Assembly: GCA_031257105.1 (NCBI GenBank)
Contig: JAIRPG010000007.1
Span: forward strand, 1 to 56,574
DNA: 56,574 bases
Source: Treponema sp.
Lineage (GTDB): Bacteria > Spirochaetota > Spirochaetia > Treponematales > Breznakiellaceae
Reading direction: 5' to 3'
Shown: one piece after another, positions 1 to 56,574 of the stretch
Numbering within the stretch: the stretch's first letter is position 1
Layout of the letters: each line of letters begins with the position of its first letter
The notes under the pieces: model-generated
Databases searched by the model: none
Seen by the model: the letters and a program-made list of their open reading frames with translations, nothing else
What the model was told of the DNA's origin: nothing
Translations under genes and position numbers: made by a program

Positions 1-127
1 CGATGAATACTATTTTTTGATCCACCGCCGCGCCCCCCGCCTTTTCCCGGTGCCGTTCCTGCCACCATGCTTCCGGCCTGGCTTCGGGAACAATCGCCCG
101 ATCCTCCGGTGAAACTCCCTGATCCAT
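1..127 (-). CDS. N-terminal part of an SGNH/GDSL-type hydrolase (truncated by window edge)
   Basis: Reverse frame from ATG at 127 reads MDQGVSPEDRAIVPEARPEAWWQERHREKAGGAAVDQKIVFI, the stretch that normally precedes GDSIT. TGATG overlap with the stop of the upstream gene. Confidence 0.5.
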   Translation of the reverse strand, partial: MDQGVSPEDRAIVPEARPEAWWQERHREKAGGAAVDQKIVFI

Positions 128-1644
128 CATCCGCCTCCGTATACCCCGTTTCTTTCCAGGGTGCAATTCTGAGCCCCCGCCGGGCTGTGAAGCTCCACCT
201 CCAGGGGACTGTCCGTCATATTGATGATCTTTTTTATACCCCCTTCCCAGCCGGTGACAAGACGCGCGCCCTCGGAAACGCTGAAAATTTCTTTCCCGTT
301 GATGGAACCCCGGCAGCGGCCCCCGCCGGTATGGAGGGTGTATTCGGCGCCGTCCCACTGCTGGGTGTAAACCGCCTCCCCGCCCTTCCTCCCGGACAAA
401 CCGAGGCAGCCCCACCAGAGCTCGTCCCCCTGGAGGTGGACACCCCAGAACCGGGACATATACTCAAGGACGCTCAGGGCCGTGGGGCCGTAGTCCGCCC
501 GCTTGTCCGCCTCGGAAAACTCCCCCGTAAAGGGATCGAACTGCTGGGGAAAGGTATTGCGCCGGCCCACGTTGTTGATGAGCTTCTCCCCCAGGATCGT
601 AAGCTCCGCGTAAAACCCGTAGTTCTCCAGCGCCCGGATAGCCCGCTGCCAGGTGAGGCCCTCGCTCTGGCCGCTCCAGTTGTTCTCACTGGCGTTGCGG
701 AAACAGGGATCGTTCACCGCGATAGACGGCAGGGGGAAGGGGGTAAAGAATTCAGCGGGGTTAAACAGGTGTTCCCGGACAAAACGCTCCGCCATATCCG
801 GCTCAAAGGAACCGAAGTACATGCAGCGGAGGTTGTTGTGGGTGAGGGTGGGCATCGTCCGGTTCGCGCTGTCCCGGTCAAAGCAGGCCCCCCTTCCCTC
901 GTCCCAGAGGGAGGAGCGGATTTTGGCCCGCACCGCCCGGGCCTTCGCCCGCCATTCGGCCTCCCTCCCGTCGTCTAACAGCGCTGAAAGCCGCGCCAGG
1001 GTCATCCGGGCGTCGTGGGAATAGCTCATCACGTCCATGGATTCGATGGGGAACACCGGGTCTCCCTCCGGGGCTTTTTCGCCGGGCCAGTACCAGCCGG
1101 GCGCTTCCAGGCCCACCACGGAAGCTCCGTGGAATCGCCCGGAATGATCCTCCCCGGTATCAACGGGGGTCCACGACTCCAGGCAGCCGTCGCCGTCTGA
1201 ATCCCGGTACTTCCACAGATACCCGTCCCAGGCCTCCAGGGATCCGGCCAGGCGTTCCAGGTACTCCCGGTCCCGCTTTTTGTTCCAGTAATAGAGGTTG
1301 AGGGCGGGGCGGGGAAAACAGAACCCCTGGAACTGGCCGTAGCGGGGGGCGAACTGCTCATTCCGCCAGTCCACCACCCCCGGGTACCGCCCGTTCCGGA
1401 GCTGGTATTCGATAAAGACCAGGACATTATTCATGGCGGCGGTCAGGTTCCGCTTGGCGTACATTTCGCCGCCCATGGGCTGGGTTTCAAGGTAGATGCT
1501 GTTATAGCCGCCCCCCTCGATAAGCACGGGGCGGCCCCGGCAGTCCTTCACATTGCCCCGGCACACAGCCTCGGCGGCGTCAAAGAGTTTTTGTAAAAAA
1601 TCGTCCCCGGCGCTAAAGGTTACTCCGGTATGCGGATAGTCCAT
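127..1644 (-). CDS. MGH1-like / (alpha/alpha)6-barrel glycoside hydrolase
   Basis: ORF with motifs such as DSDGDGCLESW, NNWSGQSEGLTWQRAIRALENYGFY and ADYGPTALSVLEYMSRFWGV, typical of GH63/trehalase-like MGH1 proteins. ATG at 1644 overlaps the hexokinase stop. Confidence 0.7.
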   Translation of the reverse strand: MDYPHTGVTFSAGDDFLQKLFDAAEAVCRGNVKDCRGRPVLIEGGGYNSIYLETQPMGGEMYAKRNLTAAMNNVLVFIEYQLRNGRYPGVVDWRNEQFAPRYGQFQGFCFPRPALNLYYWNKKRDREYLERLAGSLEAWDGYLWKYRDSDGDGCLESWTPVDTGEDHSGRFHGASVVGLEAPGWYWPGEKAPEGDPVFPIESMDVMSYSHDARMTLARLSALLDDGREAEWRAKARAVRAKIRSSLWDEGRGACFDRDSANRTMPTLTHNNLRCMYFGSFEPDMAERFVREHLFNPAEFFTPFPLPSIAVNDPCFRNASENNWSGQSEGLTWQRAIRALENYGFYAELTILGEKLINNVGRRNTFPQQFDPFTGEFSEADKRADYGPTALSVLEYMSRFWGVHLQGDELWWGCLGLSGRKGGEAVYTQQWDGAEYTLHTGGGRCRGSINGKEIFSVSEGARLVTGWEGGIKKIINMTDSPLEVELHSPAGAQNCTLERNGVYGGG

Positions 1645-3008
1645 CAAGACAGATTAGATAACGCCGCTACCGCCGCGCCGAAGAGGCTTGCCTGCTCCAC
1701 CGGCGCAATCACATAGGAACGAGGTATGTCCCTGGTGAGCATGACATGGAGATAGGACTCCAAGGCTTCCCTCATGCCCTTGTAGATCATGTAGGTGGTT
1801 CCCTCCACCGCAATCCGCGCCGGCACAAAGGGATCCCTCCCGCCATCTATACGTTCCACCATGGCGGCCACTACCGCGGCGGAAAGCAGCGCTCCCCGCT
1901 TGGTGACGATGGAAGTTAGATACACCAGCGAGGTAAGGGCGTCCCGCTCGTCGGGGCCGAAGAGTTCGCCGATAGGTCCCTCCGAAGCCAGGGGCGCGTG
2001 CATAAAACCGTTGAGATCTTTCGTTTGCAGCGTTTGCCACGCCAACAATTCATCAGATTTCCTGAACGTGAGGAGCCCGTCTCTGACAGCCTGTTTGAGG
2101 ATCCGCAAGGTCAGCGGCCCCAGGTACGCGCCGGCGCTGGCCTTCTCTTGGGTGTAGACGCCGGGTGTTTTCGTGGAGGCGTCGTATTCCCGGTCGAGGG
2201 CGCCCAGGAACCGGGGATTAAAGTTACCGCTCTCGCAGACCACGATCTGGGGGGCGGTTTCGGATTCAAAGCCGATTTTAGGGATACGCTTTTCCGGGTA
2301 GGCGGTGTTAAACCCCGTGCCCAGAATAAAACCGATCACCGGCCCGCTTTCTATACCGTAGGTATCCGCGCCTTTCCGCCTGCCGCCATCAGGGGGAATC
2401 TCCACCAGTCCGGAAAGCAGGGTCGATACGGTATCGTTGAGGAGCGCGATTCGTTCCGGAGCGCGAATCTTCCGCCGGGCCAGCGCGTCCCGCAGCCCTT
2501 GGCCGATGCGTTTACCGATCACATCCGGGGCGTCCACTTCTTTGCTCAAGGCCATGAGGATACCATCGGAATCTTTGGTTATCTCCATGGGGTAAGAAAA
2601 GCAGAAACCTATCCCTTCAATGCCTTTGGCTTCTTCTATAAGGGGCCCCGCGGCGTTGGCAATCTGATCAAAGAAAGCCTCCGCGCTTACCGCGCCATGA
2701 GTACCGGGCATGGGAACCTTCCGGGAACCTTCCGCGACCGCTTTACCCTGGTCGTCAAAGCGCACCAGGGCCGCCCGCAGGTTCGTTCCTCCGGCATCCA
2801 AAGCCAATACGGTCTTCCCCGGCGGGACGTTGGAAACGGGACTAATATACGTGGGAAGCATAGGCAGCGCCGAAGGCTGTCCTCGAAGCCCCCGCTCCAT
2901 ATTGGCAAGAACATCCCGTACCAGAATGACCGGATCGCAAATATCGTAGTGAAAACCGTAAAAACGGGCGAAATCCGCCAGCTCTTTTGGGTTAAAAGAT
3001 GAGCCCAT
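1644..3008 (-). CDS. hexokinase family protein
   Basis: LALDAGGTNLRAALVRF phosphate-binding motif, GIGFCFSYPMEI, ALLNDTVSTLLSG, GFILGTGFNTAY. Confidence 0.85.
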   Translation of the reverse strand: MGSSFNPKELADFARFYGFHYDICDPVILVRDVLANMERGLRGQPSALPMLPTYISPVSNVPPGKTVLALDAGGTNLRAALVRFDDQGKAVAEGSRKVPMPGTHGAVSAEAFFDQIANAAGPLIEEAKGIEGIGFCFSYPMEITKDSDGILMALSKEVDAPDVIGKRIGQGLRDALARRKIRAPERIALLNDTVSTLLSGLVEIPPDGGRRKGADTYGIESGPVIGFILGTGFNTAYPEKRIPKIGFESETAPQIVVCESGNFNPRFLGALDREYDASTKTPGVYTQEKASAGAYLGPLTLRILKQAVRDGLLTFRKSDELLAWQTLQTKDLNGFMHAPLASEGPIGELFGPDERDALTSLVYLTSIVTKRGALLSAAVVAAMVERIDGGRDPFVPARIAVEGTTYMIYKGMREALESYLHVMLTRDIPRSYVIAPVEQASLFGAAVAALSNLS

Positions 3009-3131
3009 AATTTCCTCTCTTTAATATGTAGTAAGATAAAGTATGGCGTAGAAATTTAAAGTACGCAAGAGCGCCCGCTTCAAAGCTTGACAAAGACGAA
3101 CTATTTTCGGACGATCAAATGAGGTTGGGGT

Positions 3132-4142
3132 ATGCAAAAAATTTTCGGTATATTTTTCTGTTTGATTATCGCAACGCCGTCATGGATCATCGGCAGGCGC
3201 TTTCCGTTGATAGGAGGCCCGGTTATAGCCATTCTGACCGGCATTGTTCTATCCGCGCTTTTTCCATTTTTAACGCGGCGGCCCCGAGGGATTGTTCTTA
3301 CCGACGGCATACAATTTACGTCAAAAAAAATCTTGCAATACGCTATCATACTGCTTGGTTTTGAAATGAATATGTTTAATGTAATACAGGTAGGCGGCAT
3401 ATCGCTTTTTGTCATGCTGTTTACCTTCCTGGCCGCTTTTATGACTGCTTTCTGCGCGGGCAGGCTGCTCAAATTACCTGGGAACATAACTATTTTAATC
3501 GGAGTGGGAACCTCTATCTGCGGCGGTTCGGCTATTGCGGCGGCGGCTCCGGTTATCCGGGCGGACGATGACGACGTCGTGCGCGCCATTTCAACTATTT
3601 TTCTTTTCAATATTATTGCCGTTTTTATTTTTCCTCCGCTGGGGCGCCTTGCCGGCATGAATGATACGCAGTTCGGTATATGGGCGGGAACCGCGATTAA
3701 CGACACGTCATCGGTGGTCGCGGCGGGAACCGCGTGGAGCAGCGCGGCGGAAAACAACACGGCGCTTAATTTTGCGACAATTGTAAAATTAACGCGCGCT
3801 CTTATGATAGTTCCAACGACTTTATTTCTCGCGCTATACACCGCTCGAAAAATAAAAAACAGCGGGGAAGGAAATTTTAAATTGCGGCGCGTTTTTCCCT
3901 GGTTTGTTTTATTTTTTCTTATGGCCGCGATACTAAACACCATTTTTACCCTGCCCCCAGGCGTATCATCAACGCTGGTTCAAGCCGGTAAATTTGGAAT
4001 AACAATGGCAATGGCGTCTATCGGGCTCAATACCAATTTGAAAAAACTTATTTCCAGCGGCGTAAAACCTATCATCTTGGGAACATGCTGCTGGTTTTCA
4101 GTCGCGGTCGTCTCTTTGCTTGTTCAACAGTTTATCTCCTAA
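3132..4142 (+). CDS. YeiH-family putative sulfate exporter (UPF0324)
   Basis: Polytopic ORF; IGVGTSICGGSAIAAAAPVI and GIWAGTAINDTSSVVAAG motifs are characteristic. Confidence 0.85.
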   Translation: MQKIFGIFFCLIIATPSWIIGRRFPLIGGPVIAILTGIVLSALFPFLTRRPRGIVLTDGIQFTSKKILQYAIILLGFEMNMFNVIQVGGISLFVMLFTFLAAFMTAFCAGRLLKLPGNITILIGVGTSICGGSAIAAAAPVIRADDDDVVRAISTIFLFNIIAVFIFPPLGRLAGMNDTQFGIWAGTAINDTSSVVAAGTAWSSAAENNTALNFATIVKLTRALMIVPTTLFLALYTARKIKNSGEGNFKLRRVFPWFVLFFLMAAILNTIFTLPPGVSSTLVQAGKFGITMAMASIGLNTNLKKLISSGVKPIILGTCCWFSVAVVSLLVQQFIS

Positions 4143-4192
4143 CGAAAGAGGCCGAAGGCCCGGAAGGCATGAGACGTGTTCCGAAACTTGGG

Positions 4193-4220
4193 TTGATCGC
4201 CGCCCCCGATCCGCTATAAT
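4193..4220 (+). promoter_or_regulatory. candidate sigma-70 promoter upstream of the diguanylate cyclase
   Basis: TTGATC (4193-4198), 16-nt spacer, TATAAT (4215-4220). Confidence 0.5.
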
Positions 4221-4315
4221 ATGATAGGTATGGCCCGTGACACGTTACCTCAAACCACATATAGTCAGACTTTCCGTGTCCAGAGGGTAAACGGAGAACA
4301 GGAGATCATTCAAAT

Positions 4316-5215
4316 ATGGGAAAAAGGATACGCATCCTGCTCGTTGATGCCGGAACGTCAAATTTAGAGATACTAAGCCGGATCTTTTCTTCCAGCTACA
4401 ACGTGCTGACCGCGGTAAACGGCGCTGAGGCCCTGAGCCGCGCGGTAAAGGAACAGCCCGACTTGATACTCCTGGATATTCTGCTGCCGGATAGTTCCGG
4501 CTTTGAGGTACTGCGCCGGCTCAAAGAGATGCCGGAGACAACCAAGATCCCGGTGATCCTTACCGCCAGCCTTTCTTCCGACGAGGACGAGGAACGGGGC
4601 CTGCTTATGGGCGCGGTGGACTACTTCACCAAACCGTTCCGCAAGCTCGTTGTCCGCGCGCGGGTGATGCTCCAGATTGAGAACATAAAACAGCGAAGGA
4701 AGCTGGAACGGATGAGTACGATAGACGCCTTGACGGAGATTCCAAATCGGCGGGGCTTTGACATCAGGCTCAATGTGGAATGGAACCACGCCATCCGAGA
4801 GAAGCTTCCGCTCTCGATGTTAATGATGGATTTGGACAACTTTAAGATTTACAACGATACATACGGCCACCCCCAGGGTGATACGCTGCTTAAAGCGGTG
4901 GCGGAGGTATTCCATTTCGCGGCAAAACGGGCGGAGGATATAGCGGCGCGTCTGGGCGGGGAGGAATTCGCCGTCCTCTTGCCGAACACGGGGCTCGATG
5001 GCGCCCTGCTCTCCGCCGAACGGATCCGGGCGAAGGTGGAACGTATGGTCGTGCCTACCGTGGACGGCAAGCCTACGCGGGTAACTATCAGCATCGGCGT
5101 GGCCGTCGTCAAGCCGAAACCGGGGGATGATATGGCGGAACTTATCACCAGGGCCGATGAATGTCTCTACGCCGCGAAAGAAGCCGGACGGAACCGGGTT
5201 CACCATACCGGTTAA
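4316..5215 (+). CDS. response regulator with GGDEF domain (diguanylate cyclase)
   Basis: REC domain (LILLDILLPDSSGFEVL, phospho-Asp) plus GGEEF catalytic motif, with RAED I-site 5 residues upstream. Confidence 0.92.
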   Translation: MGKRIRILLVDAGTSNLEILSRIFSSSYNVLTAVNGAEALSRAVKEQPDLILLDILLPDSSGFEVLRRLKEMPETTKIPVILTASLSSDEDEERGLLMGAVDYFTKPFRKLVVRARVMLQIENIKQRRKLERMSTIDALTEIPNRRGFDIRLNVEWNHAIREKLPLSMLMMDLDNFKIYNDTYGHPQGDTLLKAVAEVFHFAAKRAEDIAARLGGEEFAVLLPNTGLDGALLSAERIRAKVERMVVPTVDGKPTRVTISIGVAVVKPKPGDDMAELITRADECLYAAKEAGRNRVHHTG

Positions 5216-5220
5216 GCGGA

Positions 5221-5252
5221 AGTTGTTCTATAACTGAAGTTATTGAACAACT
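5221..5252. other. stem-loop after the GGDEF gene
   Basis: AGTTGTTC-T-ATAAC-TGAA-GTTAT-T-GAACAACT, about 13 bp with one T:T mismatch. No clear T-tract. Confidence 0.5.
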
Positions 5253-5381
5253 CTAATATATGAAAAACGCGGTTTTGGAGCCCGTCGGGCGAAAAACCGC
5301 AAGAGCCTGTGCATTGAACCGGAGGTTTGCGCGAACCGGGTTTTGCACCGGCTCGGTATTTTGATCCGCCAGGAGGAAGTT

Positions 5382-6716
5382 ATGCGCGTTCTCGCCAAAG
5401 AAATGGCCGAAGCGGCCCGGACGAGGGGCGGCGAAGAAGCGGAAGCCGCAGGCTGGGTACACCGGATTCGGGATATGGGGGGGATACGCTTTGTGCTCCT
5501 CCGGGATAGATCGGGGATAGTGCAGTTGGTGTTGTCTGAGGAGCTCGGTTCCGCCGGAAAATCCGCGCCGGCCCTGGAATCGGTAATCGCCGTCCGGGGA
5601 ATCCCCGCGCTGAACGAAAAAGCCCCCGGCGGCGTCGAACTAAGGGTTTCTTCGCTGGAAACGCTCAGCGCCGCCGCGCCGGATCTCCCCTACCAGGTGA
5701 ACGGGGATGTATCCAAAACCGGTCTTGAGGCGATGCTCGATCACCGGACGCTCTCCTTAAGAAACCCCAAGATCCGCGCCATCTTCAAGGTTCAGTCCAC
5801 AATCATCGACGCGTTTCAGGCGTACCTGCGGAGCCAGGATTTTACGGAGATAAAGACCAGTAAGATCACCGGCAGCGGCGCCGAGGGGGGGACAAACCTT
5901 TTCGAGGTGGAATATTTCGACCGCAGGGTATACCTGGCCCAATCGCCCCAGCTCTACAAGCAGATCATGGTGGCCGCCGGGCTGGAACGGGTCTTTGAGG
6001 TGGGGCCGGTCTACCGGGCGGAAAAGCACGACACCCCACGGCACCTCAACGAGTATATCTCGATGGATCTGGAGATGGGGTTTATTGAATCCGAAGCCGA
6101 GCTCATCGATCTGGAAAAAAAGCTGCTGGCCGCGATTTTTGAGGAAGTCGCCCGGAGGAACAGCCCGGAACTGGAGTTGTGGAACGCCTCTGTCCCCGAT
6201 CCGGCGGCGGTTCTCAAGGCCCCGGTGGTGACTTACGAAGAGGCTCTGAAGATCGCCAATGCCGAAGCCCAGGGAAGCCGCCTCTTTGACATCAATCCCG
6301 AAGCGGAACGGTTTCTCTGTGATTGGGCCCGCCGGGATCAGGGGGTGGATCTGGTCTTTGTCAATCGGTTCCCCCGGCGGCGGCGGCCTTTCTATACATA
6401 CCCGCTGGCCGCGTCTTCTCCGGAAGCGGGCGGCGCCGCGGCGCTGACCATGAGCTTTGACTGCCTATTCCGGGGGCTGGAGATCACCTCCGGCGGCAGG
6501 CGGCAGCACGACTATCAGGCGTTGGTAGAATCGCTGCCCAAATTCGGTTTGAAGGCGGAGGACATGGCCGGGTACCTGGCGGTGTTCAAGTACGGCTGCC
6601 CTCCCCATGGAGGGTTTGCCATCGGGTGTGAACGGCTGACCCAGAAAATACTCGGGCTCCAGAACGTCAAAGAAGCAAGTCTTTTCCCCCGCGATCGCAA
6701 ACGGGTTGAACCTTAA
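5382..6716 (+). CDS. aspS: aspartyl-tRNA synthetase, archaeal/non-discriminating-like type
   Basis: About 444 aa class II aaRS without the bacterial GAD insertion; FEVGPVYRAEKHDTPRHLNEYISMDLEMGF, QSPQLYKQIMVAAGLERVFEVGP, GFAIGCERLTQKILGL. AGGAGG precedes ATG at 5382. Confidence 0.85.
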   Translation: MRVLAKEMAEAARTRGGEEAEAAGWVHRIRDMGGIRFVLLRDRSGIVQLVLSEELGSAGKSAPALESVIAVRGIPALNEKAPGGVELRVSSLETLSAAAPDLPYQVNGDVSKTGLEAMLDHRTLSLRNPKIRAIFKVQSTIIDAFQAYLRSQDFTEIKTSKITGSGAEGGTNLFEVEYFDRRVYLAQSPQLYKQIMVAAGLERVFEVGPVYRAEKHDTPRHLNEYISMDLEMGFIESEAELIDLEKKLLAAIFEEVARRNSPELELWNASVPDPAAVLKAPVVTYEEALKIANAEAQGSRLFDINPEAERFLCDWARRDQGVDLVFVNRFPRRRRPFYTYPLAASSPEAGGAAALTMSFDCLFRGLEITSGGRRQHDYQALVESLPKFGLKAEDMAGYLAVFKYGCPPHGGFAIGCERLTQKILGLQNVKEASLFPRDRKRVEP

Positions 6717-6739
6717 GAGTCTAATAAGGAGAGCGCATA

Positions 6740-9091
6740 ATGAAACTGTGGTATAAACAAGAAGCGGAGAAGTGGACCGAGGCCCTGCCTGTGGGTAACG
6801 GGCGGCTGGGAGCCATGGTCTTCGGGAAGACCGGGGAGGAACTCATCCCCATCAACGAGGATACCCTCTGGTCGGGCTACCCCCGCTACCGGGGGGCCCG
6901 GAACAAGGCCGGCGCCTGGGCCGCCATGCGGGATCTGGCCCGGGAAGGGAAGTTCGAGGAGGCCCAGCAGGTTTTTATCGAGGAACATTCCTCCCCCTGG
7001 ACCCAGTCCTACCTGCCCCTGGGGGATCTGCTCTTGGCGCTGAACCACGGGGGGGCCTCCGGTTTCAGGCGGGAACTGGACTTGGATACGGCAACGGCGT
7101 CGGTGTCCTACGAACAGGGGGGCGTGAAGTACCGCCGGGAGATCTTCGCCGCCGCCCCGGACGACTGCCTGGCGATCCGGCTCTCCGCAGACCAGCGGGG
7201 GAAGATCGGCTTTACCCTGCGGATCCAAAGCCAGCTCCGTTCCGAGGTGAGCGTCCGGGAGCCTTTCCTGGCCCTGGACGGCATCGCCCCTTCCAACGCC
7301 ATGCCCAGCTATGTGCATAACCACCCCAATCCCATCACCTATTCGGACAGGGACGAGGAAAAGGGGATGCGCTTCACCATGCTGGTTCTGCCGGTTATCG
7401 AGGGGGGGCGGCTGGAATACGGGAAGGACAGCCTCAGCGTCTCCGGGGCGGACAGCGCCCTGCTCCTGGTGAACGCCCGGACCAGTTTCGCCGGTTGGGA
7501 CGTCCAGCCCTTCGTCAAGGGCCGGGATGAAAAGGCCCTCTGCCGGGCCGGGCTGGAAAAGGCCGCGAAAAAATCATACACCGGGCTTTTGAAGGCCCAC
7601 ACCGAGGACTTCCAGCGCTACTACCGGCGGGTGGAACTCGATCTGGGGGACAATGAAAACGCGGCCCTGCCCACGGATGAGCGGCTGCGGAAATTCTACG
7701 CCGAAAAAAACGACCCCGCCCTCTACGCCCTGCTCTTCCAGTACGGGCGCTACCTCCTTATCTCCAGCTCCCGGCCCGGGACGGTTGCGGCGAATTTACA
7801 GGGGATCTGGAACAGCGAACTGCAGCCGCCCTGGAGCTCCAACTTTACCTCCAACATCAACGTCCAGATGAACTACTGGCCGGCCCTGCCCTGCGCCCTG
7901 GAGGAGACGCAGCTTCCCCTGGTGGACCTCGTCAAGGCCCTGTCCGCGGCGGGGAAGGAAACGGCGAAGGAGCTCTACGGCGCGCCGGGTTTCGCCGTCC
8001 ACCACAACGTGGACATCTGGGCGGCAAGCTGGCCTGTGGGGGATCACGGCGGGGTGGGCTACGCGGCCTGGCCCCTGGGCGGGGGCTGGCTCTGCGAGCA
8101 TCTTTTTGAGCGCTACGAGTACACCCTGGACAAGACTTTCCTTGAGGAGACCGCCTATCCCGTTATGCAAGAGGCGGCCCGGTTCCTCATCGCCCTGCTT
8201 TCCGATGACGGCGCGGGGCGTCTCTGGGTCTGTCCCTCCACGTCGCCTGAAAACGCCTTTGTACACGAGGGGAAACGGCTCAACATGGCCCGGACTACCA
8301 CCATGACCATGGCGATTGTCCGGGAACTGCTTTCCAACTGCGTCAAAGCCGCCGGAATTCTGGGGAAGGACGCGGACTTTGCGGCGGAGCTGGAAACGAT
8401 CATCCCGAAACTCTACCCCTTCAAGGTTGGATCCAAGGGCCAGCTTTTGGAGTGGGATGAGGAGTACGAGGAGGTCGAGCCCCACCACCGCCATACGTCC
8501 CACCTCTACGGCCTGCACCCCGGCTGCCTCATAAGCCCCGATACCACGCCGGAACTGGCCGCCGCCTGCCGCCGCAGCCTGGAACTGCGGGGGGATGACG
8601 GCACGGGCTGGAGCCTGGCCTGGAAGGTGAACTTCTGGGCCCGGCTCCACGACGGGGATCACGCTCTGACGATATTGAACAACCAGCTCCGGCTGGTGGA
8701 GGACGGCGGGGCCCATTTTTCCGGCGGCGGAACCTACGCCAATATGTTCGACGCCCACCCGCCCTTCCAGATTGACGGCAACTTCGGGGTTACCGCAGGC
8801 ATCGCCGAGATGCTGCTGCAAAACACGGCGGATGGCGTCCACGTCCTCCCCGCCCTGCCTTCGTCCTGGAAGAAGGGCTCTTGCAAGGGGCTGCGGGCCA
8901 AGCGGCGGCTTACGGTTGACCTTTCCTGGGACGGGGACAAGGTTCAGGCGGCGATCAGCTCGGCCATCGATCAGACCGTCGGCTTCAAGTGCCGGGGCGG
9001 GCCGGAACGGCGGCTGGAACTGAAAGCCGGGAAGGTCCAAACGGTGGAGTGGGATGTCTCTCAACTGGAAAGAAATCGATCTCATTCTTGA
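6740..9091 (+). CDS. GH95 family glycoside hydrolase (alpha-L-fucosidase-like)
   Basis: N-terminus LWYKQEAEKWTEALPVGNGRLGAMVFG...LNEDTLWSG-like; NLQGIWN, NINVQMNYWPALPCALEE, QIDGNFGVTAGIAEMLLQ motifs of GH95. Confidence 0.92.
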   Translation: MKLWYKQEAEKWTEALPVGNGRLGAMVFGKTGEELIPINEDTLWSGYPRYRGARNKAGAWAAMRDLAREGKFEEAQQVFIEEHSSPWTQSYLPLGDLLLALNHGGASGFRRELDLDTATASVSYEQGGVKYRREIFAAAPDDCLAIRLSADQRGKIGFTLRIQSQLRSEVSVREPFLALDGIAPSNAMPSYVHNHPNPITYSDRDEEKGMRFTMLVLPVIEGGRLEYGKDSLSVSGADSALLLVNARTSFAGWDVQPFVKGRDEKALCRAGLEKAAKKSYTGLLKAHTEDFQRYYRRVELDLGDNENAALPTDERLRKFYAEKNDPALYALLFQYGRYLLISSSRPGTVAANLQGIWNSELQPPWSSNFTSNINVQMNYWPALPCALEETQLPLVDLVKALSAAGKETAKELYGAPGFAVHHNVDIWAASWPVGDHGGVGYAAWPLGGGWLCEHLFERYEYTLDKTFLEETAYPVMQEAARFLIALLSDDGAGRLWVCPSTSPENAFVHEGKRLNMARTTTMTMAIVRELLSNCVKAAGILGKDADFAAELETIIPKLYPFKVGSKGQLLEWDEEYEEVEPHHRHTSHLYGLHPGCLISPDTTPELAAACRRSLELRGDDGTGWSLAWKVNFWARLHDGDHALTILNNQLRLVEDGGAHFSGGGTYANMFDAHPPFQIDGNFGVTAGIAEMLLQNTADGVHVLPALPSSWKKGSCKGLRAKRRLTVDLSWDGDKVQAAISSAIDQTVGFKCRGGPERRLELKAGKVQTVEWDVSQLERNRSHS

Positions 9092-10484
9092 AGAACTGAA
9101 CCTGCCGGGTTTGTGGATCCAAAAGGTATACCAGAGCGCCTACGACGTCCTCTGTCTCCAACTCTACGGCAGAGGAAAGAGCCTTATGCTGCTCGCCGCG
9201 CTCAGTCCCGGCGCGTGCCGGCTGCATGAAACCGCGGGAGGTGCGGTAAAGAGCGAGCGGCCCCTGCGTTTTGCCGAATTTTGTAAGGCCCATTTGGTGA
9301 ACGGGCGGATCGAAGAAGCGGCGCAGCTTGGGGATAACCGTATTGTCCGGCTGGTAATCCGGCGCGGCGGCGCTGTCGGCGGTCTGTGTTACCGGTGCTA
9401 TATCCGGCTTTGGTCTAACGCCGCCAACATTATCGTCACCGACGAGCGGGGAACCATACTGGACGCCATGCGCCGCAGCCCCAAACGGGGGGAGGTTACC
9501 GGCGGGCGGTATGCGCCGGAGGACGCCCTTGCCGCAAGCGGGGAACGGCGGGAATTCCACGTCCGCGAATTAAGCGGGCCCGGTACGTTCAACGAGAAGA
9601 TCGATGCGTGGTATGCCGAGCATGGGGGGGCATTATCCCTGGAAGCGCTGCGGGAACAAGCCCGTAAGACCTTTGACTCAGGCAGCCGCCGTCTGGAAGC
9701 GTCTCTGGAGCGACTGCGGGCGAAAGAAGCGGACTACGCCTCGGCGGATTCACTCAGAGAATACGGAGACATCATCATGGCCAACCTGGGGGCGGTGAAA
9801 TTAGGCGATCCCTGGCTGGAAGCGGAAAATTTCTACCGGGGCGGTACGGCGCGGATCAAACTGGATCCCCGCATGAGCCCCGCAGCCTCGGCGGAGCGGT
9901 ACTACGATCAGTACCGAAAGGCGAAGAACGGTCTGGCTGAAGTTCAAAGGGAGATCGCCGCGGGGGAACAGGAGCTCCGAAAGCTGAAACAAACCCTGGA
10001 ACGGCTCCTCGGAGAGACCAATCCCCTCATCCTCCACAAGCTCCTCAAAAACAAGGGACAGAAGCCCGCCGCCCCGTCCGACCGAAAACGGCCCGGCCTT
10101 TCTTTCCGCCGCAAGGACTGGCTCCTTATCGTGGGCCGAGACGCCGGAGAAAACGATGAACTCCTCCGGCGGCATGTCAAGGGAAACGATCTCTGGCTCC
10201 ACGCCCGGGACTACGCCGGTTCTTACGTGTTTATCAAACAACGCCCCGGAAAGTCCGTGCCCCTGGATATTCTTCTGGATGGGGGAAATCTGGCTCTTTT
10301 TTACTCCAAGGGGAGGGGCAACGGCGAAGGGAATCTGTTTTACACCCCGGTTAAGTACCTTCGCCGGGCAAAAGGAGGCCCTCCGGGGCTGGTGCTCCCG
10401 ACGCACGAAAAGAACCTGCGCGTCAGGCTCGATCCTGCCCGGCTTCGGGAACTGGAAAGCTGCCGTATTGAAAAAGAAAAATAA
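9054..10484 (+). CDS. NFACT family protein (RqcH/Rqc2-like, FbpA-like)
   Basis: SLNWKEIDLILEELNLPGLWIQKV..., coiled-coil middle, C-terminal NFACT-R: GNDLWLHARDYAGSYVFIK. Overlaps the GH95 end by 38 nt. Confidence 0.85.
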   Translation: MSLNWKEIDLILEELNLPGLWIQKVYQSAYDVLCLQLYGRGKSLMLLAALSPGACRLHETAGGAVKSERPLRFAEFCKAHLVNGRIEEAAQLGDNRIVRLVIRRGGAVGGLCYRCYIRLWSNAANIIVTDERGTILDAMRRSPKRGEVTGGRYAPEDALAASGERREFHVRELSGPGTFNEKIDAWYAEHGGALSLEALREQARKTFDSGSRRLEASLERLRAKEADYASADSLREYGDIIMANLGAVKLGDPWLEAENFYRGGTARIKLDPRMSPAASAERYYDQYRKAKNGLAEVQREIAAGEQELRKLKQTLERLLGETNPLILHKLLKNKGQKPAAPSDRKRPGLSFRRKDWLLIVGRDAGENDELLRRHVKGNDLWLHARDYAGSYVFIKQRPGKSVPLDILLDGGNLALFYSKGRGNGEGNLFYTPVKYLRRAKGGPPGLVLPTHEKNLRVRLDPARLRELESCRIEKEK

Positions 10485-10528
10485 AACTCACTTGCGGCGC
10501 GCCTGAGAGAAACGTAGACTTATATCGT

Positions 10529-11371
10529 ATGATAAAAACAGCGGCTCTTATTGGCGAAAAAAGCCGGGCTCCTATGGTGTCCGGGTTGTTTTATCCTGAT
10601 GATCCCGTCGAAGCGCGGGAACGCCTCGATTCTTTCGGCTTAAAGCAAGGTTCGGGCGGTACGGCGCGGGCTATTATCGCGCCTCACGGGGCTTGGGACA
10701 TTTCCGGCGCAGTCGCCGGGGCGGCCTTTTCTTCCGCCGCGGGCCTGGCCCCGTGCCGGGTAGTGATCCTCTGTACCCTCCATAAGCTCCCTGATGAGGG
10801 GGTTTTCCTCTCGGATTCCATACATTTTGAAACGCCCCTGGGGAATCTGCCGGTAGACGCCGGGACGATCTATGAACTGGCCTCACGGAACGCTTCCCTT
10901 CGTGTCAACGACATTCCCCACCTTCAGGAACATGGGATAGAGGTACTGCTCCCCTTCATAAAATACTGCTTCCCCGGCGCGTCTATTGTGCCGGTTCTTA
11001 TGGGCGGTTCCCGGCCTCCGATGATTGCCGCCCTCGCGCGGGCCATGAGCGCCGTCCTTGAACCGCTCATGGAGTCCAGCCTGGTGGTCGTTTCCTCTAA
11101 TCTCGCAATAAACGCCGATGCGAAACGCGGCTTAACCCAGGCGGAAACCTGCGTTGAAGCGCTGGAACGCGGCGGCGAATTGTTTTGCGACGGCGTCCAG
11201 CAAGGCTCCATAACCGCCTGCGGCGGCCCCGCCATCGCGGCGCTGCTGCAAAGCGGCCTCCTCCGGGGGAAGCGCGGCGGCCTCATACCGGACACTTTCA
11301 CCAGCGCGGTAGATGATGAAAAAGACACCGTCTACTATGGCGGGATCGCTTTCAGAAATGATGTTGCTTGA
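10529..11371 (+). CDS. MEMO1-like / AmmeMemoRadiSam system protein B
   Basis: SGLFYPDDPVEARERLDSF, IIAPHGAWDISG, HEHGIEVLLPFIKY-like (LQEHGIEVLLPFIKYCFP) motifs. Confidence 0.8.
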   Translation: MIKTAALIGEKSRAPMVSGLFYPDDPVEARERLDSFGLKQGSGGTARAIIAPHGAWDISGAVAGAAFSSAAGLAPCRVVILCTLHKLPDEGVFLSDSIHFETPLGNLPVDAGTIYELASRNASLRVNDIPHLQEHGIEVLLPFIKYCFPGASIVPVLMGGSRPPMIAALARAMSAVLEPLMESSLVVVSSNLAINADAKRGLTQAETCVEALERGGELFCDGVQQGSITACGGPAIAALLQSGLLRGKRGGLIPDTFTSAVDDEKDTVYYGGIAFRNDVA

Positions 11372-11381
11372 GATGGTATGT

Positions 11382-12845
11382 TTAAGGCCCGGCTTGAGGG
11401 GGTACTACCCAGGTTCCCGCGGATTTACCGGGAAGCTCCACATTGAAACGCTGCCCGTACACGGTAAAGCGCACCGGCTTCGAGCCCCGGTCATCATTGG
11501 CCGCGACAATGACCAGCGTTCCGTCACGGTTGAGGCAGGCTGCGGCGTGTACCGCGCCCTTATTTTCGGCAAAAACGCGGCGCGCGCCGGGACGGATAAA
11601 CCGGGAAAAATGGGCCAATGCGTAATAATCCAAATTATAGGTCAATTCTCCGGTCGCTTGGTTGACGGTGACCAGGCCGCGGCAGGTACTGCGCCCGAAA
11701 CCCGGCACGACCGGCCCGTTGGTTTCGTCAAGCGCCATGTTCCACAGCACAAATGAACGCCCGTAATGGTTGATAACCTTGATGCCCTGTACCATGATGG
11801 TCATAAAAGCGTCGGTAACGGGAGGGATCCACTCGCCCCCGGAACCTTCGGTAAAGTAGACCTCGCTATTGGGGAATTTTTCCCGCACGGCGCTTTGAGC
11901 GGAAGCGTCGCCGCCGTACCAATGCCAGGCCGTCCCCGCCGTATATTCCGCCGCGCCGGATCCCAGCACCGTTTCCGCGTAATCGGCGTTATCCCAGTTA
12001 TGATCGTAGCAGAGTATCTTGGCGGTAATTCCATTGCGGCGGAACGCGGGACCTAAGCTTTGCTCGATAAAGGCGGCCTGGGAAACCGCGTCCATGCCCG
12101 ATCCCGGATAGTGGCCGGGTATGTACAGCGGTTCGTTCTGGGGAGTTACCGCGTAAACGGCAAGCCCTTCCGCTTCGTACGCCTTGATATACTTCACAAA
12201 ATACTCGGCGTAAGCGTTATAACATTCCCGCCGCAGGGAGCCGCCTATCATGCTCCCTGATGTTTTCATCCACCCCGGAGGGCTCCAGGGAGAGGCCATA
12301 ATGAAAAGCTCCGGGTTGAGTTCCCGGGCTTTTTTGAGCAGCGGGATAATATCTTTCGTATCATGCTCGATGGAAAAACGCGCCAGATCAAAATCTTCCG
12401 CTCCGGCGGGCATATCGTCAAAGCTGTAGATCGTCCGGGCAAAGTCCGAGGAACCCATGGGCTGACGGGTAAAAGAAAGCCCTATGCCCTTTTCGGGGTG
12501 AAAGAGTTTTTCGAGCAGCGCTTCTTTGGTTTTAGCGTCGAGCTTTTGATTGATAAGGTACGCCGAGGAATCGGTAAATGACGCGCCGAACCCGTCGATT
12601 TCCTGAAACCGCGTATCCGCGTCAACGGCTATATCAACAAAGATGCCGCTCTGTTTTTCGCCGGGAGTAAGATCCTCCTGCCGCTTAAAGAACGCGCCGG
12701 CGGCATTGCCGCTACAAACGCTCAGATACCATTCCACATTTTTCATTCCTGCCGTCTCCTTTTCTGATCCGGCGCGGGAACATGATACCCATGCCGCGCC
12801 GAGTATTATACCTATCGCCATCACGATTAACGCAACAGATTTCAT
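11382..12845 (-). CDS. GH30 family glycosidase, predicted lipoprotein
   Basis: Start MKSVALIVMAIGIILGAAWVSC (lipobox-like). GFGASFTDSSAYLI, LSFTRQPMGSSDF, ASPWSPPGWMKTSG, TPQNEPLY, EGSGG match GH30. Track ORF start (13112) lies inside the upstream permease. Confidence 0.88.
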   Translation of the reverse strand: MKSVALIVMAIGIILGAAWVSCSRAGSEKETAGMKNVEWYLSVCSGNAAGAFFKRQEDLTPGEKQSGIFVDIAVDADTRFQEIDGFGASFTDSSAYLINQKLDAKTKEALLEKLFHPEKGIGLSFTRQPMGSSDFARTIYSFDDMPAGAEDFDLARFSIEHDTKDIIPLLKKARELNPELFIMASPWSPPGWMKTSGSMIGGSLRRECYNAYAEYFVKYIKAYEAEGLAVYAVTPQNEPLYIPGHYPGSGMDAVSQAAFIEQSLGPAFRRNGITAKILCYDHNWDNADYAETVLGSGAAEYTAGTAWHWYGGDASAQSAVREKFPNSEVYFTEGSGGEWIPPVTDAFMTIMVQGIKVINHYGRSFVLWNMALDETNGPVVPGFGRSTCRGLVTVNQATGELTYNLDYYALAHFSRFIRPGARRVFAENKGAVHAAACLNRDGTLVIVAANDDRGSKPVRFTVYGQRFNVELPGKSAGTWVVPPQAGP

Positions 12846-12849
12846 TATG

Positions 12850-13761
12850 TTATTCTCCGGTAATGCCGGCGCTTTCAATCCCCTTGATAAACTGCCGCTG
12901 TACCAGGAGGTAAATAAGAAAGAGCGGCAGTATCGAAAGAAATGTCGCGGACATCTTATATGCCTCGTTAAGCCGCGATTGGGTGGAACCTCTGGCCTGG
13001 CCGCCGTAAGAGGCGAAGATGCTGTCAAACATATTGAGCCGGGACGGCAGCAGCGGTATCTTGTCGCGCAGAAAAGCTCCGGTAACAAACGTTTCGTTCC
13101 AGTTCCACACAAACGAAAATAAAAACACGATTAAAATCGTGGTAAGGCTCATCTTCAAAATGATATGGTAGAAAATCTGCCTCGCGCTCGCGCCGTCAAT
13201 GGTAGCGGCTTCGTCAAGCGCGCGGGGAATCATGCGGATAAAATTATAGAAGATGAGGATAAGCACCGCCGAATACACGCCCTGGCCGAGGAGCGCCATG
13301 GATACCTGGGGGATGGGAGTTCCGATCATGCTCACGCCCGTTGATTCCTGAATACTCACAAAGAGCATAGTCCGGGAAATAAGCATCACCGGCGCGGGAA
13401 GAATAAAAGACACAATCACCATCACAAACCAAAATCGTTTAAACTTAAATTCGTAACGGGCAAAGGCGAACCCCGTCATGGCGGAAACAAGGGTCTGAGC
13501 GGCGGCAAGAAGCCCCGAATACCAGAGGGAATTGAACAAGGTCTTTTTCAAGTCCAGCACCGCCGCGGCAACACGGATATTTCCGAATGTCCAGGATCGG
13601 GGAATCCAGTTTACCGCGGGGTTAATAATATCCTCAGGCGCCATGAGGGCGGTCGTAAGCATCCGCAGCGCGGGGTAAAGAAACTGATAACTCATCAGGA
13701 CGAGCGTTGCGTATACGGCGGCGTCCACCCAGAACTTGATTTTTATTTTCCTTGTTTTCAT
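12850..13761 (-). CDS. carbohydrate ABC transporter permease (MalG/YtcP-like)
   Basis: MKTRKIKIKFWVDAAVYATLVLMSYQFLYPALRM; EAA loop RALDEAATIDGASARQIFYHIILKM. Confidence 0.85.
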   Translation of the reverse strand: MKTRKIKIKFWVDAAVYATLVLMSYQFLYPALRMLTTALMAPEDIINPAVNWIPRSWTFGNIRVAAAVLDLKKTLFNSLWYSGLLAAAQTLVSAMTGFAFARYEFKFKRFWFVMVIVSFILPAPVMLISRTMLFVSIQESTGVSMIGTPIPQVSMALLGQGVYSAVLILIFYNFIRMIPRALDEAATIDGASARQIFYHIILKMSLTTILIVFLFSFVWNWNETFVTGAFLRDKIPLLPSRLNMFDSIFASYGGQARGSTQSRLNEAYKMSATFLSILPLFLIYLLVQRQFIKGIESAGITGE

Positions 13762-14624
13762 GGTTTTTCCTTCAACAAAAAGAACGCGAGGGCGATCATC
13801 CCCAGCGCAAAGACCGCATAGACCCAGGCCATCGCGGATGCCAGGCCCAAGCCGCTTACGGTGTTGTATATCGCGTTCTGGATCAGGGGCAATACCGGAT
13901 TCAGCGAATAGACCCCAAGCTGCACGATGGTAAGGATAGAGCACACCAAGAAAAGAGAACGCAGCGCGGGCAGCGTGATCTTCCAGAGGATCTGCCAGGG
14001 AGTAGCCCCGTCTATCCGCGCCGCTTCGATCACGTGAACGCTGATTTTTTGGAGCCCCCCGATGAACAGCACCACCGGTATTCCGGTAAACCAGAGCGTC
14101 ATCGAATAGTTTTCAAACAGGAAAGAGAGCACCCGCGCCGCAGGCATAGAAAACTGGGCTATCATATTATAGAGGATCATATCCTGGATGGCGTTACCGG
14201 CGTTCTTTGTTCCCCCCGCATCCATAAGCTGATACATCACCGGGCCGGACATAACGATCACCGGCAGGAAGAAGAGCGAGCGGAACCCCGCGCGAAAGGC
14301 GATTTCCCGGTTAAGGAGCAGGGCGAGGATAAAGGATATTATCACTATCACCGGCGCGTAGGCAAACTCCATGCCGGCAAACGAGATAAGCGCGGGTACA
14401 TAGTCGGTGTTCCGAAAAAAAACCACGTTGTAATTGTTGATCCCGGTAAACGTTGTCTTCCAGCCTTCTACCGTGAGCGCTACATCATGGAAGCTCAAAA
14501 AGATGGTATAGAGAAAAGGAACCGCCGTAAACGCCAGAAATCCCACAATCCAAGGCAGCATAAACACGTATCCTAAAAGATTCCCGCCCGTCCGTTTCCG
14601 CCGCGCTTTTACCGGTGTCTTCAT
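13758..14624 (-). CDS. carbohydrate ABC transporter permease (MalF/LplB-like)
   Basis: GYVFMLPWIVGFLAFTAVPFLYTIFLSF; EAA loop HVIEAARIDGATPWQILWKITLP; 4-nt overlaps on both sides. Confidence 0.88.
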   Translation of the reverse strand: MKTPVKARRKRTGGNLLGYVFMLPWIVGFLAFTAVPFLYTIFLSFHDVALTVEGWKTTFTGINNYNVVFFRNTDYVPALISFAGMEFAYAPVIVIISFILALLLNREIAFRAGFRSLFFLPVIVMSGPVMYQLMDAGGTKNAGNAIQDMILYNMIAQFSMPAARVLSFLFENYSMTLWFTGIPVVLFIGGLQKISVHVIEAARIDGATPWQILWKITLPALRSLFLVCSILTIVQLGVYSLNPVLPLIQNAIYNTVSGLGLASAMAWVYAVFALGMIALAFFLLKEKP

Positions 14625-16999
14625 TTTGAGCGGCCTCCTATAACTACCGCCTGTTTTCCCGCGACCGTCACGCCGCCGTAGGCGTAGGGATCGTCCGTGT
14701 AGTTGATGAGTATCTCCATATCGTTGTCATAGACGTTAAGGATAACGCCGTTTTCCAACACTCGGCGGTCAATCCATTCCCGGCCTTTTACCGGGGCAAG
14801 CGCCTCGGATACCGTTTTGTACACGGCGCGGATAATATCCCGGTAGAGCCGGTACTCGGTGGAATAGTAGGTAAGCGAATTGGTGTCCTGCAAGAGATAC
14901 GCAGGCCCCGCGCTTATCACAAAAGAAGGGTACACGTTGTAATCGATCATCCGCAGGATGTCTTCTTGCGTATAGAATGAAAAATTCGCGTAAGGCGAAT
15001 AGAGTTCCATTGTTCCGGCGAGTACCAATTGAAGAAAGGGCGCCGTGTCTGTTTCGATAATGTACTGGGTATTCAGCACCGGCGTCTGGAGGAAGCGGTC
15101 AACATACTTCCACAGATACTCATTCGGCGCCTCCGCGTTTATCCCCATGCCCAGCCGTTCCAGCGTTTCGCCGTAGAGCCGCGCCGCGTCCTCACGGTTA
15201 AGGGGGTTGTCCCCCCAGTGACTGAGGAGCAGATTTGATATGCCCGCCACGCTCATCGTGGCCGCGCCTATTTTTCGCGCTTTTTCCGCTTGAAGCTCCA
15301 GCCACTCCGCGCTCTTAGCGGGGCGGGCGTAGGATATTTCTTGCACCGGCGTGAAAGATTCTTCCGAAACCGCCGCCCGGATTCCCCAGTGGTTCAGATG
15401 GTACGCCTGATTACGGGCAAGGGGCATCTGGATCTTATTGATCCTCGCGTAGTCCTGGGAAAAAGAAACGTCCACTCCCCGCGCGCACATTCGCTCGATG
15501 AGGTTCTGGAAAGACCACGCGCTCCCGGTACCCGATGTAAAGTCCAGCGTCCAGGGTTTGCCGCCGGTGACGCCGCCCTTCTGAAATCCCAAAAGCCCCG
15601 CGTTGAGGAGGACGCCGCTTTCTATTAAGTCATCGAGCATCGCCCCCGCTTCGTCCGCGGTGGTAAGTACGACGTCGGTCATGCCGATAACGCTCTTCTT
15701 GATGTCGCTCATCATAAAGTCGACGCGCAGGGGCATTTTTCCATCGGCGCTTACGCGGTTTTCCCGCAGTATTCCCCGCGCTATGAGGTGTTTCCGGTAG
15801 GCCCGCGCCATGCCTACATAATCCGCGGAAAAAGCATCGTCATTGCCGTTCAGAAAGCGGTAGGTCATGGCAATATCAAAGTGGAGCCGTTCAGGGTAGA
15901 GCCGGAAATAGCCCTCGCCTTTCCGGTTGTAGACTTGGTGGATCTGCCGGTTATAGACAAAGCGGGGGTATGCAAAGGTGTAATGGGTCATGTTTCCTTC
16001 CGGGGATACGATTATCTCCAGATGTTCCGCGCCGTCATCGGCCCAGGCGGCAAAGGCGGCTTGATTTTCGCCGTGGGCAATGCCGAATACCGGCATGAGG
16101 GGCTCTTTCTTCGAGACCGCGTACACGTTGTTGTTGTAGTAGTACAGGGCCTCCGCGGGATTGACGCCGTACACCGCGCCTGAATATTTTTGCGGCGCAG
16201 CCCCGTTGTTCTTAAACCGGATAAGCGCCCCGGCGCCGTCCGGCACAAATACATAGCCGTCGGGCGCGGGTTTTGCCTCCGGAGCGCCGTACTGCCCCGC
16301 CGCCGGATCGTAGACCCGGATCGCCCCGCCCGATGCGCCGAGGAAAGGGCTCAGGATAATGGACGCCATCTTTGCCGCGCCCGCTCCTTCGATTTCCGCA
16401 TCGTACACGCGAAACGTGACGCCTTGATCGGTTAAAAAGAGATGAACCTTGACGCGGAGATCCTGAGCTTCAAAGTCAACGTCCAGCCGGTAATGGTTTT
16501 CTTCAATAAAGGCGAGACGGGACGACACGCCCTGGCGGGACGCGGAGGAGATAAGCTGGAGGTTAAAGGCGTCATCGTACAGCTCTACCGTAAGGAGCGA
16601 ATTGGCTAAAGCCGTATAAACGGCGTTCAGCCGGTCTTCCTGCGGGATCGCGGCGGCGATCTTCTCCGCTTCGGTACGCGCCTGCGCTACCGCCCGGTCA
16701 ATATCGGCGTTAAAGGGAATATCAAGCCCGGTCTTCCACGCATACCCCCGGGCGTCCCGGATCAGAAGCACGTCACGGTCTTCCCGGTAGGAGAACTCAA
16801 GGGGCCCCGCCGCGCCGAGGAAGCTATAGCGGTCGTCCTGTTCGACGGGCGCGTAGATTACCGGAACGGGCGGCAGCTTCGTATCCCGGTTGGTGGGAAT
16901 ATAGCGGGCAAAAGCCAGCGCCCCGGAGATACAAAAAACCAGCGCGAACCCTGCCCGGCGTACCGGGCCCAAGGCGCGTTTAGTAGTAACCGGAAACAT
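14621..16999 (-). CDS. DUF5696-type large secreted protein
   Basis: 792 aa with N-terminal hydrophobic segment; FVPDGAGALIRFKNNG, mid TIM-barrel-like region. Linked to sugar permeases. DUF assignment from memory of the architecture. Confidence 0.6.
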   Translation of the reverse strand: MFPVTTKRALGPVRRAGFALVFCISGALAFARYIPTNRDTKLPPVPVIYAPVEQDDRYSFLGAAGPLEFSYREDRDVLLIRDARGYAWKTGLDIPFNADIDRAVAQARTEAEKIAAAIPQEDRLNAVYTALANSLLTVELYDDAFNLQLISSASRQGVSSRLAFIEENHYRLDVDFEAQDLRVKVHLFLTDQGVTFRVYDAEIEGAGAAKMASIILSPFLGASGGAIRVYDPAAGQYGAPEAKPAPDGYVFVPDGAGALIRFKNNGAAPQKYSGAVYGVNPAEALYYYNNNVYAVSKKEPLMPVFGIAHGENQAAFAAWADDGAEHLEIIVSPEGNMTHYTFAYPRFVYNRQIHQVYNRKGEGYFRLYPERLHFDIAMTYRFLNGNDDAFSADYVGMARAYRKHLIARGILRENRVSADGKMPLRVDFMMSDIKKSVIGMTDVVLTTADEAGAMLDDLIESGVLLNAGLLGFQKGGVTGGKPWTLDFTSGTGSAWSFQNLIERMCARGVDVSFSQDYARINKIQMPLARNQAYHLNHWGIRAAVSEESFTPVQEISYARPAKSAEWLELQAEKARKIGAATMSVAGISNLLLSHWGDNPLNREDAARLYGETLERLGMGINAEAPNEYLWKYVDRFLQTPVLNTQYIIETDTAPFLQLVLAGTMELYSPYANFSFYTQEDILRMIDYNVYPSFVISAGPAYLLQDTNSLTYYSTEYRLYRDIIRAVYKTVSEALAPVKGREWIDRRVLENGVILNVYDNDMEILINYTDDPYAYGGVTVAGKQAVVIGGRSK

Positions 17000-19043
17000 T
17001 CGCTATTAACTCTCCTATAACGGCTTCAAGGAACTGGGCAAACTGACCTCCAAGGATGGCCAGATTAAACAGCGCGACAATGGCAATGAGCATAAAAGCC
17101 GCCGTAATGACTATGCTCTTCACCGTGTCCCTTACCCGGTAGTTGTGTATTTCCTGCAAGCCCAGGTAGAGCAGGGTTCCCGACCAGACGAATCCGCCGA
17201 GCAGCATGAACCTGGTGAGGAACACCTCGTTCAGGGTGATGACGTAACTCAAGGCGGTTATCGCCAGCAGCGTTATCGACAGGGGAACGGACGCGAAGGC
17301 CGTTACCTTAAAAATATCGGCTATACTGCCATCCCCGTCATTTATAGAAGTAACCAGGTAATTGCAGAACACGAATAGGAACGCCGCGCCCAAAAAACCG
17401 CCCGCTACCACGTTAAAGTCCATGTCCTCAATTTCCACTTCTTGAAGTATGTAGGCTTTGGCGGTTTGATAGACGAGGTAACTTGCGAAAAAGAGGGCAA
17501 AAAAGAACGCCGCGCCGCCCATTTTTCCCCGGTCTCCGCGCTTCATGGTATAGAAGCTGTCCAGGGGATGACGGGCCGTCTGGAAGGCGAAGATGAATTC
17601 CTGGAACCACCCCCATCCCCGCACCGGGGCGAAAAAGGCCGCTGCCCTCCGGCGGATCCGCGGCTTGAGCCCGGTATACCGCAGGATAACGGGCAGAAAA
17701 AGCGCCGCCCCCAGGATAATAAGCGCGGCGGCCAGGTTGCTGAGGAGCCATTCGTTGCGGGTTTCCCAGAAGGCGTCTGAATAGGCGGCGCGGTTTCCCG
17801 CCAGGGCGAATTCCTCCTGGGCTTTTGCGTACTGCCGCCGGTAGAACGCCGCCTTACCCAGCCCGTTATGGGCAAGCGCCGACATCTGGTTGTACCGGAG
17901 CGTTTGCTCCCATTCCGCGCCGGCTTGGTCGTAGCGCCCCTCCCGGAAAAGTCCCAGGGCTTTATAGATGGAGAGGGCGTATTCGGTGGGCGTAAAACTC
18001 TGCAAAAACGCCTTGGTGCCGTCCAGCGTCCAGATATGCCCTTCCTCCGATACCGCGATGGACATGAGCTCCCGGTACATCCCCGCGATGTCTTCGTCGG
18101 TCTGGCCCCTGCCGAAGATGAATATTTCGCTGCCGTCATCCGCGTACACCCCGATAAGCCCGCTCCGATCCGCGGTATAGATGACGCCGTTTTGATCCGT
18201 CGTCAGGTCTGTGGTGGAGTCCGCGGTCCATACCGGGGGCAGGGTGTTCTTTCCCGCCACGTTGTGTTTTTTTAAGCCCCCCGCCGTTCTCCCCATAGAC
18301 GCGGAGTACACCACCCCCCGCCCGTTCACGAACACGTTGGAGAAGGTTAAGGGCAGCCGGTCGGCGAGCCCTTCCTTTTGGCGGTCGGTAAAAAAGATGT
18401 TCCGCAGGACATCGGTAACGCTCAGGACGGTCTTGTTGGACGCGAAATAGCCGAGGAATTCGCCGCTCCCCGAAAGCTGAATGATCCCGTTGTACACGCC
18501 CTCCCCGATGAGGTAGAGGTTACCCCGGGGATCCGCAGCCACCCGGTACGGCGCGAAGTCGGTATCGGCAAACGCCGGCGAATCGGGCCGGGTGATGATC
18601 TTGACGCACTCATCCTGAGCGTTAAAACAGAACACCGCCCCCGCGGAAGAATCGGCGACATACAACGTGCCGTCACGGGCGACAAACACGCCCCGGGGCG
18701 TCTTAAAATCGGGGCGCCGTATCTCCCGGAGGATCTCATCTTCGTTTACCCCGTAGATGAGTATCCGCCGGTTCCCCGTGTCCGCGATATACAGCGCGCC
18801 GTCCGCGCCGAACGCGATGTCCTCCGGCTTACTCAAGCCCAGGTTGTTGACGTTGCGGCCCGGCAGGTAGGCGTCCTGGGTTCGCGTAAACCGCCCTTTC
18901 CGGTTGAGCCCGTAGGTGTACACCGTTGACTGCGCGGCGTAGAGCGCATCGGGGAGCGGCAGCGCCGCCACGAAAACAAGAAAAAGAAGGCGCCGGACGC
19001 CTGAAAGGAGGAAGCGGCGCCGGCGCCTAGAAAAACGTGTCAT
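16980..19043 (-). CDS. NHL-repeat / TPR / YIP1-family membrane protein
   Basis: N-terminal signal; NHL-like repeats (LSKPEDIAFGADGALYIADTGNRRILIYG; FKTPRGVFVARDGTLYVADSSAGAVFCF); TPR-like stretch; C-terminal multi-TM Yip1-like region. Confidence 0.7.
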   Translation of the reverse strand: MTRFSRRRRRFLLSGVRRLLFLVFVAALPLPDALYAAQSTVYTYGLNRKGRFTRTQDAYLPGRNVNNLGLSKPEDIAFGADGALYIADTGNRRILIYGVNEDEILREIRRPDFKTPRGVFVARDGTLYVADSSAGAVFCFNAQDECVKIITRPDSPAFADTDFAPYRVAADPRGNLYLIGEGVYNGIIQLSGSGEFLGYFASNKTVLSVTDVLRNIFFTDRQKEGLADRLPLTFSNVFVNGRGVVYSASMGRTAGGLKKHNVAGKNTLPPVWTADSTTDLTTDQNGVIYTADRSGLIGVYADDGSEIFIFGRGQTDEDIAGMYRELMSIAVSEEGHIWTLDGTKAFLQSFTPTEYALSIYKALGLFREGRYDQAGAEWEQTLRYNQMSALAHNGLGKAAFYRRQYAKAQEEFALAGNRAAYSDAFWETRNEWLLSNLAAALIILGAALFLPVILRYTGLKPRIRRRAAAFFAPVRGWGWFQEFIFAFQTARHPLDSFYTMKRGDRGKMGGAAFFFALFFASYLVYQTAKAYILQEVEIEDMDFNVVAGGFLGAAFLFVFCNYLVTSINDGDGSIADIFKVTAFASVPLSITLLAITALSYVITLNEVFLTRFMLLGGFVWSGTLLYLGLQEIHNYRVRDTVKSIVITAAFMLIAIVALFNLAILGGQFAQFLEAVIGELIANVSGYY

Positions 19044-19912
19044 TATTTGATCCCCGAATGGCTCATGGTGTTCATCACCCGCGACTGGAGGGCGATAAAG
19101 ATTATCAGGTTCGGCGTGAACATAATCAGCGACGCCGCCGCAGCCATACCCGCCATAACGGGGTTATTGCCCACCGTGAACGTTGAAAGATAGAAGGCGA
19201 AGGTCTTGAGGGTCTCGTCGGCGATGTAAAGGTTCGACGACTCGGTCGCGCCCCAGACCATCTGGAACGACAAGATCCCCACCGTGGCGAGGGCGGGCTT
19301 GATGATGGGAAATACGATCTTGAAGAGCAGCCCCAGTTCTCCCGCGCCGTCAATCCGCGCCGCGTCCAAAAGGGTATCGGGAACCTGATCCACAAACTGC
19401 TTCACCAGGAACAGCCCCACCGGCATGGCCAAAAGCGGCAGGATATGCGCCATAAAATTGTTGTTCAGCCCCAGCTTGACGATAACGAGATACCGGGGCG
19501 CCATAACCGCCGCGGGCACGAACATCAGCGCGGCTTGGTTCACCTTAAAGACCCATGCCTTGAGCCTGAACTTCTTCTTTGAAAGCGCGTAAGCCGACAT
19601 GGCGGTAAGGAGTATCGAGAGGGTAACGGTGAAGAAGGTTACCGCCACGGAATTGAGGAGGTAGCGGAGCATGGGAACCCCCGTATCGGAGGCCAGACGC
19701 CAGATCGACCGGAAGTTCCCAAGCGTGGGCTTGCGGACGATAAACGCGGGGGGAAAGCGGAAAAGCTCATCCAGGGGTTTGAACGCCTGGTTGATGATAT
19801 AGACCACCGGCAGGATCATAAAGAGGGCCAGCGGCGTCAGAACAAGGTAGAATTTGATCTGTGACGGATGAAACGTCTTGGGGTTGATCTTCGTTCCCTG
19901 AAAACTGCTCAT
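19043..19912 (-). CDS. carbohydrate ABC transporter permease (MalG-like)
   Basis: EAA loop DTLLDAARIDGAGELGLLFKIVFPIIKPALATVGI; 6 TM. Confidence 0.88.
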   Translation of the reverse strand: MSSFQGTKINPKTFHPSQIKFYLVLTPLALFMILPVVYIINQAFKPLDELFRFPPAFIVRKPTLGNFRSIWRLASDTGVPMLRYLLNSVAVTFFTVTLSILLTAMSAYALSKKKFRLKAWVFKVNQAALMFVPAAVMAPRYLVIVKLGLNNNFMAHILPLLAMPVGLFLVKQFVDQVPDTLLDAARIDGAGELGLLFKIVFPIIKPALATVGILSFQMVWGATESSNLYIADETLKTFAFYLSTFTVGNNPVMAGMAAAASLIMFTPNLIIFIALQSRVMNTMSHSGIK

Positions 19913-19932
19913 GTTTCTTCCTTATAAAATGC

Positions 19933-20844
19933 TTAATCGGCGTCGCCGAAAAACGTGTACGCTATCTTCGAGAAGATCCATACAATCCCTAAAAGCGCCA
20001 CCGCGATGGCGGAGGCGTAACCCATCTCGTAGCGGAGAAACCCATAGTCCTCAATATGATTGGTGATAAGCTGGCCCGCGTTCTGGGGCGTCGGGTTGCC
20101 GCCGGACAACGCCACGCCGATAGCCCCGTTGTTAAACGCCCCTACTATCGCCATGACCGCGCCGAACAGCATCTGGGGTTTCAGGCTGGGAATCGTGATG
20201 TAAATGATCTCCTGGAAGCGGTTGCGGATACCGTCGATATACGCGGCTTCGTAGAGCTCTTCGTTGACGTTGAGGATCCCCGCCAGCATGGCAAGGAAAC
20301 CGATTCCCATGGCGCTCCAGAGGGATACGAAGATCATGATCCCCATGAGGTATTCCGGGGACTGGAGGAACTGCAAGGGCCGGTCAATCAGGTTCCAGCG
20401 CAGGAGCAGGGCGTTGATGTAGCCGTTCTGGTCGCCCGAAAAGATAGTCCGCCAGATTACCGAAATGAATACCCCGCCGGCCATAGAGGGGGTGTAGAGC
20501 GCGAGGGCAAAGACCGTCCGGGGCTTCGCCGGTATCTGTGCCAGCATCCACGCGAGGAGGAACGAGATGACGTAGCCGCCGGGGCCTACCACCAGGGCGA
20601 ACTGGACCGTGTTGGGCAGCACGTTGCGGAAAAACACCGTGTCCCCCGTCAGCAGGGTGATGTAGTTGTAGAGGCCCGCAGGCTCCGGGGGCTTAACCAC
20701 GTTAAAGTAGCTAAACGAAAGGAAGATGGCCGCCGCCACGGGCACGGCGATAAAGAGGGAGAAGAGCGCCCCGTAGGGCAGGAGAAGCCCGAATGCGTAC
20801 AGCCCGTCGCTCAGGGACGCCCGGCGGGTTTTACCCGGTTTCAT
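19933..20844 (-). CDS. carbohydrate ABC transporter permease (MalF-like)
   Basis: EAA loop [31 protein letters not shown]; 4-nt overlap with the upstream SBP gene. Confidence 0.88.
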
Positions 20845-23800
20845 ATTCCCGCCTCCTTGATTTTTTCCAGCACCCAGTCCAGTTCCCGCACGGTATAGGG
20901 CTTCCGTTGCCGTCCCCGGGCATCGATATAACCCGCTTCGGTCATTTTCCGCCGGAATTCCCGCTGAATGTCGACAAGCTTCATATCTATCGCCGCCTGA
21001 GCCGGGGTTCCGTCAAAGACCATGGCGTTCCATATATCCGAAAGGCTCCGTTCCAGCAGATACTGGCCCGGGCTGCGGGGTACGTCCCGAAGGTTCGCCA
21101 CCGACTCCATCACTACCGCCAAATCCCTATCCTCCATGGGCGCGTTTTCCAGGGCGGCCAGGTTCGCCGGGAGCCAGAGCAGGTTGTAATTCGCCGCCAA
21201 GGTAAAGGCGTATTCGCTTTGTACCGGTTCGCTGAGCCACCACTTGAGGAATTCCCAGCCTTCGTCCGCCATAGGGGAATTCTCAAAGAGGAGCGCCCCC
21301 CGGCCATTGGCAATAAACCAGCGGGAGAGGGAACCGTCGGCCCGCCGCGTTCCCGGATAGGGCAAGATCCCCCACTGCCCCGCCAACTCAGGCGCGCCGT
21401 TTTTAAGGAGTATGTACGCGGCGCTGTCCATAATCCCCGCCGGCGTCTGGCCGAAACGGAACGCATTAAAGAACACCGGCACTTGCTCCGCCAGGGCGTA
21501 GGTGGTGAACAACTCCCCCAGCTCGGCGATGCCTTTAACCGCCCCGGCTTCGTTGATCGCCGCGCCGAGCCCGTCAGGCTGGTAGAGTTCCCCGCCGTTC
21601 TGATAGATAAGCGGCGCGGTCTGATAGAACCATTTATAGCCCTCCCCGGAGGCAATGGGCAGGTAGAAGCTCATGTTGAAACGCTGTAACTCAGGCATCA
21701 TATCCCGAACATCGTCCCAGGTATGGGGCAGCGGCAAATCGAGGCGCTTGAAAATATCTTCCCGGTACGCGGTAACGGCGAAATCCACGGTCTCAGGCAG
21801 GGCGTAGACCCCTTCGTTGAAGAGGTAGCTCACCAGAGCGCCGGGAACGAAGCGCCGGGCAACCGTCCAAAAATCATCGAACCGGGTAAGATCGGAGGCC
21901 GCACCCCGTGAAGCCAGGTCAAAGGGCAGGTGTGAAGGCAGACTGAGGGCGAGATCGGGATTCGTGCCCGCAGCCTTGGCAAGCACCAGCTTGTTGACAT
22001 CGGGCATGATCGAAAGCCGGGCGTCTATCCCCGTTTCGGGGCTGAAATGGGTATCGATCAGCTTTTGCAGGGCGTCCACATGGACAACCGACTGGTTCAC
22101 CCAGATATTGAGGGAGTGTTCCCGCTTCCGGGCCGCGTATTTCGGGGACGCATAGGAAGCCCAGAGCCGCGCCAGGGCCGCGCCGGCGCTCTTGAAGAAG
22201 GGCGCGTTCTCCCTCGGCAGGCCGGAATGGGAGCCTTCGCCGTACAGGTACACCGCATCCAGGGAGAACCGCTGATTGTAGAGGCTGTCCATCACGTCCC
22301 CCGCGAGTTTAAGGGCCGAAACCGCGTCTCCTGAAAGGTTCTCCACCTTAAGGGGAAGCTCATCGGGCTTTTCCCGTAGTTTGTCCAGCAGGCTTAAAAC
22401 TTCCACTATTCCCGCCAGGGCCGGCGCCTTCGTATCCCCTGAACTGTAGGGGGCAAGGGAGAAGAGCAGCGACCGGAAGATCACGTCATAGGCGTTAAGG
22501 AAACCCGCGGTTTCAGGCAGGATCTGGGTCAAACGCCAGGTTCGGTTCTTATCAACCTCCTTGCCGGTTATCTTTTTGACATCCAGGCTGAATTGGTTGA
22601 TATGATCGATGAGGAGTTGAAGATCCCGAATCTGAGCCGCCACCGGTTCCAGTTCCAGTTTGAGGGACAGCGTGTGCTCCCCGGATGTAAGGAAGAACCC
22701 GTAGGGCGCGCCGTTTTCCTCGGCCCAGACTTGATTGCGCCACTTCTGATCCCGGGAGGGCTTGAGGGGGAAGGACGCGGCTTCGGCAAACGGCGGCTCG
22801 CCGTCCAGTTTGAGGCTGCAGAAGACGGCAAACCCTTCCGCCTGTGTCTTGCAGTGAAGGGCCAGGTGGTAGATCCCCGCTTCTTCAACCTGAACGCGGA
22901 AAAAAACTTCGCTCCCCGCCTTTTCCATGCTGAGGATGTTGATCTTCTTATTGACCGGATCAAAGGGCGAAAGCCCCGCGTCCATCTCGGACCGGAGTTG
23001 GATAGCGGGACTGTTCTTCCGGTCATAGCTTATGGCGTCGATAACGAGCACGGTAGATACCGCGGTATCTACCGCGGTATCTACCGCAGTATGCTGGGCG
23101 TTTTTCGCCGCATATTCGGCGTAAGGAAGCGGTTCCGTCCGTCCCAGGACTTCCAGTTCCCCCAATTCGATGAGCCGGGACGAGGTATTCACCAACTCCA
23201 CCTGATTTTCCCCGGCGTCAAAGAAAAAGAGGAGCGGCTCGGAAGATACGGCGGTACGGTCGTAAAGATCGACCCGGCGCCGGCCTTCCCAGGTTTCCTG
23301 CGAGGGAACCGTCTCGTCCCCGTAGGCGTCCAGGGGGAAATCCTTGGTTGTATCCCGCCAGAAAAGCGGGATGCGGATATTCGCCGCCTCACGGTAGGGT
23401 ACTTCGCCGTTGACCAGCGCCGAAAGGGTAATGTCGGAAAAACTCCGTCCGGGGATGCGTGTTTCTACCCGGAGGCGGTAGAGGCCCTCGGCGGGAACGG
23501 CGAAGCGGTAGACCGCGGCGTCTCCATGGGAAAGCGCCGCTTGGGGTACATCGCCGCCCTGCGCGCCTTGCGCGCCCTCCGCAACTTCAGGGCGCGCCCG
23601 TATGGGCGCGGACGCCGGCGTCCGCGCGTCTCCACGGGCGGCGAGAAAACCGGCGTAGTCGTACCGCTTCTCCCGCACGGTGCTCGTGAGCAGATCGCGC
23701 GCCGCCGCCTGCGCCGCCTCATCGGGAGGGGCGTAATTCCCGCTTTGGGGAAGCAGGCGAAAGGCGGCGAACGCTCCGGCAAACAACGCGACGATCAAGA

Positions 23801-23855
23801 TAATCGTAAACAACGGAGCCTGTCGTAAAACTGAAGTTTTCTTCATCCAACTCAT
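20841..23855 (-). CDS. large modular extracellular solute-binding protein with N-terminal carbohydrate-binding-like modules
   Basis: About 1000 aa. Start taken at MSWMKKTSV. Two jelly-roll-like segments, then a family 1 SBP-like C-terminal half ([10 protein letters not shown]..., [63 protein letters not shown]). Confidence 0.75.
23052..23092. repeat. 12-bp in-frame tandem repeat in SBP gene
   Basis: GCGGTATCTACC repeated with a mirrored copy GGTAGATACCGC; encodes [16 protein letters not shown]. Confidence 0.85.
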
Positions 23856-23922
23856 AATCCGAATGTTACCGTTACCATTTATGGTATATCCGGCTCTCCG
23901 GTTTGTCAACAAAAAAAAATCG

Positions 23923-25932
23923 TTAGTTCAATGCCAGAATACTGTAGACCGCCGGAATTCCCCTGACGCCTTTAAGGATTTTTTTACAATCATCCTCTTG
24001 TTCGAGCTGCACGGTAAAGAAACCCGTGAGGTGGTTGCCGCCGGTTTCGTCCAGACGGCCTTCGATGAGGCGGCCCTGGTATTTGCGTACCACCCCTTCA
24101 ATTCCGGAGAAAAGATCCGGCGAAGAGCACGATTCCACTTTGAACCGCTTTACCAGCCGGGCCGCGGTATTTTCCCATTCGGTGTCGATGCGCCGTTCCG
24201 CGAAATCGGGAATATGGAGCAGATTACCGCAGTTTTTCCGGTGGATAATGATCCCCCTGCCTCGGGAAACGTACCCTACAATCGGATCGCCCATAAGCGG
24301 GTTACAGCAGCGAGCGAAGCGGATCATCAGGTTTTTTTCGTCTTCAACCCGAACCTGGAACGTGTTTGTCTGCGCGGTTTGCTCTTGGGGGGCGCGTTGG
24401 GGGCTTTCCCGTAAACGTTCCCTGTTTCCCTGATCTTTCTTTTTGGCCAGAATGTTTTTTTCGATGATTACCGAATCGTCGTTTTGCAAAAGCCAGCTTC
24501 GGATCTTGCCGCGGGCTTTCGCGGTTTTGACGAGGCGGAGCCAGTTGAGGTGCGGATGGGCGCCTTGACCGGTGAGTATCTCTACCACTTGGGTATTTTG
24601 CAGTTCCTGACTTAAGGGAATGATCACGCCGTCAGCCTTTGCGCCGGCGCAGTGTTCGCCAATTGCCGTGTGAATATGGTAGGCAAAGTCCAGGGCGGTA
24701 GCTCCCGCCGGCAGTTCGATTACCTTGCCTTGCGGCGTAAAGACATAGATAGAATCCTTGAGCAGTTCCCGTTTAATGTCTTCCAGAAAGTTACCGGAAG
24801 TCCTCGTTTCGCCGTTTTCCCATTCAACGAGCCGCCAGTTTTTAAGGCGGTTTACCAAGGCAATGTCTTCGGACAAGACGCCCCCGCCGGTCGTTTCCCG
24901 CTTGTACAGCCAGTGGCCGGCGATACCGTATTCAGCCACCCGGTGCATTTCCCAGGTGCGTATTTGAATTTCCAGCAGTTGGCCGGCCCCTTCAGCGGCG
25001 CCGGAGGCCATCACCGTGGTATGGAGGCTCCGGTACCCATTGGACTTTTCCATGGCGATATAGTCCTTAAAGCGGCCTTCCAGGGGCTTCCAGAGCCGGT
25101 GCGCCATACCCAGGAGCGTGTAGCAGGATTCTATGCTGTCGCAGAGGATGCGGATACCAAACAGATCGTATATATCTTCAATGCGTTTGTTCCGCCTCCG
25201 CATCTTCTGATAAATCGAGTAGAAGTGTTTTGCCCGGCTTTCCACCGTTACGGCGATGCCCGCGGCGGCGGCTTCTTTTTTGATACGCTCGCCCGCGCCG
25301 TCGAGAAATTCCTGGCGCTCGCTTTTTTTAAGGGATACTATCTCTTTTATCTGAAGAAAAACGTCCCGGTTCAGGTATTTAAGGGAGAGATCTTCCAGTT
25401 CGTCCTTCATCCAGGAGATGCCCAAACACCCGGCTAAAGGCGCGTAGATGTCCAGACATTCCTGCGCCGTGGTTTTGCGCCGTTCAGGGGGCCGGTCATC
25501 CAGAGTACGCATCCGGTGGAGTTTGTCCGCCAGTTTGATAAAGATTACCCGTATATCTTTTACCATGGCGAAAAGCATCTTCCTGATGTTCTCCGCCTCG
25601 TGGATGGTTTTTCCCCCCGCCGGGATGTCCGCTATCCGGGCAAGCCCTTCCACCAACGACCATACGCTTGGACCGAATTCCTCGCTTTCAGGAGGGCGCG
25701 AGCCGGCGGGATAATCCCGCAGCAGCGCGGCGGTGACGGTATCCGCGTCCATGTTCAGTTCGGTAAGAATCGCCGCCACGCCGAGGGCAAAACCGCTTTC
25801 CGCCGGACGGTGTTCGCATACCCAGCGCAGCCCCCGGAGGATCCGCTCCTTATCGAATTCATTGTATAATTGAAGCTTTTTGACAAACTCCCGGCGCGCT
25901 TCCTCGTCCTGTTGCGCCGTTTCCCGCAGCAT
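23923..25932 (-). CDS. RelA/SpoT family (p)ppGpp synthetase with degenerate HD domain
   Basis: RSKHFYSIYQKM-like synthetase motif, GRFKDYIAMEKSNGYRSLHTTV, EIQIRTWEMHRVAEYGIAGHWLYK, TGS domain (IYVFTPQGKVIELPAGATALDFAYHIHT) and C-terminal ACT. Start taken at MLRETAQQ. Confidence 0.9.
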   Translation of the reverse strand: MLRETAQQDEEARREFVKKLQLYNEFDKERILRGLRWVCEHRPAESGFALGVAAILTELNMDADTVTAALLRDYPAGSRPPESEEFGPSVWSLVEGLARIADIPAGGKTIHEAENIRKMLFAMVKDIRVIFIKLADKLHRMRTLDDRPPERRKTTAQECLDIYAPLAGCLGISWMKDELEDLSLKYLNRDVFLQIKEIVSLKKSERQEFLDGAGERIKKEAAAAGIAVTVESRAKHFYSIYQKMRRRNKRIEDIYDLFGIRILCDSIESCYTLLGMAHRLWKPLEGRFKDYIAMEKSNGYRSLHTTVMASGAAEGAGQLLEIQIRTWEMHRVAEYGIAGHWLYKRETTGGGVLSEDIALVNRLKNWRLVEWENGETRTSGNFLEDIKRELLKDSIYVFTPQGKVIELPAGATALDFAYHIHTAIGEHCAGAKADGVIIPLSQELQNTQVVEILTGQGAHPHLNWLRLVKTAKARGKIRSWLLQNDDSVIIEKNILAKKKDQGNRERLRESPQRAPQEQTAQTNTFQVRVEDEKNLMIRFARCCNPLMGDPIVGYVSRGRGIIIHRKNCGNLLHIPDFAERRIDTEWENTAARLVKRFKVESCSSPDLFSGIEGVVRKYQGRLIEGRLDETGGNHLTGFFTVQLEQEDDCKKILKGVRGIPAVYSILALN

Positions 25933-25936
25933 ATCC

Positions 25937-26818
25937 TTACCCCGCCGCCTTCGCGCCAATAACCCGCGGCCTCGCGGCCATGTCCCGGTATACGCCAATC
26001 TCCCGGTATCCGCCGGACTCAAGAAGTCCCGCGATAACCTCCATTTGTTCAGGGCCGGCTTCCATAAGGAGGACGCCGCCGTCCCGCAGATGACGCCGCC
26101 CGCCGCTTATAATACGGCGGATAACATCAAGGCCGTCTAACCCTCCATCCAGCGCCAAGCGGGGTTCCCCCCGTACCTCCGCCGGTAAGGTTTCAATGAT
26201 CCCGCCGGGCACATACGGCGGGTTGGCGGTGATTATGTCAAAGCGCGCCGGTTCGGGTAACCGGAGGAGGGCGTCAAAGAGATCCCCCTGGAGCAAAGCG
26301 ACCGCCGGCGCGGGCCGCCCTTCCAGCAGCCTTTGCGCGTTGAGGGCGGCAATGTCAAGCGCTTCCGGCGATAGATCCGTCGCCCAGATCGCGGTATGGG
26401 GCCGTTCATGTTTCAGCGCGACCGCAACCGCGCCCGAGCCGGTACACATATCGAGTACCTCAGGCGGTCGGGAACACGCCCCGCTCAAAGCATCGATCCA
26501 TTCCAGGGCGGCCTCCACCAGCGTTTCCGTATCGGGCCGGGGGACAAGCACGGCGGGGCCGACCGTAAAATCGAGCCCCCAGAATTCCTTCCGGCCCAGA
26601 ATGTAGGCCGCGCACTCCCCGGCGCGCCTTCGTTCCAGAAAACCTTTGTAGGCGGCCAGCGCTTCGCCGGGAAGCGGATCGGAAGCCCCGGTGAGGAGGG
26701 AAGAACGTCCGGTATGAAGCGCTTCCGCCAGGAGCAGAGAAGCGTCCAGGCCGGGGGTATCCACGCCGGACGCGGCAAGGGCGGCGCTCCCCTCCGCGAG
26801 GGCTTCCCGGATAGTCAG
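25937..26818 (-). CDS. prmC: peptide chain release factor N5-glutamine methyltransferase
   Basis: LDMCTGSGAVAVALKHE (SAM motif), ITANPPYVP (NPPY motif), FWGLDFTVGPAVLVPRPDTETLVE. Start uncertain (see findings). Confidence 0.88.
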   Translation of the reverse strand: MTIREALAEGSAALAASGVDTPGLDASLLLAEALHTGRSSLLTGASDPLPGEALAAYKGFLERRRAGECAAYILGRKEFWGLDFTVGPAVLVPRPDTETLVEAALEWIDALSGACSRPPEVLDMCTGSGAVAVALKHERPHTAIWATDLSPEALDIAALNAQRLLEGRPAPAVALLQGDLFDALLRLPEPARFDIITANPPYVPGGIIETLPAEVRGEPRLALDGGLDGLDVIRRIISGGRRHLRDGGVLLMEAGPEQMEVIAGLLESGGYREIGVYRDMAARPRVIGAKAAG

Positions 26819-26837
26819 AGAAACCTCGATAACACGC

Positions 26838-28076
26838 TCAATCGACGGCGCCCGAACCCGTAAAAGGATTTTCCATGATGAGTCTTGCGTGCAGTTTTTC
26901 AAGCCGGGCGGCAAAAAATTCCTGCCTAAATTCTTGATCCCGGGTGTAGAGGCGGTGCCGCTCCATAAGCTCTTTGCTATACGCATAGAGGGGAAACACC
27001 CGGGTGTTCGTGTAGCCCTGTTCATAATGGGTCACCACCGGAAGGAGCCCCGGATTATCCAAGGTAACCGCCTCCCCCTCTTTTACGATCTCCACGTACA
27101 AGATCGCCCCAAGGAGCGTTTCTTTCGGCTCTTGGTTGGAAACAAAATTGCCCAATGAATAAAAACAGAGGGTTTCCCCTCCGTCCGGTCGAGGCAGAAC
27201 TTCAAAACGCTGAAGCACGTGGGGGTGGTGGCCTATCACCAGGTCAACCTGATGTTCAGCCAGGAATTCCGCCAGCCCTCTCTGGGCGTCCGAAGGCTCG
27301 GGGCGGTATTCCTCTCCCCAGTGCATAGAAACCGCCAGAACATCGCAACGGGGGCGCAGGGCGTCAATCTCCTGAGCCATGGTTTCCTGGTTGATAAGCG
27401 AAACCAGCCAGGGCTTGTTCCGGGGAAGGCTAATGCCGTTGGTACCGTAGGTATAGGACAAAAATCCCAATGTTATGTTGTTTTTGACGATAAGCGTTTG
27501 TTTTTTTTCCATTGTCCGGTGTATTCCCAGGTATTCTATACCGTCTATGCCGTCCCAGAGATCCATCGTGGCCATAAGCCCCTCCTCTCCCCTGTCTAAG
27601 GCGTGGTTATTGGCGTGGTTTACGATGTCAAATCCCGTTTCGGCCAGAGTTTTTGCCAATTCTCCGGGGGTATTGAACCGTGGATACCCCGTATAGCCGA
27701 GCGCTTCCCCTCCCATGACCGTTTCCTGATTGATAAAGGCCAGATCCGCCGCCTTCACCAGGGAACGCACTTCCCGGTAAATGGGGGTAAAATCATATCC
27801 CGGTTTTTCACCGGGTTTCGTTTTCTGAGCGGAATCATTCAGTATAGAAATATGGAAGAGGTTATCCCCCGCGGCGATCAGGGTAAGGCGATCCGAAAGA
27901 GCGGGCGCTTCTTCCGGGGAAGGTTCCTCGTGGTACGCGACTTCCCGGCGTTCCTCCGCTTCTATCCGGCGGGGAAGGGAAACGGGCGTTTGGACGCCCG
28001 GATCCGGCGTCTGACAGCATAAAAGGAGCGCCGCCGCGAAGACGAAACGGAGCCGCTTTATCCAGACTTTCGGCAT
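26838..28076 (-). CDS. CapA family (PGA synthesis-like metallophosphatase) protein
   Basis: LIAAGDNLFH, FDIVNHANNHALDRGEEGL, VLAVSMHWGEEY, DLVIGHHPHVLQ, FYSLGNFVSNQ. Confidence 0.88.
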   Translation of the reverse strand: MPKVWIKRLRFVFAAALLLCCQTPDPGVQTPVSLPRRIEAEERREVAYHEEPSPEEAPALSDRLTLIAAGDNLFHISILNDSAQKTKPGEKPGYDFTPIYREVRSLVKAADLAFINQETVMGGEALGYTGYPRFNTPGELAKTLAETGFDIVNHANNHALDRGEEGLMATMDLWDGIDGIEYLGIHRTMEKKQTLIVKNNITLGFLSYTYGTNGISLPRNKPWLVSLINQETMAQEIDALRPRCDVLAVSMHWGEEYRPEPSDAQRGLAEFLAEHQVDLVIGHHPHVLQRFEVLPRPDGGETLCFYSLGNFVSNQEPKETLLGAILYVEIVKEGEAVTLDNPGLLPVVTHYEQGYTNTRVFPLYAYSKELMERHRLYTRDQEFRQEFFAARLEKLHARLIMENPFTGSGAVD

Positions 28077-28081
28077 GGCGG

Positions 28082-29179
28082 CTAAGAGGCGGCGGTTTCG
28101 GCCTGCGCCGTGAACTTAGGACTCTGGAGCATTTCTTCTCTGGCGGAAAGCTTGAGGGCGTCGAATAGTTCCGCCGCGTCGCCCTCCATGATAAGATCCA
28201 GCTTGTAAAGGGTCAGGTTGATCCGGTGATCGGTCAAGCGGTTTTGGGGGAAGTTGTAGGTTCTGATCCGCTCGGAACGATCCCCGCTGCCCACCTGGTT
28301 TTTCCGGGCCTCCGCCCGTTCCGACCGGGCTTTTGCTTCCTCCAACTCGTAGATCCGCGCCCGGAGGATACGCATCGCCTTGGCCTTGTTCTTGATTTGG
28401 CTCTTCTCGTCCTGGCAATGAACCACCACCCCGGTGGGGATATGGGTAATCCGCACCGCCGAATCGGTGGTATTGACGCACTGGCCGCCGGGCCCGCCGG
28501 CGCGCATCACATCGATTCGCAGGTCTTCCTGCCGGATGTCGATTTCCGTTTCGTCCGCTTCGGGTAGTACCGCCACGGTGACCGCCGATGTATGGATCCT
28601 GCCGGAAGCTTCCGTAGCGGGAACCCGCTGTACCCGGTGCACCCCGGACTCGTACCGGAAATTTTCGTACACGTTATCGCCGCTTATCGAAAAGACTATC
28701 TCCTTAAACCCTCCCAGTTCCGTTTCATTGGAACTCATGATCTCGAATTTCCAGCCCCTGGCTTCCGCGAAACGGCCATACATGCGGAAAAGATCCGCCG
28801 CGAAGAGCGCCGCTTCGTCCCCGCCGGTTCCCGCCCGGATCTCCATGATGATGTCCTTCTCATCCAGAGGGTCTTTGGGGATAAGGAGGAATTTGAGCCG
28901 GTCTTCGGCGTCCGCGCGCCGCTGTTCCAGATCCCGGAGTTCATCCCGGGCAAGTTCCCGCATCGAGGGATCTTTTTCATCCTGTATCAACGACTTTGTG
29001 TCCTCAATCTGAGCGGTAAGTTCCTCGCCTTCTTGATAAGCCGCGTTAACCGCGCCAAGTTGGGCATATTCCTTCATAAGGGCGCGGTATTTGTTCTGAT
29101 CTTTCACCAACTCCGGCTCTTGAATCATAAGGGATACTTCTCCGTAGCGACGCAAAAGGGAATCTAGCCGTTCATTCAC
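28082..29179 (-). CDS. prfA: peptide chain release factor 1
   Basis: [26 protein letters not shown] (GGQ motif); [22 protein letters not shown]. Confidence 0.97.
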
Positions 29180-29311
29180 CTATTTATCTCCTCAAATATT
29201 AGACGATACTTATAATATACTACCTGGCGATAGAGAGCAATCGGTAACATACGATAGGCCGGCAGTCCGCGGGGGCTGCCGGAATCAAAATTTTTTATTA
29301 AACTGGTAAAT

Positions 29312-29731
29312 ATGGGATGGGGAGAAAAAATTAAAGAGATTTTGAGCCGCGGTCTGGATACGGCGCGGGAATTACCGTCTTTGCTGCGAAAACGGCCCAA
29401 GATTATCATCATCGGCCTCAGCGTCTTTGTGCTGCTCGGCGTGGTGGTATTAATGGCGGCGCTGGTAGAGGTAAACGGCGCCTTTCCGGAACAGAACGGC
29501 GGTCAAGAGATAAGCGGCGCCCTCTCGCCGCGGGCTATACCCGCGGAAGAGCTCTTTATGCCCGACGAACCTGATTTTCTGCCAAAGGTTATCCTGGAGC
29601 GGGAGCGCCGGGAGCGTTGGACTGCCGAAAACGCCGTTCCCTATTGGACAAATCCCCTGGAAGGGGGCGGCGATCCTTACATTGACCGGGTACACCGGAC
29701 GATTGATGGCATCATGGAGCGGGTTCCATGA
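29312..29731 (+). CDS. hypothetical single-TM protein
   Basis: 139 aa with TM IIIIGLSVFVLLGVVVLMAALVEV; ATGA overlap with the next gene. Confidence 0.6.
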   Translation: MGWGEKIKEILSRGLDTARELPSLLRKRPKIIIIGLSVFVLLGVVVLMAALVEVNGAFPEQNGGQEISGALSPRAIPAEELFMPDEPDFLPKVILERERRERWTAENAVPYWTNPLEGGGDPYIDRVHRTIDGIMERVP

Positions 29732-31296
29732 GGGTAAAAAGGTTTTTTTTCTTTTTAGCGGTGTGCTGCTTATCAGCCGCCGCGTGCAAAAGCGCTCCCG
29801 GCAAACTACCGGTGGAAGAACCGCCGTCCCTTGACGCGGGGGATCCCCCTGCCGTAATCGCCGGGGCCCCGGAGCCGGCGCCTCTTACGGAGCCGGCGCC
29901 TCTCACGGAGCCGGCGCCTCTTACGGAGCCGGCGCCTCTTACGGAGGCGGCGCCTCTTACAGAGCCGGCGCCTCTTACGGAGGCGGCGCCTCTTACAGAG
30001 GCGGGACTTGCGGTTCCTCCGGTTTCCGGAGACGAGGTTTTTTCAGCGTTAGACGAGCCCGCGCCCGATCTACCGGAGACGAATTTTCCGGTAAATCCGC
30101 CGGCGGAAGAAAAGCTCGCGGCGGTTCTCCCAGAGCCGGTTCCTCCGGTTTTGGCCGCTCCCGCTCCGCCCCCTCCCAGGGCGGCGACTCCACAGCCGGC
30201 GCGTCCACCGGCTCCAGCCCCAACGCCCGCTCCTACCCCGGCAGCGCCTGCTCCGGCTCCAACGCCCGCTCCCACCCCGGCAGCGCCTACCCCGGCTCCA
30301 GCCCCAACGCCCGCTCCCACCCCGGCAGCGCCTACTCCGGCTCCAACGCCTCCCCCGGCTCCGGCGGCGCCCCGTATTGCCGGACCAGCCGAGCCCGCGC
30401 CTCCTCCGGCGGCCCCTGCGCGGGAATCCCCTTCCCAGACAGAGCTTCCCGCGCGCGTATCGCCGGTTCAGGCTGAGCGTAATACCGAACAGGCGGTGTT
30501 TTCCCGGATCGTTTATGCCGTTACCGGGCAGATGGTGGAGATTCCCCTCCGGGGAACCGGGTGGGTGTACCTTGGAGAAGTCAACTCCCGGCGGGGTATG
30601 GGCTATGAATCCCGGCGGACCGATCCCGAAGGGCAGACGGTTATCCTCAAGGCCGAGTCGCCGGGGACGTATGAACTTAAATTTTACAAACAGGATTTAG
30701 TTCAAGACTATACGCAAAACGACTATGTCCGAGTAATCGTGGCGAATCCGGCGGAATCCGGAACATCGGGCCGCTCAGTCCCCGCGGTGGTTGCCGAACC
30801 CCGATGGCCCCTTTCCCCCGGCGCAGCGGCGGTTTCGCTGCCGGTTGAAAGCGGGCGGTTCGCCGCTCCCGCTAATAGCGCCGCTAACAGCGCCGCTGCC
30901 GTCCCGGGGAACTCTCCGGTGGAACCCCCCAATCCCGCGACGGCTGCCCCGCAACAGGCGCAGGTTCCTCAGACGAAGCCCGAAGCGGCTACCGGCGGTA
31001 GTACCGCCGCCACGCCGGAAGAATACCTGCGGCGCGCTCAGGAAGCGTACGGCGCCGGACAGATAGCTCAGGGGCTTGGTACGCTGGATCAGTTTCGGGA
31101 ACAGTTCCCCCGGGGCAACGATGAAGCGTTGTGGCTGTACGGTCAGATGCTGGAAGCGAACAGCCCCCGCCGGGACATCCGCGCCGCCGCGGATTGCTAC
31201 CGCCAACTCATTCAGGAGTACCCCGAAAGTTCCCGCTACGCCGAAGCCCGGCGGCGGATTGCCTACCTCGACCGGTATTACTTCAATATCCAATAA
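29728..31296 (+). CDS. repeat-rich lipoprotein with C-terminal TPR/YbgF-BamD-like domain
   Basis: Lipobox-like LSAAAC, EPAPLT tandem repeats, long PAPTPA region, C-terminal EEYLRRAQEAYGAGQIAQGLGTLDQFREQFPRGNDEALWLYGQMLE. Confidence 0.7.
   Translation: MRVKRFFFFLAVCCLSAAACKSAPGKLPVEEPPSLDAGDPPAVIAGAPEPAPLTEPAPLTEPAPLTEPAPLTEAAPLTEPAPLTEAAPLTEAGLAVPPVSGDEVFSALDEPAPDLPETNFPVNPPAEEKLAAVLPEPVPPVLAAPAPPPPRAATPQPARPPAPAPTPAPTPAAPAPAPTPAPTPAAPTPAPAPTPAPTPAAPTPAPTPPPAPAAPRIAGPAEPAPPPAAPARESPSQTELPARVSPVQAERNTEQAVFSRIVYAVTGQMVEIPLRGTGWVYLGEVNSRRGMGYESRRTDPEGQTVILKAESPGTYELKFYKQDLVQDYTQNDYVRVIVANPAESGTSGRSVPAVVAEPRWPLSPGAAAVSLPVESGRFAAPANSAANSAAAVPGNSPVEPPNPATAAPQQAQVPQTKPEAATGGSTAATPEEYLRRAQEAYGAGQIAQGLGTLDQFREQFPRGNDEALWLYGQMLEANSPRRDIRAAADCYRQLIQEYPESSRYAEARRRIAYLDRYYFNIQ
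29872..29997. repeat. 18-bp in-frame tandem repeat, 7 copies (EPAPLT/EAAPLT)
   Basis: Seven consecutive GAGSCGGCGCCTCTYACR units, then a diverged eighth. Confidence 0.95.
30208..30365. repeat. proline/alanine/threonine low-complexity repeats (PAPTPAPTPAAP)
   Basis: Repeated CCGGCTCCAACGCCCGCTCCCACCCCGGCAGCGCCT-type blocks. Confidence 0.9.
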
Positions 31297-31332
31297 AAAA
31301 AGGCTGTTGCAATTGAAATGCTGCAACAGCCT
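31295..31332 (-). terminator. intrinsic terminator for rhaA
   Basis: AGGCTGTTGCA (31301-31311) / TGCAACAGCCT (31322-31332), 11-bp perfect stem; minus-strand T-tract from AAAAAAA at 31295-31301. Confidence 0.85.
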
Positions 31333-31356
31333 CGAGTTGTTCAACGTACCTGTCCC

Positions 31357-32646
31357 TTACCGTTTACTGAGTACCCGCGCTTCGTAGTCCCTCGCCGGAT
31401 TAATCCAATCGACGCCCACCGGAACCCCCGCATCCAGACAGAGCTTGTCCCAGACGGCGGAGAAGGGAAGCGTCTTGAATTCTTCCATTAAAGCAAGGCG
31501 CTCGTGGTTCTTCCCGTTTTTTTCCGCCTCGATAAGGAGCGCGGTAGGTTCCAGCAGGGCTTCCAGGAGGCTTTTCCGCAGGCTCCGGCTGCCGATAACC
31601 CAGGCGGCAATACGGTTGATAGAGGCGTCGAAGTAGTCCAATGCAATATCCACCCGGCTCAGCGCCTTTTGCCGAATGATCTCCCGGCATACATCCCGTT
31701 GATCGTCCGAGTACAGAGCCACATGATCCGAGTCCCAGCGGAGCCCCCGGCTAAAGTGGATAAGGAGGCCGGGCGTGAAAAGCAGCGCCGAAGAAATTTT
31801 ATCGGCAATGGTTTCCGTGGGGTGGAAGTGGCCCATATCCAGGCAAAGCCGTATCTGCCTGACCGAAGCGTAGCCTAAGTAGAATTCGTGGGAACCGGCG
31901 ACGAACGCCTCGCTGCCGATACCGAAAAGCTTTGATTCTACCGCATCGGTGATGGAGCGGGGCTCCGTCTTGACGGCCAGAATCTCGTCCAGAGCGTCCC
32001 GAAGCCGAAGCCGGGGACTCATGCGGTCGGCGGGAAGATCTTTGGAACCGTCGGGAACCCAGATGTTGTTTACCGCCGGGGAACCCTGATTGGCCCCAAG
32101 AGCGGAGGCGATGCGCCGAGACGCTTTGCCGTGGCGTATCCAGAACTCCCGTATCTGGGGATCGGCGCTTGCCAACGTGTAACCCGAATCCGCCTTGGGA
32201 TGGGAGAAAAAGCTGGGGTTAAAGTCTAGGGGAATAGCCTTTTCTTTTGACCAGGCCATCCAGTTTTTGAAGTGCTCAGGTTCCAATTGATCACGGGTAA
32301 CCGATTGCGCGCCGGTTCCCGACGGTTCCGCGTAAAAGCTGTGGAGGTTAAAGCGCTTCTTCCCGGGGATAAGAGAGAAGGCGAACTCCGCGTCTCCCCG
32401 TAATTCTTCGCCGTTCCGGGCCCTGCCGGGGTAGTTTCCGGTGGCAAGAATCCCCCCGCCGGAGATCCCCTCGCCGCCTTCAAAGCCTGTTACATCATCC
32501 CCCTGCCAGCACTGAATAGACAGGGGAATATCCACCGCCGTCTGTATGGCCGCGTCGGTATCCGTACCCAGTTTTGCGTATGCGGCCTTTGCCAATTCAT
32601 ACGCCGCATGTACCTGTTCTTTATTTCCGTATGCGTAAACCTTCAT
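31357..32646 (-). CDS. rhaA: L-rhamnose isomerase
   Basis: DIPLSIQCWQGDDVTGFE, GGGILATGNYPGRARN, NLHSFYAE, SLFGIGSEAFVAGSHEFYLGYA. AAGGAG precedes ATG at 32646. Confidence 0.92.
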   Translation of the reverse strand: MKVYAYGNKEQVHAAYELAKAAYAKLGTDTDAAIQTAVDIPLSIQCWQGDDVTGFEGGEGISGGGILATGNYPGRARNGEELRGDAEFAFSLIPGKKRFNLHSFYAEPSGTGAQSVTRDQLEPEHFKNWMAWSKEKAIPLDFNPSFFSHPKADSGYTLASADPQIREFWIRHGKASRRIASALGANQGSPAVNNIWVPDGSKDLPADRMSPRLRLRDALDEILAVKTEPRSITDAVESKLFGIGSEAFVAGSHEFYLGYASVRQIRLCLDMGHFHPTETIADKISSALLFTPGLLIHFSRGLRWDSDHVALYSDDQRDVCREIIRQKALSRVDIALDYFDASINRIAAWVIGSRSLRKSLLEALLEPTALLIEAEKNGKNHERLALMEEFKTLPFSAVWDKLCLDAGVPVGVDWINPARDYEARVLSKR

Positions 32647-33823
32647 ACGATGCTCCTTCTTTTCCACTTTGATCTGTTTTGGACGGTCCGGTACCGGCTA
32701 CTTGCGAGCGGTAGCGTTCAACCTCCCAATTATTGATAAAGTCTATCTTATCCCTGGACATAAACAAAGGTCCTCCAAAGGATTCGGCGTAAACAGCCAC
32801 TTTTACGGCGTCAATAAAGAGTTCCAGAGCCGTCTTAACCGCTTTGTCCGAAGGGGCAATGCCAAAAACTCCCATCCCCCGGACGGCGGCGATCCGGGGC
32901 GCTCTTCCGGTTCTGTTTACGTGTTCCTTCCAGGCCCGTTCCAAAACGCCGGCGAAGGAAACTCCCGGAATTTCTGATTCGGGAAGTTCCACAAAGAGGG
33001 GATCGCTCCCTGCATAAACGATATGATCCGGCGTAAAGGCCGAAGAGACGGGGGAGAAAGCGTCCCGGCTCCGCGTCAGAGCGGCTATTTCCCGGTTCCG
33101 CAGAAAAGAAACCGGGGATCCCCCCGCTAATTCCGCAAAAACAGCGGCGGCCTTTTCCGATTCGCCAAAGCCGGCGCCGCTTTCACCGGGGAGCGCCGAC
33201 AGATCGGGCTGCCGTTTAATCTGAGACCCGATTTTTTCCATAATGAAACGGTAGCGCTCTTTTATGCCTTCCGGGGAATCAGCGCCCACAAAGACCCCGT
33301 GGTTTTGGAGAAAGATAACCGCCTTCCGGGTCCGACATTCTTCCAGCGCCCGCTTTACCGCCAAGGAGAGGATATAGCCGGGATTAATAGAAGGGATCCA
33401 TACGGCGTCATCCCCGAACAGCGATCCAGCCGCCGCTTCGCCGTTTTGGGAGCAGGTAAGGCCGTTTACCAAGGCCGGGTGGGTATGAACCACAAAGGCA
33501 AAGGGTAATAGATCGTGGAGGAGCGTCTCTACGCTGGGCCTTTTGTGTTCCTCGCCGCGCTTCCGGGCCGCCATCATGTCCGCAAGGACGGCGCCCTCTC
33601 GTTCATCAGGGTCGGCGCGATAGGTTTTTTCCCATATCGCCGCCAGCGCCCTCCTATCCATTCTCACAAAAGAAGCGTTCTCCACCTCCGCGAGAGATGC
33701 GCCGGATCCTTTGATATACAGCACATCCCCGTCCTTAAAGGAAGTGTTGCCTCCGCCGGCAACAACATAATCACGATCAGCGCCGTAGAACCGGGAAATC
33801 GCGGTTAATTCATCTACACTCAT
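32621..33823 (-). CDS. class II aldolase/adducin domain protein (rhamnulose-1-phosphate aldolase-like)
   Basis: VVAGGGNTSFKDGDVLYIKGSG, LHDLLPFAFVVHTHPALVNGLTCSQNG, FLQNHGVFVGADSPEGI. ATG at 33823 (MSVDELTAI). Confidence 0.8.
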   Translation of the reverse strand: MSVDELTAISRFYGADRDYVVAGGGNTSFKDGDVLYIKGSGASLAEVENASFVRMDRRALAAIWEKTYRADPDEREGAVLADMMAARKRGEEHKRPSVETLLHDLLPFAFVVHTHPALVNGLTCSQNGEAAAGSLFGDDAVWIPSINPGYILSLAVKRALEECRTRKAVIFLQNHGVFVGADSPEGIKERYRFIMEKIGSQIKRQPDLSALPGESGAGFGESEKAAAVFAELAGGSPVSFLRNREIAALTRSRDAFSPVSSAFTPDHIVYAGSDPLFVELPESEIPGVSFAGVLERAWKEHVNRTGRAPRIAAVRGMGVFGIAPSDKAVKTALELFIDAVKVAVYAESFGGPLFMSRDKIDFINNWEVERYRSQVAGTGPSKTDQSGKEGASYEGLRIRK

Positions 33824-34027
33824 CTGCCACCTCACTTTTGTAACATTATTATTATAGAGGCCGTTTGAATTACAAGCCCTTACTCCCAATACCGCTTGGC
33901 GGTAAAATTTTTACCCATCCATAGCGCCCATCCATAGGTATTTTTTACCCACCCGAACCGCCTGCGGTTACCCCGTTATTGAAAAAAAACCATTGGTTTT
34001 GAACCAAAAACAGCGGGCCTGCATGGT

Positions 34028-34043
34028 TGGCACGGAAATTGCT
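34028..34043 (+). promoter_or_regulatory. sigma-54 (RpoN) -24/-12 promoter
   Basis: TGGCACGGAAATTGCT; GG (34029-34030) and GC (34041-34042) separated by exactly 10 nt; ATG of the lipoprotein 24 nt downstream. Confidence 0.85.
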
Positions 34044-34065
34044 ATATAAACAGCAAGGAGAATCT

Positions 34066-35967
34066 ATGAAATATCATTTTCGTCATCGTTCATGCGCCGC
34101 CCTGCTCGCCGGATTAACGTCCCTGGCCTTGATCCTGGGCGGCTGCGCGTCCGGCCCCAAAACCGGCGAAGCTCCGGCAAGCGCCTTATACCAGGCGTTT
34201 TCCTGTGTTGTCACCGAAAACGGCGAAGTCTATTGGAAAGCCGGCGTTGACACCCCCGACGGGGTGATCCAGGAATTCGCCCTGCCCGATGACGACCGCA
34301 CCGTGAAGCTCACGATTAAGCCGGACAACGGTGAAAAATACCCCTACCTCTATCCCAACGGCCCGTGGAAGCTGACGGTTGCGGAGGAAACAACGCCGGC
34401 GTGGTTCAGCGCCGAATCGCAAAAGGCCGCCTTTGACGCGCTTGAGCAATGGAAAGCAACCGTGTACCGCTTTGATCTGGCGGCGTTTATGAATCCCCCC
34501 GACCCCTCCGCCATCGCGCCCCACGAGCCCACGGCGGAAGACATTGAGCTGTTCCGGGCATGGATAGCCTCCGGCGGGAACCCAAGAAACATGGTGATGA
34601 AATCCGTCGGCGGCGCGCTCGGCGCGACCGTGGCCAATGAACTGTGGAATTACCTGAACACCGAATTCTGGTCCGGTTTCATGAACCGGGCAAACGTCGG
34701 CTCCGTCGTATCCCGGACATCAGGCTTGAAGAACGTGGGCGCGGTTCAGGAAGGGCAGTTCGCGGCATACTTCGGCAGCTTTTTTGCGGCCCTTACGGGC
34801 GGACAAGGCGGCAGCGCTCATAGCGGCGCTATGAGCGGCGCTAATGGTTCCGCCAACGGCGCCGCCAATGGCGCCGGGAACAGCGGCGCGAACGCCGGCG
34901 GCGGCGGCGCCGAACCCGCCGGGAGAGAAGGCAGTATGGGCGGGCCCGGGAACGGCGGCCCCCAGCAGTCAGGGGGCGGCGTTGTTAACGGCGCTAATAG
35001 CGGCGCTAACAGCGGCGCGCAAGCGGGCGGCTATGAGTACGGCGCGGCGGTCACGTTGATCAGCCACGGCTTCATCGTCAGTTCCGATGCTACAACCTGG
35101 AGGCTGCACAACGCCGCGGACGGCTCTATCGCCTATTCGATCTCCGCCGCGGAGATTGCGGCGGATAGGGATCAAGGCTTTGCGGTCATCGTGTCAAAGG
35201 ACGGCAAAACCTATTGGCAGGCGGGGGTTGAGTCGGGGGACAAACTTATGCAGCTCTTCAACCTTGCGGGGGATGGAAACTATATGCAGGCGTCGGTCGT
35301 GCCCGATAACAACATGGCCTACCCCTACCTCTATCCCGATCTGCCCTGGAAACTGGTCGTCAAGGCCGAGCGGCCCGCCTGGTACAGCCGGACCCACGAG
35401 GAGGCAATCATGGCGGCCTTCGAGGAATGGAAGGCCTTTGTGTACGATTTTGACATGGAAGGGTTCTTCTATTTCTTTGACCATCTGCAAAAGGAACCGG
35501 TCAAGCCCACGGCCTCGGACATCGCCCTGTTGAAGGAATGGGCGGCGCTTAACCCTGACGGCAAAAGCGCGAACGCAACCCCCGACGCGAATTTCCCCTG
35601 GGTGGGGCAGAGCATCTGGAGCGACGCGGAGCAGTATTTGAACGACGCCTTTAACCAGGCTTACGGCCAATGCCCCGGCCCGACCGTCTGCCACGGCATC
35701 GAGGCCTCCCTCAAAACCACCCTTGACCCCGCGGTGGAAGACTTAATCGGCAGCTCCGTGGGAGAAAAAGCGCTGGTGGGCAGCTTCTTTACGAACACGG
35801 CGAAATGGAAGGGCAGCGAGGGCTCCGCGTACCCGTATCAGGTCTGCGCCGAATTATGGAAACGCGGCTTTATCGCCAGTTTTGACGGCACTACCTGGCG
35901 GTTGTCCAGCGGCAAAGACGGCGCGGTAGTCTATACAATCACCGCGAAAGCATTGGCCGCCCGTTAA
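34066..35967 (+). CDS. internally duplicated lipoprotein of unknown function
   Basis: ATG at 34066 (MKYHFRHRSCAALLAGLTSLALILGGC, lipobox LGGC). Two about 300-aa copies (YWKAGV..YPYLYPNGPWKL.. and YWQAGV..YPYLYPDLPWKL..; GFIVSSDATTWRL / GFIASFDGTTWRL) joined by a Gly/Ala/Ser/Asn-rich linker. Confidence 0.85.
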   Translation: MKYHFRHRSCAALLAGLTSLALILGGCASGPKTGEAPASALYQAFSCVVTENGEVYWKAGVDTPDGVIQEFALPDDDRTVKLTIKPDNGEKYPYLYPNGPWKLTVAEETTPAWFSAESQKAAFDALEQWKATVYRFDLAAFMNPPDPSAIAPHEPTAEDIELFRAWIASGGNPRNMVMKSVGGALGATVANELWNYLNTEFWSGFMNRANVGSVVSRTSGLKNVGAVQEGQFAAYFGSFFAALTGGQGGSAHSGAMSGANGSANGAANGAGNSGANAGGGGAEPAGREGSMGGPGNGGPQQSGGGVVNGANSGANSGAQAGGYEYGAAVTLISHGFIVSSDATTWRLHNAADGSIAYSISAAEIAADRDQGFAVIVSKDGKTYWQAGVESGDKLMQLFNLAGDGNYMQASVVPDNNMAYPYLYPDLPWKLVVKAERPAWYSRTHEEAIMAAFEEWKAFVYDFDMEGFFYFFDHLQKEPVKPTASDIALLKEWAALNPDGKSANATPDANFPWVGQSIWSDAEQYLNDAFNQAYGQCPGPTVCHGIEASLKTTLDPAVEDLIGSSVGEKALVGSFFTNTAKWKGSEGSAYPYQVCAELWKRGFIASFDGTTWRLSSGKDGAVVYTITAKALAAR

Positions 35968-37625
35968 GCGGGGGAAGCGTTTTTTGCGTGAACCGTCCGC
36001 CTCAGGCGGACGTCTTCAATATCGTAACTAAAAAGCTCCCGCAAATCGCGCTGCCCCAGGGCCATAAGGGCCATCCGGTCGATGCCGATACCCCAGGCCG
36101 CCACGGGGACATTCACCCCCAGGCTTGCCGTAACCTCGGGCCGGAATATCCCCGAACCGCCCAGTTCGAACCAGCCCAGCGCCGGGTGCTTGATATGAAC
36201 CTCGACGGAAGGTTCCGTAAAAGGAAAATAACCGGGGACGTATTTTACTTCCCCGGCCCCCGCCACTTCCACGGCGAACATCTCCAGAAAGCCCAACAGG
36301 GTCTTGAGGTTCACCTCCTCGCCCAAGACAATCCCCTCGGTTTGGTAGAAGTCGGAAAGGTGGGTCGCGTCTACCCGGTCGTAGCGAAAGCATCGGGCCA
36401 TACCGAAGTACTTGCCGGGTATCTTCGCCTTGGGAAGCTGCTTCGCGGACAGTACCGTTCCCTGGCTGCGGAGGATGAGCCTTCGCGTGAATTCCCGGTC
36501 GAAGTGATAGTTCCAGCCCCGGCTCCCGGTGGTTCCGCCGTTTTCGTGGGCCGCCGCTACCTGGGACAGCCAGGGCTCCTCGATGGCTTGAGCCATGGCG
36601 ACATCCCGCGCTCCGGCGGCGCCGTCTGAGGGAGATTTTCCGGCAATATGGTACACATCGTGGATGTCCCGCGCCGAATGAAACTGAGGCATAAAGAGGG
36701 CGTCTGAATTCCAGAATTCGGTTTCCACCAGCGGCCCGTCGAATTCCTCAAATCCCAGAGATACGAGCTTATCCTTTACATCTTCCAGAAATTTCGCGTA
36801 GGGGTTGCTTCTGCCCACCATGAGCCGCGCAGGGGGAACCCGTACGTTATAGGAACGGAAGGTCTTGCCCTTCCAACTCCCCGAAGCAAGCATCTCCGGC
36901 GTAAGACTGCCGGCTTCATCACCGGAAATCCCCGCCGACCGGAGCGCCGCCGCCAAGGGTTCCCGCGCATCGGTAAAGCCGAAGATCACCGTCTCCCGCT
37001 CGAATTCCCGGAAAGGCGTATCGGCGGCGCCCCGCTTCCGCGCAATTCCCCCCATAACGGCCAGCTCTTCGGCGGAAAGCCCCGTCCGGGCGAGAATTCC
37101 GCCTTCCTGCGCGGCGGCTTTGTCCAGCAGTCCGCGGGTAACGGTAAAATACGCCGCCGCCTTACCATGAGCGGGGCGTCCGTTCACCAGGGCATCGGGC
37201 GGCAGGGCCGGCGAAACCGACTTGCCTTCGTCCATGACGAGGACGCCCAGCTTAGAGAGCGCGCCGAAAGCGCTTCCCACCTCTTTGTTGTCTAACTCCA
37301 GGGCCCGGGCGATCTCCGGCAGTTTCAGGGCCGGCCTCGCCTGAACCAGATCCAGAATCCGCTCTTCAGGGCTCCCCTTTTCCTTCCATGTCCGGCCAAG
37401 ACCGGTCAATTCATAAAAAACCGCCGTTTCCCGGCGAATTTCACGGATTATTCCCTTTCCAAAGAGCCAAGAAAGCGCCTGATTCCCGTTTCCCGGCTTA
37501 AACTTCAGGTCGGCTTCCACCTTTTCGACGAAAAGCTCATCACCGGTCCGGTACGACAGGATGATCTTGACCTCCAGGGGGTGCAGATGCTTCACCACGC
37601 CTTGCGCGTCTCTCTGATTTTCCAT
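35964..37625 (-). CDS. pheS: phenylalanyl-tRNA synthetase alpha subunit, archaeal/eukaryotic type
   Basis: N-terminal wHTH repeats, FEEFDGPLVETEFWNSDALFMPQFHSARDIHDVY, ARCFRYDRVDATHLSDFYQTEG, WFELGGSGIFRPEV, GIGIDRMALMALG. Confidence 0.93.
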   Translation of the reverse strand: MENQRDAQGVVKHLHPLEVKIILSYRTGDELFVEKVEADLKFKPGNGNQALSWLFGKGIIREIRRETAVFYELTGLGRTWKEKGSPEERILDLVQARPALKLPEIARALELDNKEVGSAFGALSKLGVLVMDEGKSVSPALPPDALVNGRPAHGKAAAYFTVTRGLLDKAAAQEGGILARTGLSAEELAVMGGIARKRGAADTPFREFERETVIFGFTDAREPLAAALRSAGISGDEAGSLTPEMLASGSWKGKTFRSYNVRVPPARLMVGRSNPYAKFLEDVKDKLVSLGFEEFDGPLVETEFWNSDALFMPQFHSARDIHDVYHIAGKSPSDGAAGARDVAMAQAIEEPWLSQVAAAHENGGTTGSRGWNYHFDREFTRRLILRSQGTVLSAKQLPKAKIPGKYFGMARCFRYDRVDATHLSDFYQTEGIVLGEEVNLKTLLGFLEMFAVEVAGAGEVKYVPGYFPFTEPSVEVHIKHPALGWFELGGSGIFRPEVTASLGVNVPVAAWGIGIDRMALMALGQRDLRELFSYDIEDVRLRRTVHAKNASPA

Positions 37626-37732
37626 ACATTGATTCCCTTTGAAGTAAGATTACCAGAGAAAACGGGTGAATACAACAGACCTGTTCGTCAGACCTCTGGT
37701 CTGCAACCAACCGGGTTTCAGAACAAGCCGGA

Positions 37733-38326
37733 TTACCTTTTTTCAAGCAAAACGGCGAGCTTCTCCCGGGGCCGCGCCGGAGGATGTTCGGCAGGGTACC
37801 CCAAGCAAACCGCCGCCGCAATTTGCCGGTCCGTACGCAGCCATTCGAGAAGTTCGTTATACGCAAAATAAATATCGCCGATCCACAGGCTCCCTATGCC
37901 GTATTCAAGCGCGGCCAGCAGCATATTCTCGATCAACGCGCCGATTGAGAGCAGGTTGGCCATTTCCGAATATTTTTCTTCGACCGTTTGGGTAAGCGTG
38001 AATTGATGCTCCGTATTGATAACAAACACGGTAACCGGCGCTTCTTCCATAACCCTGAGCGATTGCTCCGCCTGGAGCATAAGATACGCGCGGTTTTCAA
38101 AGAGGCCGCCTGGAGACCGTTCACCTTCAAAGCCTGTTTTGATGACCTTGATCATTTCCCGCCTGTTTTGGCCGGTTACCGCGATAAATTTCCAGGGCTG
38201 CCTGTTTTTCGCCGATGGCGCCAGAATACCGGCGTGGAGTATTTTGTTGAGCGTGTCCGCGTCAATTTCTTGCGGGGTAAATTTTCTCACGCTCCTTCTG
38301 TTTGAGATAGCCTCTATCGTATTCAT
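37733..38326 (-). CDS. nitroreductase family protein
   Basis: AISNRRSVRKFTPQEI, ILHAGILAPSAKNRQPWKFIAV, GIGSLWIGDI. Confidence 0.9.
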   Translation of the reverse strand: MNTIEAISNRRSVRKFTPQEIDADTLNKILHAGILAPSAKNRQPWKFIAVTGQNRREMIKVIKTGFEGERSPGGLFENRAYLMLQAEQSLRVMEEAPVTVFVINTEHQFTLTQTVEEKYSEMANLLSIGALIENMLLAALEYGIGSLWIGDIYFAYNELLEWLRTDRQIAAAVCLGYPAEHPPARPREKLAVLLEKR

Positions 38327-38462
38327 AGCCAGATACTATGCTCCGCGCTTTTTTTGTCAATCCGCCGCTCGTCTAAACAGCTTCCGCCTTTTCTGATACC
38401 ATATACCCATTTACAGCGCCGCAGCGCCGTATCGAAGACCGCATTACGTGAGGAATGTAACG

Positions 38463-40451
38463 ATGAATCATTTTTCTTCTTTTAAACTTTCCCAGGCACA
38501 GATTACCGATCCTTTTTGGGGCCGTTACCTGGAATTGGTACGGACAAAGGTACTCCCCTACCAGTGGGAAGCCCTGAATGACCGGATACCCGGCGCGGAA
38601 CCCAGTTATTGTATGTACAACTTCAAAGCCGCCGCGGGGCTTATCAAAGGCGGCCACAAGGGGCCGGTTTTTCAGGACAGCGATTTTGGCAAATGGGTAG
38701 AAGCGGTCGGATACGTCCTCTCCGGGAAACGCGATCCGCTTCTGGAAAAGACCGCCGACGAGGCTATCGACATCGTATGCGCCGCCCAGCGCCCTGACGG
38801 CTACCTTAACACCTATTATACCCTGACGGATTTGAATAAACGCTGGACCAATCTGATGGATCACCACGAGCTCTACTGTCTGGGCCACCTTTTAGAAGGG
38901 GCCATCGCCTATTACGAGGCGACCGGGAAGAACAAGTTCCTCAACGCCATGATCCGGTACACGGATCTGGTAGAAAAAAACTTCGGCCCGGAACCGGAAA
39001 AGCTCAAGGGGTATCCCGGCCACCCGGAACTTGAACTCGCCCTCATCAAACTGTACCGGATCACGCTGAATGAACGGTATCTTTACCTGGCACAATTTTT
39101 TATCGACCGGCGGGGCCAGGCTCCCCTCTATTTTGAGGAAGAAACGCGGAAGCACGGCAACGGGAATGGCTGGAGCGGCTCCCACTCATTCCACTACTAT
39201 CAGGCCGGTATGCCGGTGCGGGAGCTTCCCGACGCGCGGGGCCACGCGGTCAGGATGGTGTACCTCCTCTGCGGAATGGCCGGCGTGGCGGGCGAAACCG
39301 GCGATACGTCCTTGATGGACGCCTGTGAACGGCTCTGGAAAAATATCACCGGGCGGCAGATGTATATTACCGGTGCTGTCGGTTCTCTGCCCCACGGCGA
39401 GGCGTTTTCCTTTGATTACGATCTTCCCAATGATACGATTTACGGGGAAACCTGCGCCGCCATCGGGCTGATTTTTTTTGCCCGCGCGCTGCTGGAGGCA
39501 GCTCCGTTGGAGGCAGCTCCCTTGGAGGCAGCTCCCTTGGAGCGCGCTCCCGGTTCCTGTTACGCCGACGTCATGGAGCGGGCCCTGTATAACGCCGTTT
39601 TGAGCGGTATGTCCCTGGACGGGAATCGTTTCTTCTATGTGAACCCCCTGGAAGTATGGCCCCGCGCCTGCGAACGGGACTTTTCCAAGAACCATGTAAA
39701 GATCGAACGGCAGAAGTGGTTCGGCTGCGCTTGCTGCCCGCCGAACCTGGCGCGGCTTCTGGCTTCTCTGGCGCATTACGCCTTTACGTCTTCCTTCGAT
39801 GGCTCGCTCTTGATGCATCTCTTTATCGGCGGGGAATTTATTCATAAAACCGGCGGAGACGCCGTTATCAGCGTAAAGACCCGGTATCCCTGGGAAGGAA
39901 CGGTCGCCGTTGCCATCTCCCCAGAAAAACCCGTCAAATTCCGCTATGCCTTTCGCATCCCCTCGTGGTGTGAAACGTACGGCGTAACGCTGAACGGAGA
40001 AGCGGTCTCCCCCGGCGTCGACCGGGGTTACGCCTTTCTTACGCGGGAATGGAAGAAAGGAGACGTGATTGAAATCACCTTCGATATGCCGGTCCGCGTT
40101 AATGAAGCAAACCCGGCGGTACGGGAAAACGCCGGGAAAATCGCCCTGTCCCGGGGGCCAATCGTTTACTGCCTGGAGGAAGCGGACAACGGCCCAAACC
40201 TGCATCTGCTGTACCTCCCCTCCGGAAGCGAATTCAAAACGGAATTCAAAGAAAACCTTTTGGGCGGCGTAGAAACCATTACCGCCGATGCGCTGGTCTT
40301 GAGGAACGATTGGCCCGAAGACGCGCTCTACCGCAAAGCATCCCCTCCCGTATACAACCCTAAAACCATAACCTGGATACCGTATTACGCCTGGGCCAAC
40401 CGGGGAAAAGGGGAAATGCGGGTTTGGATGAACCGGCTTTTGAATTCTTGA
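38463..40451 (+). CDS. GH127 family (DUF1680) beta-L-arabinofuranosidase-like glycoside hydrolase
   Basis: [74 protein letters not shown]. Confidence 0.9.
39492..39551. repeat. 15-bp in-frame tandem repeat, 4 copies (LEAAP x3, LERAP)
   Basis: YTGGAGGCAGCTCCS x3 followed by diverged TTGGAGCGCGCTCCC. Confidence 0.95.
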
Positions 40452-40512
40452 CAATCATTTGTTTCTATATAAAGATACAAGTGAAACATACGAGCGTTGT
40501 AAGGGGGAGAAC

Positions 40513-41703
40513 ATGGGTAAAGGAAGATTCGGCGATTACGGCGGGCAGTACATCCCCGAAACCCTGATGAACGAGATCATCAACCTGGAACAATGGTACG
40601 AGAAACTTAAAGCAGACCCGGACTTCCTGGCGGAGTTGGGGGATCTCCTCAAAAACTACGCCGGGCGGCCTTCCCTCTTGTACTACGCGGCAAAGATGAC
40701 CGCCGGCCTGGGAGGGGCGAAGATCTACCTCAAGCGGGAAGATATGAACCACACGGGCTCCCACAAGATCAATAACGTGCTGGGGCAGGCGCTTCTCGCA
40801 AAGAAAATGGGAAAAACGAGGGTGATCGCCGAAACCGGGGCGGGCCAGCACGGGGTAGCCACCGCCACCGCCGCAGCCCTTCTGGGGCTGGAGTGCGAGA
40901 TCTTCATGGGAAAGGAAGACACGGAGCGGCAGCGCCTCAACGTGTACCGCATGGAGCTTTTGGGGGCAAAGGTCAACGAGGTCACCTCCGGCACCCAGGT
41001 GCTCAAGGACGCGGTGAACGAGACCATGCGGGAGTGGGTCAGCCGGGTTCACGACACCCACTACGTGCTGGGCTCGGTGATGGGCCCCCACCCCTTCCCC
41101 ACCATCGTGCGGGACTTCCAGAGCGTCATCGGCAGGGAAGCGCGGGCGCAAATTATGGAGCGCGAAGGGAAGCTCCCCGCGGCGGTGATCGCCTGCGTGG
41201 GGGGCGGCAGCAACGCCATGGGGCTGTTCTATCACTTCATCGGGGATCCCTCGGTGCGGCTCATCGGCTGCGAGGCCGCGGGCCGGGGGATCGACACGGA
41301 TCGGCACGCCGCCACCATCGCCCGGGGCAGTGTGGGGGTCTTTCACGGGATGAAGTCCTACTTCTGCCAGAACGACGAGGGCCAGATCGCGCCGGTCTAC
41401 TCGATCTCCGCCGGGCTGGACTATCCGGGCATCGGGCCGGAACACGCCGCGCTCCACGATCAGGGCCGGGCGGAATACGTGCCGGTAAGCGATGACGAGG
41501 CGGTGGCGGCTTTCGAGTACCTCTCCCGCGTCGAGGGGATCATCCCCGCCATCGAGAGCGCCCACGCGGTAGCCTACGCCAGGACGCTGGCGCCGGCGCT
41601 GGGCCGGGACGAGAGCATCATCATCTGCCTTTCAGGCCGGGGAGACAAGGATGTTGCGGCAATCGCCCGCTATCGGGGGAAAAACATCCATGACGAGGCG
41701 TAA
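40513..41703 (+). CDS. trpB: tryptophan synthase beta chain
   Basis: [42 protein letters not shown] (PLP Lys), [29 protein letters not shown] upstream of ATG. Confidence 0.98.
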
Positions 41704-41785
41704 CGATTGCCGGCGGCAATCGCCCGCTATCGGGGGAGAACCATCCATGATTAAGCGCTATCGGGGGGAACATCCATGACGAGAA
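41656..41785. repeat. partial direct duplication of the trpB 3' end in the trpB-trpA junction (3 imperfect copies)
   Basis: GCGGCAATCGCCCGCTATCGGGGGAAAAACATCCATGACGAGGCG; GCGGCAATCGCCCGCTATCGGGGGAGAACCATCCATGATTAAGCG; GCTATCGGGGGGAACATCCATGACGAG. Confidence 0.95.
41690..41779 (+). CDS. possible 29-aa mini-ORF between trpB and trpA
   Basis: [29 protein letters not shown]; stop TGA overlaps trpA ATG (ATGA), start lies inside the trpB 3' end. Confidence 0.35.
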
Positions 41786-42552
41786 TACAGAAAGCCTTTG
41801 CCAACGGAAAAGCCTTTATCGGGTTTGTCACCGGCGGAGACCCGTCCATCGAAAAGAGCGAGGAATTCATCCTGGAATTGGTACGGGCCGGGGCCGATCT
41901 GGTGGAGATCGGCATCCCCTTCTCGGATCCCATCGCCGAGGGGCCGGTGATCCAGCGGGCCAATATCCGCGCCCTGGCCGCCGGGGCCACGGTGGCAAAG
42001 CTCTTCGCCCTGGTGGAACGCCTGCGCGTGAAAACCCAAGTACCCCTGGTGTTCCTAACCTACCTCAACCCGGTCTTCCACTACGGCTACGACGCCTTCT
42101 TCAAGCGCTGCCGGGAAGCCGGGGTGGACGGCGTGATCATCCCGGATCTGCCCTTCGAGGAGCAGGGTGAAGCGCGGAGCGCCGCCGCCGCCTTCGGGGT
42201 GGATCTCATCTCCCTCATCGCCCCCACCTCCAGGGAACGGATCGCCGGGATCGCCGCGTCCGCCACGGGCTTCATCTACACCGTCTCGTCCATGGGGGTC
42301 ACCGGCATCCGGGGGAAGATCGAGACCGACCTGGCCTCCATCATCCAGGCGGCCCGGCCCCACGCGAAAGTCCCCCTGGCGGTGGGCTTCGGCATCAACA
42401 CCCCCGCCCAAGCCGCCGAGATCGCCCGGCTGGCAGACGGGGTTATCGTGGGAAGCGCCATCGTCAAGCTCATCGAGGAACATGGCGGGAACGCCGGGCC
42501 CTCCGTCTACGAGTACGCGCGGGCAATGAAAGCGGCGATAAGCCAAGAATAG
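41776..42552 (+). CDS. trpA: tryptophan synthase alpha chain
   Basis: GFVTGGDPSIEKSEEFI, VEIGIPFSDPIAEGPVIQRA, GVDGVIIPDLPFEE, GFIYTVSSMGVTGIR. Confidence 0.97.
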   Translation: MTRIQKAFANGKAFIGFVTGGDPSIEKSEEFILELVRAGADLVEIGIPFSDPIAEGPVIQRANIRALAAGATVAKLFALVERLRVKTQVPLVFLTYLNPVFHYGYDAFFKRCREAGVDGVIIPDLPFEEQGEARSAAAAFGVDLISLIAPTSRERIAGIAASATGFIYTVSSMGVTGIRGKIETDLASIIQAARPHAKVPLAVGFGINTPAQAAEIARLADGVIVGSAIVKLIEEHGGNAGPSVYEYARAMKAAISQE

Positions 42553-42598
42553 AATAAAAGGGGAGTATCCTCTATTATTAAAAAAAGGAGTTGTGTGT

Positions 42599-42940
42599 AT
42601 GGAACAGGCATCGTCTACCGCCGCCCAGGTGATTGTGGCAATTATTCCCATTATCGGTATCGTTATAGGGGCGGTAGTTGTCTTCTTTTATCTTCTATGG
42701 AACCATATCCGGGTGACGCTGCTTATCAAGGCTAACCTGTACACCAAACCCGAATTTGACTTATTAACCTTTAGCCTGTTAGCGGGCCTGCTGTTAGGCA
42801 GCGTAGGCGTTGCCCTGACCGTTTTTCTTGCCCTGGTGCAGGGGCTCGATTACGGGCTCCTGGGCGGGCTTATTCCCCTGTCCATGGGCGCCGGGATGCT
42901 GATGTATTATGGGATAAAAAGCCGCGATAAGGCTTCATGA
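42599..42940 (+). CDS. hypothetical membrane protein (3 TM)
   Basis: MEQASSTAAQVIVAIIPIIGIVIGAVVVFFYLLW; ATGA overlap with the sigma gene. Confidence 0.65.
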   Translation: MEQASSTAAQVIVAIIPIIGIVIGAVVVFFYLLWNHIRVTLLIKANLYTKPEFDLLTFSLLAGLLLGSVGVALTVFLALVQGLDYGLLGGLIPLSMGAGMLMYYGIKSRDKAS

Positions 42941-43497
42941 GCGGTGAAAGCGGGCTGGACGATAAACAGATCGTCGCCCATGTCATCGCGGGGCAGCGGG
43001 AATGGTTCAAGGTTTTAGTTGAGCGGTATGAACGAGCGGTTTACAGCATGGGAATAAGTTTCCTCCGTAACGCGGAAGACGCAGCCGACTTTGCCCAGGA
43101 AGTGTTCCTTAAGGTCTTCCGGAATTTGTCCCGTTTTGAAGGTCGTTCGCGGTTTTCAACCTGGTTGTATAAGATCGCCTATAATACCGCGGTGAACAAG
43201 GTAAGCAGGAAGAAGGAATACCGGAGTCTTGCCGAAGATGAATATATCGCCGCCGGGGATACGCCTGAGCGGGGGCTTCTTCGCGCCGCCGCCCGGACGG
43301 CGGTATTGGAAGCGGTAACCGGACTTCCGGAGCGGTACCGGGTATGCGTAGACCTGTTTTTTTTCTATGACCGATCCTACCAAGAAATTGGAGCAATCAC
43401 CGGTTTTCCGGTCAATACCATAAAGTCCCATGTATTCCGCGCAAAAAAACTGCTCCGGGAAAAACTTGACGAATACGCGGAAGGAGGAATTGAATGA
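42937..43497 (+). CDS. ECF-type RNA polymerase sigma factor
   Basis: YSMGISFLRNAEDAADFAQEVFLKVFRNLSRFEGRSRFSTWLYKIAYNTAVNKVSRKK (region 2); GLPERYRVCVDLFFFYDRSYQEIGAITGFPVNTIKSHVFRAKKLLRE (region 4). Confidence 0.93.
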   Translation: MSGESGLDDKQIVAHVIAGQREWFKVLVERYERAVYSMGISFLRNAEDAADFAQEVFLKVFRNLSRFEGRSRFSTWLYKIAYNTAVNKVSRKKEYRSLAEDEYIAAGDTPERGLLRAAARTAVLEAVTGLPERYRVCVDLFFFYDRSYQEIGAITGFPVNTIKSHVFRAKKLLREKLDEYAEGGIE

Positions 43498-44003
43498 ACT
43501 GCCGTTCTGTTACCGATAGAATCTACGAAGCCATGGGGGATAAACCGCTTTCCTTTATGTCCCGCTTGGAAATTGCCGTACATTTGTTTACGTGTCCCCG
43601 GTGCGCCGATACGATTGCCCGGTTAGAGTCCGCGATGGCAACCCTGCGGGACGATTATTTTCCCCCCGCTCCCGATCTGGAGGCGGCGATTATGGAGCGT
43701 ATCTCCGTTGAAGAAGCCGGCGTCGCCCTCGACGAGGCCGGAGAAACCGCCGATTCCTCCCTCTCGATAGACGATACCGACGCCGGCGTACCTTTTCGAG
43801 GCTGGGTGATCACCGGTTTGGTCGTCCTCTTATCCCTCACGAGTTCTTTTTTTGGCCTGAATTTTGGGAAAGTGGTTGAATCGGAAGGCATATCCTTCCT
43901 TATACCCCTGGGGATCACCATCGGAGTCGTTGTAACCGGCTACGGCGCCATGCTTATCGGCAGCCACCTGAAAGAACTTTCCGCTCGTTTTAACCTTCAC
44001 TAG
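43494..44003 (+). CDS. putative anti-sigma factor (zinc-finger-like N-terminus, 2 TM)
   Basis: HLFTCPRCADT (HxxxCxxC); two C-terminal TM helices; ATGA coupling with the sigma gene. Confidence 0.65.
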   Translation: MNCRSVTDRIYEAMGDKPLSFMSRLEIAVHLFTCPRCADTIARLESAMATLRDDYFPPAPDLEAAIMERISVEEAGVALDEAGETADSSLSIDDTDAGVPFRGWVITGLVVLLSLTSSFFGLNFGKVVESEGISFLIPLGITIGVVVTGYGAMLIGSHLKELSARFNLH

Positions 44004-44074
44004 GGTCTATCCGCCTGATTGAGCGCCGGTAAAGTAGAATTGACAATATTCCGATAGGGGCATAAGCTTTATAT

Positions 44075-46615
44075 ATGAATATTTCCACTTATACTGTAAA
44101 ACCTAGACTTCCCAATTCCTTGAAACCTTTAGAGGAGATCGCCCGGAATCTCTGGCTCTCGTGGAATTTTGACGCGGTCCAGCTTTTTATCCGTTTGGAT
44201 TATGATGTCTGGCTTCAATCTTTGCAAAGTCCTGTTCGGACTTTGGGCATGGTAAGCCAAGAACGGCTTGCCGAAGCCGCCAAGGATGATTCCTATCTCG
44301 CCGCTTTAAAAGAAGTTTACGACCGGTTCTTGCGGTATAAACGGGGTGAAACCTGGTATCGGGGGACAAAAAGAGAGGTAGTGGCGTATTTTTCCATGGA
44401 ATACGGAATGGATGTATCCCTCCCCATCTATTCGGGCGGTCTTGGGATGCTTTCAGGCGATCACATGAAGACATCTTCCGATATGGGGCTGCCGCTGGTT
44501 GGGGTCGGCCTCCTCTACCGGCAGGGCTATTTTAAGCAGTTGCTCAACGCCGACGGGTTTCAACAGGAAAGCTACCCCGAAAACGACTGGTATAATATGC
44601 CGGTGGAGCGAAAAATAGACAAAAACGGCGTTCCGGTCAAGATTTCCGTGGATTTGGCGGGCCGCCAGGTCATCGCTCAGATATGGGAAGTCAAGGTCGG
44701 CAGGAGTTCTCTCTACCTTTTGGATACCAATATTGATGAGAATACCCAGGATTTCCGGAACATTACCGCCGCGCTTTACGGCGGGGACAAGGAAACCCGA
44801 ATTCAGCAGGAGATACTGCTGGGGATTGGCGGTATCCGGGCCTTACGCGCCCTGGGGATCAATCCCGCCGCGACTCACATGAACGAAGGGCACGCCGCTT
44901 TCCTCGGTTTAGAGCGGGTTCGGGAAATTATGGCGGAACGAGGGCTCTCCTTTGACGAAGCCCGGGAAGGGATATGGCCTACCAATATTTTCACGACCCA
45001 TACGCCGGTTCCCGCGGGGAATGAACGCTTTGATATTGGTCTTATCGAAAAGTATTTCCGTTCCTGGACGACGATTTTAGGGATTTCATGGAATGATTTC
45101 CTGGCATTGGGCCGGGAACGCCCCTATGACGATCACGAGTCCTTCTGTATGACCGTACTGGCCTTGAAAATGGCGGCCTATGCCAACGGAGTTTCCCGGC
45201 TTCACGGCGCTGTTTCCCGCGATATGTGGAAAGGGCTTTGGCCGGGGCTTCCCCTGGAGGAGATCCCTATCAGTCATGTGACCAACGGGGTACATCCCCG
45301 AACCTGGGTTTCCAACAACATGACCGACCTTCTGGATCGGTATTTCGGGACTCATTTTGACGATGAACCCACCGATCTGGCGGTATGGGATCGGATGGAT
45401 CGTATATCTGACGAAGAACTCTGGCGTACCCATGAACGGCGCCGGGAGCGGCTGGTAGCCTTTGCCCGGGATCGGATCCGGCAAAACCTTGAACGGAACG
45501 GCGCGGTAGAGCGCCGGATACAGCAGGCTGAGGATGCCCTCTCTCCGTATACCCTTACCTTGGCCTTTGCCCGGCGTTTTGCCACCTATAAGCGCGGTAA
45601 CCTCCTCCTTCGGGATCCCGACCGGCTGCTCAGACTCCTCAAAGATACCGAACGGCCTATCCAATTGATCTTCGCCGGTAAAGCGCATCCCATGGATATG
45701 CCCGGTAAAGAACTGATCAAAAGTATCATCCACTTTGCCGAGCAGTACGATGTTCAGAGCAGGATCGTCTTCCTGGAAAACTACGATATGGCTATGGCGC
45801 ATTACCTTACCAGCGGCGCCGATGTGTGGCTCAATACTCCCCGGCGGCCATTGGAAGCCTCCGGTACGAGCGGTATGAAGGCCGCGATGAACGGCGTACT
45901 GAACTGTTCCATCTTAGACGGCTGGTGGGACGAGGCGTATAACCCCGAAGTAGGCTGGGCCATAGGCCGCGGCGAAGAATACGAAGATACCAACCTTCAG
46001 GACGAGGTGGAGAGCAAGGCCCTCTACGATCTTCTTGAACGGGAAGTGATCCCCATGTTCTATCAGCGCGGACGGGACGGCCTTCCACGGGAATGGATCA
46101 AACGGATGAAGATCTGTATGCGGGAAATAGGCCAGTCTATGTCCAGCCACCGGATGCTCATGGATTATTCCAATAAATTCTACTTCCCGGCTCTGCGGAA
46201 CTACCGCCGCATCATCAAAGATGAGTATGCCGAGTCTAAGTCCCTCGCCGCGTATCTCAACAAGCTCAAGCAAGCCTGGGATAGCTTGAAGATTATCAAG
46301 CTGGAATCCAACGCGAAGCCGGTTATGCAGCGGGGAGATTCTTTGACGGTAACCGCTCATATTGAGTTAGGGAGTCTCTCCCCGGACGATCTGCTGGTGG
46401 AGCTTTACCATGGGGCTATATCAAACCAGAGCCGGGATATTACGGGCGCCCGCCGTACCGAGATGCGGAGTACCGGGCAGGACGGAAACGCCAATCTGTT
46501 CCAGGTGCGGGTAGAATGTATTGATACGGGCTGGCAAGGACATACGGTACGAGTTCTCCCGAAGCATGAAGCTTTAGTACATCCCTATCGTACCGGCTTT
46601 ATCAAATGGGCCTGA
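44075..46615 (+). CDS. glgP: alpha-glucan (glycogen/starch) phosphorylase
   Basis: AYFSMEYGMDVSLPIYSGGLGMLSGDHMKTSSDMGLPLVGVGLLYRQGYF, HMNEGHAAFLGLERV, TTHTPVPAGNERF, GTSGMKAAMNGVLNCSILDGWWDEAY. Confidence 0.95.
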   Translation: MNISTYTVKPRLPNSLKPLEEIARNLWLSWNFDAVQLFIRLDYDVWLQSLQSPVRTLGMVSQERLAEAAKDDSYLAALKEVYDRFLRYKRGETWYRGTKREVVAYFSMEYGMDVSLPIYSGGLGMLSGDHMKTSSDMGLPLVGVGLLYRQGYFKQLLNADGFQQESYPENDWYNMPVERKIDKNGVPVKISVDLAGRQVIAQIWEVKVGRSSLYLLDTNIDENTQDFRNITAALYGGDKETRIQQEILLGIGGIRALRALGINPAATHMNEGHAAFLGLERVREIMAERGLSFDEAREGIWPTNIFTTHTPVPAGNERFDIGLIEKYFRSWTTILGISWNDFLALGRERPYDDHESFCMTVLALKMAAYANGVSRLHGAVSRDMWKGLWPGLPLEEIPISHVTNGVHPRTWVSNNMTDLLDRYFGTHFDDEPTDLAVWDRMDRISDEELWRTHERRRERLVAFARDRIRQNLERNGAVERRIQQAEDALSPYTLTLAFARRFATYKRGNLLLRDPDRLLRLLKDTERPIQLIFAGKAHPMDMPGKELIKSIIHFAEQYDVQSRIVFLENYDMAMAHYLTSGADVWLNTPRRPLEASGTSGMKAAMNGVLNCSILDGWWDEAYNPEVGWAIGRGEEYEDTNLQDEVESKALYDLLEREVIPMFYQRGRDGLPREWIKRMKICMREIGQSMSSHRMLMDYSNKFYFPALRNYRRIIKDEYAESKSLAAYLNKLKQAWDSLKIIKLESNAKPVMQRGDSLTVTAHIELGSLSPDDLLVELYHGAISNQSRDITGARRTEMRSTGQDGNANLFQVRVECIDTGWQGHTVRVLPKHEALVHPYRTGFIKWA

Positions 46616-46664
46616 TCACTCAAGCGCGCTGTTTTTAGCGCTGCCCCCCCTCCCCCGCTCCCTG

Positions 46665-46691
46665 CCCCCTGTGAAGAACAGGGGGTTTTTT
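46665..46691 (+). terminator. intrinsic terminator after glgP
   Basis: CCCCCTGT-GAAGA-ACAGGGGG followed by TTTTTT. Confidence 0.85.
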
Positions 46692-46697
46692 ATGCGC

Positions 46698-47117
46698 TCA
46701 GCTCCACGAAGACGTCTCTTTTTGCCGAACAAGATACGCTATGTAAGCGCCTGAGCCGATGAGCAGCAGGATACTGATGACGGTGATCGATGGAAACGCA
46801 ATTTTGCGGCAGGCCATGGCGGCCATACCGCAGCCGCCGATGAGCGCGTGGGGGATAAGCAGGGCAAGAACGCCCGATAGGAACACCCCGACGGCAAGCC
46901 CCAGCCTAAGTTTCGGGGCGGCGAAAAACGCCAGGGCGATGCCCAGCGCGGCAATCAAGCCGCCCACGCCGATTTCCGCCTGCGCCGACCAGTGGCACTT
47001 CATAAAACCGCCGTCCATCATGGGTTCGCAGACCTTGAACAGGAATTGCGGCCCCAGCGAAATGAGCAGTCCCAACGCGATAGCGGCAATACCGCCAAAA
47101 ATCCGAATCTTCATCAT
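46698..47117 (-). CDS. DUF4418-type membrane protein
   Basis: GGIAAIALGLLISLGPQFLFKVCEPMMDGGFMKCHWSAQAEIGVGGLIAALG; 4 TM; conserved Cys/His/Trp. Confidence 0.65.
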   Translation of the reverse strand: MMKIRIFGGIAAIALGLLISLGPQFLFKVCEPMMDGGFMKCHWSAQAEIGVGGLIAALGIALAFFAAPKLRLGLAVGVFLSGVLALLIPHALIGGCGMAAMACRKIAFPSITVISILLLIGSGAYIAYLVRQKETSSWS

Positions 47118-47830
47118 AAATCTCCTGATACTGTACGTTTCTCCCGCAACAGCGGGGTTAGGTTTCCCGCATTCATTGTATACGCCTTATTGCCGTAAGG
47201 GAGCGTGTCCGGTTCATGGGTAACGATGAGCACCGCCGTCCCCGTCTGGGCAATATCGCGTAAGAGGCCCATAATTTCCGCCGTGGTTTCCGCGTCCAGG
47301 TCGCCGGTGGGCTCGTCGGCGATGAACAGCGCGGGCCGGTTGATAAGGGCCCGGGCAATGGCCACCCGCCGCGCTTCGCCGCCGGAAAGTTCTTTGGGAT
47401 ACGAAGCGGCAAGGTGGACGATACCGGTTTTTTCCAGCAGGGCGAGGGCGCGTTCTTCCGGCAGAGGTTCCCCGGGCGCGGTTTCGCGCTTGAACAGAAA
47501 CCGGGGCAGGCATACGTTTTCCAGTACCGTGAAATTCGCAAGCAGGCTCATGCCCTGGGGAACGAAACCCGCTTTCTCGTTGCGGAACAGCGAAATCTCC
47601 GTATCGTTTAACCGGCCAATATCCCGCCCCTCAAAAAAAACCGTTCCCGCCGTGGGGGTGATAAGCCCTACGCTCATGTTAAGGAGCGTGCTTTTCCCGC
47701 TTCCGCTCCTTCCGGTGACGCCGATAAAATCCCCGCTTTCCACAGAAAGGTTTGCGCGGTTTACCGCGTTAAAGGCCCGTCCGCCCCGCCGGTATGCTTT
47801 GGTCAGTTCCCTCAGTTCTAAAAGACTCAT
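47114..47830 (-). CDS. ABC transporter ATP-binding protein (MacB/LolD-like)
   Basis: Walker A GRSGSGKSTLLN, signature LSGGEARRVAIARALINRPALFIADEPTGDLD. Confidence 0.95.
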   Translation of the reverse strand: MSLLELRELTKAYRRGGRAFNAVNRANLSVESGDFIGVTGRSGSGKSTLLNMSVGLITPTAGTVFFEGRDIGRLNDTEISLFRNEKAGFVPQGMSLLANFTVLENVCLPRFLFKRETAPGEPLPEERALALLEKTGIVHLAASYPKELSGGEARRVAIARALINRPALFIADEPTGDLDAETTAEIMGLLRDIAQTGTAVLIVTHEPDTLPYGNKAYTMNAGNLTPLLREKRTVSGDL

Positions 47831-49066
47831 TTACTCGCCCTCCCGCAGGGTAAAGTAGGTTTCCGCCCGGCTGATCCGTAGGGCCGCGTACAGCGAGGCA
47901 AGAGCCCCCGCCAGAACCGTTAAAACGAGGCAGCCTGCGGCAACCGGAATAACCGTAAAAAAGGGCGCGTCCAAGTAGGGGAGTTCAATCTGTTCGCTGA
48001 TGAGGGCGCTGAAGGGAAACACCGCGAGGCCGGCGAGGATAATGCCCGCCGCCCCCCCGATAGCCCCCGCAACGGACGATTCGGCCAATACGATGCCGGC
48101 CAGTTTTTTCCGGGTCGCCCCCAGGACGCGCAGAAGGGCGAATTCTTTTTTACGCTCCCGGGCAATTCCGGAAAACACCGCCGCCAGCACCGCCACCGAC
48201 AACACCCACAGGGCGGCGGAAAAAAGATGTATATACGTGACCAGCCCCGAAAGGGTCCCCGCGATACCGGCAAATATGCCCTGGGATACCAGCACCTCTA
48301 CCCCGGCGTTCTGTTTCCGTATTTCCGCGGCGATATACGAGGGCGCCGCCGCGGGATCGGTTTTTACCAGAACCGCCGAGACGCGCCCCCGGGCCAATTC
48401 TTTTTCCTGAGTTTCCAGAAAGGTATAGCCGTCCGCCCGCGCTTGTCCGGTAAGCGCGCGCATGGTATTCATGGTCATAAAGATTGAGGTGTCCAGCCCG
48501 CCGGCGCTTCGTGAAAGCCGGGCCGCCACCGGATAGAGCCGCCCCAAAAGCCGCACCGTGCCGTCGCTGCGGACGCTAATCCCGCCGCCGACCACCACCT
48601 GACCGTCCCGCACCCCCGCCTTGTATTTTTCGGCCACCCAAGGCTGAACGACAAAATCGGTCTCCGGATCATACGCGATAAGCTGCACCATCGCATCGCA
48701 GCAGCTTTCCGACAGGGAGGTGAGAAAAAACTGCGGGGAAGCGCGCGCCACCCCCGCCGTTCCGGCCACCCTGCCGGCGATGCGGGTATCAAAATAGAAG
48801 TACCCGGTACCTCCCCGGAGCAGCAGGGACTGGGCCTTCCCGCCCGATCCTTCGGGAACCACCATCAAATCCGCCCCGAAACGCCTGGTCATGGCGGCCA
48901 GCCCCTGCCTAAGGTTCAAGGCCAGCATGGAGCCGCCGAACAGGGCAAAGGCGAGGACCGCTGTCACCACGGATAGGCAGGCGGTGCGGGCCGGCCTGGC
49001 CCGGAGGTTTTTCAGGGACAAAACGCCCGCGCTCAGATCGACCCGTTTCATATCATACCCATTCAT
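47831..49066 (-). CDS. FtsX-like ABC transporter permease
   Basis: 4 TM MacB/FtsX layout; VFSGIARERKKEFALLRVLGATRKKLAGIVLAES. Confidence 0.88.
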   Translation of the reverse strand: MNGYDMKRVDLSAGVLSLKNLRARPARTACLSVVTAVLAFALFGGSMLALNLRQGLAAMTRRFGADLMVVPEGSGGKAQSLLLRGGTGYFYFDTRIAGRVAGTAGVARASPQFFLTSLSESCCDAMVQLIAYDPETDFVVQPWVAEKYKAGVRDGQVVVGGGISVRSDGTVRLLGRLYPVAARLSRSAGGLDTSIFMTMNTMRALTGQARADGYTFLETQEKELARGRVSAVLVKTDPAAAPSYIAAEIRKQNAGVEVLVSQGIFAGIAGTLSGLVTYIHLFSAALWVLSVAVLAAVFSGIARERKKEFALLRVLGATRKKLAGIVLAESSVAGAIGGAAGIILAGLAVFPFSALISEQIELPYLDAPFFTVIPVAAGCLVLTVLAGALASLYAALRISRAETYFTLREGE

Positions 49067-49074
49067 AAACCGCC

Positions 49075-50355
49075 CTACCTTCCGTGCAAAACTTCCGCAG
49101 GCTGGAGGCGGAGGAGCAGCCGGATTGCCGGGACGCTTCCCGCCAGCGTTACCAGCAGCACCAGCGCGGCGGCAAGCGGTATAACCTGGGGCTTGATGTT
49201 GATCGCGGTGGAAAAAACCGTGGCGCCGATGAGCCGGGCGAAAGCGATGCCGGGGAAGTACCCCGCCGCGCCCCCCGCGATGCCCGTGAGGGTTATCTCC
49301 GCCAGCACCAAGAGCGACACCGGGCCGTCCATTGCCCCTACCGCCTTCAACAGGCCGATTTCGGCGGATCGTTCCATAACCGCCGAGGTTACCAGATTGG
49401 AGATTCCCAAGGCGGAACCGGCGAGGCTCAGAATCGTGATGAGCAGCATGAGGAGCCGGGTTTTTTCAAGGATCGCCCCTTCGCTTTCCGCCACCTGCCT
49501 GATGGGTTTGGAGACCGCGCCGCTTATCACCTCGTCTATCTGGTAGCAGATGGCGCTGACGTAGGCGGTGCAGTACCAGGTTTCCCACTCCTTGATCGAA
49601 AGGGTCTGCGGGTCTTGGGCGGCCCGGCGGGAAAGCTCGTTGTCCGGCGTGGTGAGGGCGCTCACTTCCACCCGGTGTACGAGGCCGCTTGACCCCGCGA
49701 GTTCCTGTGCCGTCTCTAGGGGCAGGTAGAACTCCCCGTCCTCAGCGCTTCCGGAATGGAAAACCCCCTTAACGGTGAAATCCCGGCGTTTGTCTCCCAG
49801 GCGCAGGGTCAGGGTATCGCCCGCTGAAAGATGATAACGGGAAGCCGCCTCGCTGCCCGCCATTATCGCGTTGATTTCGTCATCGCGCGCCCAGTCCCCG
49901 GAAACGTCCCACCAGGTTTTTAGGTTCCTCATGCCGGTTTGAATGGTTTCGCCGGTGGGCAGTTCCACCGTTTTGTCAAACCAGGTTCCCACGGCTTTTA
50001 CTTCGGCCATACCCTCCGCTTCGGGGCGAATCATAAGATAGGGGGCAAAATCTACTATATTAAAGGCCCAAAACATGGTTTTGATGTTAGTTAGTTCGCT
50101 TTCGTTAAGGTACTTGTCCTGAACCCCCGCGCCTTCACGTATGCCGTAGAGGTCATCCAGCAGGGACGCGCCCCGGGGGATCACGTTGATGTTCGCGCCG
50201 TAGGTCTTCAGTTCCTGGTTGACCTTGTCCCCCACGTCGAGCATGACGTTCAGCATGGCCACCGCGAGAGAGGTTCCCAGGGCGATGGTAAAGGCCACCA
50301 TAAGCATTTTGCCCTTCTGCCGGAACACGCTTTTCCGTATCATACGCCAAAACAT
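49075..50355 (-). CDS. FtsX-like ABC transporter permease
   Basis: KGKMLMVAFTIALGTSLAVAMLNVMLDVG; SAVMERSAEIGLLKAVGAMDGPVSLLVLAE. Confidence 0.88.
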   Translation of the reverse strand: MFWRMIRKSVFRQKGKMLMVAFTIALGTSLAVAMLNVMLDVGDKVNQELKTYGANINVIPRGASLLDDLYGIREGAGVQDKYLNESELTNIKTMFWAFNIVDFAPYLMIRPEAEGMAEVKAVGTWFDKTVELPTGETIQTGMRNLKTWWDVSGDWARDDEINAIMAGSEAASRYHLSAGDTLTLRLGDKRRDFTVKGVFHSGSAEDGEFYLPLETAQELAGSSGLVHRVEVSALTTPDNELSRRAAQDPQTLSIKEWETWYCTAYVSAICYQIDEVISGAVSKPIRQVAESEGAILEKTRLLMLLITILSLAGSALGISNLVTSAVMERSAEIGLLKAVGAMDGPVSLLVLAEITLTGIAGGAAGYFPGIAFARLIGATVFSTAINIKPQVIPLAAALVLLVTLAGSVPAIRLLLRLQPAEVLHGR

Positions 50356-50374
50356 TCTTCACCTCCCAACAAGT

Positions 50375-51493
50375 TTATTCTCCCCGCAGCACAATAACCG
50401 GGTCTACCGAGGCCGCGTTTCGCACCGGGATGACGCAGGCCAGGGCGGTAACGACGACCGAAGCCAGTATGGTCAGGGGCAGCAGCGGGACGGAAAAAGC
50501 GACCGGGCTGTTAAACACCCGTATTCCCACAAACCAGGCAAAGCCGAACCCGGCAAGAGCCCCCAAGAGACCGCCCGCCGCGCCCAGGAACATTCCTTCC
50601 CCCAGAAATTCCATCGCCAGACTGCGTGAGTCCGCGCCCAGGGCTTTGCGGAGTCCTATCTCCCGCCGCCGTTCCGCCACCACCGCCATCATGGTGGTCG
50701 CCACGCAGATCATGGTGAGCAAGAGCACTATCACCGTTACGAGCGCTATCAGGGTCTTGAGTTTGGTCAGTACCGCGCCTTCGGAATCGGTTACGCGCTT
50801 TACGAGCCGGGCGTTGATTGCCGGGACCGCGGCGCTGATGGTTTCGGCCAAGGAGCGCAGTTCCGCCTGCCCCAAAGAGACGCTGCACTCAACCGAATCG
50901 AGGACGCCGCCCGATCCGGTCATCGCCTCAAAGTCCTCGAGGGACATGAAGATAAACGCCTCCTCGCCGCCGCCGGTCTGCACAATGCCGGACACGGAAA
51001 ATTCCATGCTTCCCCCGGTCTGAATGGTAAAGCCGCCGCCCGGCGTAAGGCGAATCGTCTCCGCCACCTCACGCCCGATAAGGGCCTCCCCCGGTTTTTC
51101 GGGCCAGCGCCCCTGCACGAGCCAGTAGGGGCTGGTCTTTTTCGCTTCGGCTAACACCGTTCCGGCGGCCATAAAGGGCTGTTCATTGATCTTGACCATG
51201 AGGTAGCGGTACGGGGCCGCGCCGGTGAGATTTTTCGCGGGCAGGAGGGCGCGGGCTTTTGCATAGTCCGCCATGCCGATGACGCCGTTTGAGCCCGCCG
51301 GGATGAACGCCAGATTCGCCCCGTAAGAACGGAATTCCTGGGCCATCTGCCGGGGAATATCGATAGAAATCGTAACCAGCCCCGAAAGGATCGCCGCCCC
51401 CACCGCCACCGCGAGGAGCGCGGTAACCATCCGGGATCTGCGGCGAAGCAGAGAACCGGCGACCATTTTTAGGTAAAAGCGTTTTTTGTCCAT
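50375..51493 (-). CDS. FtsX-like ABC transporter permease
   Basis: RRRSRMVTALLAVAVGAAILSGL; AVVAERRREIGLRKALGADSRSLAMEFLGEG. Confidence 0.88.
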   Translation of the reverse strand: MDKKRFYLKMVAGSLLRRRSRMVTALLAVAVGAAILSGLVTISIDIPRQMAQEFRSYGANLAFIPAGSNGVIGMADYAKARALLPAKNLTGAAPYRYLMVKINEQPFMAAGTVLAEAKKTSPYWLVQGRWPEKPGEALIGREVAETIRLTPGGGFTIQTGGSMEFSVSGIVQTGGGEEAFIFMSLEDFEAMTGSGGVLDSVECSVSLGQAELRSLAETISAAVPAINARLVKRVTDSEGAVLTKLKTLIALVTVIVLLLTMICVATTMMAVVAERRREIGLRKALGADSRSLAMEFLGEGMFLGAAGGLLGALAGFGFAWFVGIRVFNSPVAFSVPLLPLTILASVVVTALACVIPVRNAASVDPVIVLRGE

Positions 51494-51504
51494 GCATTAC
51501 CCCT

Positions 51505-51537
51505 GTTAGCCTCATATAACTAACCGTTATAAGTTAG
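51505..51537. promoter_or_regulatory. candidate operator with three alternating GTTAG/CTAAC half-sites
   Basis: GTTAG (51505-51509), CTAAC (51520-51524), GTTAG (51533-51537), directly upstream of the three-permease operon. Confidence 0.4.
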
Positions 51538-51613
51538 CAAAGTATAACAGATGTGTCTAGGGGCCGTCGGCATTGCCATAATCTTGAAAAATACCTATAC
51601 CTATGTATAGTAT

Positions 51614-52513
51614 ATGGTAATGAAGCAGTCCAATACCGAAAGAAATTCTTACGACGGTTCTCTCTACGGCCTTTTTACGCTGCTGGAAACCTTTTGCGGG
51701 GAAACCGGCGAGACGCCGGCAAAGAGCCTCCACGAAGGATGCGGCTTATGGTATTCTCAGGGTTGTTCCTCCAGACGGGAAGCAAGCGGCCAACGGGAAC
51801 TCTTTGTGTTTTCGGAGCCGGAGACTCCGCCGGAAATTCCGCCGGAGCCTTGCCTTGCAAGACCGTCTTTTCAGGGGGATCTCTTCCGTGAATACCAAGA
51901 CGCCCTGGAGCTTCCCCTTGCGAAAGAACTCTACGGATATTCCGTCTCCGCTCATGATGGATTCGTCCACGGTTGGATGAGCGAACTTCCCATCGAAGCG
52001 GAACTTATCCGTTATGCCCGCCGGGTTATCACGGCGGCGCGGACTGCTCCCCGAGGAGCCGGCAGGTACCGGGCGGAACAGGCCGCTCTCGACCGGGGAG
52101 ATCCGGTTGTCAGAACGGTTCTGGAGGCGGCCTCCAAAGTAACCCAAGAGATCCACCGCTTAACGGGGTTTCTCCGTTTCTCCCCTCATTCCGGTGGGAG
52201 CTCTATTGCCCACTGCGAGCCGGATTATTTCGCGCTTCCCGCCTTGGCCTTCCATTTTTCGCGGCGTTTTGGCGAAACCTCCTGGAAGATCATTGATAAG
52301 CGCCGTTCCCTCTGTCTGGCGCAGACGCCGAAAGGTGAGATTCGGCTCTTCCCCCTGACCGGCGGCGCGGAAGAACATCCGGAAGATGATCCCTGGGAAG
52401 CTCTCTGGCGGAACTATCACCGGTCTATCAACAACGAAAGCCGGAACAATCCGGCCTTACAGCGGCAGTTTATGCCCAAGCGGTATTGGAAGTACCTTCC
52501 CGAAGTGGACTAA
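51614..52513 (+). CDS. DUF4130 / TIGR03915-type putative DNA metabolism protein
   Basis: IHRLTGFLRFSP..., CEPDYFALPALAFHFSRRFGETSWKIIDKRRSLCL, C-terminal WEALWRNYHRSINNESRNNPALQRQFMPKRYWKYLPE. Confidence 0.75.
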   Translation: MVMKQSNTERNSYDGSLYGLFTLLETFCGETGETPAKSLHEGCGLWYSQGCSSRREASGQRELFVFSEPETPPEIPPEPCLARPSFQGDLFREYQDALELPLAKELYGYSVSAHDGFVHGWMSELPIEAELIRYARRVITAARTAPRGAGRYRAEQAALDRGDPVVRTVLEAASKVTQEIHRLTGFLRFSPHSGGSSIAHCEPDYFALPALAFHFSRRFGETSWKIIDKRRSLCLAQTPKGEIRLFPLTGGAEEHPEDDPWEALWRNYHRSINNESRNNPALQRQFMPKRYWKYLPEVD

Positions 52514-52537
52514 GGGATTTGTGTACGGCGCTCGAAT

Positions 52538-54721
52538 TCAGGACTTGGCGGTCCATTCCGGATTTGTTTTGACAATGGCGCCGGATAATCGATAGGGTGA
52601 TTGCGCTACATCTAAAAACAGCGGCTTATAGCCTATATCTTTATTGTATTTAAGAACTTCCTGCAGTATAAGCAAATTCCAAGAGAGTTCCAAAGGCAAT
52701 TTTGGCAGGGTATTAAACCAGTCTTTATCTATGGTAGCGGGTATAATGCGGTCTTCCATACCTAAAAGCCTATCCAATGAATTCTTCATTTTTGAAATAA
52801 AAACGGCGTCGATTTGAAGGTACTCCGAGAGGATATATGTTGATTCCGTATAAAAATAAAATATTGGCCCAAAAATGTCGTCGTGTAGTATATTATTTAT
52901 TACGTTTACCGACAGCTTCAAACTTGAAAGATATTTCTTGGTTTCTTCACGGGTAATAATACCGCCGGTTGTTTTTGCGAGATTAATTAAAACACCTTTA
53001 TAATTTAGGAACGAACTGGTTTGTTTTTCCCAGATATGCAAAGCTTCCTTAAAAAGGAAATGACAGCCATTATATTTTTCTTTAGAGAAGAGATGCCTGG
53101 CCAGCATATAGATAGCCATATCGGTCTCGAACCCGTTATCATTCATAAAGAATAGCAGTTCAGCGCGGACGGCTTCAAAAAAGATATGCCTGTTTGAATA
53201 ACCGAAAAACCGCTTAAACTGGCTTCGTAATATCTCCAGCAGCTTAGCGGCGGCTTCATCAATGCCTTTAATGCTGGATCGGTGCATATAATAATTTTTT
53301 TTAAGTTCTACAATATTGTTTGAAAGCTGTATTATCTTACCTACCGGGACATAACTGTTGCGGGGAAATAATTTACCAATATCATCCAAGGCGCATAATT
53401 TGAGTTTCTGGGTAATCAGGAATTCTTCTATTTTTTTGCCTGCTTTCGTTTCTTTTTCACGCAATACCAAGCTTTTGACGGGTTTCTTAATTTTCATCGT
53501 TGAAAAATCAGGTTCAAAGCCTGAACAATAGAATATATCATAGTGTTCATTATACTGGTAATTTTTGTATACGCTTTCGTTTTTTAAAAGATAGATAAGT
53601 TGGGAACTGTATTGAAAATCGTTTAGATATTCACGGATAACATCAGAACTTATATAAGTGATGCTGTCCGTATCGGCGCGGATAAAGGTTAATATATTAA
53701 ATGGAAAATCGTTAACAATGGCTGCCATAAAATTCAAACATACCGATTCAATCTGCCGTATGCGTTCCCGTGTCAGGTTTCTTTTTTCCGCGATGTCCAG
53801 CAGCGTAAACCCATTTGCCCTTTTATATAAAATATCAACCAAGCCTTTATTCCGCGGTTCATTAAAAAGCTGCGAAAAGGGTTTAGCAAGCATTTCAATT
53901 ATATTGAAAGACAATAATTCCTGTATGCGGACTACATCGCCGGTTAGGCTTGTTTTAACAATCAAAGAAAAAAGACTTTTAAGATCGCCTATTTTTTTAA
54001 TTTCTTTAAGCAGCGGCGAGATGCGGTTTATAGAACACTGAATTGTTTCGCCGCAATCCTGGAGGAAAAGATCCAATGATTTATCAAGCCGGCTTTCCGG
54101 TATCTTGTTGTACGATTCTTCAAGAGCGCTCATCCGATAATCATAGCGTTCCTGGGACATTTTTTGAAAATAGTTAACCGGGTCTTCGTGTCCTAAAATT
54201 TTGCCCGCCAGGGGCTTTTCTTTCGCAATAAAGGCGATGAGTTCTTTAGTGACTTTTGCGGTGGTGTTTGCAAGGTTATTGATGGCTTTTTCATCTAAAC
54301 TGAAGAGTTTACCTGCGGAAAAAATGCCGGCATCGCGGAGGATATTGTGGGCTTCGAGGGATATATCGAGAGCGCCTATATAGGCGGAAGGATATATCGT
54401 ATCTTTGGTATAAACAAAGCGACAATCGAGATCATTCCTCTTGTCCTGCTCAGAACATTTCTTGGCGGTATTTTTTATTTGCTCGTGTAACTTTTTTTGG
54501 ATAAAAAGAATTTCTTTTATGCTTTCCTTGCCGAGGTTCTTAATTGCCCCTATCGTACGCTCATCGAGGCTTAGGACTTTGGCGACGGTATCATAGCCGT
54601 TTTTGATAAGGGCTTTAAAGGAGCGCGTGGAGAAACCTAACCGAGATGATATAGGGCTTTCGGGAGATAAAAACATAAATTGGGACGGGATGCCTATTTC
54701 ATAAGAAGGAATATCTTTCAT
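52538..54721 (-). CDS. large protein with alpha-CTD-like HhH domains and a sigma-70 region 4-like HTH
   Basis: FSTRSFKALIKNGYDTVAKVLSLDERTIGAIKNLGKESIKEI; second ISLEAHNILRDAGIFSAGKLFSLDEKAINNLANTTAKVTKEL; DIAEKRNLTRERIRQIESVCLNFM. AT-richer than its surroundings. Confidence 0.7.
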   Translation of the reverse strand: MKDIPSYEIGIPSQFMFLSPESPISSRLGFSTRSFKALIKNGYDTVAKVLSLDERTIGAIKNLGKESIKEILFIQKKLHEQIKNTAKKCSEQDKRNDLDCRFVYTKDTIYPSAYIGALDISLEAHNILRDAGIFSAGKLFSLDEKAINNLANTTAKVTKELIAFIAKEKPLAGKILGHEDPVNYFQKMSQERYDYRMSALEESYNKIPESRLDKSLDLFLQDCGETIQCSINRISPLLKEIKKIGDLKSLFSLIVKTSLTGDVVRIQELLSFNIIEMLAKPFSQLFNEPRNKGLVDILYKRANGFTLLDIAEKRNLTRERIRQIESVCLNFMAAIVNDFPFNILTFIRADTDSITYISSDVIREYLNDFQYSSQLIYLLKNESVYKNYQYNEHYDIFYCSGFEPDFSTMKIKKPVKSLVLREKETKAGKKIEEFLITQKLKLCALDDIGKLFPRNSYVPVGKIIQLSNNIVELKKNYYMHRSSIKGIDEAAAKLLEILRSQFKRFFGYSNRHIFFEAVRAELLFFMNDNGFETDMAIYMLARHLFSKEKYNGCHFLFKEALHIWEKQTSSFLNYKGVLINLAKTTGGIITREETKKYLSSLKLSVNVINNILHDDIFGPIFYFYTESTYILSEYLQIDAVFISKMKNSLDRLLGMEDRIIPATIDKDWFNTLPKLPLELSWNLLILQEVLKYNKDIGYKPLFLDVAQSPYRLSGAIVKTNPEWTAKS

Positions 54722-54780
54722 AAATGATAACCAGAACGCCTCTCTTTATAATAAAAAACTACAAAAATGTAGGAATGTGT

Positions 54781-54816
54781 GCATAAACCGCTTGGCGCTT
54801 TTATGCGTTCTTTTTT
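54781..54816 (+). terminator. hairpin followed by T-rich tract
   Basis: GCATAAA-cCGCTTGGCGct-TTTATGC then GTTCTTTTTTATT. Confidence 0.4.
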
Positions 54817-54848
54817 ATTATACACAGAATCGGGTTTCTATGCTATAT

Positions 54849-54866
54849 CGGAGCGCAAGCCCGTTT
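54849..54866. repeat. 18-bp direct repeat copy 1 (CGGAGCGCAAGCCCGTTT)
   Basis: Identical to 56267-56284. Confidence 0.9.
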
Positions 54867-55205
54867 TCAGGCCGCCCGCTGAAGGTCAATGAGTTTTTTG
54901 TAGCGGACTTTTTTGAACAGAACCCCCTCCGCGCCGTCCAGAGACCGGAACAGTTCCGGCCCCTTAAACTGGATGCAGCACTGCGCCTGCCCCCAATGGG
55001 TCAGGGAATCGCTGGTTTCGCTCAAACAGAACGCCCGGATCTGCGCCGATCCCGCCGATTTGTGGTAATGGAGCAGTTGTTTCGTGTCGTTTTTATCGGG
55101 CCATTTTTCGGGATCCGTCAGATAGATTGCGGAATGTTCCACGATTTGCAGCATGGCGCTGAGGGTGGTGTAGCGGTACAGAAAATCGGGCGGTTTGCCG
55201 TTCAT
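54867..55205 (-). CDS. DUF2971-like protein, apparently truncated
   Basis: FLYRYTTLSAMLQIVEHSAIYLTDPEKWPDKNDTK...AFCLSETSDSLTHWGQAQCCIQFKGPEL; 112 aa versus usually longer family members. Confidence 0.5.
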   Translation of the reverse strand: MNGKPPDFLYRYTTLSAMLQIVEHSAIYLTDPEKWPDKNDTKQLLHYHKSAGSAQIRAFCLSETSDSLTHWGQAQCCIQFKGPELFRSLDGAEGVLFKKVRYKKLIDLQRAA

Positions 55206-55231
55206 TTGCCTGCCTCCTTACAAAGCCCCAT

Positions 55232-55270
55232 GCAAGAAACAGGCGGGGAGCGTCCCCGCCTGTTTCTTGC
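55232..55270. repeat. perfect 18-bp inverted repeat, 3-nt loop
   Basis: GCAAGAAACAGGCGGGGA-GCG-TCCCCGCCTGTTTCTTGC. Confidence 0.95.
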
Positions 55271-55281
55271 GCCTGGGTTAC

Positions 55282-55301
55282 GATACGCCGCAGAGCGTAT
55301 C
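55282..55301. repeat. 7-bp inverted repeat
   Basis: GATACGC-CGCAGA-GCGTATC. Confidence 0.7.
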
Positions 55302-55309
55302 ATCTCTCC

Positions 55310-55999
55310 TTAGTTGGAATAGTACAAGCTTCCCACGTTGTTGAGTAAGACCCACCTGCCGCCGCCGTATGCGGCAGCCATCAACCTACCACCATGGCCG
55401 CTGATCTGCCTCCATGTTGCGCCATCCGGGGACGTCGCTACCTTGCCGTTGGCCCCGCCCGCTATCCAAAGCCCACCGCCGTAAAATACTTTGGTAGTGT
55501 AGGCGCCGAAGTCAAGAATGGTGGCGGGTTGCGTCCATGTTTCGCCGTCCTCGGATGTAGATACCCTGCCGTCGCTCCCGAGCGCGATCCATTTGCCGTT
55601 GCCGTAAGCCACGCTTATGATAGCGACATCATCATCCTCGAAGGGGCGGGCGGAGAGCTGCGTCCAGTCTGTTCCGTTCGTGGATGTCGCTATTATACCG
55701 GCATCCCCAGCCGCGACCCACTTGGCGTCAGCGCCGATGCCGCCGTAAGCCGCGCCGATGACCGGTTCGGCGCCAAATCCGGTCGTTGTTCCTGCTATCT
55801 CCGTCCATTCCGTGCAGGTCGTGGATGTCGCAATCCTGCCGTTGGTAGTACCCAAGACCCACAACCCGTTGCCGTAAGCTACACTCACTTGACTGCCGGG
55901 GGAGATGCCGTAGTCCACGCCAGCACTGGTAAATCGCAGGTGTTTATACAGGGTGATGGGTTTCGCCCCGCTTTCGATGCCGCTCTTGTTGATGGACAC
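55310..55999 (-). CDS. beta-propeller repeat protein (phage-tail-associated-like), possibly a truncated domain
   Basis: Repeats of VAYGNGxWVxxGxxGxIxTSxDGxxWT about every 40-45 aa; GTG start. Confidence 0.6.
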   Translation of the reverse strand: MSINKSGIESGAKPITLYKHLRFTSAGVDYGISPGSQVSVAYGNGLWVLGTTNGRIATSTTCTEWTEIAGTTTGFGAEPVIGAAYGGIGADAKWVAAGDAGIIATSTNGTDWTQLSARPFEDDDVAIISVAYGNGKWIALGSDGRVSTSEDGETWTQPATILDFGAYTTKVFYGGGLWIAGGANGKVATSPDGATWRQISGHGGRLMAAAYGGGRWVLLNNVGSLYYSN

Positions 56000-56004
56000 G
56001 GTAG

Positions 56005-56175
56005 CCGTATATAAAAAAATTACGGAAACAGATTTCCATAAGAATTGATGTGGATACTATACAGTTCTTCAAAAAACAGGCTGAAGAAACAGGAATAACC
56101 TATCAAAATTTAATAAATTTATATTTATCTGACTGCGCTGTACATTCAAAAAAGATAGATATAACATGGAAATAA
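56005..56175 (+). pseudogene. CopG/BrnA-like antitoxin remnant (5' end missing)
   Basis: Reading frame KLRKQISIRIDVDTIQFFKKQAEETGITYQNLINLYLSDCAVHSKKIDITWK*, no ATG/GTG/TTG start, preceded by in-frame TAG. Confidence 0.65.
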
Positions 56176-56266
56176 TAAATTGGATAAAATTAGGAATGTA
56201 ACCGCGAACCTCACGAACCATCGCGTCCCGCCGTCCAATGGACGCGCCGAACCCGGACTTCGCTGC

Positions 56267-56284
56267 CGGAGCGCAAGCCCGTTT
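56267..56284. repeat. 18-bp direct repeat copy 2 (CGGAGCGCAAGCCCGTTT)
   Basis: Identical to 54849-54866. Confidence 0.9.
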
Positions 56285-56320
56285 GCGGGCAGTTTGCGGA
56301 TTCTTCCGAAAGACGCTTTC

Positions 56321-56574
56321 TTATCTGCCTTTGACGATAGCGCCGGCAAGGGCTTTTATGATGGCAAAGCCCATATCCACAGCCGTTTCACCCGCGCCGC
56401 CCAGCAGCGTTGAGGCTGCGCCCGATGCGGCGCCCGAGGCAATCTGTTTGAGGACCTGCGGCAGTGATTGCGCGTTGATACTCTTGAGGAATTTTTGTGA
56501 TTCCGGCGGAAGTTCGGCGGTTTTGGTTTTGTCAAGAATGGTCTGGCGGATAATGCCGCTGATTGCCGCCGTAT
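56321..56574 (-). CDS. C-terminal part of an unknown protein (runs off window)
   Basis: Reverse frame TAAISGIIRQTILDKTKTAELPPESQKFLKSINAQSLPQVLKQIASGAASGAASTLLGGAGETAVDMGFAIIKALAGAIVKGR*. Confidence 0.55.
   Translation of the reverse strand, partial: TAAISGIIRQTILDKTKTAELPPESQKFLKSINAQSLPQVLKQIASGAASGAASTLLGGAGETAVDMGFAIIKALAGAIVKGR

Follow-up and report, generated by a model that had tools for sequence, protein, structure and literature searches.

What would a protein that carries both kinds of promoter-recognition module be doing outside RNA polymerase? The question is raised by a single gene in the window, that is, the whole 56,574-nt stretch of a Treponema sp. contig (JAIRPG010000007.1) that was analysed. 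This gene begins with ATG, contains no internal stop codon and encodes P0001, a 727-aa protein that joins alpha-CTD-like HhH modules, a sigma-70 region 4 (sigma4)-like HTH and, by homology, a run of winged helices (wHTH). In the literature searched, no description was found of a protein that combines alpha-CTD-like and sigma4-like modules with many winged helices outside RNA polymerase. The features of the gene are listed below, with the evidence for each in brackets.

52538..54721, minus strand: P0001 gene, alpha-CTD/sigma4/wHTH-array protein, 727 aa (ORF call, Pfam)
54485..54643, minus strand: alpha-CTD-like HhH domain 1, residues 27-79 (PF03118, AF2 model, Foldseek)
54191..54379, minus strand: alpha-CTD-like HhH domain 2, degenerate, residues ~115-177 (second PF03118 stretch, helix pattern of the model, relatives)
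53711..53857, minus strand: sigma-70 region 4-like HTH, residues ~289-337, with TRERIRQIE at 317-325 (PF04545, model helices)
53525..53695, minus strand: first winged helix after sigma4, residues ~343-399 (AF2 model; hhalign to family, E 6.5e-12)
52541..53488, minus strand: C-terminal winged-helix array, residues ~412-727, short of ~65 C-terminal residues (hhalign to family)

A sequence-only reading of this DNA had placed two alpha-CTD-like HhH domains and one sigma-70 region 4 HTH in the N-terminal half, and had concluded that both types of promoter-recognition module occur here outside RNA polymerase; Pfam and structure prediction agree with it on each of these points. Specifically, PF03118 (RNA_pol_A_CTD) matches P0001 in two stretches (E 7.4e-15), of which residues 27-79 are the best, and PF04545 (Sigma70_r4) matches residues 303-329 (nt ~53735-53815) with an E-value of 4e-4 and a score below the gathering threshold. 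Since PF04545 exceeds this Pfam cut-off in several of the relatives tested (24.6-27.9 bits), the sigma4 match of P0001 is not a chance one. In an AF2 model built from an 11-sequence alignment, residues 20-405 reach a pLDDT of ~80; they comprise a pair of HhH units, a helical stretch that includes the sigma4 HTH, and a single winged helix, with the HhH and HTH helices lying where the sequence had suggested. The second alpha-CTD-like domain repeats the helix pattern of the first in this model and lines up with second copies that are intact in relatives. Foldseek superposes the HhH part on solved alpha-CTDs with a TMt of 0.85-0.86 and an rmsd of 1.3-1.4 A; the E-values exceed 0.001, which is what a small domain within a large chain would be expected to give.

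The C-terminal half required a different route, because residues 408-727 of the AF2 model are of low confidence and unusable, and a relative was modelled in its place. This 849-aa protein (mean pLDDT 83) shows an alpha-CTD and a helical region with sigma4, followed by about nine repeats with the wHTH order of elements, as counted by us from the DSSP string. Its best Foldseek partners are the tandem winged-helix proteins UFL1, the SelB C-terminus, Dcc1 and AlkX/YcaQ, together with alpha-CTDs. By hhalign, the C-terminal part of the P0001 subfamily aligns with the end of the family array and is collinear with it to the end (E 2.9e-5). The remainder of about 400 aa, which had been said to match nothing, therefore does have relatives, in a family whose model shows tandem winged helices, and it is a winged-helix array by homology, its own model not being confident there. 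HARE-HTH (PF05066), also considered for this part, was discarded on the absence of a Pfam match.

The neighbours of related genes provide the first indication of function. A survey of homologues for defence islands, which the sequence-only reading had called for, gave a divided answer: the subfamily of P0001 has defence neighbours, unlike most of the wider family, whose members mostly lie among housekeeping genes. For example, a relative in genome G558 (contig C340), 61% identical to P0001 over its full length, has its stop codon followed after 6 nt by the ATG of a same-strand gene that PADLOC matches to BrxP (E 1.4e-91). In G574, brxP (E 8.3e-135) lies together with a subfamily gene on one 2.6-kb contig, where both are N-terminally cut and the join looks chimeric, and in both genomes the contig ends before brxC. 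The contigs of G558, G574, G604 and G058 stop within or next to the family gene. Strong brxP matches were found in only 5 of the 203 genomes of the window's taxonomic family, so that chance alone would not be expected to put the gene beside brxP in two genera. In two further genomes, G548 and G549, the subfamily gene is convergent with a DUF2357/PD-(D/E)XK (McrBC-like) gene, which in G549 is adjoined by an AAA gene that matches PDC-M26A, a candidate defence family. The two convergent loci are as follows.

L055, 5236-12272: subfamily gene convergent with DUF2357/PD-(D/E)XK gene, with the AAA gene (PDC-M26A)
L056, 1-3751: subfamily gene convergent with DUF2357/PD-(D/E)XK gene

Type 4 BREX has been described as brxPCZL (PMC11931770), and a published component list likewise contains no gene upstream of brxP (PMC12839542). 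Fifteen type 4 BREX loci with a strong full or partial BrxP were assembled (L091-L094, L095, L112-L117, L123-L125 and L126), and in 13 of them a same-strand gene immediately precedes brxP, with an overlap or a gap of a few nucleotides, and has a product of 458-975 aa; the exceptions are G230 (L117) and a Methanosphaera plasmid (L126). A wHTH array is present in 11 of these 13 proteins, with the motif WNxxLLExY in the C-terminal region, and the shorter products of L092 and L093 resemble the N-terminal part of the array-bearing protein of L114 (E 1e-24 to 1e-27). The gene may be new to type 4 BREX, as judged from the lists of the two papers. The array proteins upstream of brxP are encoded at the following positions.

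L091, 11495-13336, minus strand
L112, 11861-13336, minus strand
L113, 8131-10272, minus strand
L114, 4341-6185, plus strand
L115, 9205-11313, minus strand
L116, 3500-6349, plus strand
L094, 859-3465, plus strand
L095, 7618-10542, plus strand
L123, 4213-5994, plus strand
L124, 3887-5995, plus strand
L125, 3629-6001, plus strand

These proteins come from loci of several lineages and have variable N-terminal parts, and those that were tested gave no match to a Pfam, NCBIfam or PADLOC family over the array region. The L094 protein carries a C-terminal PD-T4-3-like part and that of L113 a ZorC-like stretch, and such variable ends suit a role as a defence sensor or recognition component. The array of the alpha-CTD/sigma4 family is homologous to them, as seen both by hhalign (E 1.5e-14 over 418 columns) and by hmmsearch, in which eight family members reach E 1e-15 to 1e-21. 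Compared directly, the C-termini of P0001-type proteins give an hhalign E-value of 6e-4 at a probability of 29%, and single-sequence HMMER searches are mostly not significant; their link to the brxP-upstream proteins is therefore drawn through transitivity and collinearity.

Ten weaker BrxP matches (E 1e-77 to 1e-90), SspD-like in appearance, were kept out of the 15 loci, and an upstream gene of this kind is absent from all five of the ten that were examined. The upstream gene was also considered as DUF4007/SspB and rejected, as no Pfam match was present. Two SspBCD-like loci (L118 and L119, from two genomes of the same taxonomic order) show, beside the PAPS reductase gene, a divergent gene whose product ends in an HNH-like part (CFYCGK...NAVDHFIPWSF). 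The L095 record (MT835511.1, 5471-25003) is labelled Bacteriophage sp. and combines housekeeping-type bacterial genes with a type 4 BREX operon; it is probably a bacterial contig mislabelled as phage.

Taken together, these observations lead us to propose, with a probability of about 0.5, that type 4 BREX-like defence has a DNA-reading component of which the P0001 family is the alpha-CTD/sigma4 version. P0001 would be a chain of DNA-binding modules, namely two alpha-CTD-like HhH domains, one sigma4-like HTH and tandem winged helices, made as the product of the first operon gene, right before the phosphorothioation enzyme BrxP. The promoter-type modules and the wHTH array would bind one particular kind of DNA, perhaps AT-rich and promoter-like, and partner enzymes would then modify self DNA or act on the invader. 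For P0001-type proteins, DNA binding, complex formation with BrxP and the defence outcome are what we infer. The anti-phage role suggested by the sequence-only reading gains from the two relatives beside brxP, the two beside DUF2357/PD-(D/E)XK genes and the array shared with brxP-upstream proteins, through a link that is nonetheless indirect. A broader proposal is more tentative, with the odds somewhat against it: type 4 BREX may have an overlooked, fast-varying tandem-winged-helix DNA reader encoded upstream of brxP, of which the window's subfamily would be the version with recruited alpha-CTD and sigma region 4, promoter-like DNA being read by the immune system to direct phosphorothioation or restriction. 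Against a BREX component stands the fact that P0001 itself lies outside any BREX locus.

The main rival to a BREX component is a transcription regulator that acts on its own and either competes with RNA polymerase or assists it, its proximity to defence genes reflecting the regulation of some such genes. The alpha-CTD-like domain would sit on UP-element-like DNA and sigma4 on a -35-like element, the wHTH array would add specificity, and chosen promoters would be repressed or reshaped. Many family members are indeed single genes among housekeeping genes, and by our mapping TRERIRQIE keeps the residues through which E. coli RpoD touches the -35 element. The first alpha-CTD, mapped in the same way, keeps several residues that make up part of the DNA-binding determinant of the E. 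coli alpha-CTD. The second, however, has by this mapping lost most of the determinant, including its key arginine and glycine, and Pfam and NCBIfam detect in P0001 neither sigma region 2 (core binding, -10 recognition) outside region 4 nor the alpha-NTD dimerisation domain, alpha-CTD matches being the only ones to RpoA. Moreover, the 6-nt gap to brxP in G558 and the nuclease-like extension of one brxP-upstream protein argue for a complex partner rather than a regulator alone, and we regard the regulator as the less likely reading.

The state of the copy in the window raises a second alternative, namely that what is left in this genome is a decaying, functionless remnant of a lost defence locus. 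Two features at its 3' end are relevant.

52538..52565, minus strand: 3' breakpoint, with homology up to ~residue 719 and then a non-homologous tail of 7-8 residues, PEWTAKS* (subfamily alignment)
51614..52513, plus strand: convergent neighbour, DUF4130 protein (PF13566, E 7.7e-37)

Relative to the full-length subfamily members (L045, L054, L055 and L056), P0001 is short of ~65 C-terminal residues, with the breakpoint beside the DUF4130 gene, which ends 24 bp from the P0001 stop codon. A frameshift was rejected as the cause, as the other frames show no continuation. No strong brxP match is present in the host genome, which is 86% complete, and the window's P0001 is thus an orphan, both without brxP and C-terminally shortened. 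Other copies of the subfamily are decaying: one is reduced to an 80-codon fragment (G546; L061, 934-1173, minus strand) and the G558 copy contains one in-frame TAA (L045, ~1725-1768, minus strand). A functionless gene is at odds, however, with 727 open codons and with a dN/dS (NG86) of 0.23-0.31 against the closest full-length relative; together with a value of 0.19 between two sister copies, this indicates that the family is under purifying selection. We consider it doubtful that the gene has lost all function. P0001 is possibly a relic of a defence locus, and would now be a remnant or, decoupled, a protein that still works as a putative DNA-binding regulator.

A further question is how the gene reached this genome. 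By tblastn, matches occur in 20 of the 203 genomes of the window's taxonomic family (its own included) and in 10 of 59 genera, and in three genomes outside this family, as sampled in two even sets of the phylum and class. A contig scan assigns the match-bearing genomes to Treponema sp. and to Spirochaetaceae/Spirochaetales MAGs, which from the isolate names we read as termite-gut bacteria. The P0001 gene has a GC content of 0.387, compared with 0.596 and 0.534 in its flanks, and most relatives show the same AT-rich contrast. Horizontal acquisition, proposed earlier from base composition and position, is well supported by this contrast and by the patchy distribution. A phage-derived or phage-borne regulator, which the sequence-only reading had also offered, would fit the AT-rich, patchy gene and is nevertheless very unlikely, as tblastn found no relative in 50,697 phage records or 72,556 plasmids, IMG/VR viral contigs and an alignment-based viral-contig scan likewise contained none, and the best PHROGs match had an E-value of 0.03.

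Family members range from 574 to 1155 aa, and in a subset from one genus an N-terminal HAD hydrolase (PF00702, E 5.8e-20) is fused to the alpha-CTD/sigma4/wHTH protein (L023, 1062-4520, L024, 1594-5058, and L025, 3-2000, on the minus strand; L007, 130-3399, and L033, 8414-11860, on the plus strand). In L033 and L025 the fused gene comes immediately after an ABC transporter operon. A family member in G513 is immediately preceded by the end of a TnpB/OrfB-like transposase (L058, 3-473, plus strand). Upstream of P0001 itself, a short ORF (54867-55205, minus strand) has no Pfam match and resembles what we take to be a truncated DUF2971-type protein.

Should the position upstream of brxP be functional, type 4 BREX would gain an additional, unannotated DNA-binding component. 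Such a component would give direct access to the question of how phosphorothioation-based defence selects its target DNA, and would be an unusual case of immunity reusing promoter-recognition modules.

Among known proteins, the RpoA alpha-CTD and sigma-70 region 4 share domain-level homology with P0001, in which, unlike RpoA and sigma-70, neither an alpha-NTD nor sigma regions 1-3 are detected. MzaA of the MZA anti-phage system (NF041931) is similar in having a sigma4-like HTH within a large defence protein; P0001 is not MzaA, since 29 of 726 model positions are matched (E 4.8e-4). The brxP-upstream array proteins share with the family a homologous array and, in G558, the same operon position, but they differ in their variable N-terminal parts, where alpha-CTD and sigma4 are not detected. 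Finally, in PglW of type 2 BREX (NF033442, PDLC02512) three wHTH modules come after an alpha-CTD-like helical domain (PMC12839542), an order of domains that recurs in P0001, and PglW is the sole PADLOC model that P0001 matches, over its alpha-CTD, with relatives matching more strongly (E 3.8e-10). PglW differs in its NERD nuclease, kinase and C-terminal inactive STAND domains and has no described sigma4; P0001 is not itself PglW, as Pfam finds neither NERD nuclease nor Ser/Thr kinase domains in it. By analogy, PglW is the nearest precedent for how a P0001-like protein could serve BREX.
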